Positions 1-64,000 of a stretch of 64,000 nucleotides of DNA are shown one piece after another (within the stretch, counting starts at the first letter, position 1; every line of letters begins with the position of its first letter). Made by a program: the position numbers and the translations under genes. This stretch comes from Antedon mediterranea (Eukaryota > Echinodermata > Crinoidea > Comatulida > Antedonidae), in NCBI RefSeq assembly GCF_964355755.1, contig NC_092680.1, positions 20,499,001 to 20,563,000 of the forward strand, written 5' to 3'. A model generated the notes under the pieces. It saw only the letters and a list, made by a program, of their open reading frames with translations, was not told where the DNA came from and searched no databases.

Positions 1-120
1 GCTTATATACATAAATATTTATGTTTCAATCTTCCAAATTCCTCCCTACAAATGCATTATTATAAGCTGGCTCTTTCGATTCGCGCAAACAAACTCGCCT
101 AGTCGAAAATCGGCTTTAGC
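1..120. mobile_element. Family E MITE, right part
   Basis: CGATTCGCGCAAACAAACTC and CCTAGTCGAAAATCGGCTTT match the right arm of the complete copy at 45844-45980. Confidence 0.55.
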
Positions 121-311
121 CCACCTTTAATTAAGATGGGACCTTCAACCTCTACCATCCAACTTATTAAACAGAGAACCCCCCTATCCACCCACAACAC
201 ATAATGAGAGTATTTAAATAATTAAAGTACTTTAATAATTGCAATAATGTTTGCATTTTGAAGAGAATGTATGTATACTGTATATAAATGAAAGTTGTTT
301 TTGTTTTACAG

Positions 312-3300
312 ACAAAATACTCTTGTAGGGACAAAGACAGTTGTAACAAAAACAACTGTAAATTTAAGTAATCTTAAGAAAATATCAACAACAGCTTCAA
401 AGGTAAGAACAATATGCACTACCAGACCTACCAACTCTCCAATTAATTTTAGGAATCTGCCGATATCTTTTGACATCTCCTGCTCTCCCACTAAAATACA
501 ATTTATTCCATTTTTTTGAAAAACAAAAAGAACAACCCCATAATGTATAAACAATTTTCTACTACAACTACTAGGCTCTAAATAGACCATTTTTGGCCTT
601 TATTCCAATATTTTAATTTTTTTAATAGCACCCTCTATGGTTTCATATATCTTTCAAAATGTTATAGCACCCTCTATAGTTTAAAAATCATTTTATAAGT
701 CCTCCCAATATTTCATTTTTTTAAGTTTGTAGGTCTGCATTTCATAATTTAAATATTTCAAAACTGAAGTATTTCAATTAATAAAAAAGAAAATAATAAT
801 GTTTAATACTTTTTTTTTCTTTCAATTGACCATAAAAGGATGCGAAGGTATCATTTATAATAGTTTTTAAGTATTTTTTAATGTGCTTATTGAGTGTTGA
901 AAAATTGAAACTAAAGCTCTGTCTACACTACAAAAAAAATGTAATGTTCCCAAATATGGTAGTGATATGCTCAAATATGGTAGTGATATGACATCATGTC
1001 CATATATGGGCACATCACATAACGTTTGATAGTGTAGGGAGAGCTTGCTGCATGTTAACAATTTCATCTGTACTATTATTTTAACTCACTGGATTTACTT
1101 TCAATTGAGATGTCTTATTTTTAGTTAGTAAATTTAATTTAACCCTCCATTGTCTGTACGGTAATTAATATAATATCTTTTTTTTTACACTAAAAACAAA
1201 ATAATAACTTTACCATTTTATCTAATGGTGCAAACACTATTAATTTGTATCTAATTTAATTGAATTACTAATTACAGATAAAAATGTCTCTGTATTGCAG
1301 TATTTTTAATTGAATTATTTTATTTTGTTGATTTTTATGTATTTTTCACAGTTGGTGATTTTAATTAATGTCAATTAACACTTTATGTTTTAATAATTAA
1401 GTGAAATGTGTGCACATTTTATTCCACATATCCAATGCTTAGAATAGAAGCTGTTCTAACATATTTTTACAGTGTCTACACAAAGTACCCACTAAACTAT
1501 ACCTTGGACGAATTGCCAGGGGAAGGGGATGGGTGCATATTTTTGTTTAACTTGGTTAATTTCAGGTTGTAAGGCTCTGTCTACACTATAAAATTAGTTT
1601 GACAAAAAAATTTGATGTGCTCAATTATGGTGGTGATATGCCCAAATATGGTAGTGATATGACATCATCATGTCCATATGAGCACATCACATTTTTTTGG
1701 TCACATAAAGTGTAGACAAAGCTTCAATCAACCAAGCCACTATGCCTCATGTTCGATTGATAAAAACAAGCATTTATCGTTTCTTTCAGCCTCAACGGTT
1801 ACAATGTGACAGACTTGCAAATGATTTTTCCGAAACAGTTAAACGATATGGAGAAGTTCAAAAGGTTAGTACAGTAAATAGTTAATGTAAATAATTATTC
1901 AAACAAAAAAGTAAACAAATTCTCAAAAAGAGAAAATTATTTTTGCTTAAAAATGTAGATATCAAAATATAAAAAAAAAATTAACATTCATATTATCAAT
2001 CAAATTATATTTTACAAATAAATATAGTATTATGTAAACAGCATTGACTCTTAAAAATAAATAAATCTAGGTGATCTATTAAAGATAAAATTATTTTTAA
2101 TAAATAAAGAACTGACCAACATGCCTTAATTTGAAATATGTAGTGAGTACATTGAGAACACTTACAAATTCAATTCTCAGGTGGGACTCGAACCTACGTC
2201 CTCCAGAATACTAGCCTGGTGTTCATACTTCATATTTAAATTTGATCCTAATGCAGCCGTTTTCTGCCAACGCAAGAAATTTCATTTCTGTCATGACAAT
2301 TAATGAAGAAAAAATAATAATACACTGGATATAAAAAAAAAACACATTGTTAAATCTGGAATTATAAGCAAGGTTATCTTTGTTTTATGATGACGGTATG
2401 ACTCATTTAAAATTGCTTTTTAAATAAATATTCACACTTCTTTTTATTATTGTAATAATAGAGTAATTTAACATGTGTAGTTCAAAGCTTTAATTGAAAT
2501 TTAAAATGCACATAAATTTGAATAAAAACAACTTTGAGAATGGAATATTGTTGGTGGAATATTGTTGGTTGAATAGATGGAAAAACAAGATTAAAATTGG
2601 TTGAATTTGATTCAATAAATGAAAAAGAAATTCTTAATATGAAAATCTGAAAAATGGAGCACATGGTTATATGATATTTATTTCAACTTTGTAAATCTAC
2701 ACTATCAAACTAGTGCCCAAATATGGTAGTGATATGCCCAAATATAGTAGTGATGACATGTCCATATACTGTAGGCATTTTTTTTTGTCACATCAAATTT
2801 GAAAGTGTAGACAGAGTTTTACACAACCAAGTGTGTCCTTGCCATCTGATTGGTTGATTTCATATGCCATGCATTATTTTCTCCCATACAACAAAGAGGT
2901 ACTATTGCTCAGTTTTTTGTAAGCATTTTGAGAATTTTGTTTGACGTGGTTGGCTGGTGAATAATGAGTGATCCAAATCAAACTTGTAGTGTGTGCTGGC
3001 TATAACTGCTCCGTACTCATCTGCTAAAACTAAGCCGCATCCTTTTATCAGGCCTAGCCTTTGACATATGGTTTAAGATGTAAACAGTGAGTAAATTTAC
3101 TTTAGAACAGTAGGTGTGTTATAAAACAAATAATGAATGTTTTGTATCGATTTAATGTAAAAAATTAGTATTTTTATTTGTTGAAAGGCCATCTCAACCG
3201 ACAATGTTTTAACAAATATTTTGCAAATTCAGCTCAAAAACATTCATTATTTGTATAACTATGATACGATTGTAGGTGTTTAATTAATTATTAGTTTGCA

Positions 3301-5165
3301 GTTATTATATATTTCATGTTTTTTTTTTGTCTTCAGAAAATCATGGCCAAAATGAGGTCCTGTCCAACACTTCCAAAACCTAACATTGTAAGTCATAGCA
3401 ATACTTTTTTTTTCATTTAATTAATCACTATCCTTCTTAAAGGTAGCCATCCTGTTTACAAGACAAACATTTATTAAGATATATTTAAAAGAAAATATAC
3501 ACAAGTTAAACTGGATGGTGGTTCTATAAAATATTTATAATAATTTATGCCAGTTGATTTGTTTGTGCATTGTACATATTTGTCAACTAATAACATTGCT
3601 AATTTAAATTCTGACCTGTTCTCAGAAGGAATAAAATGGTGCCACTACAAAAAGCTCCATAGATTTAAGTATAACATTTTGGGGCATATAAAATGATGGC
3701 TTATATTAAATATGGTATTTTTATTATATATTTTTTGTATTTTTATTTAGCCTGAAGAATATTCAGATGAGAATTCATCATTAATGGCCGATAACCGACG
3801 ACAAGAACAACATGCACAGCTTCAACAACAAGAAGCAATCATAGATTTTGACAATGCAATAATTGAAGAAAGAGAAGAACGTATCCGCCAAATTGAGGTA
3901 TGTAGCTGACCATTTACTGCATGGTTGCAAGTTATATACAGGCCAATTAAATTTATATTTATATGAACTAGATGTGAATATTCATAGTGGAAAAGTCTTC
4001 TCAGACAAAAATTTTAACTATAGGCCTAGTATAAAGAACACAGAAAATGATCAAAATGCATCCAAAACCCAACAAATTGGATTGCACTTTGACCCTAATC
4101 CACAAGATTTTTCCACTTAGCACATCACTGCCAAAAATATTTATCTGCTACCTAGAATTTTTGTTTACACTATCGAACTTGTATGACAAAAAAAATGTGT
4201 GATATGCCCTAATATGGTAGTTATATGACATCATCATGTCCATAATGGGCACATCACATTTTGTTGACACATAAAGTTTGATAGTGTAGACAGCGCTTAA
4301 GACTTTTAAATACTTTTTTATCTTGGAAACAATCATTACAATTTTTAATTTGTTTCCCAGGGTGCAATGCTAGATGTGAATGAAATTTTCCGAGATTTAA
4401 GTGCTATTGTGTCTGAACAAGGAGAGATGATTGGTACGTACCTTTTGTGAAATTTACATAAATAAATTAGGACTTATTTTAGGAATATATATATTATGTT
4501 ATTCACACACAGGCCTATACACATACTTGCTAAAAATTGCACAGAGTGGCAAACATGTGTGATATGTGCGATGTTTAAACATAATGAAAGAGATTATATT
4601 AAAGTGTTATTTTGTTTTCTACCTAGACTCCATAGAAGCAAATGTTGACCATGCTGATACCAATGTAGAGTCTGGAAATGAACAACTAATCACTGCTAGT
4701 AAATACCAGGTATGTGTAGAGTAGTTTCGTTTCACCACCATAGGAACATACTGTAGGGCCACTGTTGTGGTTTCTGTAACAAAGTGATTGAACTGGTAGG
4801 GTAGTTTGCCCAACTCAGTGGTAAACGACAAGGACTGAAATGCACCAGAACACTGAGGTAACCCACTACTCTTTCCAAAAGATGCACTGGGTTCTAGCCA
4901 GATGTGTACATTGGACCTTCATTTCTTCTAAAAGACTTAAACAGGCTAAATTTATAACCAGGTCATACAATGTCACACAAAAGGTCAATTTAGAATAAAA
5001 TGATTCTGTATTACTGTATATTGGTTCCAGCACACCATACTGTTTAATTCAAATATCTTCTTTTTTTTACAGAAAAAGGCCAGGAAGAAAATGTGTTGTA
5101 TATTCATTATCCTAATTGTGGTTGCTGGTATTTTGGCGTTGATACTTTATTTAAGTTTAAAATAA
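312..5165 (+). CDS. STX7/12: Syntaxin 7/12-like endosomal Qa-SNARE, 3' seven exons (5' end outside window)
   Basis: Qa-SNARE of endosomal/lysosomal membrane fusion. Coding exons: 312-402, 1790-1864, 3337-3387, 3751-3897, 4361-4433, 4627-4709 and 5073-5165 (TAA at 5163-5165). Every junction is GT-AG and phases agree, giving about 203 residues. The first two exons match the region of syntaxin 7/12 that follows the N-terminal helices. Exons at 3751-4709 encode the SNARE motif, with EEREERIRQIEGAMLDVNEI, the zero-layer Gln in SEQGEMID, and the family signature DSIEANVDHA. The last exon encodes a basic KKARKKMCC stretch followed by one hydrophobic C-terminal anchor (about 20 residues) ending LYLSLK. 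The tail KKARKKMC resembles syntaxin 12 more than 7, but invertebrates often have one gene for both. The 5' exons lie upstream of base 1. Introns carry family A MITEs and a SINE piece. Family assignment is secure; paralogue is inferred. Confidence 0.93.
914..1046. mobile_element. Family A MITE copy 1
   Basis: Begins AAGCTCTGTCTACACTA and ends GTTTGATAGTGTAGGGAGAG. Inside are two copies of CAAATATGGTAGTGATATG and a GACATCATGTCCATATATGG block. In a syntaxin intron. Confidence 0.8.
1571..1724. mobile_element. Family A MITE copy 2
   Basis: GGCTCTGTCTACACTATAAA at the left, AAAGTGTAGACAAAGCTT at the right. Ends 65 bases before a syntaxin exon. Confidence 0.8.
2181..2225 (-). mobile_element. tRNA-derived SINE remnant in a syntaxin intron
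   Basis: The minus strand carries the B-box-like GTAGGTTCGAGTCCCACC preceded by a degraded tRNA half. Confidence 0.4.
2695..2819. mobile_element. Family A MITE copy 3
   Basis: Left TIR is shortened (ATCTACACTATCAAACTAG); the right end GAAAGTGTAGACAGAG is intact. Syntaxin intron. Confidence 0.75.
4163..4299. mobile_element. Family A MITE copy 4
   Basis: TTTACACTATCGAACTT at the left, AGTTTGATAGTGTAGACAGC at the right. Lies about 60 bases before the syntaxin exon at 4361. Confidence 0.75.
4850..4960 (-). mobile_element. tRNA-Leu/Ser-type SINE, body fragment (syntaxin intron)
   Basis: Shares GTAACCCACTACTC, AAAGATGCACTGGGTTCT and TGTGTACATTGGACC with the copy at 52830-53090. Confidence 0.55.
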
Positions 5166-5449
5166 TATTTGAATGTTATTTGAAGATCAACTCCAGGTGT
5201 AAAATTGTTACTATTTATTACAATTACGACCACATTCCTTTGTACACATTTATAAATTGAAATCTTTTGAACACCAGTTTAAGAATTTAATATTATTCCG
5301 ATGTGAGTGTGTTAATGATGGCCACTTTTACCAATGCAAATGTTTATTTTTATGAAAATTTCTCAAATTCGTATACAGTTCTAGACCAAATTATAAACAT
5401 ATAAATGTTATCAATAGCTACGATCCATGTTCTGCTTCACTGCACATCG

Positions 5450-5455
5450 AATAAA
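5450..5455 (+). terminator. Candidate polyadenylation signal of the syntaxin gene
   Basis: AATAAA lies 285 bases after the syntaxin stop codon and is followed by a GT-rich stretch (TTGTGTTTTTATTAATGTGG). A further AATAAA-like site occurs near 5750, so alternative 3' ends are possible. Confidence 0.45.
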
Positions 5456-6486
5456 AAGCATTGTGTTTTTATTAATGTGGTCAAGATTACTATATTTTAT
5501 ATTAACAATATTAAACCTGGAATTTCTCTTTAGTGAGAAGCTGTTAATAATTATTAATATACGAAGTCAATAGGTGTATTATATATGCTTGCGGGATTAT
5601 GCAAACATGATTTGAAGAGGGCGCTTTATTACGTTTCGTCACTTAGGGAGATATTATATGTAAGATTTTATGTTTTGTAATTTTGTATCTAGATAAATTT
5701 ATTATATGAAGCAAAGTGGGATACTTTTATAAAGGATTTAGTAATAATGAATAAAAATCATTTAAATATGGAGTTTTTTGTTGGTACTTGAATGAATCTC
5801 ACATCAGGCATAATAATGATACTGTGATTGATAAAATAAATGAATTTTAAAGCACAAAACAAATTTTACACTTAAGAAAAAAATAAAATTGCTTGTTTAG
5901 TATCTCAATTCAAACTATGTGGCTTTCATTTTTTCGGAGTAAAGAGATATTTTAAATATGTATCTTAGATAATTGTAAAACCGGTTTTAATTGATTTTCC
6001 TCGGACCGATGAGGCATACAGTATATCAACCTTGTCAAAAGCATGGTTATTGTGTATTTTCAGTATACAGTACATCAGTCTAATGTACATGTATGTATAG
6101 AGATAGTATGAGGAAAAACTTGTGGAAATAGAGGGAAACAAGATAGCATATAGACACTTCTAAATATGTTTATGTGAAGCATTGTTAATATTTACCAATC
6201 AGTTTTTTTTAAACTTTAACAGTTTAAATGATTTCAAAGTTTACCTCAACATTTACATTGGTCATGTGATCTTTGATGAATAACACCTTGTAATAAGTTT
6301 TTTTTTTTGTTCAAAATGTGTTTATATAATGTGAAAACAACATTAGTCTCAAACAAATATTTATAAAATATTTTTCTGTTGCAAATTCAATCAGTATAAT
6401 TTTATAATGTAAGAAAGTGTTTATGTGTAAATTGTGTAAAAATGTGAAATGGACAAAATTATACCCTACTACAGTATACGACCTAA

Positions 6487-6666
6487 TGGCCAATTTACAC
6501 AGATGAGCGGTAACGGTAATAAAAACATATAGAATCTATGTTATTCCTATGATCATCTACACAAAGCACGGAGTGGACGGGCGGTTTCTTCTGAGGATAG
6601 AGATTCTACGTGAAGCAAGGTAGTACGTGGGTTCCGCTTACCGCCCTTCTGTGCAAATTTTCCTTA
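6487..6666. mobile_element. Inverted-repeat element (single-copy MITE-like)
   Basis: The left end CCAATTTACACAGATGAGCG and the right end (reverse complement GAAAATTTGCACAGAAGGGC) form imperfect terminal inverted repeats of about 25 bases, both reaching a GCGGTAA motif. No internal coding capacity. No second copy was seen in the window. Confidence 0.55.
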
Positions 6667-7330
6667 ACACTTTCCCCAATGTTTTAAATATATTTAATTG
6701 TATACATTATACTATACTTTTATAATTTTAATTCTTCAAGGAATAAAATAAAGCTAACAATCATTAATTTGTTTTTTTATTTATAAAATAGTTCATTGTA
6801 TGTTCTGACATTACAGTAGTAGGCCTAGCTACTGCTTGGACTGTACAAGATTTTATGATTAATAAAAAAGACATGCGTTTCTGGTGCACATTACATATTC
6901 TCCACGGTTATTTTTTTAAACAAAAAAACAGATTCGTTTGTTGAAATGGAAGAAATTAATGCATGACATGTGAAATGAAATTAACCAATCAAATGACAAG
7001 GATACGCTTTAGTTTCATGCACTAATGGTTCATGTATGTTGACAGCAGCAAACAAATTCAATGAACTCTCTATACATATTACATAATATTAGTATACAAC
7101 TGTATATAAAAATATTAGAATAAAATTCATCAATTATTGTTAAATTAATAAAAACACCGTATTAAAATTATGCCTGGAATATTTGACGTAACTAAATATA
7201 GCAACCACCCTAACCTACAAATCACAGTTTGTGAATTCTTTGCATAAAAAGCACCTATAATCTGGTAAGGTTAGTTTTTACTTTAAAAGTAGCACAGAGT
7301 ATGTGTCCAGTTATATTCCAGTTCATTGCA

Positions 7331-7474
7331 TAAAGCAAACTTTATGCGACAAAAAAATGAGATGTGCTCATATATTGACATGATGATGTCATATCACTAC
7401 CATATTTTGGCATATTACTACCATATTTGGGCACATCACATTTGAAGTTTGATAGTGTGGACAGAGCAGAGCTT
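7331..7474. mobile_element. Family A MITE copy 5
   Basis: Degenerate left end and intact right end GTTTGATAGTGTGGACAGAG, downstream of the NOL10 stop. Confidence 0.7.
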
Positions 7475-7570
7475 AAGGCATGTTTACACAGAGCAGCGTC
7501 CAAGCCATTTACAATCTGATATTTCTATGGTTAGAACTAAACCTGATCACTTTCTTATACACATTTTGCT

Positions 7571-7576
7571 TTTATT
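7571..7576 (-). terminator. Candidate polyadenylation signal of NOL10
   Basis: AATAAA on the minus strand, 155 bases beyond the NOL10 stop codon (7731-7733). This is the nearest canonical signal on that strand. Confidence 0.4.
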
Positions 7577-7730
7577 GACATGTCTTCTCATCAATGTGAA
7601 GTCAGCATTGTGCACAGCCTAGACCGAATCGCATTCATACATATGTAAGTATGGCTGTATGGCCATCAGCAGGTTTATCCACTCATCTATGGCCACATTT
7701 CTTCTGATTCCCATCACCATATTTGGACAT

Positions 7731-10700
7731 TCATCCTGTTCCGCTTCGTTTGCCTCCTCTTTTTTTTACGAGTCCACTCGCTGACCGCCTTATTTTCCTC
7801 CTTTCAGCATGATGGGCTTCCGAATCCAGTCTATGTTGTTTATTTACTTTCTGAAAAAGTGAAAATAGAAAAATAGAGAAACTTTCGAAAAACAGACACT
7901 GTCTAACACTATCAAACTTTATGTGAAAAAAAAATGTGTGTGCCCATATATGGACATGGTGATGTCATATCATATTTAAGCATATCATTACCCTGTTTGG
8001 GAATATCACTCTTTTTTGTCAAACTAGTTGATAGTGTAGACAGAACTTTAGTTCCACAAGAGTTTCTCGCACGATGAGTTTTGTCTCTCTGTTGTCATTC
8101 ATTCTGGTGTCCTGCTCCATAAATCTCATAAATCCATAATTCTATCTATATGATATATAATATTCATTCATATAATTTACCTTTTTTAAATGAAAGGTGA
8201 CCTGCTTAGTGCCTAGAGCATTGCCTGTTGAAACAACCACACCTTGTCGTTTTTCTTCTTCTATTCTCTCAGCAAGACTTGTTCTGTAATTGTACATAGC
8301 ACACAATTAATTTTATCAAATAAATTTAATTCAATTTAACTAGTATATCTGTCAAGCTATGGTATGTAAAATAAAATGTCATCTCAATATTTGAACACTG
8401 TTGTTATCTTTGTATAATACACTATAGGTTAAAATAAATGTACTGCAATAGCCAATATGTTACATAATGTACTGTTTATATCTCTGATCCACTTTTAAAA
8501 TCAGTTCTGTGATAATAAAACTGATATCGCACACATAAAGCTCTGTCTACACTGTCAAACTTTATTTGACAAAAATATGTGCCCATATATGGACATGATG
8601 ATGTCATATCACTACCATATTTGGGTATATCACTACCATATTTGGGTATATTACTACCATATTTGGGAACATCACACTTTTTTTGTCAAATTAGTTTGAT
8701 AGTGTTTGTAGACAGAGCTTAAAAGTAAATAATATCAACATCTAATGAAAGCAACTTCAAAATCTAACACTCTTGTTTTGAACGTTACCAACATTTAAAA
8801 TATCAATTCCACCTACTTTGCCTTTAGTTTTCTCTGTCTGTCGACGCCTTTTGCTTGGAATTCTTCTCCTTGTTTGATTTCATAAAATTTTGGTTCTGAT
8901 TTGTCTTTGGCCGCCATTTTCCTTTCCATCTGAATTAATTTATGTTGTTTTCTGACTTCTTGTTGCCAACTGCGATCGTCGTCATCAGAACTTGAATCTT
9001 CGTAATCATCCTCCTCGTCACTTGGACGACCTTCTTGTTCCTGAAAGAAAGAACATACTATCTAAATTAGAATACAACTTGTTATAACAATATATATACA
9101 ACTTTGCGCTGATTACTAGTTGCATTATGGGAGTATGTTTCCATACGTGTTTGATCCAAAAAAATGACTGGGGTAATAATGTTCAGCGCTTAGAGGTTTC
9201 ACAACATTAGGCGCTGTATAAATCCAGGATATTATTATTATTATATTGATGATTTTTAAATTCTATTTCATGGAGTGAGTGTAGAATCTGCATTAGCCTA
9301 TTCTTACTTCTGCTTATTTTTCATGACTGGAAATTATTATTATTGTTATTATTATAAACGCAATACCTCTAGCAATAAGACTTCCATTTTTTTATGAACG
9401 TGAAATGAAGTACGTGAATATGTGTACGTGAATGAAGGTTTAATTTTAAACTATATCAGTCAAAAACTTTTTGCAAATAAATTTTTAAAAACTGTATGAC
9501 AATCAATATATTATGGTATATATTATCATAACACATTCAAATTACCATTTTATTCACAAGACACTCAAATCAATTTTGAATTGTTTTTAATACATTTAAG
9601 GCAATGTTTTTTTACACAGTTTATCAGCTCTGACAACACTATCATACTTGATGTGACAAAAACATGTGATGTGCCCTTATATGGACATGATGATGTCATA
9701 TCATTACAATATTTGGGGTACATCACACTATTTTTGTCAAACTAGTTTGATAGTGTACACAGAGAGCATCATGATGTACTCCTACAACATACCTGTGATT
9801 GTACTTCTTGAAATTGTTGTTCCAATTCCATTTTGCGAGCTTTCTTTATTCGTTGTTTATCTTGATGCGCCAGCAACGGATTAAGAAGCCTGAATTCTTC
9901 GCTTTCTTTGTCAACTTGGAAGTTTGAATCTTTAAACATTGCGGAGAAACGATCGTCTGTGAGGAGATTCTTCTGTGCGTCAACCTGCAAATGTACAAAA
10001 ACATTATGTTTGTAAATTTTACTTTTAATTTTCATTGTAAAAAGGTGGCAAAACTATGTGTGAGTTTTGCTCTATTTTGGTTATTCTTTCCATTTAAATT
10101 ATATCTTATTATATATATATAAATCCAAAGGCAAATTACTGAAAAAAATGACAATGCTGTGGGTATCAGTGGCTGGATCTCAATGGAGATACAAAAAAAA
10201 AAAAGCGAAAAGCTAAATCAAAAAGTAAACAGGCAGAACAGTTAGCAGAGCTTTCGGGCAACACTAGCCCTTATATATATATATTCTAAAAAGAGAGATG
10301 AAATAAAACTGAAAGAAAAACAAATACTGCAAATGATCAACCAACGCTTATTTATCAAAGTTTAATCTAAAGCCTTTTCTTTTTTCAAATTGCTTAAACA
10401 TAAGCCATCATATTCAACACAGGTAAAACTTGCTATTTGTAATATACTGTACACACATTAGTAGCATTAAATACTTGAAAACCAATAAAATACCTACCTT
10501 TGCCTTGGCTTTCTTATTATTTGGAATAATTTCTTCTTGTTCTAAAATCTTTGCTGCAAGGTCACGATTCACTTTTGGTAATTTCTGAAAATTAACACAA
10601 AAAATTAACAAATTATAGACCAAAACATCATAATTAAATTATATTAATTAAAAAAATATAAAAGTTCATAATTTTCAACTTTCACATTAAATTCATACAT

Positions 10701-13700
10701 GTCGGAGCTCTCCTCAGATTAGCAATTATACTATTAAATATAGACAAGTCAGACCTCCCCTTAAATTCGCAACCTTTATCAGTTTTTCATTTTATGATTA
10801 CCAAAAATCTAGAAACTAAAAAAACCTTAACTCACGTTTATTCTCACTCTGTTCTTGCGTGCCTCGTCGATCTTTGCACGTATCTTGTTACGTCTATATT
10901 CCTCGTAAGCGAACGGATCAGCTATTGCACGTGCCTTGTGATATAATCGAATATCCATAAAGTAACCGTGCATGTATGCACGTAAGAGGTTAGAACCAAT
11001 GAGATTTGACAAGCCTACAACAAAGAAACAAGTTATACATCTTTACATATGATGCCAACTGCTATATAAATACATTGCTTCATTAAAAGCTGTAATAGAG
11101 GGTAAAGCCAAAGAGTATGGGTATAAAATCAAAACAAAACATTGAGGGCACTTATCTTGCTAAATTCCCTGCATATTATAAGTTTAATTTATCAAAAAGA
11201 AATTTTGTTGTCAAAATTTACCCCACTTTATATGTGAGACTGTATTTTAGGAGTGAGGGAAACTATATCTCCCTCTTAAAATGACGCCATCTTACCTAAA
11301 CTGTCAAGATCATTGCGGGTCACAAACTTGTAATCATCATAAACTGTGTTCATTGTGGTTTCTTCAAGTTCTTCCGTTAGATTATCGAGGAAGGAACACC
11401 ACCGAGGGGCTGGGCCAAGAGACTAAAGTAAACAAGAACAAACAAAACATGATTTTGAATGCTAAAAAAAAAAAAACGCAAATAAAAATTGACAGCACTT
11501 CTATGAAAAAAAATCAAAATGAGAGTTTCCAGTTTTTTATGGAGTTTGGTTTTGAAAATTACTATTTATATAATAATCAGAAATAATTGTTCTTACTGGT
11601 ACAAAGTACGTAAGCATGGTTGGGGCCTCATTGGCCATCAAAACTAATCCAGAGTTGGGGACCAAACACATGTCATTAATGTCATTCTCTGTTTCTATAG
11701 ATGTGAATGGTTTACCCTGCAACAAACAAAATAATATACGGTTATTTATAAGTAGTAGTTTATTGTAGAAAGTGTTCTCAATATGGTATTGAAGCATCAA
11801 TGCAACATGTCAAAGAGCAGAAGTGTGGTTTTAGAATAGAATTTTCAATAATAATATTATTCATTCTTAAGCTCTATCTACACTATCAAACCTTATGTGA
11901 CAAAAAAATGTGATATTCTTATATGGACATGATGTCATATCACTACCATATTTGGGCACATCACACATTTTTTGTTTGATAGTGTAGACAGAGGTTTACA
12001 TATACACAGTGGTTGTACATTCAATGTCCGAGTGGTCATTAGGTTTGTTTTCCTTCTGATTTTGGTAAGGTACGATAATTTTTAAAATTCAAATTTTCAG
12101 ATTGTAATTGTCTGTCTGGTTTTTAATTAATACATTGCTAAACTAGAGGGTACTCCGAGAGTACCCACCTCCGCCTACTATAAAATTCCCTTACATAAAA
12201 TGTCCCCAAAAAATATATATATATATATATATATATTTTATTAGTTCTAAGTGTAAATAAGCTAACTGCACACTAAAAAGTTGTGGATGAGAGTTTGGTG
12301 TAATGGTTATGTATCCAGCCTCTCACAGTTCAAGTCCCGCTGAGTTTTTTTTTATTATTATTAATTTATTTCTTTTTTTTGTGGACCTTTTTCTTTGACA
12401 CCGACCCTTCAAAGTTTAACCACAATTATATGGTGAGTCATTGATCATTGTAGCTAAGTTTGGTGAGAATCGGAAAAAAATGTGGTCTCTAGGCAGTAAA
12501 ATAGTTTTTTGTTAGTTGTGACCTTGACCTATGACCTTTTCCCCTCAAATTCGAACGCGTCCGAGCTTTTGGGGCATAGATCATTGTGGCAAATTTGACA
12601 AAGACAATTACCGTGTTACGATTCCACATTTTGACGACCTTCTTATCAGCTGATAGCACCAACTCCATAGAGTCTTGGAAGGTTATGGATTTGATTGGTA
12701 GCCCATATTGATGGTCCTTGATGTACAGCGGTTTAGTTGCCCTTATGTCATACATTAATACTTGCCCAGTGCTTGTACCCACTGCCATGTGCAAGCCATC
12801 TTGGAACTTGAGACATGTAACTGAGGGTATCCGATGAACACTAGAACATTACAAATTTAACATTAAAATTAGTATTGGCCAGACATAGCATTGAACATTA
12901 AAGTAATCTGTAATCAAAACTTAAGCTCTGTCTACACTATCAAACTTTATGTGACAAAAAAATGTGATGTTCCCATATACATTATGGACATACTGATGTC
13001 ATATCATTACCACATTTGGGCATATCACTACCATATTTGGGCACATCACACTTTTTTTCAAACTATTTTGATAGTGTAGAAAGAGCTATAAAATAACATC
13101 TAAATTAAAACACCTACTCAGAATCAGATTCTGTAACACTGCTGAGGGCACAGTCTAGAATACCAACACGACCTCTGACCCTAGGATCCCAGCATTCAAC
13201 TCGTCCTTCAGCTGTACCAACTGCCAATAGATGGTGGGCTGGATTGACTTCACAAGCGTTTATCCCACTGACAAAAGGGTAAAACAAATGGATAGCAATA
13301 CAACTTTCAAATTTTTTTCAAGTGCTGGTAGGCCCTACTTTATTTGTTGTTGCTTATATGCAATTTATATTTTATTATGATATTTACACATCATGTTTAA
13401 AAAGCTGGAAAATAAAGTAGATTAACAATATGTTCAATGCTATAATTAAAACCTTTAAACCCATAAAGTAATTCTATGTCAAATTATTTTGAGTATCTAC
13501 TGTACTATGTAAAATGTCCAGAAATAAATATAGAACTTCAGTAGCTTATAAAAAATTCCAAAATGTGAACAAAATCCTGAGATATTGAGAAACATTTTGG
13601 GTTGATTTAATGTGGAATTACGGTCACCTTCCTTTCATTTTAACTCACCTTGCTTCTGTGACCCATGAACTTAAAAAACGACCTTGCTCTAGGTTAATTC

Positions 13701-16371
13701 TGAAAATTTCTGAGCTAATCACATAAATAAAAGAATATGTAAATAATTATAAAGCATAATACATGTGTATAAGATATTGCAATATGATTGCATATTTCAA
13801 CATATTCAATTAAATTTTTTATTCATCCCGAATGCAAACGACAGAAATAATAAATAGTAATAATCCATTTAAAATACAAAAATTTAATCACATTTAAATG
13901 TAACATCAAATCTTCATCTTTTCATTTATAATACTACATATATATATGTTATGATCACATTTCTACTGTAGTAAAATAAGCAACAATTGAATACACCAAT
14001 GAGAAAATCTTATTAAAAATGTTTAATGAATATTCATAAAATCTTACCTCGCTCCAACAAGAAACAGATCACAAGACGGTTTGTGGTACACCATATCTCG
14101 TCCAAACTTTGGTATTCGTAGTTGATGATATTTGCCATAACGTGCGTGAAATTCTACGCAACGATTGCACTGTAGAAAAACCATCTAGTTGAAGAGAAAT
14201 GTTAACAAATTGGATAGGATTAACAAAAATCACAATATTATAATAAAATAAATAAAATCAATCTGGACCTAAATAAACTTGAAACTATCTTTACCTTTGA
14301 GTAATCTTCAGACAAAGTAACAAACTTGATCACTATATATTAAAAATAATATTATTTTAATAAATGAAATACAATGATGTAGCAAACAAAATGATCTTTT
14401 CTAAAAATCATCAGTAAAAACAAAAAAGATAAGATATGATATGCCCATATATAGACATGATGATGTCATATCACCACCATATTTGGGCATATCACTACCA
14501 TATTTAAATAAATATTTTTATGTCAAACTAGTTTGATAGTGTAGACAGAGCTTTAGAACGTAAATTATACAAAAATAAATTTAACAAAACATTATTGAGA
14601 ATTAGACGCTACCTTCTGCGTCCATACAACGTTCAAATTTCATGGAGAGTTGTGACATGTCGTAGCACCGCACACGTGGCTTATACGTTCCAGTTACAAG
14701 TACGTACTGGCCATCCGGCGTCATCTGTATACCTGTACTTACGGTAGGCATAGTAAAGTCTTGTATTAACTCAATGCGTTTTCTAATATCTAAATATAAA
14801 ATTTAATGATTAATAAAACCATCTGAATGTTCTTGTTGTGTCAATTTAAAAGAATGTTAAAGAAATTCATGAATTATATCTTTAAAGCTTTTATCCCACT
14901 TTGATGCAATGCAATGGTATAGACACAATGCAAGTGAGTTGACCATTCACAAATGACCATGTCGTGATTGGTCAAATTACGTATGTCGTGCTTACGTCCT
15001 TGTGTTGCATCCAAGTGGGAAGCAAGCTTTAGGCCATATTTCATTCACATGAAAAAATTGATCGATGACCATTTCATTTGATTTCTTGTGGACAATTTTT
15101 AGTGTGTGTGTGTATAGAGCAGCTTATACCATAACAAATACCACTCTTTAGATTTAGTTTTTAATTGTGACACAGCAGGGGTTTACATTTTATTTGTAAT
15201 ACTTCTGAATTTAGGAACTTGGTGCATTTACTCACCTCCATCAGATTTCAGGAGAGCCCTTTTCTTTCTATCTGAAAGCCACTAAAAAAAATGTTCAAAA
15301 ATTACATACAATTTATAGTCACAGAGTCATATTTAATAATTAAATAATATGTGTCACTTGCTTGCTTGTAACTTGGCAGTCCGAAATAATTATTTAACAT
15401 TTTATTTAGATTACGGTATACATACATTTATAGGCCTCCTAGGCCAGCCTAGGCCTACATGATTTAGGCCTAGTTCCAAACTCCTTAAAAAAAGCTTTGG
15501 GCCGAATCGTCCAGCATTCAGCTGTAGTAAGTAAAGTACTACTATCTAGCTAGCGTACTACCTACAGTAATTACTAGGCCTAGCTAGGCTAGGATAGGGG
15601 GAACAGACGATCGGGACCACGGACGATCGTCATACCAGTTGGGCCCGATCGTCCAGTGTTTTCAGAACCACGTTGGGCCCGATAGTCTTACCAGTTGGTC
15701 CCGATCGTCTTAGCATTGGGCCCGATAGTCTTTTGTGTTATATAAAATAATGTGCCATCATCATTTTTCATTCCTAGTGCTAGTGTCGTGCTTTTCTTGC
15801 GTAATCAAGATTTTAATTAAAAAGGTTAATTAGATTTTTTCTGATTCTATCATAATTTTCCCCTAATTAAGTCTTAAGACTACTGCTTTTAAGAATTTCT
15901 TACCAATACTTTCGATTTATGAATAAATGTGATTGATTTTGATTGTTGTTATTGTGTAGTTTGTATTCACTATTCGCATAGTTATCTTTTAAAATTTTCC
16001 AAGAATGTTTTGGGCCCGATCATCTTGAATGAAGTGGGCCTGATCGTCTGGGCCCGATCATCCGTGAAGTGGTCCAGATCGTCTGATAACCAAAATAGGT
16101 AGTGTAGTGGGCCTGGCCCTCTCTACTCTACTACTACTAGGCTAGGCCTAATACTGTACTAGTATCAGGGCCTGGCCTAGCCTAACTAGCTAGCTAGCTA
16201 GGCCTCCTAGCTAGAGTACTACTACTACTACTAGGCTAGACTAGGCAGGCCCAGTCGATTTCTTGTGTATTAGTATTTAATTAAAATATACAGGCTTTTA
16301 AATACCTCTGGTAAAGATTTACCAACACTAAGATTGTAAATTTTAACATCATTTGCATTTGAAACCTGCAT
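7731..16371 (-). CDS. NOL10: Nucleolar protein 10 (NOL10/Enp2), complete, 16 exons, 686 aa
   Basis: Nucleolar WD40 protein of small-subunit pre-rRNA processing (yeast Enp2 orthologue). Minus-strand exons: 16371-16306, 15281-15236, 14789-14613, 14332-14295, 14184-14048, 13714-13649, 13267-13118, 12840-12612, 11716-11597, 11422-11296, 11014-10836, 10584-10498, 9984-9793, 9040-8817, 8283-8181 and 7850-7731. All have GT-AG borders with matching phases; the sum is 2061 nt including TGA. The human protein is 688 aa. N-terminus is [18 protein letters not shown]40-type propeller region spans about residues 40-370 (for example [27 protein letters not shown]), followed by the family stretch [20 protein letters not shown] and [16 protein letters not shown]. 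The NUC153 motif [11 protein letters not shown]...[10 protein letters not shown] lies near 480-505. The tail is an acidic ([12 protein letters not shown]) then basic coiled-coil region. Family A MITEs sit in many introns. Confidence 0.97.
7899..8049. mobile_element. Family A MITE copy 6
   Basis: CTGTCTAACACTATCAAAC at the left and GTTGATAGTGTAGACAGAAC at the right, in the last NOL10 intron (48 bases from the exon at 7850). Confidence 0.8.
8538..8720. mobile_element. Family A MITE copy 7 (three internal repeats)
   Basis: Full-length copy with both TIRs and three tandem CACTACCATATTTGGGTATA-type units, in a NOL10 intron. Confidence 0.85.
9105..9246 (+). mobile_element. SINE/LINE-type 3' tail ending in (ATT)n
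   Basis: Ends in GGCGCTGTATAAATCC followed by ATTATTATTATTAT, the classic tail of tRNA-derived SINEs and partner LINEs. The upstream stretch around TATGTTTCCATACGTGTTTG matches, in reverse orientation, 57570-57640. Inserted in a NOL10 intron. Confidence 0.6.
9626..9768. mobile_element. Family A MITE copy 8, 24 bases from a NOL10 exon
   Basis: Ends AGTTTGATAGTGTACACAGA. The adjacent NOL10 exon ends at 9793, so the element almost touches the 5' splice site. Confidence 0.8.
11869..11997. mobile_element. Family A MITE copy 9
   Basis: AAGCTCTATCTACACTATC at the left and GTTTGATAGTGTAGACAGAG at the right, in a NOL10 intron. Confidence 0.8.
12213..12237. repeat. (TA)n microsatellite
   Basis: About 12 TA dinucleotides in a NOL10 intron, directly 5' of a SINE-like element. 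Confidence 0.85.
12243..12600 (+). mobile_element. tRNA-derived SINE-like element next to a NOL10 splice site
   Basis: A tRNA-like head at about 12285-12345 has an A-box-like GGTGTAATGGTTATG and a B-box-like GTTCAAGTCCC, followed by T-rich DNA. The body holds TGACCTTGACCTATGACC (three AGGTCA-type half-sites on the minus strand). It runs to within about 10-20 bases of the 5' splice site of the NOL10 exon ending at 12612. Boundaries are approximate. Confidence 0.5.
12923..13087. mobile_element. Family A MITE copy 10, 30 bases from a NOL10 exon
   Basis: Full-length with two TIRs and two internal units, in the intron between the NOL10 exons at 12840 and 13118. Confidence 0.85.
14434..14554. mobile_element. 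Family A MITE copy 11 (left-truncated)
   Basis: Lacks the left TIR; internal units and the right end GTTTGATAGTGTAGACAGAG are present. 58 bases from a NOL10 exon. Confidence 0.75.
14885..15033. mobile_element. Family B inverted-repeat MITE (NOL10 intron 2)
   Basis: AAGCTTTTATCCCACTT at the left and AAGTGGGAAGCAAGCTTT at the right, with a GTGATTGGTCAAAT core motif. Confidence 0.7.
15410..15600. repeat. TAGGCCT-rich simple-repeat stretch in NOL10 intron 1
   Basis: Dense TAGGCCTA, CCTAGGCC and CTAGCTAG words. The same words recur at 16100-16250, 16680-17000 and 42300-42400. Confidence 0.6.
15604..16085. mobile_element. Non-autonomous DNA-transposon-like element with GGGCCCGATCGTC arrays
   Basis: Left end CAGACGATCGGGACCA is inverted at the right end (TGGTCCAGATCGTCTG). 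Subterminal clusters of a 13-base word related to GGGCCCGATCGTC occur near 15640, 15676, 15697, 15717, 16013, 16037, 16051 and 16072. An AT-rich core of about 270 bases separates the clusters. No coding capacity and no clear target-site duplication seen. A related word also lies outside, near 15499. Confidence 0.55.
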
Positions 16372-17083
16372 TTTTAACCAAAAACACGACCGAACATGTG
16401 TGTCTTGTTTCTTCTTGAAACATAATACTGTAGAGGGCGCTATGTAAGAATTTCTTGTACAAAATCAATCAGCCGTGAAAAAAACCTCAAAACCAATCAA
16501 CCGTATCCAAATGTCACCGGCCGCCGTGGACTATTGAATGGTCCTTCTACGAGGTACGTAAAACACAACTTGGTGGATTGGTTGATGGTGGTACCTGGTA
16601 ACAAATAATTATTCTTAAAAAATCGTTTGCTGGGGTAAAGTGTCTGAAATGCTTGAAGCTTTTCTGATCAACCACTCTTAGATATAGCCTAGGAGTAGGT
16701 CTAGCTACAGTTTAGTTAGTCAAGAAAGTTGGTCTAGGTAGCCGGCCTAGGCCTACTAGGAGGCCTAGCCTAGTAGGCTAGGCCTAGGCCTGGCCCTAGT
16801 AGGCTAGCTGGCTAGTCCTAGCTAGCTTAGGCCCCTAACCTCTTTTTATTTAATATGTATGGAGTTTTAGACTACCTAGGCCTATACCTAGCTCGAGAAG
16901 AGGCTCGGCCTAGCTAAGAAGGCCTATTATACTGTAGGCCTAGCTAGTAGTATTAAGGTGTGTGTGTGCCAAACTAGATTTCCGTCCCTCCACCTAAAAC
17001 ATCATTTGTAAGCCTAATATTAGTATTACTAGCCTATTATTTATTGTTTTTTAGATTTACCACTCATTACATATTTATAAAAG
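16372..17083. promoter_or_regulatory. Shared upstream region of NOL10 (-) and the HAD-CHDH gene (+)
   Basis: The two start codons face away from each other, 712 bases apart. The stretch includes a GC-richer patch around 16515 (CCGGCCGCCGTGG) and a TAGGCCT-rich block (16680-17000). A bidirectional promoter is inferred from layout only; no TATA box or mapped start site is evident. Confidence 0.45.
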
Positions 17084-20000
17084 ATGTTACGGGTCCTAAC
17101 GAAGGCTAGCAAAGCAGGTAAAATTGTTTTAAAATCTTTTTTCATAATAAAAAATAAACACACACTCACAACATGTAACATTGAGTCTTGTATATAAAAT
17201 ATTAACCTGTGTGAGATTGCATTAGTTTTTTGTTGTTGAGTTAAAGTGTTTGATTTATTTATTGCGTTTGAGGAATATTCTGGCAACAATAGAAAAAATC
17301 CCAGGGATTGGAAACATTCTCAGATCGTAGATTTCTTATTTTTCTATGGTGGACTGAGTGAAAGGTACTCTCATATTAATAATAATCTTTTTTGAGATGA
17401 ACGTAGAGGATTCTCTGTTTCCTGTTAAGTCAAAGGGCCATGGTCTGTAAGTCAAGTGCATCCTGTTCAAGATACTGATGGCTAATTAGGGTCATGCATA
17501 AATTCATTATTTCAGCTACAACACTCTAATACTATGTCTACACTATCAAACTAGTTTAACAAAAAAAAACTGTGATGTGCCCAAATATGGTAGTGATATA
17601 CTCAAATATGGGAGTGATTTGACATTATCATGTCCATATATGGGCACATCACATGTTTTTCACATAAAGTTTGATAGTGTAGACAGAGTATTAGTGTACA
17701 TTATCTTCCAGTTCAGACCTACAGTGTTATGATGAATTCTGTATGTTTGAACAAAAGATTAGTGGAAGCCTCTTACAACAATACCTTTTAGTTCATTTCT
17801 TTTATATTTATGCAAATTGTCAAGGATAACCATAAGCTATTAATTCACTGTCTTAAAGTTTGGAATCTTGTTTTAAAATATACTGTATATATATAATGAA
17901 CACAAGAACTAGATAAAGATAAAAAAGGTATAATGAACACAAGACTTACATACTGTAAACAAAGTCTTATAGAAAGTGGAGTGGAGTTTTTTTAACACCC
18001 CGGTCAGTGACTTGTAATAAAAGCATACAGTATATCAAGTTTTTGCTAAGTGCTACTATGACACTAAGTCTGTAAATGTGAGCTTGTTTATTATCCAAAC
18101 CAAAAATTTTGATTTGCATGTCCACTATGTCGACTGTATGACATTCAAACATTCATCTGTGAACTGCTCAGATTCCAAATGGAAAAGTCCTTATAATCTT
18201 CAGCCAGCATAATTACACTGTTGCCTTAAAGTCTTATTTCTAGTTCATTTAATTTGATTGACTAATTTACTAAGCTATACTACTACTGTAGCACTAAACA
18301 CCATATAATTTTATGTTTGGACACCGTCTCAATGATGATTAAAGAACTACAGTACTCTATATGAACTACTTTATTAAGATATTATTTACTGTATATCATG
18401 GAGTACTCCATGCTGTATATTTATTAAACAAATTGATTCTGTGTTTATTATAAAATGTTTAATTATAGTAAATAAACTACATTTATATATATATATCCCA
18501 ATTAGACATTTTTCAAGAATAAATCAAAAATAAAAAGTTAGGCTTTTTTAAACAGAATTTTTAGTGTATTGTATTATTGTTCAGTAAGGAAGGACACCAA
18601 AAAATTGTCCTAATTATTTTATTGATTCCCTGGAAATCTATATTCCTGGGTAGGTCTAGGCCAAGCATATTTCTTACTGTACATTGTATTAAGCGCAAAT
18701 TGCAAGGCGTGGCCAGCCCCATGAGTCTCGTTTGCTGATTTTAATCAAACTAATGATTTGCACTAATGTCCTGATCATGTAAACCGTGACAAATAAAAAA
18801 GTAATCTTTTATAATCTAATGTTGGCATATTGTTACTGCAAGAGTGTGATTACACTTAAAATATACAATGACAATGCACATTTGTATTGATATGAATGTA
18901 ACCTTTAGAAAGTTTACACTTGTTTTCAATGATTTTAAAATAATTGTTAAATATTAATATATTTCTGTCAAAGGTCTAAAAGCAACATGTTTACCCAGCC
19001 TAAGGTCAAGTCATAGGTCAAGATGTCGTCTGCTACTTCAACAGACTGCTATCAGATGTCTGAGTACAAGGCAGCCTAACCAAAAAAAACCAAAACTGAT
19101 CATATTTGACAAGGATGGCACTCTCATCTGTTGTCACTCTATCTGGACACCATGGGTCAAAGACACAACAGACAGGTACTGTGTGTTTATATCTTATTTT
19201 TATCTTATCTTACCTTTAGTAAAAAACAGGGTTGACAAGCCAGACAGTAGGATTTGATTAGGAGAGGCTTTTGTCGAGACTCTGTGCTACACTTGAGTAT
19301 TTCAATGGAAATGAAGTTGCTCAATTATCCACCCAAGACCCATATCTCTATACATTCACTAGAACATCTGACTACAAGAGTTGTTGGGGTTTCAGTTGTA
19401 ATTATAATTGTTCATTTTCAGAGTTTGGAGAGGTTTCCAATGACATAAAATAAGCACCCCTCATTCAAAAAATCAACTGCGCTTTACAAATTCAAAAGCA
19501 TTTATAACCCACCTTACTGACACACAATTATAATTGTTTATTTATTGAGATAATGCTAATTATTATTTATTTTCATTAATATTTAATTTCTTAAAACAAA
19601 CACATGTGCATTTAATAATTTCTGTCAGACTGAAATTATTTAATATTCATCATCAAATATCAATATTACATTTTAATGCATAAATACAGATGTTTTGCTT
19701 TCATATATTTTTTTGATAGTTTATTTTAGCATTGTCTCCTATTTCAGATAAATTGAAAGAAACAAGATATTAAAGCATTTGATTTATTATTTTTTGAACT
19801 TGTTATTTTGGAGAATGAAAATTTCTTTTCTTGCACTTCCATTTTTCCTTCCTCAATTTAACTTTTATTTTAAATGTACAGTTCATATTATAATGTTTAT
19901 TTCTGGTGTTCTAGATTTATAAAGAAAACAGGCCTTAATCTGGAAGAAAAAATACATCATTTGCTAAGTTATGATCCAAAAGAGGACAGACTCCTGCCAG

Positions 20001-22786
20001 GTCTTTTGGCGGAAAGTACGTCACAGATCATCAAAAGACAACTCTGCCAGCTTCTCCAAGACGAAGGCATCAGCGTCGATCGTAGCTTAGAAATTGTTGA
20101 AGATTGCTACAAAGAGATGGGCACAATAGACGCAAATGTGTTAGTCTCGCACGGAGATGTAAACAAGTTAATGACCGAGATTAAGGAACAAGAGATCAAA
20201 ATAGCAGTGTGTACGGCAGATACAAGAGCAGGGACCATAAACACTCTCAAAGTGATAGATGTTGAACATCTGGTTGACATGGTTGTTTGTTCAGATGATC
20301 CTGGACTGCTCCCCAAGCCTAATGCAGATGCTGCCTTTGCTATTTGTGAGAAGTTAGGCGTGGAACCAGAGAGGACCGTTATGGTTGGAGACACAATGAC
20401 GGACATCAACTTTGGCATCAATGCTGGCCTCGGAAATATTGTTGGTAAGAAACAATTTTATTTTACTTTAGAAATATTTAAATTTATAAATAAGATTGAC
20501 ACACTCTATACATACAGTACAAATAGATTATGAAAGGAAAAATATCTTTTGAAAAATTATATTGATAACGTCCATTTGTATATCGCCATTCCAACGATCA
20601 TTGCTCATGGCGCTGTGGACTTAAAATTTACACTCTTGAACATGCTTCTTCTCTAATAAGGGCCACGTCACGTTCTCTCATCTGTCTACGACACATGAGT
20701 AATCCCCTACTTGTTTTAAAAGATGTACCGTACAGGTTCTTTAAAGTGCACACACAAGCATTTTTTGTACACTGGACTTAATAGTTTTTTAGTCCTTATC
20801 TGAGAATATTTCAAGTTCTACCTCAAGAACTATGAAGTGAGTGAGTGAGCCTTTAACCCTTGCCGATATTATAGCTATAGATTACTGTTCTTGTCTTAAC
20901 TGCTCATCCACTCACTAATTCAACTTAATAAATTTTTCCTTTCTGTTATAGGTGTTCTGAGTGGCGTTTCAACGAAGAAAGATTTGCACAAATCTGCAGA
21001 TTATGTCATTGATGATATTCAAGGTCTTACAAGCCTGTTCCTCAACCGCAGTTCTCAATTACCAAATAAGCCACAGCGTCATGGCGTTTTTAATACGCCG
21101 GCTCGTTCATTTTCAACAACTTCAAATCGTTCTCAGGAATACTCTCACGTGATTGTAGGAGCAGGGTCAGCAGGTTGTATTCTTGCGAACCGTCTAACCG
21201 AAGATCAATCTAACAATGTCATGTTGCTAGAGGCTGGGCCTAAAGACTACACTTGGAAGATCCACATGCCTGCTGCGTTAGTTTACCCTCTGTGTGATGA
21301 TAAGTATAACTGGTTTTACCACACTGTCCCTCAAACACATATGAATAGTAGAAAGATGTACCAACCCCGTGGTAGAGTCTGGGGTGGGTCATCGTCCCTG
21401 AATGCAATGTGTTATGTCAGAGGTCATGCTTTAGACTACGATGGCTGGGAAAAGGCCGGAGCTGAAGGTTGGTCCTACGCCGATTGTTTGCCGTACTTTA
21501 AGAAAGCTCAGTGCCATGAGTCAGGTGAAAGTGAATATCGAGGGGGAAGCGGACCGCTGAATGTGTCGCGCGGTAAAACAAATAATCCACTATTTAACGT
21601 TTTTCTAGAGGCAGGGCAACAAGCAGGGTACCCTCGTACTCAGGATTATAATGGATATCAATTCGAAGGATTTGATTTTATGGATTTTACAATTCACAAA
21701 GGCATTCGTTGGAGTACAGCAAATGCGTATTTGCGACCTGCTCTGAAAAGGTCAAACTTAAAGGTCACTAGTAAAACACTTACGACAAGGGTTCTATTTG
21801 ACGGAACTAAAGCTGTTGGTGTGGAGTACAAACAGGGTGGGGAGATTAAAACTGTACGAGCAGATAAAGTTATTTTAAGTTGTGGGTCGATAAACACGCC
21901 ACAGCTGTTGATGTTGTCTGGAGTGGGAAATGCAGATGAATTGAAGAAACATGACATTCCAGTTGTTAACCATCTACCAGGAGTTGGACAAAACCTGCAA
22001 GACCATTTAGAAGTTTATGTTCAGATGGCTTGCTCACAGCCAGTCTCCCTTTATAAAGCACAGTGGAAATTTCCTCACAACATGATTAAGATTGGCCTCC
22101 AGTGGTTTCTCCTCCAAACTGGTTTAGGAGCGACTTCTCATCTAGAAGCGGTTGCATTCATCCGAAGCCGTGCTGGTGTAGAATATCCAGATATCCAGTT
22201 CCACTTCCTGCCATCCTCTGTCAAAGATCATGGCCGGGTAAATCCTGAACAACATTCTTTTCAAGTACACGTTGGAGCGCAAAGACCAGAAAGTCGCGGG
22301 ACAATCGCGCTCCAATCCAAAAACCCTAAAGACCATCCGTTAATAGATCCAAATTATCTGTCGACAGAAAACGATCGATGGGAAATGAGAGAATGCATCA
22401 AACTTGCACGAGAAATTTTTGAACAAGATGCGTTTGCAGCATATCGTGGGAAAGAGATTTTACCCGGGGTAGATATGCAATCGGATGAACAACTAGATGC
22501 GTTTGTAAGAGAACATGGAGAGACTGCATACCATCCGTCTTGCTCTGCCAAAATGGGCAGTGAAAAAGATCCAATGGCTGTTGTTAATAAAAGAACTGAG
22601 GTATTTGGAATGGAGAACCTGTACATTGTGGATGCCTCAATAATGCCAAATGTGACCACTGGCAATCTGAATGCACCTGTTACCATGATGGCTGAGAAGG
22701 CAGCTGATATTTTTCGTGGTCGAGAAAAACTCGCTCCATCAGATGCCCCAGTTTACAAACCATCGAGTATAGAAACGCAACGTTGA
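17084..22786 (+). CDS. CHDH: HAD-family phosphatase fused to choline dehydrogenase, mitochondrial-type, 866 aa
   Basis: Exons: 17084-17117, 18974-19175, 19915-20444 and 20952-22786, all GT-AG with agreeing phases (2601 nt, stop 22784-22786). Residues 1-56 hold 13 Arg/Lys and no Asp/Glu, as in a mitochondrial presequence. Residues about 53-286 form a HAD phosphatase: IIFDKDGTL with nucleophile D57 and acid/base D59, conserved Lys213 in LLPKPN, and MVGDTMTD with D238 and D242. Residues from about 318 are a full GMC oxidoreductase: FAD motif GAGSAG at 325-330, signature 1 GRVWGGSSSLNAM, signature 2 GSINTPQLLMLSG, catalytic-region YHPSCSAKMG and TTGNLNAP, ending VYKPSSIETQR like human CHDH. CHDH oxidises choline to betaine aldehyde in the mitochondrion. 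The HAD substrate is unknown. Exon 4 encodes both the HAD C-terminus and CHDH without a stop or in-frame Met between them. Confidence 0.9.
17533..17692. mobile_element. Family A MITE copy 12
   Basis: Both ends recognisable (ATGTCTACACTATCAAAC and GTTTGATAGTGTAGACAGAG), in intron 1 of the HAD-CHDH gene. Confidence 0.8.
20690..20915 (-). mobile_element. tRNA-Leu/Ser-type SINE, near full length (HAD-CHDH intron 3)
   Basis: Body GGTTCTTTAAAGTGCACAC and TTAGTCCTTATCTGAGAA, then a degraded tRNA head ending CTTAACTGCTCATCCACTCA. Confidence 0.7.
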
Positions 22787-23224
22787 TCAAAACACCTTTT
22801 AAATCTGCATATCTCAGTGTATTCCAATGTGGACACTTGTATGTGTTTGTTGCTGCAAGTTCAGGGCACTTTAACATGAATTTTCCATTATTACAAACTT
22901 TTTTAACTTGATTGATATCATTGTTGATTGTTGATTGATGTCATTATTTTTATTCAATTGAAATACAGAATCTATTATTTTCAAGTCAATTTAAATTCAA
23001 AAGCAAGTAACGGAAAAAAAATAACAATGCTGTGGATAATTTAAACATTAAGTTAAACAGTAAGATAATATATTTTATAATAACAATATAATATTTAAGA
23101 AAAATAATATAAAGCAATATAATACTGTAGTTAAGCAAGTAAACTAAATTTCATTAAGTGAGTTATTGGTTTACTTATCGTTTAATTAGCCAAAATAATT
23201 TTTTTTAATTCATCAAAATTTAAC

Positions 23225-23230
23225 AATAAA
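23225..23230 (+). terminator. Candidate polyadenylation signal of the HAD-CHDH gene
   Basis: AATAAA 439 bases beyond the stop codon. Another lies at 23462-23467. Confidence 0.35.
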
Positions 23231-23306
23231 ATTTATCAATTTGCCAAATAGTGTTATTTTATAGATTAAAGTACTCTGTTTGATTATTGGATTAAACTTT
23301 TGAGTT

Positions 23307-23416
23307 GTTTTCTATTACGTACTATATTAGTACGATATGTGATTTGTTTTTCTATTACGTACTATATTAGTACGATATGTGATTTTTTTTTCTATTACGT
23401 ACTATATTAGTATGTG
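23307..23416. repeat. 39-base tandem triplication
   Basis: Three near-identical units with core TTCTATTACGTACTATATTA; the third is shortened by 6 bases. Each includes the inverted repeat GTACTATATTAGTAC. Confidence 0.9.
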
Positions 23417-23831
23417 ATTTTGTTTATAATACAGTATTTTAAATAATAATGAGAACTGTGTAATAAATGAACGGCGGATCGGGTGTAGTGTTCTGTCCTG
23501 TTTCTTTTGTTGTAGGCTTTACTCATGGGTACTGATCAACAGATAGTGCATAATCAACTTCTCAGAACGGACTCGATATCATAACTGTAGTATATCGTAT
23601 GTCTCCAATATAGTTTCATGTTTTCCGTATAGAACCAGTGTTGGAGTTCTCGATTATCGCAAGCGTACAATTTTATTGCATAATGGGTTTATTTTTAAAG
23701 TCGAAAATGTATTGTGATTTATTTGTTCATGTTAGAGTTGGGTTTGACACTCAATCAATGGAGGCCAAAGGTGTTAGCTAGTAACCACGCACATCAGAAC
23801 CCCCACCACCCCCTTATCCTCCTAGCTGCTG

Positions 23832-24270
23832 AATATTGTGAAAAATAGAACTGCTTGGTCCCCGGAAATTTCACTTATACTTTGAAATATGCCATCGTGA
23901 GTGTTTCCAAATTGCGAGCCAGTGAGGAATACAATGCCTGTACACAGTAATCCATGCGAAAAACATGAGGGTAATTCAACAGATCAAAATTAATAAATAC
24001 AAACAGCGCGAACCACACACAAAAGCCTAATTAATAAGTTTAATATTTGCACAATTCATAAAACAATTACACTAATCACCCAGATGCGACTTCAAAGTGT
24101 TAGGTGGGTTTTTTCCCTATTTAAAAACTCTGCTTCATACACCATAAGTTCATATTTTATAATGTTGATCTGTTTAATTACCCTCATGTTTCGCATGAAT
24201 TTTCATTTCATATTTCAAAGTATAAGTGCAATTTCCGGGGACCAAGCAGCTCTATTTTTTCACAATTTTC
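23832..24270. mobile_element. Fold-back element with long inverted repeats
   Basis: The left arm (about 23832-23990) and right arm (about 24140-24270) are reverse complements in two blocks: GGTCCCCGGAAATTTCACTT against CAATTTCCGGGGACC, and ACATGAGGGTAATTCAACAG against TGTTTAATTACCCTCATGT. No transposase is encoded. Confidence 0.65.
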
Positions 24271-24717
24271 TTCGATTAGCTAAAATTTTTTTTTTAAATC
24301 CACAGAGTTTCGAACCCAACTTGCGCTTAGAGTATTAGCGGAAACCTAGCAGCTCTATTTTTCAAAATTGTCTTTGCTCAGCCTAAAGTATGGTGGTTAC
24401 GTACTGAAGATTCTTATATATTTTCTTTCAAAATATATGTATCATTTCCGGGGATCTTGCAGCTCTATTTTAAACACTACAGTTTTGGTACAGGGACGGC
24501 CATGCGTTGTTATGTTACGTTACGCCACAAAAGTATATGACAAACTAAACAGCTGACAATAGCCTATTTATACGCGCGTATTTATACGTAATTCATCGTC
24601 ATTATGCTTCATCAGGCTATTCATGAACATCATCTTGAGGGAAAAAATATATCTCACTTCCAAAATAAAAGAAAACGATATTTATTTTCCTTTAAAAAAA
24701 AGATATGTAGAGATTTG

Positions 24718-24775
24718 AACCGAAGACATAGCTGAAAGTAGGCCTACTCAAGACAGAGCATTTCCCATTACGCCA
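24718..24775 (-). mobile_element. tRNA-derived SINE remnant
   Basis: On the minus strand an A-box-like TGGCGTAATGGGAAATGC is followed by a B-box-like GGTTCAAATCTC. The body is not recognisable. Confidence 0.4.
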
Positions 24776-24869
24776 CAAATTACATGATTAAACATCTGGA
24801 AATAGTCTTGCTTCATTATACGTAATTCATTGTCATAAATAGGCATATTAACCTTGTTAAAACCTAGAT

Positions 24870-24942
24870 GACCAGTTAGCTCCGTCGACTGAGCGTCGTG
24901 TTAGTAACACGGATATCGTGGGTTCGATTCTCACGCAGGTCG
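24870..24942 (+). tRNA. tRNA-Thr(AGT)-like sequence, probably a SINE head
   Basis: 73 bases fold as a cloverleaf: 7-base acceptor stem with one A-A mismatch and one wobble; D stem GCTC/GAGC; anticodon stem TCGTG/CACGG with loop TTAGTAA (anticodon AGT); T arm GTGGG-TTCGATT-CTCAC. The D loop lacks the usual GG, and no T-run terminator follows. Unrelated-looking DNA continues to about 25140, so a tRNA-derived SINE is more likely than a functional gene. Confidence 0.5.
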
Positions 24943-27900
24943 GTGGAATAGAGGTAAAGATATGCGAGCAACTGACGTGTTTGGGGTTGTTCACAGAATT
25001 ATACGTCCCCCTTTCCACCACACATTATGAGGCAGCACTAGCAATGCATCTGATGATGATGTGGTGGAAATGACCCCAAGGCTGTGGCAGGGCCTTAGTG
25101 GCTGAGGCAGGGAGAGCACACCTTTCTGTTTTTCTCTGTGGCTTAAAACTGTTTCGATCTCGTAATTTTTTGTTTAGCGCCCTCAATTTAAAAAAACCCT
25201 TGTTATAAAAATTAGGGACAAAAATAGACCGTTTTGTAAAGATGCCGATGTCGAAGTCCTGCATGAAATGAATTAATATTTCGTACTAATTTCAAGTAAT
25301 AATGATTTCAATTTTCTGGGATTTTCTAGCAGCTCTATTTTTTAATTCTTAGCTCCGCCTAAACCATGGTGGGCTAATAAGAGATAATATACGGTGCAAT
25401 TTTCTGCAGTGGAACCTATATAATAGCAGCTAGTTAAAGGAGGGAGGGAGGTTAGTTCCGCATTTACAATGTTTGCACCCTCACGGTCGCAGACAGACCA
25501 GACTACGTCTGGTAATATCTATAAAAATCGTATTGTAATTGTTTAAATTTATATAGTATATACACATTATAGTATAGTTAAACAAGTCAATTGGTTCTTT
25601 CCTATACAACGCGCTCTTGTGGAAGCGAACGTGTCTCGAGTGGTCCTCACTATGTATTGTATGATGCCCTAGTCCTCTTCTTTCTCGGAGCTTTTGATGC
25701 TGGAGGAGAGAATAAATCAAATTAAAATAATGAAATACATCAATTTATTTATATTCATATATCGCTTAGAAATCAATATATTCAGGTCACAAACAAAAAG
25801 GTGAGAAGTACGTAACCTCTTGGGAAATTTGTCACGTAAACCGATGAGGGAGAACACTGAAAACACGTATATAGTATTACAAACAATCAAATACACTGTA
25901 AAGTGTCAAACATACGCTGTCCAAGAAACAAACCGTAAATGATGACGTGCTTCCCGCGCGTATAAGTTGATAGAGGCGCGCCTACGCACAATTATTTAGT
26001 CATAATTGTAAGTTAAAAACATTTTGAGTTCAATCATGAAGGAATCGATGTATACCTCCATGATGTAACGTTAAAAAGAATTGACAGAAAACCCAGCCGG
26101 AGTTGGTCTTCATTATATCTTAAGACATTAAACCGGTGGCCCAGCGTTTGCACAAGTTGCCTATTAAAAAAGAGTGGGTATCTCCCAAGTTATGGTAGTA
26201 ATTGTCATCACTGATTTTGTTTGTACAATTAGTAAAACAAAAACTTGAAAATATATATTTTCTTTGTATAGAAACTTCAATGATGGCTCTCTGACAATGC
26301 GCAACACCACACCCGTGACGTCACTGTTATTGTTTCAAAGCCAATCTCTCAACTTTTCCTGCAAAAATAGGTCCTCTAATAATAGATATAAAAACAAAAA
26401 AATGTTTAAACTAGGTATGATGATGATAATGATAAAGTCTTTCATACAACCGTTCGTTCGGGGACCGTTGAACTGTGAAAAATTGCAGAATTCAGATTTA
26501 CGACAAGTTTTTTTGATCTATCATCCTAGATATTTGCCTCTAACTATTATTATACAAATTCCGTTCCTTGTACTTTAGATTGCTGAATTTAAAAAAATCA
26601 CATCATTTAATTAGGAATAACCATTCACCTTATTTTAAATGATTTAGACTAAAGTGTTCATTGGCGTTATATATGCAAATACGAATCATTTCAAAATGCT
26701 CATATGTTATATTCTTAATTTTAGCATTTATTTTGAGTACGGTAGTCATGATGGCATTGACAGCGTTGTTATCTGTCTGCAGGCATTACTAATCATGGCC
26801 GTTAATTTTTAATCTATTTGCACTTAAGTAAACTCGTCATGTGTTAAAATTGAGCTTTCTATTTCCGTCATTCGCCTAAACGAAGCTGTTGAGTACAAGC
26901 GTCATTCATAATGACTTATTCGCGTAGTAGTTGCATGCGCGTCTCTGTCACGTTAATTCAGATCGCACACCTAGTATTCTGTCACTGTGAATAGACACGC
27001 CCCACTCTTTCTTGTTCTGCTTCTTCAGGATTTGACAGTCCACTGCAGGACATATCCTTCCTCCAAAGCTCTCCATTGTTTCTCTCCTTTTTGCTATAAA
27101 GATCAACCAATTGTTGATTTCCTCGGGTCATCTCTCCGTCAAATTCTGGATTTGCCACCTCTTTTCCTTATTTCTTGTCCTTGGTTGCCTTAGCCCTGCT
27201 TGTCCATCCATGTATGTATACATTATACCTCCATGGCCCATCATTGTCCTGAAGTATTGCACTCTTTTATTGCACGTAATAAAACCTCCTAACTCAAGAA
27301 TTCGCATGTATAAAACTTCAATCTAAAAAGAAAATTATAATCCCGTGACGTGAAACTAACGTCGTTTTTTATTTGGCCTAATCAACTGGGATTATGTATT
27401 TCTTTTATTCCCAATAGTTCTTATAGTTAATATCATTTCGAAAATCCTAATTAATGACAAAGATCTTATCACGACAAAATATTCATCATAATAAGTCATA
27501 ACTATTATTTAGTAACTATATCCGTAATGGATACAATCTAATGTTAGGTGATCTGTTAAGATTAACTCTTTCGTTTCTCACGATAGGTCTACGGACTTAA
27601 CATAAATGTATAAGTAATTAATATACACGTTTATTTGTATTTGATTAAGTTCAGTTACAAGGCACAGGCAAGAAAAAAAAAGGCAGTGACGTGTCAATAA
27701 GGGGGAGAAGCCAAACATGTGAATAGATAGCTAGGCCTACCTAAAATAAAGCAGCTTCTCCCTATTATGCTAATAGTAAAGGATGTTTTTACTTTACGGT
27801 TACTTTATTTCTTTATCTTAAATATTGTTTTACTGGACCGCATCGAATGCTGATAGTTACATCACAATACTTCTACAGTAAAAGGTCACGTGGCTACACA

Positions 27901-28601
27901 ATGAACCTAAGAAAGGATGACAATTAAATTAGAAACATTATCTGCTATTCGATTCCGTACGATACAAAATTTTTCAATTTTTATTTAATTTCATAAAATA
28001 TATATAGACCTGGTATATGATCCGTTAGTGAGATATGAGTGGCGAGCGAACAGGAGATCAGGGACTTACATTCTTATGCTTATAATCTTTTTGCGACAGG
28101 TTAAAACTTGTTAAATCCGCTTACAGAACCAAAAGGTTAAAATAAAATAAAATCAATCAGTCCAAAACATCGAATTGTACTACTAGGCCTAACATTATGT
28201 TTAATTGAGTAATCTGTTGAACCAAAGGCCTAACATAAAGAGTGAATTCGCCTAACACAAGTAAAACAAACATAGAGTCGGAAATCTTCACTGTATAGTC
28301 TCTACACTAACCTACCAGATTTATATACAATGAGTGTAATTTCCCTTCGTTTGATTGTTGTTACTTGTACAAGAATAATTTGTCTATCAGACAAACCTAT
28401 AAATAGGTGATGGTGTGCTACTAAAATTACTGTGGACACTAGCCGTCATTTGTGTGTCTACTTATCAAAGCATGTCGTCGTATGTCAAATACATTCTGTA
28501 AATGAATTAGACCATGATGCTGCAAAATAAAACCATAAACAAAATAATCGTTTCTACCGTAGACGTGCGCTTGTATTTCTGTAGGTTTCTGTGCGACACT
28601 A

Positions 28602-28860
28602 AAGTTCTGTCTACACTATCAAACTAGTTTAACTAGTTCAAACTAGTTCAAACTAGTTCAAACTAGTTTAACATAAAAGTGTGATGTGCACAAATATGGT
28701 AGTTATATGACATCATCGTGTCCATATAATATGGACACGATGATGTCATATTACTACCATATTTCGGCATAATCACTACCATATTAATTTGTGCACATCA
28801 CACTTTTTTTATCTGCGCATCACATGTTTTTGGAAAGTTTGATAGTTTAGGCAGATTCTT
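28602..28860. mobile_element. Family A MITE copy 13, enlarged compound copy
   Basis: About 259 bases. It includes four AACTAGTT-type repeats near 28625-28670 and a palindrome around GACATCATCGTGTCCATA / ATGGACACGATGATGTCAT, consistent with two half-elements joined or nested. Confidence 0.75.
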
Positions 28861-29169
28861 TATTCCGCCACAAACAATCTACATCCTGATGTTGTTCCCC
28901 CTTAATGATTGGTCAAATGTCAATGAATGAAGCAAGTCACAAGTGTCAATTGAAGAAATACAGTTTATGAACTTCATGTGCTCTGGCCTCTTCCGTTTAG
29001 CATATTTTAAATTTTTTTTTAATCAAAGGAATATTAATAATTTATTTTAATACTTCTTTGTCAATAATGTTAACGTTATATTTGAAAGAAGAAACAAATA
29101 TTACTTACTTACTTACTATTTTCAGTACCGGTAGGTCTACACTGAGAATAATTAATACATAATTCGTAA

Positions 29170-29230
29170 GTAAATCTCTCAGAAGAGATTCGAACCCATA
29201 ACCTCCAGATCACGGAGTTCATCTATACAT
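29170..29230 (-). mobile_element. tRNA-derived SINE remnant
   Basis: The minus strand shows ATGGGTTCGAATCTCTTC, a B-box-like motif. The layout resembles the remnant at 2181-2225 (both preceded by a TGGAGG-containing stretch). Confidence 0.4.
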
Positions 29231-29512
29231 CTGACCATTGGTCTGATTTAATTAACTTTACAGTAAACCATCCCAGTAGTTACTATTATTAACTATAAAT
29301 TAGTTGTATTGTTTTTTTAAATAACGAAATCCTTCATAATGAAGCACCAGTTCATGTTTCATGTTTCAACTAGTTTCAATGTAACTAATTAATCTCCTTG
29401 CGAATATAATAATTATGACCTTGTACTCTGCAAGAAAGAACAGCTTTTTCCCCTCCAAAAAACATTTTGAGTATGTGTGATTGATAGTCTAAAACTGAAA
29501 TATTTATGATTA

Positions 29513-29825
29513 AAAGATGTATTATCCTCCAAAAACATGAAACATGAAGATTACCGTATTTAAATCAGACTCTTTGAATAGGCCATCTTGTAGTTTTAAC
29601 CCAGTGAATCACTTCCGTAGAAAAAAAGACCCTGAAAAAGTAATGTTTTCACTTATAAATTGACAAAATAAACGGCTAAATTCAACCAAAAACTTTTAAT
29701 TAAAATTTGATTAGCAAAATACATTTTTTTAAATCTAATTTTGTTCAAGTGAATAACTATTGACATTCAAGTGGCATATTCAACAACAACAAAAACAATT
29801 TTCAGGGAGACAATATATCTTTAAA
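29513..29825. mobile_element. Family C MITE copy 1
   Basis: AAAAGATGTATTATCCTCC at the left and GGGAGACAATATATCTTT at the right; internal GGCCATCTTGTAGTTTTAA. Confidence 0.75.
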
Positions 29826-32599
29826 TAAAAGAAAAGCTATATTAATGTTTAGATTATATTTATGTTTTACCTCTTCATTGAAATATTATATACAAGATTT
29901 TGTGTATAATGTATACATATAATAACAGTTTGGGTGAGGTCTATAAGTCAACCGCCTTGGAACAACAATTCTTAAAAAGCTGAGCGTTCAATTATACTGC
30001 TTTCAAGATTGGGAAAAATACACCCAAAACATCCGTACGGCACTCGTGACAAAACGAAATCAACTAATTTGTAAGAACACACTTTGCCTAGTATGCACAG
30101 ACTAATGAATACATTTATTATAATATAATAATAATAATACAATAATTATTCTAAAAACAATAAATGCAAGTTTAGGTAAACATGAGATAAAGAATATTAT
30201 AAGATACATCAATGTTTGACTATCTACTATTACTCAATAACACTATTTCATTTAATTATCCCTTTCGTTACGAGTACTTAATACGAATAAATGAACGCTT
30301 GACTGATTCCAAATTGATTGTTAAGCTATTTACATTTGATATTGGCAAGTCTAATTGGGTTCTGCGCCGTTAAGTATTGCAGCAATCCGAGAAATTCGAC
30401 ACCACTTTGCAAGAAAAAGTCGTTGAAAGCTTGTAATACGCATACAAATGACACAGTCAGTACCATCCTCATGAATAAACAACAACTTCTGTTACTGTTT
30501 TGCAACAAATTCACAGTGAAAATGTAGAGAAACTATCGTGGGAATATTGTAAATATTTGTTAAGTGTATTGTTTTGTTAGCTATCTATTTGATAATAGGA
30601 TGTTCACACTTGGTGTATTCGATTAGCACCATCGCTACAAATAAAGTAGTATTACGGTTTAATAATACAATAATAGAAAACAAAATCGCAATCTATTTAA
30701 TCACACACATACATGTCAACAACGTGCTAAGAACCATTAAGGAACCAATAAACTCAAATAATATAAGCGAAAATTGTTATTATTCCAGTGAACTTAAAAC
30801 AAAGAACGTACAAAAGTTAGAAAAGCTATCGAAAAAAAAAACCGTAAAAGCAGCTCAAATAAAATACTTCAACAATTTCTAAAAAAATGTTTTTTTTATT
30901 TAGTTTAAATATATTTTAGCAAAATTGTTACTATTCCATTGAACTTAAAAAACAAAGTTGGAAAAGCTTTTGAAAAAATCCGCAGCTGATAAACTACTTA
31001 AAACATTTTTTAAAAAATGATTTTTTTTTTAGTCAGTTGAAATTTATTTTAGCATAAAATTAGTTAGATAAATAATTATCTATTTAGAGTGTACGTCTAA
31101 TAACGTAGTTTAAAAATCAAACTGAATACTCATAGGGTCTACAACTATCTAATAATGAAGGTAGCAATATTTGTTATTTAGCAACATTGAGGAATTTAGA
31201 AATGTTCTTCCTCACGCCAAAAATGTGAAACTTGGTATTACATTCGTTGATGAGACGTTTTTGATCCTGTAATTTGGCCTACATGTTTTTAATACTCACC
31301 GAAACTTTTATTTTATTATTCAAATATAAGATTACATTTATAAATGTGTAAAAGGAAAGAGATTTAATGGTTCTACATGATGCAAGCACTTGTAATAATA
31401 CTATTCAATCAAATATTTCAGCAAAAGTCAAAATCCAGCATTGAATAGACACTGTTCACACATTATAGTTATTAAAGTCATCATCATCACCGCTATTGCA
31501 GCATCGCATAAGGAAACACATATTTAAATGACAGAACATACCTGGAATCCTTATTAGCTGCGTTATTCTATTTAATTAAAGATATGATCATCGCAATGTT
31601 GCCGCTATTCGAGTTCGTGCGAGTATAACCATTCCTATTCGCTGATACTTCGTACCGCCTACAAATCCATGGTACACACGCCATCACTACCCGGCGGATC
31701 ATTCTTAAATTGTAAGACGACAAAACAGACTCTTGGAGCTAGTTAACAAACAGTATTGTAATTAATGATACTTTAATAGGATAATTAGGCCCTATTCGAG
31801 TTCTAAAACATTGATTAGCGTAAATCTAAACCTTTGGTTTTCATTTTTGGTTCAACAACAAAAAATCATGGATAGCGGTAAGTTTTATTTTGATTTTCTT
31901 TTTATATTTGAAATTTATAAGAATATATCACATTTTTGCATGTTCATAACTCGTATCGACTTGATGTCGCAGGTATCTTATTCAACTGTAACTGTTTCGT
32001 TTCACTGAAATCCCATTTGTTATTTCATTTTTTTTTATTATTATATTGTGTCATCTGTGAATAGGATGACATTTTTATCATTGGACAAAATGTATTTGCG
32101 TATAATATCAATATTATGTTGCTTCAATTGTAATAAGGATTGTGGATAATGATTTGTCCTAGAATAAGTTTTATAAACCGCCGTTCGAGACTATGATGAC
32201 GTGAGCATAAAGCTACCTAAAGAATAATGAATCAAAATAATTTGTAATTCATTTTTTCTGTTTATTTTGTATATTTCTTTATATATTGTTCACTTTCTCA
32301 GATGGCCAAATTTAAAAACCTTGCAGTTTCTGTTGAGTATACTTTTTCTTCTCTCAAATATTGATATTACTTTCCAGTATCGTGGGGATGTTAACAAATT
32401 TTATCTTTATTTTACAATATATGTTATAAAATATGCCTATACACTGTAAAAATAGTGTTTAGATCTTAAACATGTATTTTTTACCCGCTTTTTTCCACAC
32501 ATTTATCCTGAAACGTGTTTAGATATTAACATGTTTAGGAATACATTAGCGTGTTTTAGTTTTGTGTACTTTAATAAGCGAGGTTTATACCAAAAAAAG

Positions 32600-32985
32600 A
32601 ATTAATATAGGTAAATATGCAGACAATTTTTTTCAAAGCTAATTCCTCAAAGGCAGGAAATTATTCAGAAATTAATATAGTTAAATATGAAATTAAGCTG
32701 ACAATTTTTTTCAAAGCCTTCTCAAAGGCTGGAAATTATTCAGAAATTAATATAGGTAAATATAAATTTAGGCAGAACATTCTTTTTCAAAGCTTCCTTA
32801 AAGGCTGGAAATTATTCAGAAATTAATATAGGTAAATATTCAATTAGGCAGACAACTTTGTTCAAAGCTAATTACTTAAAGGCTGGAAATTATTAGGAAA
32901 TTAATATAGGTAAATATAAAATTAGGCAGAACATTTTTTTCAAAGATAATTCATTAAAGGCTGAAAATTATTCAGAAATTATTCA
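32600..32985. repeat. Minisatellite, about 70-base unit, 5 copies
   Basis: Units contain GAAATTAATATAGGTAAATA and TCAAAG...AAAGGCTGGAAATTATTCAG, with 10-20% divergence between units. Confidence 0.85.
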
Positions 32986-33774
32986 AATGCAATAGGAATC
33001 AGTGCTATTATTACAATATTAATTCCGATTGTTACGATATGATAAACAAGTTGGTATTTGCATTAAATGACGTGTAATTGATCAGAAGGGTATGCTCACA
33101 TGCTATGCTCATCCAATCTGTCACATTTTTTAGTCACGTTAGCTTTCTTAAAATCCGGTTTTAGAAAACAATTTCGGTAATAGAAAATACGTTTCATTGT
33201 AATTAAACAATAATATGTATATTTAATGAATATAGCAGTGGTATTGAATAAGAGAAGATTGATATTATGACGACACAGTTTTTATAAAGATAAGAAGACG
33301 ATGAATCATGCTAAAAAAGAGAAAGTCAAACAATGTTTACACAAAATTGGAGTAGGCCCTACTAAGAAAAAGACTGTTTAAATATTTTGCGATAAAAGAT
33401 GTCAATGCCACTACGGAATAGATATTGCATGTCATGAGGGAACAGCAAAGATGTCGGGAATAGGGAGGACGAGAGCAAAAGAAGAAGAAGAAAGGAGAAG
33501 GTGTACAATGACAACGTCGATGCTACGGGTTAGACCATATGAACAGAGGAATAATGACGATAAGAAAAGTGCACTGATGACGATAAATATAGTGAAAGTT
33601 TGGATGATCATCAAATAATACGAATAATGATGACGATGACACTGAGTACAAAATGATAATTACGATGCATGTCAAGAAGATATAACAATGTTTATTTGCT
33701 CTCAAGTGCTCAAATTAGACACACACGAACCACGGTCCCGAGTTAATAACCTTTACTCGGCGAAACGTGACAGA

Positions 33775-34140
33775 TTCTTCCCTGGTTTACCGGAGTATTC
33801 GTGTTCTACACTATAGGGCCTACCGAAAAGACGACAGATTCTTCCCTGGTTTACCGGAGTATTCGTGTTCTACACTATAACTACCGAAAAGACGACAGAT
33901 TCTTCCCTGGTTTACCGGAGTATTCGTGTTTTACACTATATAACTACCGAAAGAAGAGTGACAGATGCTTCTCTGGTTTACCGGAGTATTCGTGTTTTAC
34001 ACTATATAACTACCGAAAGAAGAGTGACAGATGCTTCTCTGGTTTACCGGAGTATTCGTGTTCTACAATATAACTACCGAAAAGACAACAGATTCTTCCC
34101 TAGTCCACCGGATTATTGGTGTTCTACACCTATATACCGA
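33775..34140. repeat. Minisatellite, about 60-67-base unit, 6 copies
   Basis: Units contain CTACCGAAA, GACAGATTCTTCCCTGG and GGAGTATTCGTGTTCTACAC. Short ORFs across it are a by-product of the repeat. Confidence 0.88.
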
Positions 34141-34256
34141 AAAGAGTTATCTGGCGACCATGTCGAAGATCCAACACAAGTATAGGCCTATATGCATTAT
34201 TTATAAACGCTGTTACCAATTCAAGGTCTCATACAGAAGAAAGTGCATTGATAACT

Positions 34257-34820
34257 TAAAGATGTATTGTCTCTTTGACTAATTCCAAAAAAATAAAAAA
34301 TAAAAGATTTCGAAAAAAGGTGGTTCATTTTGAAGTATCATAATAGTTATTAACTATCACCAAACATTTTTCGAGAAAAAAAAAATTAACTGAAATACAG
34401 ACGTTTTTTTGTTAAAAAAATAACTTTGACTTCCAGTCAAAGTTTTCAATCAAACATATCCCATAATGAAACGCGCTTGTTTGGCTACTCTGTATGCATA
34501 ATCATAAAACTTCTTCATGATCTGTGTGAAAATCGGGGTGAAAATACCTTCTTAACCGTGACAAGTTGTAAACAATCCTAATTTAGCATATGCATAATGC
34601 GTACTCATGGTTTGAAATCTTTGTTTACTTTCGCTCGTGACGATTTTCCAGATGAAATGTAATCAAACTAATTTACCTGTTAATTACGTAAACTTGTTGT
34701 TTTGGCTTAAATTTTCGACTTAAAGTGAATAACTTTAATATTACTTTGATATGGCCACTTTAAATTTAGAATATTTTGACCTTCATTTTTTTGTGTTTCA
34801 AGGGACAATACATCTTTTTT
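34257..34820. mobile_element. Family C-type element, long/diverged (copy 2)
   Basis: AAAGATGTATTGTCTC at the left and AGGGACAATACATCTTTTT at the right. The 560-base interior is only partly related to the other copies. Confidence 0.55.
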
Positions 34821-35660
34821 AACTTCTATTAACTATACTTAATATGTAACATTTACACTATACTTTGATAGTGTAAGTTGAAGCAAAATTAATCCATTTA
34901 AATAGGCATCTACGTTCGTTCATTATGCAGTACGATGGTATTCTATAGACTAGAGCTTACAATCCATCGGGTATTAATACAATAATTAATCATCATAGAC
35001 AAGCACAACTTCAATGCCACGTTAATATAAACATATCAAGTGTTAACATGATTAATTTTAAATTTTTAAATTTGTCTATATTTCAGATGCATTTTTCAAA
35101 ATATATAAAAACCTGCCATCAGCCAAAAATTGAATATTGCGCATGAGTGATATTGTAAAAAATTGAAAAATATGTTTTTGCTTCATCTTTTGTATATTAT
35201 ACAGGACATAATACATAAATAAATATATTAAATATTAATAAACTGATTTGCTTATATATAATCCATTAGAAAACTTGTTAGGTCTTGTCGATCAACACTA
35301 ATCGACTTATAATATAGACAACTGCTTCTTTCTATTTATAAAACATTTTGAATGTAAGCCTAGACTAATCTTCAAAACGAACGCTTCAAATTCTCTCTAT
35401 ACTAGTAATGCTATTAAATTATGTAATTAATGTTTATTCTGCTTAAAAAGCGGTTAACTCGCGTTGATTTTATATTGAAACTATCGTTATTATAATATAC
35501 TTTCACATTAAATGTTGTGTCACAACAAACATGCGGGATCCGTATAATTCATGTATTATGCTAATAGTTTTTCCATTTTTTAAAACTTTTAGCACCCACA
35601 TATTATAACAATTACTAGACAACGTTGTTTTTAGCCGTGTGTATGCTGCTCTTTTTATTT

Positions 35661-35760
35661 TAAAGAATGTATTGTCCCTAAAAATCATGAAAAATGAGGA
35701 TTTTAACAATCTTGTTAAAAACTTTTATTAGGCCATTTTGTAGCCATTAATGCATGGTTC
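35661..35760. mobile_element. Family C MITE copy 3 (left half)
   Basis: AAAGAATGTATTGTCCCTAA then ATGAAAAATGAGGATT and AGGCCATTTTGTAGCC; the right half is missing. Confidence 0.6.
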
Positions 35761-36384
35761 CCCTATAATTATTATATTACGGTTGTTTGTGGTGGTGTAG
35801 AGTATTATATTTATTTATTATTCGCACTAACCACTTAATTTATTTTTACTTTACTAACACAAGTACAGAAATGTGGTTGACAATAAAGTAAATTTGTTGG
35901 AACAGTGACCAAAAGGAAACGTCGTTTATGTTCATTTATATGCTTTTAATGTTGCTTTAAAACTACGTTAACACAACAAAATAATGGACTTATCACAGCT
36001 TTATGAAGACATCTAGCACTCCAATTGCAAAATGTGAATAAAACTAGAAGAATAGCCTAAACTGTCCGTGTCACGTAGAGCGAAGGAGACAACTGGCTTT
36101 TTGAATCACAGTCGTAAATTGAGCCGACCATGCGTTTGGGATTGCATCTTTTACTATTTAAAATATGTCACATGGCGACATAACGCTTTCCTTATTATAG
36201 TAAAAAAGCAACAATTTCTATTAAATATTGATGTTTATATCAAAATGAACATTAAATGAATATAGTTGAATAATAAAAAAGGTCAAACTAGGGCTAGGGA
36301 CTTATTTCACAGAATATTGAAATTTGATATTCAATATCTAAATAATGTTGATAATATCAATAATAATTCAATTGATTGTATTTT

Positions 36385-36541
36385 AAAGCTCTGTCTACAC
36401 TATCAAACTAGTTTGACAACAAAAGTGTGATGTGCCCAAATATGGTAGTGATATGCCCAAATATGGTAGTGATGCGACATCATCATGTCCATATTATGAG
36501 CACATCACATTTTTTTGTCACATAAAGTTTGATAGTGCTTT
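36385..36541. mobile_element. Family A MITE copy 14
   Basis: AAGCTCTGTCTACACTATC at the left; right TIR truncated after GTTTGATAGTG. Confidence 0.8.
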
Positions 36542-37269
36542 AAATTTAGGATGTAGGACGTTGATTATACGTTGACACAATTAATATTAATTTAACAAGC
36601 AAGATTAAAGGGAACACCCGTTATTATTGATGTATACTATTTTCAGAAGAATTGCTATAATCAAGTTGTTTTAATAGGCATATTTCATTCGAAATCAGCA
36701 ATCAGTTTCCGAACATTGATTTTTTAAACTAAACTTTAAACTAGATTTTTTTAAGCGAAAAATGATATCTAATTATTCTCATAAATTTCATGAATATAGG
36801 GTTTCCCCAAAGGAGAGGTTATTTCTGTTCTTATTAATTATAGATATCAATAGTGAATCTATTCCTATAGTTCTTTACATGTTTGTATTAGTGAACAAAT
36901 AACAAGTCGACAGTGAACACATTAGTGTCGCGTCAGGTTTTAGACACTCACTGTTAAATGAGTCTTTTTATAGTCTTTTAAATATCATAAACCAACAAAG
37001 ATTACAAATATTCGACTATTTTGATCATTTAAAGATAAAATAGGCCTAGTATTGCTTAATGCTCAGTGTGTGGGCTTATTTAAATCTATAGATCTTGCTT
37101 ATTTGTAACTTGTAACATTTTGAATATAATATAAAACATGTATTGTCGTTTACATCGGCCTACTCCAATATTCAAATTGTATATGAATTGTTAGACGAGC
37201 AAGGCAGGCCTTAGGTTGTGCACCTAGTGTAACATAAGCCTATTCTAAGGCCTGATACAGGGCCTATTT

Positions 37270-37387
37270 TGTGAACCAGTTCACCCCCTATTCGTCTCAA
37301 ATGATGAACTGGGTTCTTTAAAGTGCACACAGGTAAACTGTGTACACTGGACCTACGGTTTAATAGTCCTTATCCGAGAAGACTTTA
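37270..37387 (-). mobile_element. tRNA-Leu/Ser-type SINE, body fragment
   Basis: TCACCCCCTATTCGTCTC, GGGTTCTTTAAAGTGCACAC, and ATAGTCCTTATCCGAGAAGA; the head is missing. Confidence 0.65.
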
Positions 37388-37631
37388 TGTTGATTTTATT
37401 TAAATTGAATATTAATGATTCTGTAAAGTCAAAAAGTTCAGGATTAATAGCAAAGTTAGCTGAAAGGAATTAAATGGGCAGTTTGCTGTCTCTTAAATTC
37501 ACTATAATGTAGTTAATTCTACACACCATTAACTCAATTTGAATAAAACAAATTTTAGCATGCTAAAAATAAAGTTCACCATTTTCCCTGATTGCCTGTC
37601 TGTGTCGTCACTTGACGTGCGCGTACAAATT

Positions 37632-37742
37632 GTGCCAGTTTTACCACGTTGAAACACCGGTTCTCGTCACCGAAGTTAAGCAACGTTGGGCCTGGTTAGA
37701 GCTTGGATGGGAGACCATCTTGGTATATCGGGTGCTGGAAAC
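37632..37742 (+). pseudogene. 5S rRNA-like sequence (5S-derived SINE head or 5S pseudogene)
   Basis: Matches 5S rRNA over about 110 bases: TACCACGTTGAAACACCGGT, CACCGAAGTTAAGCAACG, GGTTAGAGCTTGGATGGGAG and CGGGTGCTGG. Against the usual metazoan form it lacks about 4 bases after GGTTCTCGTC and has an altered 5' end and TATATCGGG in place of AATACCGGG. No T-run follows; unrelated DNA continues to about 37910, suggesting a 5S-headed (SINE3-type) SINE. Confidence 0.75.
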
Positions 37743-37910
37743 GGAGCTGGAGTCCTGTTAGGCCCTGCATCTAGTATCTGCGTCAGACGTATTGGCCCAT
37801 GCCTTTCCTCTGGTCAAGGTGGACACTGGACGAGAGAAGCCCTTGATCAATGTTAGGACCGATAAAGGTGCTTTAAACAGTCCTGGCTTTGTTTGTATCA
37901 AACCTGTTAG
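37743..37910 (+). mobile_element. Possible body of the 5S-headed SINE
   Basis: GC-richer than its surroundings and directly continuous with the 5S-like head. Not matched elsewhere in the window, so its end is uncertain. Confidence 0.4.
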
Positions 37911-37965
37911 TGGCGGTTAATTATTGCTGTTGGTTTCGATTAAATAAAAGCTTGATTCTAACTAA

Positions 37966-38100
37966 GACGCAATGCAAGAACGTTAACCGCAATACAAGTA
38001 ATATGACCAATCACAAGCCATGAATTATTCGAACTTTCGCTTGTCATTGGTCAACTCGTCTTATGTTGTTGCGCTTACTTTCAATTTACGTTTTGCAAAG
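37966..38100. mobile_element. Family B MITE
   Basis: Contains GACGCAATGCAAGAACG, GACCAATCACAAGCC and the opposed TTGTCATTGGTCAACTC. Confidence 0.65.
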
Positions 38101-38689
38101 CTGGAAAACGTTAGAAGGGGAACTACAATTTTTTTTATTTCAACTCTAAAGTAAAATGTAATAAATACTAATATTTGATCTTGACATACCTTCAAAAACA
38201 CTTTAGATTGTAAATTTCATTTCCTTTTAAAAGACGTATTTACGGATTAGGAATATACATTTAAGGATCAAGGCAAGATGCAAAGACGCCTAACATGATT
38301 AACGACTGATATTGTGTTTAAATCAAACATTATAATGTATTCCGATCCTGTCAATCCATATTTAATTGATTAATCAAAAGGTGTCATCACCGAATTTAAG
38401 ATACAAAATTTTAAAAAAATGAATAGGTCCAGGTTCGCGGCATCACCTACAAACAGTGTAATGAGCATAAAACGCGCAGTGTTGTACGTCACCACTTCGT
38501 CATCAGTTATAATTATTATGCATAATCAAATTCTGACTTCTGCGTCTGTAATTGCATGCCCTGTGTGTTGATTATTGACACTCTGAGCAATGGGTAATAA
38601 GTATCTATACTGTACGCATGCGTATGAACCAATTGTGTGATAACTTTACTAACTTAGAAATATGTGTCGTGCAACTGAGAATTATTTAT

Positions 38690-38935
38690 TAGCAAAGACA
38701 CAAGGCAGCACCAACAATCGGACGTAGATGCAACGCAAGCGTGTTGACCAATCACAAGTGACTGTTCGGAAGATCCATCGCTTGTGATTGGTAAAATCAC
38801 TAAAGCATGGTTCCCACTAACGCAACGCTAGACGTACTACGCAACGTAATCAAATTGACCTATCAAAAGCGATGGATTATTCGAACTGTCGTTTGCGTAT
38901 CATGGGAACCAATCATTAAAAACTTGCCACATACT
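38690..38935. mobile_element. Family B MITE, two adjoining copies
   Basis: GACCAATCACAAGTGAC and CTTGTGATTGGTAAAATC, then CATGGTTCCCACTAACGC and a second arm ending ATGGGAACCAATC. Confidence 0.65.
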
Positions 38936-39339
38936 TCTCACAACATTTATTAAGCTTCCTTATGCAAGAATAAAGTATTTTTTTAATTGTCGAGACATAA
39001 TTACATTATTAAATTCATGTTAAAACAAGGAACAGCTGATAGGTCTAGGACTAAGATGTAACCCAAGCAAGAAGTTCAAATTTAATTTTCCCCGCATTTG
39101 CATACTGCATGGCCCTCCTGTTATTACGTAATACCGCGTTATTATTCGTTCTGGCGTTGTTCACAGCTGGCTTTTTTGTTTGAGTCGCGTGTTTGAAACT
39201 TTAACAATTCATGTTTGTCTACAGTATAAGATGGATAGTTGTTGTCTGACCGTGTACACTTTATGCTGTCTCTGTCTAATACTATAATAATGTGCGTATC
39301 GTAGTTTTTATTCACATTTTCCTAATCATCATTATTAGT

Positions 39340-39405
39340 ATAATAATAATAGATAGATTTGTATAGCGCAAATAAACGATGTCTCTATGCGCTCGACAAT
39401 AAAGA
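39340..39405 (-). mobile_element. SINE/LINE 3' tail remnant
   Basis: On the minus strand reads GCGCTATACAAATCTATC followed by TATTATTATTATAC, like the tail at 9105-9246. Confidence 0.5.
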
Positions 39406-40280
39406 GAAAGAGTATTGGTATATTTAAACTATTTGGGGCATTAACGGGTGTTCATTGGAAAAAAGACAACATTAGGGAACATTTTAATTTATCATTACAT
39501 TACATTAATCCAGAGGTATGAACTCTCAAAACATCATATTGGCAATATGTAATTGACATGGCGACGATTATACAGACAGGCTTGGAATAAATTGCCAATT
39601 ACAAATCATGATTAATCTTTGGTGCGGGAATTAAAAAATAACATTTAAAACGTCGATTAATTCCAAATTGATTGATAAATAGAGTATCAATAGATTAATC
39701 CTTTTGGAATAATTTATATTAGTAATTTGTTCTGCAACAATTGGTTAATACTTGTTCTGCATCAACAGTGTGATGACGTATTATTCATCAGTCGTACAAT
39801 TTAAATTATTCCCAGATCAACCTAACATTATGTTTATTATTAATCATGACGTCACGGTTCATGAGAGGATGATGATGAGATATTAAAGGAGGAATATAAG
39901 GTAAAAAAATGATGAGGAGGTGAAGGGAAAGGAGTTACAAATGTGACTGAAATTCAATTAACAACGCGTCTCTTTAGAATTTCTAAATTTGACTGAAAAG
40001 TGTTGTCATTGTCAAACTTGTCATTTTAATAGAGAAAGAGAGTTATACTTTATATAAAAGTTCACAAACGTCATTAAACTCAACAATTAAACCCCGGGTT
40101 GCATTCAGTGTTCCATTAGTGTGTCATTTTTAGAGAACATATACTTGTTTCATTAATATTCATACAGTTACAGAAACGTCACCACTAATTTAGAGTATTT
40201 TAGCATTTAGCTTTTAAGGTACGCTTGATTTATTTTGTTTGCAGTCTTTAATATTTTGAAGTTAAATATATTCATTCATT

Positions 40281-40634
40281 TAAAGATGTATTGTCCAAAA
40301 ACTTGCAAACTAAAGTTTATTAAAATCGAACTTTTAATAGGCCATTTTGTAGTTTTAATAAAGGTAATCACTTCCCATAGAAAAACATGAAAACAAATTT
40401 ATGTTTTCATAAACATAATGACAAAATAAACGGTTAAATTAAACTAAAACCCCATGGACTGGTAGCCAATTCAACTATTTTTTTTACTGTAAATTACAGT
40501 TTTTTTCAGGTAAATAACTTTTTTTCAATCTAATTTTTGGTCAAAGTGAATAACTATTTTTGTGGTACAGTATTAATGGCACATTCAGCCAAAAATTAAA
40601 TTATTTTTTGTAGGGGGACAATACAACATCTTTT
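40281..40634. mobile_element. Family C MITE copy 4
   Basis: TAAAGATGTATTGTCC at the left and GGGGGACAATACAACATCTT at the right, with AGGCCATTTTGTAGTTTTAA inside. Confidence 0.75.
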
Positions 40635-43560
40635 ATTTAAAAGAATATTTGCACTATATATGCTACAAATGGAATTATGTTATAATATAATTTTATAGGC
40701 CCTTTATAGCAGCAAAATATGTATACGGTCTTTAAATGTATTCTATGTCGCCTCAGAAAATCTCTATTGTGTGAATGGAAATCATTAATGGTATACTAAG
40801 ATTGATGGCATTCAATTTACAGCCATTAACTTAACATCTGTATCCGTATCTTAGTCTGAACTATATTCATAAAGATGTTTCATTTTTATGTGACGTCATC
40901 TGTTATTGTCTTTGCCAGACATGTCGCCAAATTTGAATTTAAAACCGCAGTTGGTATTTTAGTAACAGTAGACATGGTATAATAAGTTCAACATTCCGTA
41001 TGTGTATTCTCTATTTTTTTCTGACATGTTCTACAAACATTAAAGTCTCAATAAATGCCTAGACCTATATTAACTCTACATAGATGTTAGGACATACTTG
41101 TGGCTACAATAGGCTAGTATAACAATAGTGATAATAATAATTGTACAATAAGCTAGTCCATAACAATAGTAATTATTACTAAAACTTCCATAGTAGATAA
41201 TAGGGAATAAAGATTTACAAATTGTGGGGATAAAAAAAATTGAAAAACACAAAGCATGTGTATTTATTTAAGAAAAATCTAAGTCACGTACGAATGATAT
41301 AAAATGATGAGAAAAAGTCGCCCAATTAAGATAGCCGATTATCATTGCTGTATCTCGTGCACATACTAGGCCTACAGTATTTCCCCAGTGTCAGGGAGTA
41401 TGTGGTAATAGCATATCATCTCTAAGAAACAAACTCAGGATATGTTTGATATGCCATCAACTATATGAATTGATAACAACTGTGAGGGAAAAAAATATAT
41501 AAATTCACTCTCTCCTGAATATAGGCCTATACTAATAATTCTTCTGCATTATAAAAAATCAACAAAGGTAAGACAATGTGGATACTAATCATGATTTATT
41601 CTCAAGGTTTTTTTGCGATTATTTTGTCATTTTATAAACATAATACATCGTTAATGTAATTATTCGCTTTTAAGACGTTTGTCTTGATTATGTCTTGTCA
41701 TCTCTAAACACTTACCACTGAAGCACCGAAAGGTTCATCATCACAATTAATTTAAAGAATGAATGATACGTGAAGTAAAAGAAAGAAATCAACACCATTA
41801 CGTTATACGATATGATTTTTGTACTTCAGCATAATGTATACAGTTCGACTTCAATTATTGAAATAATTATTAGAAGGCCTAGAAGTGATCAAAGCTATGA
41901 GTAAATGGAGTTTAGTTCTGACTTATATAGTAGGTTTACTTAAAGTCCCATTCCCTATGTTTTTTAGATCTAATTTAAGGTCACAAACTCCGGGCACAAA
42001 CTACATTTAATGTGAAAATAAATACTATATGGTTCTATTGAAATAACTTTTTTTCATCTTTAAACGGTAACAAATGTGAAAAATAAGTTGATTCTAATAA
42101 TTTAAGCGGCCCGCGCTATAAATCCAACATGCATTGCGCGCGTATTGATATTTTATTTTTTCTTCTGTAATTCACCACGTTTCGATCGATCGTGAGGCCA
42201 AAACAGTTAAGGATCGACCTAACTTTTTAGCGAAAATACCGGGTATCAACGGATTCTGGCAAAAATAGAAAGAAAATTAATGCAGCAACTACACAACGTC
42301 AGGCTAAGCCTAGCTAGCGTACGATGTTCGTAGTGCCTACGTTTGTTTACCAGCTAGGCCTACAAAACTAAGCCTAGCTAGGCTAGGCCTAAAGACCGTC
42401 CCTCTGAAAGCACATTCACCGCGAGCTAATTAGGTAGGTTCAGTGCATTGTTTCTCTCTTTTTATAATAATTTATCATAAAACGCATATTTAAAACAAGA
42501 AATTACCTGGTTTAATGTTTTTAGCGTTATATATGCATTATTTTTACCAACTTTTGGGAATGGGTTTTAAATTTAGTCTTCCTTTCAAAGTTCCTTCTGT
42601 AGGCCTATCATATTCAAGTTAGTTCGGAATTTTTGAAACTCAAACTGGGCATGCGCAAACCCTGTAGCACGTCTGGTAGAAGAGAGTCTATGAGACAGTA
42701 GTAGTCTGTAGTGTAAGACCTATTCAATAAACAATGTGTTCGTGTTGGCTGTCAACAAAGGCCGGGTAAAATACTATAAATGTATTATTGAATAATGGTC
42801 AAAACAATCCTTACGTTGTGAGAAATAGTTTTTTAGTTTGTTATTTATTAAGTTCAGTTATATTGGACGTATCTTGCAATCTCACACATTTTCATAAAAC
42901 GCATTTTGGGGAAAATGTGCGGATGACCACATTGACAATACTGACCCAACAGACACTCGTGACATGTCAAAGTTCACAATAAAACATTGACTTACGCAAG
43001 TAATAATATTTATAGAATGATACACAATTTCACCTTAATGTAACCTTTTCAAAGCAATAATCAGTCTTAGTGACGTCATTGGGCCTTTTGAGATTTTCTA
43101 CTGCATGTATCAATTTAAAAACATCGTGAACTCCAACGATAATTTAAAATACGATTTGTTTTCTGACAGAAAGTAATAAAATGTTGGTTCATTTTGTTTA
43201 ATGTTGAATTGGATCGATACATTATTTATTAGAAATAAATTAAAAGTTATTTTATTGTCTGCGCCATGACGTTAATATGAAAAGATTATCGTTATACAAG
43301 TGCCTACACGACGAAGGGTTAATCTTCTAAGGTAATAAGTTACTGCAGTACTTCTGCTTGTAGCCAGAGTAATGATTGGCCTCATCTCCGTTAATTTTGT
43401 CATAAATTATATATTTGGTTCGTGCTCAGTCAACAACGTGTTTGTTTTATGATCCAAAAACAAACCTTGTAATTTCTTGTTTTCTCTTTAATCACATATA
43501 ATAATAAGAAGCAACACTTTGATTACGTCATGAGCGCAGCGTTGTATCTGTGCAACTTTT

Positions 43561-43791
43561 AATGTAACATAATAGGTATCCACTTTGACCAAAAATTAGA
43601 TCGACAAAAAATGTATTTACCTGAAAAAATGTAATTTAAAGCAGAAAATTGTCAAATTTATTTTGTCATTTTATAAGTGAAAACATTTTTTTTTTCGTTT
43701 TTTTTTCTATGGAAGTGATTAACTTTATTAAAACTACAAAATAACCTATTCAAAGTCTGATATAATTAATCTTCATTTTTCATCTTTAAGT
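43561..43791. mobile_element. Family C MITE copy 5 (reverse, truncated)
   Basis: Reads in the opposite direction: ACTACAAAATAACCTATTCA and TTAATCTTCATTTTTCATC. The outer TIR is not preserved. Confidence 0.6.
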
Positions 43792-44136
43792 TTGATGTTG
43801 TGATTATATTATATTGTGTGCAGCCCTTCACCTTTGACTGCGTCATTGGTTTCGTATTTTTAATTACACTTTTACCAATTAGTGGACATTCAGTTACAAT
43901 TATCACATCGACATAAATCCAGGTTAAGTCGATTTTCAATGTACTGTTTACAGAAGCCCATCCACTTAAGATCATCCACTCATCCGCCATTTAAGACAAA
44001 TAGAGCCTAATTACAACAATATTATACTAATACGTAATATTCATAGAAGCACAATAGAATTCAGATTTTATTGGTGGTGCTGTTCACCAAAGCAATACAA
44101 TAGGCCTAAGTATTAAAATAAAGTAATGACAAACTT

Positions 44137-44270
44137 AAACTTGGTTCTCAAACGCAACGATGTAAGCACACGACGGCGCGATAGATCACCCAAACTGTCG
44201 CGTGTGATTGGTTAACGCACTGGCGTTGCGTTGATGTCGTTGCGTTGCGTCCAAGTGTGAACTAAAAAAG
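44137..44270. mobile_element. Family B MITE, diverged
   Basis: ACTTGGTTCTCAAACGCAAC at the left, GTTGCGTCCAAGTGTGAAC at the right, and GTGTGATTGGTTAACGC inside. Confidence 0.6.
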
Positions 44271-44765
44271 AAAGACCTATTTTAACATGCATTATTGAAT
44301 TGAAAGTTTGTTTCCATCGGTATAGAATATTTAAAAAACATAGCTGGTATAAAGACATTAAACTAAACATTATGATTAATATAACATTAATTATTTTTTA
44401 TCCTCCTATTCAATCGAAGCTTAATCGAAACATGTGGTTCACTTCGGTAAATTTAGTGTGAGAGATATTTCTTGAGGGCCGCCGTGACGCGACGGTCTTT
44501 CCCAAGTTTTATTAAATGAAATAACAGTTATTACCGAATGGAAGTAAGGCTAGCTGCCTGATTTCGCAAGTTAATACATACGACAGCACCGCAGCATTGA
44601 GCATATCAGTCTTTTTTAAATAGTGTGATAAGTATTGTACTTTGTTTATACACATACATTCTTAATAAACCGTTTGTAAACCCTTTCAAGATTGAATTCA
44701 AGTAGGCCCTATTGTATACAATTGTCTCTTATAGGCCTACAGTATATATTATGATTGATATGATT

Positions 44766-44922
44766 AAAGCTCTGTTTACACTATTAAACGTTATGTGACA
44801 AAAAATATTGTGCCTAAATATTGGTAGTGGTATGCCCAGATATGGTAGTGATATAACATGATCATGTCCATGGGCATATCATTTACATTTGTTTTGTCAA
44901 ACTAGTTTGGGTATAGACATGG
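44766..44922. mobile_element. Family A MITE copy 15
   Basis: AAGCTCTGTTTACACTATTA at the left, degenerate right end near ACTAGTTTGGGTATAGACA. Confidence 0.7.
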
Positions 44923-45843
44923 TGTAATGTTAGATTCATTGAATTTAGTCAACGATTTGGTATTTTTGATAAATTAATACATTACCTATATTCTAGGTAC
45001 AGTGTCTAGAATTTGTACAGGATAGGAAATTATGTGACATTTCTTCGGCCTCTGATGCCTGTATCAAAGCCTTTACCATACTACAGTATCACCGTATGTG
45101 GTGTATCCTATGATACTAGACATATAATCTGGAGACAGTGACACTCAAATTAATTACGGAATAAGCAAGACTTAGAATGAGTTATAACATGGATGAGTGA
45201 CATTTTACTCTTCTCTTATTATAATTAGCACTTTGTTGACATTTTGTTTAGGCCTATGGCTTAAAGCGATAAGACTAAGAAAATGAATTTGCCATAGGCC
45301 TACTACCCTTTAACACTGTAAAATGATTATATGTATACGTAGAATATTAATATATGGTATAGGCCTACTGTTATTACAAATCGAACCGCTTCTATAATCA
45401 ACGGTTTGGCCACAGTCTAAAGTGGTGGATCACATTCCATCTTTTACCGCCGCACACAATGATTTGGGATCTGTGCTCAACTCAAACGGTTGGAACTCAT
45501 CGAAGTAACCATTGACGATTAGATAATGTTTGAATCTAGCAAGGATGTTTGTTGATGAAATAGTTCACTCTGCCCTAAACTGAAAGCGTTTATTTTGACA
45601 GGAAATAAACCAAGTGATGTACACGCGTAAGTTGTCTTCTTAACGCATCTCGTATAATGTTAGCAAAACAGTGAGCAACTATCAGTCAGCAATGCCATCT
45701 ATTTAAACGTCTACACTTTTAAACACAAACGTGTCTACTGATAGATGGACACGTACAAAGGCTGATTCTAGATATAACGTTTATAATCACATTAGAATAA
45801 TATGAATAAGTCTTCACATCGCTTACAATAAAAAAGATTGTAA

Positions 45844-45980
45844 TAAAGCTTATTTTCCACGAATTTGTTTACGCGAATCGAAAGCGTCAGTTCATACGCA
45901 TCTTCCAAATGAGATTTGGAAGATGGAAACATGAATACGATTCGCGCAAACAAATTTTCCTAGTGGAAAATTCGACTTTA
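45844..45980. mobile_element. Family E MITE, complete
   Basis: Terminal inverted repeats of about 40 bases (TAAAGCTTATTTTCCAC... against ...GTGGAAAATTCGACTTTA) plus an internal palindrome ATCTTCCAAATGAGATTTGG. Confidence 0.75.
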
Positions 45981-46129
45981 AAACAGATTTAAACTGTTTC
46001 AGTGTGACGAGTTAACATTTTATTTGGTTTTAGTCTGATTTTATTAAACTTAATTTTTTAAATATTTAGTTTGTAACAATAATTTTGATTTGAAATTGAT
46101 GATAATTTTGTATGATATGTTGAAGCCAT

Positions 46130-46173
46130 GAAAGACATAACGCTTACGTTGCGTCCTAGTGGGAACCAAGCTT
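46130..46173. mobile_element. Family B MITE, one end only
   Basis: ACGTTGCGTCCTAGTGGGAA followed by CCAAGCTT, the right end of the family. Confidence 0.6.
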
Positions 46174-46399
46174 TCTCTCATTCACTCTCATTCACATTTA
46201 TTTACTCATCATTTATAAATACAGTTTCATAGCATAAATGATGGCAAGGATCCTGCATAGAGAAGTTTACACTTCTGTTTTCGCAGGACCCTTAAAAAAC
46301 ATAAAACAATAAACACAACATCAAGATCAAAATGGTTGTTATGTGTCTTTCAAGTCGAACTCGGTGTTCCGATGTTAGATAGCTCTTCCTTAAACCACT

Positions 46400-46404
<5 letters not shown>

Positions 46405-46458
<54 letters not shown>
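46405..46458. repeat. (TA)n microsatellite just upstream of the receptor start codon
   Basis: About 27 TA dinucleotides, ending 48 bases before the ATG at 46507; it lies in the 5' UTR or core promoter. Confidence 0.95.
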
Positions 46459-46461
<3 letters not shown>

Positions 46462-46506
46462 GTACCTGTAAATATTATACAAAAATTAATAAAATGAAAC
46501 AAAATA

Positions 46507-49500
46507 ATGGAAGTTCTTTTCTCTACAGAATATTATTATTATTATGATAATTACTCAACGATCAGTGATGAGTACTTAGCTGACATCATGGACACTGTGA
46601 GACAGAAAGTACATCCTGGACCTTTTGAATGGATGATAATCTCCTCATACATCATCGTGTTTCTGTTTTCAATCATTGGTAACAGTTTAGTTTGCATCAC
46701 CGTATTGCAAAATGAACAAATGCGTACAGTAACCAATATGTACATTGTGAACCTGAGTATTGCCGATATACTCGTTACTGTGTTATGCGTACCCTGGACA
46801 GTTACATATGAGGTTACTCATACGTGGTTCTTTGGAGCTACCGCTTGTTCGATTATATCGTATATTCAGGTGGGTGGTTGCTGATATTTAAAATAATAAT
46901 ATAATAGGAAGAAATTTGAAATCACATCTACAGATAGAAAACATAAAAACACATTTGGCACCCAAACCTTACCGATGAACATACCAATGCTATTGAAAGA
47001 GTACAAAAACGTGCGTGTCGAATCATCTTAGGTCACAATTATGTCTCATATGAAGCAGCTTGTTTGATTTTAAACCCCTTAAGGAACGAAGAACCGAATT
47101 ATGTATTAATTTTGGTACTTCTTTACTTAACTCTAAATTTAAAGAATGGTTACCGCCCCTAAGAGAAGAAACCCATAAGTACAATTTAAGAAATAGGAAA
47201 CACCATACGATTCCCAGTGCCAAAACAGAACGATACAAACGTAGCCCCATTCCCTACCTCGTAAATATTTTAAATAACCGGGACTAATGCAATTTACTAC
47301 AATTCATGTTCGCGGGGCAATATTATTTTATTCAATATCAGACAGTTCTAAATTTCAGTTTTAATAATTGTTTTTTAATATAATGTATATTTTAAATTGT
47401 AATTGTATGTTGTTGATTAATGGAGATGTTTATTTTAATGTTACTCTCAACGCCACAACATCGAGATCATTCGATCTCAACGCCACAACATCGAGATCAT
47501 TCACTCTCAACACCACAACATTGAGATCATTCACTCTCAACGCCACAACATTGAGATCATTCACTCTCAACGCCACAACATTGAGATCATTCACTCTCAA
47601 CGCCACAACATTGAGATCATTCACTCTCAACGCCACAACATTGAGATCACACACTCTCAACGCCACAACATCGAGATCATACACTCTCAACGCCACAACA
47701 TTGAGATCATTCACTCTCAACGCCACAACATTGAGATCATTCACTCTCAACGCCACAACATTGAGATCATTTACTCTCAACGCCACAACATTGAGATCAT
47801 TCACTCTCAACGCCACAACATCAAGATCATTCACTCTCAACGCCACAACATTGAGATCATTCACTCTCAACGCCACAACATCGAGATCATTCACTCTCAA
47901 CGCCACAACATTGAGATCATTCACTCTCAACGCCACAACATTGTAATCATTCACTCTCAACGCCACAACATTGAGATCATTCACTCTCAACACCACAACA
48001 TTGAGATCCTTCACTCTCAACGCCACAACATCGAGATCATTCACTCTCAACTCCACAACATCGAGATCATTCACTCTCAACGCCACAACATCGAGATCAT
48101 TCACTCTCAACGCCACAACATCGAGATCATTCACTCTCAACGCCACAACATTGAGATCATTTACTCTCAACGCCACAACATTGTGATCATTCACTCTCAA
48201 CGCCACAACATTGAGATCATTCACTCTCAACACCACAACATTGAGATCCTTCACTCTCAACGCCACAACATCGAGATCATTCACTCTCAACGCCACAACA
48301 TTGAGATCATTCACTCTCAACGCCACAACATTGAGATCATTCACTCTCAACGCCACAACATCGTGATCATTCACTCTCAACACCACAACATTGAGATCAT
48401 TCACTCTCAACGCCACAACATGCATGGAGATTCACCCTTAACTCTTACTCTAAATGTATTTTCAACCGCTCGGAAACATACATAATAATTAGGAGCTCAT
48501 GAATTAGCTAAATATCAACCCCTCTCAACATCATGACATAATGTTTGCGATCAAACTTCTTTATTATTAAATGTCACTATCTTTAATTATATTTACAGCT
48601 TGTTTGTGTTGGTGTGTCTATCTTTACGCTAACGTTCATTGCTCTAGACCGATATCTTGCTATCTGCTGCCCATTCAAGTACAAGATCAATCGGTCTAGG
48701 ACCGTTGTCCTTATAGCTATAGCCTGGATGTTGGCAATAATTATTGCCTTGCCCGTCTACTTTGTTCATGAAATTGAAGAAGATTCTTTAAAAAGATACC
48801 ACGAGAAGGTTTGGTTGACTACGTGTGGTGAGGTAATTATACAATTTACGATATCCAAAAAAAATGACAACTTTGCCTCAAAATTAAATGTGGGATACAG
48901 CTAAAGAGAAAAAAAAATAATGACTAGCACACCAGGTTTTTTATACGCCAGGCATCATCCATTTTTAAGTACATTGACTCTACTAAAGGGAACAAAAGAG
49001 ATATTGTTTTTACTTAAATTACGGGCGGGAACATGATCTATTATATAAAATTATAATAATTTTATTTATGGTTTCGGCAATATAGAAATTGCCATATGCC
49101 TAATGTATACTATATCATTGATATTTGGTACAGAAATGGAGTAACGAAACACTACGGAAGCTGTATCACATTGGACTAGTACTGGAATTATATATTGTTC
49201 CATTGTTTATCATAACATTAGCGTACACCAAGGTGTGTCGTACGCTGTGGTCAGGGATACCGACTGAGGAGAAAACATCTGGTAAAATGTAAGTAAGTGC
49301 AGTAAGGTTGTACAAATATCACGATCTAATCTCTACATTTCATCACAGAGTGTGTAATAAGTCTGAAATTCTCTATACGCCCCCTCACGGTCAGTATTTG
49401 TTCAGGGCCTGCCATATCACCTTCCATTGAGACTGAACGTGCATGTCAGCCAAACCGTAATAGATAATATATAGCATGCCTATCATAACGCCCCCGGCAT

Positions 49501-52259
49501 ACCCCACCCCACTAACCAAACCCTAATCTAATGGTAGGGCGTCTGACAAGAAGGATTTCGAATCTTGTCTGTGCGGCTTTTCCTGATTTTTTCCGTTTAA
49601 AGATGAATTCATTAATTTTTATTGTAGAATGTTTTCTATCCCTATAAATTTAAATAAGTTTAGATATATTTTGTTCATTGTTCCTAAAACGTTTGTGTTT
49701 TGTTTACTTTCTTTTACTTTAACTTATTTTCTTTTAGGCCTGACAAGAAAATACGTACTTCTTCTACCAGTGCGGCCCAAACACAGACAGAGAATCGAAA
49801 GAAAGTGGCCCGGATGTTGATAGTCGTTGTTGTCCTTTTCGCATTGTGTTATTTTATGACACATGTTATGAACCTTCTTAAGTAAGTATGGAGTTCTATT
49901 TCCGACGACCTACAGTAACATCTACGACGACCTACAGTAACACCTACGACGCCCCACAGTAACATCTACGATGACCTACAGTAACATCTACGACGACCTA
50001 CAGTAACACCTACGACCTACAGTAACATCTACGACGACCTACAGTAACATCTACGACGACCTACAGTAACACCTACGACGCCCCACAGTAACATCTACGA
50101 TGACCTACAGTAACATCTACGACGACCTACAGTAACACCTACGACCTACAGTAACATCTACGACGACCTACAGTAACATCTATGACGATCTACAGTACGG
50201 TAACATATACGACGACCTACAGTAACATCTACGAGGACATACAGTAACATCTACGACGACCTACAGTAACATAATACGACTATGCATTTATTGTGTTGCG
50301 ACTGGACCTAGAAGTCTAAGACTGTATCGAGGAATCGAATGAGGAAGCACATCTCGATGTCCCTGTGCGCGTGTGCACAATAAGTTAATTACTATTACCG
50401 AAATCGAAAGCTAATATTAAGGATTCTAAATCTCATCTTTAGTGATAAAAGTGTATCATTGGCAATAATTTAACGGTCTAAAAAAGAAATTCTCAAAGCT
50501 AATTAACACCATACAGTAGGTCCATAATGACACTCATTCACACGTGGAGTTTTGTTATATAATTCGATTTCACTCTAATGATAAACCAAACGTGATGTAA
50601 AATAGTATTGTGATGGTGCTAGTTACAATATCTGTTATGCGTGATTAATTAATGAATGACGTAATGCATAAACGGGGATAAATAGAGAACAGATTTGTAC
50701 TCATGGTACGAGAGAATTGTAGTATATTATTCCTTTTTATTTTGATATTAGACTCTTTGGCGTTTTTGATGACTTTAACCTGTTCGACGACAGTGACATC
50801 CAATTGATGCTATTACTGAACACAGTCACTCACTGGTTTATGTATTTTAACAGTGCCGTCAACCCGATTATCTACAATTTCTTAAGCGGTAAGCAGGATT
50901 ATTAATAATTGTACATCTCTAATTTAGAGTCAAATTATGTCAGTATCGGCTGATATAGGCCTATAGGGTATTGGAAAAGAGGTGATACTGCACCAACGAC
51001 TGCACAGACTATGGGGGCGCTTTACCCAATTTCTCGATCCGAAAGAAGTGCCCTTTCCCGTAGTTTGATACGCGCGCGCGTAAACCAAAAAATGAAATTA
51101 TTCAGATAACAGTTTACTTTTTTATTATGTAAACACATTCTAATATTTTGTTATTGTAAACACAACAGAGAAATGAAGCAACTCATGAAAGGCCGAAGTT
51201 CAAAAAGTTCATTTTTATGAAATATGATCAATGATTTTAAAAAGGAAGCAATTTATGATACAACTTTAATCGTATTGTCGATTGTTGATTTCCCTTTGAA
51301 ATCTATGTAATTAATCGTATACAAATGATTCGATCTGTACACGTGTATCGGTCCACTTATTTCATCTCCGGAATTAAATATTTCGTCTTGCATAACCGGA
51401 AGTAATTACCTGTAACTAATGGCGAATGTAATTTTCTTTTTTTTTGTCAAAACAATGTTGATGTATCGTATGATGTTAATTATATTTTGTTTAAGAAATC
51501 AAAACAAGTATCTTCCTAAAACAAATGATGAAAAAAGAAATGCACGTCAGAGTCAATTCATGTGTTATAATATTTTTGGTCAGATGTTTTGCTTACTCTG
51601 ACTTTTGCTAAGTTTATTTCGAGAATACTGGCGGAAAGTCTCGGACGGGACCACCGTAGCATAAAGTACAATTACGTCATAGTAGACCAAAACATCTGAC
51701 CAATTAGCTCCCTGACGCAAAGCTCTTAAGAAGTAGTTAAAGATGTATTGTCCCCCAATAACATGAAAAATGAAGATTAATTAAATCAGACTTTGAATAG
51801 GTTATTTTGTAGTTTTAATAAAGTTAATCACTTCTGAAGAAAAAAAACGAAAACAAATCATGTTTTTACTTATGAAATAACATAATAAATGTTTAAATTC
51901 AACCAAAAATCCAATCTAAAACTTTTTTCTCGATCCAATTTTTGGTCGAAGTAAATAATATTATATGACAATAAAATGGCATATTCAACAAAACAAATTA
52001 AAAAACAATTTTTTTTAGGGAGACAATACATCTTTAAGTATAAAATTTAGCCTATTTTATTAAATATTTTACAGCCAAGTTCAGGGAAGAGTTCAAAGCA
52101 CTATGTTTATGCTGTTGTAGACGAAGTCAAAAGAAGCGACAGGACATGTTATCAGATCCAGGCAGAACTACGGAATACATGGGTATGTCCTGCAAGAAAT
52201 CTAGCGCACTTGAAAGTCGACGAACGCACAATTCGTATACGGCCGTACAGACAGTTTAA
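46507..52259 (+). CDS. Orexin/allatotropin-receptor-like class A GPCR, complete, 6 exons, 405 aa
   Basis: Seven-helix neuropeptide receptor of the plasma membrane. Exons: 46507-46869, 48599-48832, 49134-49288, 49738-49881, 50752-50888 and 52075-52259 (TAA 52257-52259); GT-AG, phases agree, 1218 nt. An in-frame TGA at 46495 supports this ATG. The N-terminus has a Tyr run and an N-glycosylation site NYST. Class A marks: GNSLVCITVL (TM1), NLSIADILVTVLCVPW (TM2), Cys114 and Cys197 (likely disulphide), DRY at 138-140, NPIIY at 336-340, and a CLCCC cluster at 355-359 for lipid anchoring. Orexin-receptor-like blocks: LRKLYHIG...LWSGIP, RKKVARMLIVVVVLFALCY, and HWFMYFNSAVNPIIYNFLS then KFREEFKALC. 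Odd: where orexin receptors have CYLP in TM6 this has CYFM, so the TM6 proline is Met291. Ligand is inferred only. Confidence 0.93.
46950..47286 (+). pseudogene. CR1/L2-type LINE reverse-transcriptase C-terminal remnant (receptor intron 1)
   Basis: Translates to a typical LINE ORF2 end: WHPNLTDEHTNAIERVQKR, ACRIILG, then PLKERRTELC, KFKEWLPP and YNLRNRK, stopping at 47287. A one-base frame change near 47078 separates the two halves, so it is dead. Same strand as the receptor gene. Confidence 0.8.
47441..48421. repeat. 30-base minisatellite, about 32 units, in receptor intron 1
   Basis: Unit CTCAACGCCACAACATTGAG plus ATCATTCACT. Near-perfect; the main variation is TTGAG/TCGAG (a CpG position). 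Each unit has the inverted pair TCTCAA...TTGAGA. Because 30 is a multiple of three and the unit lacks stops, it is open in several frames on both strands; these are not genes. Confidence 0.97.
49505..49580 (+). mobile_element. Degenerate tRNA-like SINE remnant in receptor intron 3
   Basis: A-box-like CTAATGGTAGGGCGTCTGAC and B-box-like GGATTTCGAATCTTG, spaced as in a tRNA; the stems are not convincing. Confidence 0.35.
49901..50271. repeat. 22-base minisatellite with higher-order structure, receptor intron 4
   Basis: Unit TCTACGACGACCTACAGTAA plus CA, about 17 copies. A six-unit block (five of 22 and one of 19 bases) is repeated twice. Starts 20 bases after the splice donor at 49882. Confidence 0.95.
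51738..52036. mobile_element. Family C MITE copy 6, in the last receptor intron
   Basis: Complete copy: TTAAAGATGTATTGTCCCCC at the left, GGGAGACAATACATCTTTAA at the right. Ends 38 bases before the last receptor exon. Confidence 0.8.
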
Positions 52260-52829
52260 ATTTGTTTTTCCAAATTGTTTCTGTTGGTATCGAACGTCCA
52301 ATCACAATGCATATTAATCTATTATGTATATTAAATCGCTAAGCCTATTGAGAAATTTAATTACTTGAGGGTTAACTGCTGGGAATATGTAAAAAAGTTT
52401 TTGCAGATTAGATTTTAGTTTACAGATAATTTTGACGTACGCGCGTATGACGTAATGTGTGCGCATCCGGCTACTCCTCCGTGGACAATTCCACCCGACA
52501 TCACATAATGTATCATTTTAAAGACAGTAACATTCATGTGTTATTGTTTTAGTTTCTCGTTCAAATGACCCAATAATTTATAATAATCTTGTAAATACGG
52601 GTAGCCATCATTCAGACTAAATTGTGTGGGTGGTGTGTACTGGAGGGGTAATATTAGCACCAAGTTCTTAATTCTTTGTTCTGTAACATTGGGAATATGC
52701 TTGGCTATGACCGTTGTATTTGCAATTATACCCTCTTATATAATGTCTACCTCATTTTATAACGCTGTATTGTTTGTTTTGTTTGTTTTATCTTTATACT
52801 GGGTGACCTCTTCAGTCAAAGACTGATCT

Positions 52830-53090
52830 CCCAGAGGGCCCAGTTGGTGATCAGTGGCTGTGATGTACTAGTACACCGGGGTAACCCCCTACTCGTCTCG
52901 AAAGATGTACTAGGTTCTTTAAAGTGCACACGAGCAAGTTGTGTACACTGGACCTACGGTTTATAGTCCTTATCCGAGAAGACTCGTTCTACCACCAGAA
53001 CCATGGAGTGAGTGAGCCTCGAACCCCTGCCGATGTTATGGCTACGTGATTACGGTTCCACTGTCTTAACCGCTCGGCCACTCACTCACT
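52830..53090 (-). mobile_element. tRNA-Leu/Ser-type SINE, best copy
   Basis: On the minus strand the head starts GTGAGTGGCCGAGCGGTTAA (A box) and carries GGGGTTCGAGGCTCACTCAC (B box) with a long variable arm, as in class II tRNAs. The body shares three blocks with the other copies. Confidence 0.8.
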
Positions 53091-53131
53091 TCTTCTTCTT
53101 CTTCTGTAGACATTGGTGCCATGAAGTATAA

Positions 53132-53137
53132 GAATAA
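53132..53137 (+). terminator. Candidate polyadenylation signal of the receptor gene
   Basis: AATAAA 873 bases after the stop. It lies beyond a SINE, so an earlier non-canonical site is equally possible. Confidence 0.25.
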
Positions 53138-53754
53138 AACATTATTCATATACTTTTGTTTGTCACAAATGTTTGTCTTTTTAATCAATCATTAGATCAT
53201 GGAGAATTCTCCATGCTAGGATAATCGAAGCGCCAAAGTAAAACACATTTGCAAATTAAAGGGTGGATCCCGTTTTTCAAACAAATGTTTTTTATAAAAT
53301 AAAAACCTTTGCAACAACATTGATAATAAACCTAACAGAACACAATAATGCATGTTTGTCGGTTGAATGAGGAGACTATTGAATGCTCATGAGTTATATT
53401 GACTATTTACACGGTTGAGCCGAGTTAAATAGGACAGGCTTCTTTCAACGAATTAAAATATTCCTCCATTCAACAAATAAAAAAACTTTAATTTTTTAAT
53501 GAATTAAAAGGGTGATCTGGATAATCAAAAACGAAAATTCATTTAGTTATTAATTCTTCCAGCTCTGATTTTGGCCGCACGTATACCAGTTCATGGTTTT
53601 TGGTTGGAAGAAGTCTCCAAACCTACCCATTTCTAAAAAACTGCAGTGCAATAGAAGTAGTAATTAGCCTATTCCATTATTAACCAATACAGCGTTTATC
53701 CTCCTCGTGCAATAGAAGAACTATTATATACTGAAATTGTAATTATAAACGATG

Positions 53755-53786
53755 ACTAAATAAATGGTAATGAATTGAATTGAATT
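53755..53786 (+). mobile_element. LINE 3' tail fragment (GAATT repeats)
   Basis: TAAATAAATGGTAATGAATT followed by GAATTGAATT, like the tail at 63470-63546. Confidence 0.45.
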
Positions 53787-54473
53787 ATAAAACATACCAT
53801 ATATCTATTTATCGATATTTGTTACGATTGGGATCTTTATATAGTGAGCTTAATTCACGTCCATTTATACAATATCGATTCTAATAAACGTGTTGTGTAT
53901 TTAGTTTTACCTCCAATTGCTTTTTAGATTTTAATGAAAATTACAATCGGAATAAACTTAATTGCAATATATTTTTGTAAGGATTTTTTATTATTTCTTT
54001 ATTAGCAAACGCTGGATATATATAACGGCACAAACCAGTCATTAATAATAATCTCTATAGTTGTAAATACGTTAAGTTATGTAACAGTAAGTGCTATATT
54101 TATTGAGGCGTGTTTTATTTTGTAAATAACAGAAATAAAATTATAAACGTTAAATAATACATTTTTCGTTTCTGCTCAATGTATATTGATTGTGAACATT
54201 ATGTGAGTGTTTTTAATAATTGAAACATTGTTCTCATAAGGTATATGTGTTGACTTTGTTAAATAAGAGCCGCGGGACGGGTATACACATAATTACTTTC
54301 TGCAGATAAACCTCTGACAGAGATAACGTACCTAGACAAGGTTTTAATTGACTGTAAATAGACAGTTAGAATCAATTTAATGACAGCTGTAGAATCAGGT
54401 GGGATTATTACGAGATTTAAGCTGAACAAACTTGCAATTGCAGTAGGTTGTTCAGTTATAGTGTTACGAACTA

Positions 54474-54642
54474 AAGCTCTATCTACACTATCAAACTAGT
54501 TTCACCAAAAAAAAAGTACGATATGCCCCAAAATATGGTAGTGATATGCCTAAATGTGCTAGTGATATAATATCATCATGTTCATATATGGTCACATCCC
54601 ATTTTGTTTTCACATAAAATGTGATAGTGTGGACAGAGCTTT
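54474..54642. mobile_element. Family A MITE copy 16
   Basis: Both TIRs (AAGCTCTATCTACACTATC and GTGATAGTGTGGACAGAGCT) flanked by TAA-rich sequence. Confidence 0.8.
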
Positions 54643-54965
54643 AAGTTGTTTTAAAATGGGAAAGTGGTGCGATAAGGTTTTTGAGTGTATATATATAATT
54701 GATATTACGTGTTTCACGTCATGAATGTGTATAGTTAGTGTAAAATGTTGTAATGTTATACGAATGTTTGTTATTTCGAAAATCACATGAATAAAGATGC
54801 TTTTTGCAGATAAAGTATGTTTTATACGAATTTTGAAAAGAAACTTGTCTTTATTTTGGTATTGGTATAGTGGAACGGTAGACTAAAACCAGTCTTGTGG
54901 GCCTATATTTATTTTTTAAGTATAGTAAATAATGGCAAATTTTGTGATCACAGGGCCTAATGATT

Positions 54966-55092
54966 GATGTGGACGACGACGAGGACGGCGGCGACGACAA
55001 ATACGAGGACGGCGACGACGATGACGGTGGCGGCAACGACGACGTGGTCGGCGGCGACGACGACGATGGTGATGATGATGATGATGATGATG
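54966..55092. repeat. GAC/GAT trinucleotide repeat
   Basis: Imperfect (GAC/GGC/GAT)n ending in nine GAT units. Frames read as poly-Asp or, on the other strand, poly-Ser/His; there is no start context or gene partner. Confidence 0.9.
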
Positions 55093-55385
55093 ATTGATTA
55101 ATATGATCACACGACATTTGATTCTATTGTGATTATACATTGAACTTCGTTAAAAATTCTCCGCATATAAAACATTTACGTTGAGCAAGTTCAATAATAA
55201 ATTTATTTTCAAATGGTGGAGTCTAGTCCTCCGCTTGATATAGGAAGTCTATACTTGCTATGAGATCAATCGACGTGATTGGCCTCAACCCCACCCACCT
55301 GCCAAAAAAAAAATGAATTCATGGTCTTCAGCATTATCCATGGATTCTCTAACCCTTTCATCACATCATCATTTATTAACTTCTA

Positions 55386-55512
55386 AAGCTCTGTCTACAC
55401 TATCAAACTTTATGTGACAACAACAATGTGATGTGTCCATATATGGACACGGGGATGTCACATCACTACCATATTTGGGCACATCACACTAGTTTGATAA
55501 TGTAGACCGAGC
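55386..55512. mobile_element. Family A MITE copy 17
   Basis: AAGCTCTGTCTACACTATC at the left and TTGATAATGTAGACCGAGC at the right; one internal unit. Confidence 0.8.
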
Positions 55513-55998
55513 AGTCGTTCCAGAACAATGTATAATATAATATCTTGCAAACGTAATGAACTACTTATATTATATTCAATACACTTTAATATTTATTTTT
55601 TTATTTATAGCACGTACAAAAAACAGTTGTTTTCAATCCGGATTAGCTTTCAAACAGCAGATGCATTTTATCACTTGGATTGTTTATATCTTAATAAAAT
55701 TGAGTTACAGATTTTAAACATTTACTAGGTGCAACAGTCGGTTTCATTTGTCTCCTAAAATGACAATATAATCTAATTTACAATCACGAATGAGCCAAGC
55801 ATTATTTATATGGTAACCGGTTTTACGTCAGAGCCTAACTTTGAGGATTTGTTTTGTAACAAATAAAATTATAAGATGAATGTAAATTACAGTAATCAAA
55901 ATGTGTAGTAGTAAAAAAAGAACACGTGATTAATAAGAAGCGTTTTAACGAAGCAGCTTGGCAACACGACCGAACTCACACCCCTAGTATCTAAATAC

Positions 55999-56156
55999 AA
56001 GCTCTGTGTCCACTACCAAACTCGACTACACTACGAACATTGTGATGTGCCCAAATATAGTAGTATACTATGCCCAAATATGGTAGTGATACATGACATC
56101 ATCATATTCATATATGTATTTCGTCACATAAAGTTTGATAGTGTAGACAGTGCTTA
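55999..56156. mobile_element. Family A MITE copy 18
   Basis: AAGCTCTGTGTCCACTACC at the left and GTTTGATAGTGTAGACAGTG at the right. Confidence 0.75.
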
Positions 56157-56621
56157 ACATCGACAGCCCTCAACCAATACAGCAAGAGCTGTAAAACACG
56201 TGCCAATTCCATCCACGAACACCTATAGCACCGAACACCCATAGCACCGACGACAACTTCCTATATATACGTTTGCAATTTTTTTAAATATTATTCATAC
56301 CTCTTGTGAAATATACAAAATATTCATGACATCTTCAACAGCGTCGTGTTTACTGCATTCGAAAATGCAATCAAATTCTACTAATTTAATACTATTTTGT
56401 ATCTGGCTTTAATACACATGTCACTCTGTCAAATCCCATGGTATCAACATCGATATCAATGATACTTATTAGCATCTTTAATGAATTTGTCTCCAATTTT
56501 CTTTTTGAAAATCTAGCTTCGTCGTACATAGCCTACCACTAAGTATTAGCTTTGTTCCCACTAGGAGATCAGGGGCGAAATGTGTGTGACCGTCTTCCGT
56601 TCCGCGAAACAGAATAAAGGG

Positions 56622-56870
56622 TAGCTTAATTCCCACTACGACGCAACGCAACAAGGACGTAAACGCAACGCAAGCGTGTTGACCAATTACAAGCGACAAT
56701 TCGAATAATCCATCGCTTGTGATTAGTCAACTCACTAATGCTTGGTTCCCACTAGAGACGTAACGCCAGGACGTAACGCAACGTAAGTGATTTGACCAAT
56801 CACAAGCGATTGATTATTCAAACTGTCGGTTGTCATTGGTCAACTTGCTTGCGTTTCGTTTACGTCCATA
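56622..56870. mobile_element. Family B MITE, tandem/nested copies
   Basis: AGCTTAATTCCCACTACGAC begins one copy and GCTTGGTTCCCACTAGAGAC begins another. Both have paired GACCAAT.ACAAGCGA and opposed ATTGGTCAA motifs. Confidence 0.75.
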
Positions 56871-57684
56871 ATACCCGGAGCTACCCGGGCTTTAACTCCA
56901 AAGGTACGGGTGCGTGTAGTGTGAATTCGGGTTTGTTTGTCCTGTCCATTTGTGTGTGTTAAAATAACTGCAATATTTTGTTGAATTTTCTGCAAATTTT
57001 TCAATGGCTGTTTTACCCTTAAACTATATAAACTTTAAACGTTTATTTTAAACTGGTCTTTTAATAGAGGGGGGACATTTGAAGGAAAATATTGTGTCCA
57101 CTCAAACCATGGTTCCTAATTAAAAGAGCATAGAGTGGTAAAAGATAGACGATCATCCGAAGCTGTGGTACATTGGTCTTTAATTGGAGGGAATCCTGTA
57201 TTTACACCAATTCCAGAATTAGAAATATCATCAACTAGTGTTATTAACATCAGGATATTAAACATTTTTTGGCACAAATTTATTTAATCTAAATTATTCA
57301 AATCTGAAAACGTTCAAATCCGGCTCAGAATATTTTGCTAGCGGCATTCTTTAAAAATATTTCCAAAGATTTGTTTTATTTAAATAATTGATGGCGATTT
57401 ATGATGTAAGATGAAGTTTAATTTCATTCTAAAATTATTTTCAATTAATATAAATTGTAGGCTTAATATATAGTTCTGTCAAGGTGAACGTGATTTGTCG
57501 AAATGGCATCACACCGTTTTGGAGATCAAAAACGTTATATGCCTTAATAATATTGATAATAGTTCGTTCTTTGCAATATTACCCAGGTCACTTTTTGGAT
57601 CAAACACGTATGGAAACATACATACTCCCATGACTTGTTTAATCGGCAGTTGAGAGAGACAAACGTAAGTAAAGTGTCTTGCCT

Positions 57685-58010
57685 AAAGCGTGGTTCTCAC
57701 TAGCACGCAACGCAGCGACGTATCGACGCCAAATGCTGTATTGCGTAATCACAAGTGGGAACCGACGACACAACAGTGCTGCAAACATCGCAGGTTTGAT
57801 TTCACGCAGGCGAGGGAAAACAATTATAAAGCTTGGTTCCCATTAGAACGTAACGCAAGGACGTAAACGCAACGCAAGCGTTTTAACCAATGACAAACGA
57901 AGTTATAGACAGTTAGCAATCACAAGCGAATAAGCCATCGCTTGTGATTGGTCAATTCACTTGCGTTGCGTTACGTCCTTGCGTTGCGTCGCTAGTGGGA
58001 ACCACGCTTA
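57685..58010. mobile_element. Family B MITE with nested insert
   Basis: TIRs GCGTGGTTCTCACTAGC and GCTAGTGGGAACCACGC. An internal B-box-like GCAGGTTTGATTTCACGCAG near 57790 suggests a tRNA-derived insertion; a second family B start lies at 57830. Confidence 0.75.
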
Positions 58011-59030
58011 AGTAAGGATAACTCTCAAAGTTTAACTCTTTAAGTCATGGCCACTAATGTGAAACGATAAAAATAAAGAAAATGAAATAATAAAGAAGGT
58101 TATATTAATCAAATCAATTTTTGAACGTGCAGTGCAGCTGTATCTATATTGAAATACTCTTTGAAAGTTTAAACACATTTTAAAAATTATCTGCCATGTT
58201 CAAACTAAAATATGATTTGATGACGTCAACAACAATAAACTAGCTTCGATTACTTTATTATTATTAGTGTATGAAATTCTGTATCACACAATAATAGTTA
58301 TAAGACCGTAAAAAAGAATACGTTGGCCTACTACATGCTGAACTTTACCACATAAAATAGCCATAAAACGTTTTCGTGCGTACAATAGTCGTTTGACGTT
58401 TGTACGCGCGCGTAAACTAATTATGAAAAGCAATAATAAGAAGCGACACTATACTATACATGAAATGCAATATATAACGCCGTGTATAGCAATAGGCCAA
58501 CTGTTATTCAATTGAAATCTAGGCGTTTTTGTATTGTTTTAATCATTCTTTTGATAGTTATAATGTTTTTTCTTCTTTGCTTATGTCTTGTTCATCGCCA
58601 TGTTCTTTGCATTGTTTAATGCAAGCAGAGTTATTCTACATTAATTAATTAATAAAAATTAATGTTTCACCACGTGGTATCAATGACGTACTCAACAAAA
58701 TACATACTGGGAGTGATTATATTTCAGAAATGTCAAATTGTTAATTTGAACAAATTTGAAATTTGCTCTTTTAAAAATAATGTATACTTTCATTTCTAAG
58801 AGAGAATAAACAAACTAGAATGAAATTATTATTTATTTTTATATAACCATTGATACAGATTATAACTTTTAAAAAACAACTAGAAAATCTAGACTTTTTT
58901 TTAATGATGATGTTTGTTTTCTTATACTTAGGAATAATTCTGACGTGTGGTAAGAAAATGGTGAAGCACTTAGACATATATTTACTGCTCGCAAAAGTTT
59001 TAAATACACAGATTTATTTGCTAAGTTGAC

Positions 59031-59220
59031 AACTCGGGTTAGTTCAAATTGATCAAGTATGAACTTTGATTAAATTTAGACTCATTTAAAGATATGTTAT
59101 TGTATTTTTGTACTATCTACTATATGCTCGGATTAGTTCCAATTGATCATGTTTGAACTTTTATTAAATTTAGACTCATATTATAAAGATATGTTATTGT
59201 ATTTTTGTACTATGTACTAC
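59031..59220. repeat. Tandem duplication, about 100-base unit
   Basis: Two copies share GGTTAGTTCAAATTGATCA-like and AAGATATGTTATTGTATTTT blocks. Confidence 0.8.
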
Positions 59221-59810
59221 TTATGCTTATCATCTCACATTCATCATCGTTGTTACACTAAAGCGCGCGTTCTATTTCGCGCACCATTCATTCTTGTCTG
59301 GGTACGGTATAGTGAGCATGTGTAGTTTAGTACCCCGTATGTGTATTGCCTTCATGAATAATTGTGTGTATTTCTTTTATGATTATGTATAGGTATAGTT
59401 ATTGTTATTCAATTTGAACAAAGATTGAATCGAAAAAAACACTTATTTAATAAAAGTGTGATTGTATCCATTACTTTTTTTTGGTGATAATCTTTAAGAA
59501 CAATTACTGTAATTAGTATTTTGTAGAAATCTGAAACGTAAAGATATATGACAATCATCTCTTGAGCATTCAACAGTAGTAGTTTAATATCAATGTAATT
59601 AAAGACTAATTAGACAGATTATTATCAAACTGAGTAGCTGTCGTGTTTGCCAGTAGTTCGGGCAAAATGTGTAAGCATTGGTCAAAGTGTTACTTAAGAC
59701 AACGGTAGCTATGTTAAAATTAGGTCTATGCCTACAGAACATTGAAGAAGCTTCTGAATTCATTGCAGCATGGAGGGCCGGGAGGGGAGAGTTATATAAG
59801 AATACGTAAA

Positions 59811-59970
59811 CTCTGTCTCTATCAAACTTTATGTGAAAATAAAATGTGAAGTGCCCATAATAATGAACATGATGTCATATCACTACCATATTTAAACATA
59901 TCACTACTATATACCATATATGGGCACATTTTTTTGTCACATAAAGTTTGATAGTGTAGACAGAACTTTA
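59811..59970. mobile_element. Family A MITE copy 19
   Basis: Left TIR partly lost (CTCTGTCTCTATCAAAC), right end GTTTGATAGTGTAGACAGAA. Confidence 0.75.
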
Positions 59971-60164
59971 ACGTGACTCAACAACTTATCAGCAAATTTC
60001 TGTTCTTTGAACTGTAGACTCAGTGGCTAGTTTTTAGAACACTTAGGCTATATACACAGTATCAGTTACAAAATTCTTTTTGCAATATTTCAATGTTTTT
60101 ATTTTTGGTCAAAATTAATAACTATTATGTGACATTAAACAAATGTTTAAAAATATTGTTTTGC

Positions 60165-60297
60165 GGACCTTTGTGGCTTATTTAAATATCTCTATACATA
60201 AAATTACAACGCATATTCTACGAACATAACAGGGATATTTGTGGTTTATTTAAATCTATACATAAAATGAAAACGCACATTCCACGAATAAAAACGC
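60165..60297. repeat. Tandem duplication, about 65-base unit
   Basis: Two copies of TTTGTGG.TTATTTAAAT, CTATACATAAAAT and ACGCA.ATTC.ACGAA. Confidence 0.75.
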
Positions 60298-60814
60298 ATA
60301 ATTAGGCAAAAAAATAATTAATATTGTTAAATGTCTTTAAGTTCATTAAGAGTCAATTCAACAATGACGTATATCAAATTATGTCTTATTTTAAAATATG
60401 AAGGATTCGCAGTTCATTGTTATGTAAATGCCTTAATCAAAGCCAAAGAATGTATCAATTTTGCTTTATTTCAACGATATTAGATAAGGTAAACTTACAG
60501 CTGGACAAAATGTAGACTTGTCCCAAATCTTTTTTATGTTAGTCGATTTTTGCCTGAAAATACGAGCTCAAATATGAAACGTCATATGTGCCAAAATATG
60601 TATTTTTTTCCTAACATTAAGTCAAAACTCCGTCTAGAACATAGACTAGACAAAATGATACCAGTTGATATTCAACGCCCTTTTACTAAAATTCCAATAA
60701 AATGAACTTTAAGAAAACTACACATGAAAACATTAACATTAAAAATAGAACTACAATTCGAATGTTTCATGAATATGCCTGGTAATGTATATGATATTGT
60801 ACACTTAAGGAATC

Positions 60815-60862
60815 CATTACACCTTTCGAAAGAGTAGGGGGTTATACCCTGGTGTACTGGTC
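60815..60862 (+). mobile_element. tRNA-Leu/Ser-type SINE, tail fragment
   Basis: CTTTCGAAAGAGTAGGGGGT and CCTGGTGTACTGGTC match the reverse complement of 52850-52910. Confidence 0.55.
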
Positions 60863-61664
60863 AATGTAGCTCCTGTCGTTGTGGAAAGACGAATTGGCGA
60901 CGTTTGGTGGCAGAACTCGACACGAAGAAAGTTTCGCTTCGTTTACACCTGTGCGCGATTCAGCTCAGTAGGCTGCAAGTCACAGGTCATTTCTCAATTT
61001 ACACTTACACTATTAAATCCGTATTAATTTACATGATGATAGTAATTAACCAAGAAGAGTGGAATTATATGTAATTTCACTTTTTCCTGGTAAACAGATT
61101 ACTTTATCAATGTACTCATCTATACGATACTATTCTGTTCTATTTTCTAGTGTTATATCTACAAAATAATAATTATAATAATTATTTAGTTTAGGCCTAT
61201 AAGGCCTATGCATGTTTGGTTGTTCACTCTGTATATTTTGGTTTGTTCTTTTGATATGCATAGGCCTGCATTTTATGCTACTGTATATTGTATTTAGAAT
61301 ATATATTTGTTTTTTTCGGTTTATAAATAATAGCGATTGGTAGTTGTTAAATTATTAATATATCTGAAGGTTACTTGTTTATGACTGCCTATAAACATTT
61401 CTAATCCAGATCTCATTAACAGCCTACGCAAAATAAAAACAATAAATGACAAAAAAATATTATTTTCCAAGCGTGAAATGAAGCTCGTAAAGTATAGGGC
61501 TTATAAGTCTGGTCGTCGTATATACTTTTCTAAATATGGAATTTCATCAATAAATGCTATTACTAATTTATAATACGATTATAGAGGTAATACGAATTCT
61601 AAATGGATGTAAGTGGATTGTAATGAAAAACAACTTCACAAGTTCGCAAACTTATAAGAGCATG

Positions 61665-62275
61665 TACTAATGTGTTGGACCACATGTTGTCAAAGTCAAT
61701 TTTGGTGGAGTGCTATTTTGTTTGAGCAAACTTTGTTAGACATTGTTGGAGTGAGCTTTTTCAGAGCACACTTTAAATGCACTTTGTTGGAGATTAGTTT
61801 GTTAGAGTGTAGCCTAGATTGTTGGCGTGTACCGTACTTTGATGAAGTGTACTTTGATGGAGTGTACTTTGTTAGAGTGTACTTTGTTGGAGTGTACTTT
61901 GTTGGAGTGTACTTTGTTGGAGTGTACTTTGATGGAGTGTACTTTGTTAGAGTCTAGCCTAGATTGTTGGAGTGTACCGTACTTTGATGGAGTGTACCGT
62001 ACTTTGATGGAGTGTACTTTGTTGGAGTGTACTTTGTTGGAGTGTACTTTGTTGGAGTGTACTTTGTTGGAGTGTACTTTGTTAGTGTGTACTTTGTTGG
62101 AGCACACTTTGTTAGAGTGTACTTTGTTGGAGTGTAATCTTTCAGGGAGAGTACAAACATTGTTAGAGTGTACATTGTTGGAGTGTACTTTGTTGTTAGA
62201 TTACACTTTATTAGAGTGTAGCCTACATTGTTGAAGTGTACTTTGTTATATCACAATTTGTTAGAACACACTTGT
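61665..62275. repeat. 15-base minisatellite
   Basis: Unit GTACTTTGTTGGAGT with GATGGAGT and GTTAGAGT variants, about 30 copies at the core (61850-62140) and degenerate at the edges. Pentapeptide-repeat ORFs on both strands are by-products of the period. Confidence 0.93.
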
Positions 62276-63395
62276 AAAAGCATGGAACATTTATTAAGGC
62301 ATACTTTTAAAACTATTTTGATGACTCAAATCATGAAAAACACATGTTATGCAGTATCATGGATATGTCTATGCTGACATTATTGTTACGGTGGGGAATG
62401 GGTCAAGCAACTCTCCTATAAGTGTGAAACAAATCAAATATAATGTCCTACATCGTGTCACATTAAATATTCTTGTCGAGTGTTTAAACTTCGTTTGCAA
62501 TGTAAAATATAAACTAATAAAATGCATAGATTAATTAAGTTTACCCATAATGTTCTCAACCTTCTTAAAAAAGTTACCATATGACTTGACATACATTGTT
62601 GGTTCAATCAATCACCATCATATCGAGTAAAAAAAGAATCTTATTTCTAAGCCAACTTATCGATTGTACTTGCCGTGGGCCTGGTAGTTTTACACAACTT
62701 GACTACAGCTTATGATATTTTTAATATAAAAATTATTATTTTATATTCTGAACTCGAATAAATGATCATTAACGATCACAAAAGTAGGTCAATATGTATT
62801 TACATTTATAAAAACATATCATATATATATATAAAATATACAATAATAATAAAAACTCGTATTTTTAACTCCAATTTGTATTTTTATTTGAAACCTGTCG
62901 GATAATTACAGATTAATGTATACATATATTGACTGTAAATTTATTGAAATAACCAGTTTATTGGTTCAAACATTAACTTCACAGTAATAAAACATGTGAA
63001 ACAAGCAGTTTATTTAGGGACCATGTCAATACAGTATTCTACTGCAGTAACTGCAGTTCCGGTTTTTTTACTCTTAAACAAATATTATGTAATTATTTAG
63101 TAAGCTTTTTTTCATAAATCATATAATACACACTGTTTATATACAGTGACTCCCTCATAAACCTGTACGTTGAAACTAACTAAAAATACGTTATTTCAGT
63201 AGACAATGTGGTTACTGCAGCAACTGCAGTAAACTCATTGTTACAAAATCCATTACTCTTCAGTACATTTTATTTGCAACAAACACTAAAAAGATCATAA
63301 CTAAACTTGAAAACATCAATGTTTATTTATTTAACAATGTCATACAAAATAAACCAACATGGTTTTTTGTCCTTTATAAATAATACTATTTCTTG

Positions 63396-63546
63396 ACTTC
63401 TCCAGATGTGTGCATTGTACAGGTGTCTTAACAGTAACATTGTTTGAATTTGTATTGTTTTATTCGTGTATGGCCACAGGAAAACAACCATGTGTTGATC
63501 TGGGCCTCCATGGTTAAATAAAGTTGAATTGAATTGAATTGAACTC
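63396..63546 (+). mobile_element. LINE 3' UTR and tail (CR1/L2-like)
   Basis: Ends with GTGTTGATCTGGGCCTCC, ATGGTTAAATAAAGTTG and a (AATTG)n run, the common 3' end of CR1/L2-class LINEs. Confidence 0.6.
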
Positions 63547-63717
63547 CCCCTTCATTGATAATGAAATACTTCATTGATCTGAGGTGTTTTTAAAAATAGA
63601 CTCATACAATATACTCATATCTGAATTGCGACAGTCCATTTCTTTTACCTAATCTCCAAATCAGTTCAATATTGGATCACATTAATGAATAGGAAATTGA
63701 ACACTAAAAAATTTAAT

Positions 63718-63835
63718 TTATTCCCACTAGGATTCCATGACGAACAAACACCAAAGTAATCTGACCAATCACAAGCCACAGTTTGAATGACTCTTTGCTT
63801 GTGATTGGTCAAATTTCTCCTTGCACAGATAAAAC
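63718..63835. mobile_element. Family B MITE, diverged
   Basis: TTCCCACTAGGATTCCATGA, GACCAATCACAAGCC and TTGTGATTGGTCAAATT. Confidence 0.6.
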
Positions 63836-64000
63836 AACGTTTTTGTAAATTTGCAATAGATGGCAAATGTGTGAAAGATTCGCAATAGTTTCATAATCAC
63901 TAATAAGAAATGTACATTTACTACATAGGCTATAAAAATATAGATTAATAATAATATTTAATCATTAATACTAATAAATTATAATTATAAAATTATAAAG

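Follow-up and report, generated by a model that had tools for sequence, protein, structure and literature searches.

A crinoid gene predicted to encode a HAD phosphatase and a choline dehydrogenase in one reading frame, possibly as a tandem mitochondrial precursor

In the crinoid Antedon mediterranea, a HAD phosphatase and a choline dehydrogenase (CHDH) appear to be read from one spliced frame, which raises the question of whether a single gene makes both, whether the two enzymes stay joined and what a phosphatase would do beside a CHDH. We examined a window of 64,000 nucleotides (assembly GCF_964355755.1, contig NC_092680.1, positions 20,499,001 to 20,563,000 of the forward strand), to which all coordinates refer. 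The initial annotation of this window had proposed four exons encoding a two-step mitochondrial enzyme.

The four exons (Table 1) join without a break in phase, as claimed, into 2601 nt, a length divisible by three, with one terminal stop and 866 encoded residues; the three introns are all bounded by GT and AG and lie in phases 1, 2 and 1. Pfam recognised Hydrolase at residues 52-250 (78.1 bits, cut-off 26.4) and, both above cut-off, HAD_2 at 54-251 and Hydrolase_like at 212-279. The core motifs of HAD class IA are present: FDKDG at 56 (D57/D59), K213 (motif III) and GDT at 237 (D238) with D242 (motif IV), all where the annotation had placed them, and T179 (motif II). We take these to be the catalytic-motif residues. 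The HAD residues encoded by exon 4 (VGVLSG...ADYVIDDI) align with bacterial HADs beyond the splice junction, and a confidently modelled bacterial relative has its final core strands in the equivalent part (205-209 and 225-227).

Downstream of the phosphatase, GMC_oxred_N (320-608, 196.7 bits) and GMC_oxred_C (701-836) both exceeded their cut-offs, and the betA model TIGR01810 scored 748.8 bits on the protein and 753.2 in the genome search (cut-off 732.1). This supports the reading of the C-terminal ~550 residues as a complete predicted CHDH, again as annotated. The domain is 61% identical to the BetA of one alphaproteobacterium (L076). It carries the FAD motif GAGSAG at 325, and its HPSC and GNLNAP segments, presumably the catalytic His/Asn region of GMC enzymes, are identical to those of two BetA proteins; both of these start about where the Antedon linker ends. 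A profile search of the 354-Mb assembly found this CHDH as the sole betA-grade gene (next GMC protein, 96 bits), and exon 3 as query found a single HAD match. The Antedon CHDH differs from BetA and other CHDH proteins in having a whole HAD phosphatase in frame upstream, and in being encoded in one exon with a presequence-like stretch that is internal; human CHDH has, to our knowledge, the GMC part only. An AlphaFold prediction of the exon 4 product, made from an alignment of three rows only, had a mean pLDDT of 35.4, too low to be informative on linker disorder or on contacts between the domains.

As the annotation had stated, exon 4 holds the end of the phosphatase and the CHDH with neither a stop between them nor a methionine codon before the FAD motif; the earliest in-frame one is at 21221, 3' of that motif. 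Two separate genes do not fit, since the HAD fold ends within exon 4 and no start codon for the CHDH lies ahead of its FAD motif; the phosphatase likewise lacks a stop of its own, and the gap of ~110 nt between the domains leaves no room for a 3' end, a promoter and a start codon. We thus rejected separate genes, and the frame analysis confirmed one gene predicted to encode a presequence, a HAD phosphatase and a complete CHDH in a single continuous spliced frame.

Table 1. Features of the phosphatase-CHDH gene (window coordinates)
Feature	Position	Strand	Basis or remark
Exon 1: start codon and the initial 11 presequence residues (MLRVLTKASKA, basic)	17084..17117	+	phase matches exon 2; donor 3.9; least certain exon
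Exon 2: remaining presequence and HAD motif I (FDKDGTL)	18974..19175	+	frame, Pfam
RCL↓ST, predicted MPP/ICP55 site 1 (aa 39-43), immediately N-terminal to HAD	19054..19068	+	motif of PMC8847149
Exon 3: bulk of HAD domain (motif II, K213, D238/D242)	19915..20444	+	frame, Pfam
Exon 4: HAD C-terminal part, linker, entire CHDH, stop codon (last nt 22786)	20952..22786	+	frame, Pfam, NCBIfam
HAD C-terminal segment, aa 256-278, GVLSGVSTKKDLHKSADYVIDDI; first codon starts in exon 3	20952..21019	+	bacterial HAD alignment, relative's model
Linker, aa 278-317, basic and acid-free; read as a second, internal presequence	21017..21136	+	40 residues, no D/E, 5 R/K
RSF↓ST (aa 307-311), internal MPP/ICP55 site 2, predicted	21104..21118	+	motif scan, motif of PMC8847149
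Choline dehydrogenase (GMC oxidoreductase), aa 317-866	21134..22783	+	TIGR01810, BetA identity, genome search

The basic N-terminal presequence supports the predicted mitochondrial targeting put forward in the annotation. The motif for cutting by MPP and ICP55, given in excerpts of PMC8847149 as RX(F/Y/I/L)↓(S/A)(S/T), was sought as R.[FYL][AS][ST] and occurs in the 866 residues only at 39 and 307, one copy ahead of each enzyme. When the whole protein is shuffled, a copy lands in residues 285-317 in 0.47% of trials; when only the linker is shuffled the figure is 4.4%, a rate of chance occurrence from composition that counts against the cut site. In amphipathicity, single 18-residue windows of the linker reach the 95th-97th percentile of the protein while adjacent windows are ordinary; the linker thus offers little clear amphipathic helix, which counts against reading it as an internal presequence.

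From the basic, acid-free linker, its RSF↓ST motif and the position of the sole two motif copies before the two enzymes, we favour a tandem precursor whose cutting would yield two matrix enzymes, and prefer this to a two-step enzyme that stays in one piece. The order would be presequence, HAD phosphatase, second presequence (the linker) and CHDH; after import into mitochondria, MPP and then ICP55 would cut at both sites and leave enzymes of 268 and 557 residues in the matrix at a fixed 1:1 ratio. Yeast Arg5,6, according to PMC8847149 and PMC12585908, is likewise a single precursor for two matrix enzymes, with one MPP-type site near the N-terminus and another inside the chain. The Antedon precursor resembles it in having two complete enzymes with a predicted MPP-type site before each, and differs in the enzymes, in being an animal gene and in that its cutting is predicted from motifs. 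Such two-enzyme processing is described in the same excerpts of PMC8847149 as shown for Arg5,6 and motif-predicted for other fungal and rice precursors. For human TOP3A, excerpts of PMC12585908 report internal cutting by MPP in which the C-terminal piece is removed, whereas the Antedon proposal is a split into two enzymes. In engineered mitochondrial polyproteins a 10-residue MPP site between the proteins is enough, according to PMC10450427. The internal presequence looks like the possible relict of the targeting signal of a formerly separate CHDH gene, which would have joined the last exon of the HAD gene.

What the phosphatase might do beside a CHDH is suggested by bacteria. Relatives of the Antedon HAD occur in alphaproteobacterial betIBA/choXWV loci, near betA and choline uptake genes, as separate genes that are often divergent from betA. 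Three of 85 loci were of this kind by CHDH match, and a fourth was recognised by betBI-choXWV; the GTDB loci (n = 80) are the best 80 of at least 507 relatives found with one pattern, hence not a random sample, and the plasmid loci came from five of 26 records with a HAD relative. The HAD gene lies directly 3' of choV on the same strand in four loci (L104, L105, L055 and L046), and in L055 BetB, BetI, ChoX, ChoW, ChoV and BHMT all exceed curated cut-offs. These choline-locus HADs are 26-34% identical to that of Antedon. Further relatives adjoin MttB-type or dimethylglycine-type genes, and the wider family also adjoins other ABC transporter and LPS genes. In viral contigs we saw one HAD and five GMC relatives, and none of the six stretches carried both.

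We then drew 115 class-mate genomes, of which 13, the query genome among them, had a HAD match at E ≤ 1e-30. The gene lay within 5 kb of the sole above-cut-off betA in 4 of the 12 new genomes (expected 0.037, P = 4e-8; P = 5e-6 when every betA-like gene counts), P values that are optimistic since the genomes were treated as independent though related; the other eight showed no linkage, some of their HADs being in short contigs. Chance linkage was rejected on these counts. The best match of the Antedon HAD was the linked one in 8 of 8 genomes, which were chosen for linkage, and it shared a contig with betA in 7 of 8 linked genomes versus 0 of 11 lower-ranked HAD matches. A reverse search, with the L055 HAD only, returned one match in the 354-Mb assembly, the Antedon gene, albeit weakly (E = 6e-5, 26% identity). 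The neighbourhoods thus give new and independent support for a tie between this type of HAD phosphatase and choline metabolism. A term search of the main texts of PMC4744692 and PMC12442346 on alphaproteobacterial choline genes found none of the words "haloacid", "phosphatase" and "phosphocholine".

The same neighbourhoods bear on whether the two domains might stay joined, as a bifunctional matrix enzyme in which HAD frees choline from a phosphate ester and CHDH oxidises it with a gain in proximity or channelling. This is possible, if on the unlikely side. The in-frame fusion itself and the choline-locus neighbours of the bacterial HADs speak for it, as does the precedent of Acinetobacter MtlD, a mannitol-1-phosphate dehydrogenase/phosphatase with a HAD phosphatase and a dehydrogenase in one chain. 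MtlD has a role in osmolyte synthesis; it differs in being bacterial and in having a nicotinamide-dependent dehydrogenase. Its structures (7ocn-7ocu) ranked tenth at best in a fold search with a relative's HAD, with TM-scores by query of 0.66-0.72. Against a lasting union stands the canonical motif in the basic, acid-free linker just N-terminal to CHDH. Nor was a bacterial HAD-CHDH fusion seen (HAD open frames of at most 273 residues in 13 class-sample matches), and the three loci out of 85 that gave a CHDH match carry the HAD on the strand opposite to CHDH. Of the two-step enzyme first proposed, the proposed connection of the HAD with choline oxidation has gained from the bacterial neighbourhoods, while its permanence is weakened by the second presequence-like stretch and the cutting motif.

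The fusion could also be real with a phosphatase that has no part in choline metabolism, being instead a general enzyme, phosphoglycolate-like or for metabolite repair, that shares the presequence and promoter. In the NCBIfam listing, which showed 25 of 40 matches, the HAD passed no substrate-specific (equivalog) model and solely the broad HAD-IA v1 subfamily model (TIGR01549, 33.8 bits, cut-off 23.3), beside PF00702 and PF13419 in Pfam. The top scores belong to general HAD models and lie far under cut-off: TIGR02253 at 68.7 bits and phosphoglycolate phosphatase at 64.6. Identity as a phosphoglycolate phosphatase was rejected (64.6 against a cut-off of 225, 41.6 against 180, other such models listed also below), and the PhnX-like family was likewise rejected on the Pfam and NCBIfam matches. 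The choline-related HAD enzymes PchP and PHOSPHO1 presumably belong to other HAD families; we set these aside on Pfam matches (E ≤ 0.001: Hydrolase, HAD_2 and Hydrolase_like only). The fold search is equally general, with alnumycin P phosphatase and phosphoglycolate phosphatase-like proteins as best matches and no pointer to choline.

The tree, inferred from 31 of the 86 rows of an earlier HAD set and 12 new ones, places the Antedon HAD as sister to Chloroflexota HADs (support 97/82) and rejects a clade with the choline-locus HADs (p = 0.00013), and with it direct descent from them; the neighbourhood evidence therefore comes from a cousin branch, within which choline-linked and unlinked HADs are intermixed. 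One further set of 36 rows omitted seven (L015, a row with a stop, and L029, L038, L050, L051, L067 and L088 for size). This position outside the choline-locus branch, which the tree of the earlier 86-row set gave too, together with the general family and fold matches and the relatives in LPS and ABC-transport loci, favours a phosphatase without a choline role. The betA linkage far above expectation, the linked HAD as best match in every linked genome, and the recurrence of the association near MttB-type or dimethylglycine-type genes oppose it, and we regard this alternative as unlikely.

Under the tandem precursor with a choline role, the phosphatase would strip phosphate from a choline ester or related intermediate, and the freed choline would be oxidised by CHDH towards betaine. 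By analogy with the bacterial neighbourhoods, phosphocholine is a plausible though unproven first candidate as substrate; its presence in the mitochondrial matrix would have to be assumed, which counts against a choline role. Excerpts of PMC3170909 describe PchP as a periplasmic HAD phosphocholine phosphatase produced during growth on choline or betaine, and those of PMC9360546 describe PHOSPHO1 as a HAD enzyme hydrolysing phosphocholine. Both are thus HAD enzymes like the Antedon domain, PchP being periplasmic and the Antedon HAD predicted to be mitochondrial.

Splice signals were scored with generic matrices, not fitted to Antedon, and the scores are to be read accordingly. Acceptors 18974 (-2.4) and 19915 (0.1) and donor 19175 (0.6) score poorly, while 20952 is the top-scoring AG acceptor in 20952-21164 (7.6; runner-up 21052, 3.8). 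Exon 1, 34 nt long and 1.86 kb upstream, is the least secure part of the model: only two first exons between 15.5 and 18.96 kb qualify (donor ≥ 2, right phase), this one and another with five coding residues and a slightly better donor (4.7 versus 3.9). In intron 3 we found no usable alternative ATG exon for 20952, a route that the annotation had raised, as the donor of the sole one able to join in phase scores -8.0. That the fusion is a gene-model artefact, with HAD and CHDH as separate genes or as isoforms from alternative first or last exons, is very improbable: the weak sites at 18974 and 19175 and an internal AG at 21052, usable in principle by a CHDH-only isoform (the first-exon scan covered intron 3), favour it, against a HAD fold incomplete without exon 4, the uninterrupted frame of that exon and the result for intron 3.

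Taken as a whole, a tandem precursor cut into two enzymes that are released 1:1 into the matrix, with the HAD serving choline metabolism, is the best explanation, and we put it at roughly even odds. Among the open-licence papers listed, judged by titles and the starts of abstracts, none deals with a HAD joined to CHDH. More tentatively, and with less expectation of being right, we suggest an animal precursor from which MPP and ICP55 would release equal amounts of CHDH and an unrecognised choline-phosphate phosphatase, the counterpart of an undescribed choXWV-HAD step, through which phosphocholine or a related ester may feed mitochondrial betaine synthesis. If the precursor is cut as predicted, two-enzyme MPP processing would extend from yeast Arg5,6 to an animal gene. 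The recurrence of the HAD near betA and choXWV, and its union with CHDH in Antedon, may indicate that a phosphatase is missing from current schemes of choline-to-betaine metabolism.

Spliced together, the four exons proposed in the initial annotation encode 866 residues in a single open frame; the introns have phases 1, 2 and 1 and GT/AG borders. The protein begins with the basic presequence that had been described (residues 1-41, with nine R/K and no D/E) and continues into a HAD phosphatase domain at residues 52-279 that carries all of the claimed core motifs (D57/D59, K213 and D238/D242) as well as T179, followed by GMC_oxred_N at 320-608 and GMC_oxred_C at 701-836, all three over the Pfam cut-offs. 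The C-terminal enzyme scored 748.8 bits against a cut-off of 732.1 for the curated betA model, in agreement with its earlier description as a complete choline dehydrogenase (CHDH), and among PDB sequences this part is best matched by 9lq0, a choline dehydrogenase (E = 8e-177). The gene model is weakest at exon 1, which is nevertheless one of only two candidates.

Most likely, the protein is a precursor from which two enzymes are released. It would be imported into mitochondria and cut at two sites by MPP and ICP55, giving two matrix enzymes made 1:1, of which the HAD would dephosphorylate a choline-pathway phosphate, with phosphocholine as the first candidate, and the CHDH would then oxidise choline. 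The linker between the domains (residues 278-317) has zero acidic residues and five R/K, and contains RSF|ST (residues 307-311) nine residues ahead of the CHDH domain, while RCL|ST (residues 39-43) is located in the N-terminal presequence. Passages of PMC8847149 report RX(F/Y/I/L)|(S/A)(S/T) as the motif for cutting by MPP and then ICP55, and R.[FYL][AS][ST] occurs at these two sites only in the 866-residue protein. The motif fell within residues 285-317 in 0.47% of whole-protein shuffles and in 4.4% of linker-only shuffles, so that the composition of the linker accounts for part of the signal. Two aligned bacterial BetA proteins start at about the point where the linker stretch ends.

Precedents for internal cutting by MPP are described in passages of the papers cited here: Arg5,6, a tandem precursor of yeast, and, as predicted sites, further composite precursors from fungi and from rice (PMC8847149), TOP3A in human mitochondria (PMC12585908), and engineered polyproteins in yeast mitochondria, in which short MPP sites functioned between proteins (PMC10450427). 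A permanently joined form of the two-step enzyme suggested in the initial annotation is possible, and Acinetobacter MtlD, which combines a HAD with a dehydrogenase and was found from rank 10 onwards in a fold comparison, is a structural precedent for it. A tandem precursor yielding two enzymes is preferred because of the linker signal, the motif and the Arg5,6, TOP3A and polyprotein precedents, and from the sequence and these analogies we consider internal cutting rather probable. The internal presequence would then be a relic of a formerly independent CHDH. The whole CHDH is encoded by one 1.8-kb exon, while introns interrupt the HAD portion; the intron-free exon also fits a once-independent origin of CHDH, and the arrangement would be the expected outcome of a CHDH retrocopy having become attached to a HAD gene at its last exon.

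Independent evidence connecting this HAD with choline comes from bacterial gene neighbourhoods. When GTDB contigs were scanned with a HAD alignment, at least 507 relatives were obtained, of which the best 80 were examined together with five plasmid loci. The window CHDH matched a neighbour gene in 3 of these 85 loci, in two of them (L076 and L066) divergent from the HAD at a distance of about 165 bp and in the third, L055, farther away; a fourth choline-linked locus, L046, contained betBI and choXWV. The order in L055 is betA-betB-betI, divergently choX-choW-choV-HAD, and then betaine-homocysteine methyltransferase (BHMT), with BetB, BetI, ChoX, ChoW, ChoV and BHMT all over curated cut-offs. 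For a wider test, 115 class-mates of the L055 genome were drawn, 13 of which contained the HAD at E ≤ 1e-30. With the query excluded, the HAD was located 0.5-4.1 kb from the single above-cut-off betA in 4 of 12 genomes (G041, G075, G091 and G005); the other eight showed no such linkage, including one (G037) with no betA above cut-off. Treating genomes as independent, 0.037 linked genomes were expected (P = 4e-8), or 0.13 if every betA-like gene is counted (P = 5e-6). The choX-choW-choV-HAD order recurs in G041 and G075 (loci L104 and L105). In all eight linked genomes the top match of the window HAD was the linked HAD (E = 3e-12 to 8e-24), on the same contig as betA in seven and instead beside betBI-choXWV in G002, while none of the 11 lower-ranked HAD hits shared a contig with betA. 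In the reverse direction, the L055 HAD had a single, weak match in the Antedon genome (E = 6e-5), in exon 3 of the HAD-CHDH gene.

The tree placed the window HAD beside Chloroflexota HADs (support 97/82), and a clade uniting it with the choline-locus HADs was rejected by a tree test (p = 0.00013). A separate tree also left it outside the choline-locus branch, within which linked and unlinked HADs were intermixed. Since the bacterial association is found in a cousin branch, the choline link is a recurring family association and not proof of shared function. HAD relatives adjoined MttB-type methyltransferases of the trimethylamine/betaine family in 11 of the 85 loci, nine of these in one clade of mostly Rhodobacterales, and dimethylglycine/sarcosine-type dehydrogenases, labelled by eye and below curated cut-offs, in five; further relatives adjoined other ABC transporters or lipopolysaccharide genes. 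In L006 and L007 the HAD relative is the last gene of an ABC transporter operon, which has a DeoR regulator close by and may serve a phosphorylated solute. Among the 25 of 40 matches listed, no equivalog NCBIfam model fitted the window HAD, and the nearest folds to the predicted structure of a relative were alnumycin P phosphatase and phosphoglycolate phosphatase-like proteins. A general phosphatase that hitch-hikes in the fusion is the third option. A choline-related role for the HAD is somewhat favoured, and phosphocholine as its main substrate is a tentative suggestion.

Among the papers listed in literature searches, none had a title or abstract opening about a HAD and CHDH in one protein; nine papers mention both choline dehydrogenase and haloacid dehalogenase. 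Two papers dealing with choline genes of Alphaproteobacteria (PMC4744692 and PMC12442346) gave, in a term search of their main text, no occurrence of haloacid, phosphatase or phosphocholine. The architecture may already be visible in eukaryotic protein databases as an unremarked prediction.

Other features of the window are collected in the table. The WD40-type ORFs, which are presumably NOL10-like, lie head-to-head with the HAD-CHDH gene, and a common promoter region is possible. The ORFs in the minisatellite are probably repeat artefacts.

Features of the window and loci with neighbouring methyltransferases
Feature	Position	Strand	Remarks
HAD-CHDH gene	17084-17117, 18974-19175, 19915-20444, 20952-22786	plus	four exons
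ORFs	12489-12848, 14602-14802	minus	by eye WD40 protein exons
tRNA	24870-24942	plus	Rfam 36.2 bits, gathering 29
5S rRNA	37631-37743	plus	Rfam 54.6 bits, gathering 38
ORF	46498-46884	plus	by eye start of peptide GPCR
30-bp minisatellite	47443-48421		32.6 copies, 94% matches; 348- and 333-aa open frames, covering both strands
22-bp tandem array	49903-50280		
15-bp tandem array	61834-62195		
HAD relative near MttB-type methyltransferase	L009, L016, L033, L039, L043, L047, L054, L075, L076, L085, L089, L115		nine of the first 11 in one clade, mostly Rhodobacterales

Separate HAD and CHDH genes are hard to reconcile with the HAD end in exon 4, the continuous frame and the lack of an earlier start codon. 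The exon 3 boundary falls mid-strand within the HAD fold, and the remainder of the domain (VLSG...ADYVIDDI), which can be aligned with bacterial HADs, comes from exon 4; the matching segment corresponds to core strands 205-209 and 225-227 in the predicted model of the L055 HAD (pLDDT 96.9). As originally claimed, exon 4 contains no stop in the approximately 110 nt from the HAD end to the CHDH start and no in-frame ATG before the FAD motif, the first such Met codon being at 21221, past this motif. A frame of the linker's length was open by chance in 20% of shuffles, so its openness alone is little proof; the case against two genes is that both domains occupy the same exon in the same frame and that a start codon for the CHDH is absent. 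The alternative first exon spliced to 20952 that had been named as a refutation was sought in a scan of intron 3, which revealed no usable one, and the 20952 acceptor had the top score of the AGs tested. We estimate the probability that the fusion is real at about 95%.

In the 354-Mb assembly, the HAD exon 3 query matched itself alone, and the betA model identified one gene above cut-off, the fusion, at 753 bits. The next matches to this model were distant GMC genes on C7 (96 bits) and C6 (51 bits). The former (C7, 29926224-29928032) is a single frame of 1073 aa, 864 of them covered by locus L004, with a GMC oxidoreductase and then a long C-terminal extra part; the latter (C6, 23771368-23797227) is a multi-exon GMC gene, apparently in tandem copies, with stops in some matches. 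Barring a copy in a gap or an uncovered stretch, the choline dehydrogenase of Antedon mediterranea, if the organism has one, is made as the HAD-CHDH fusion.
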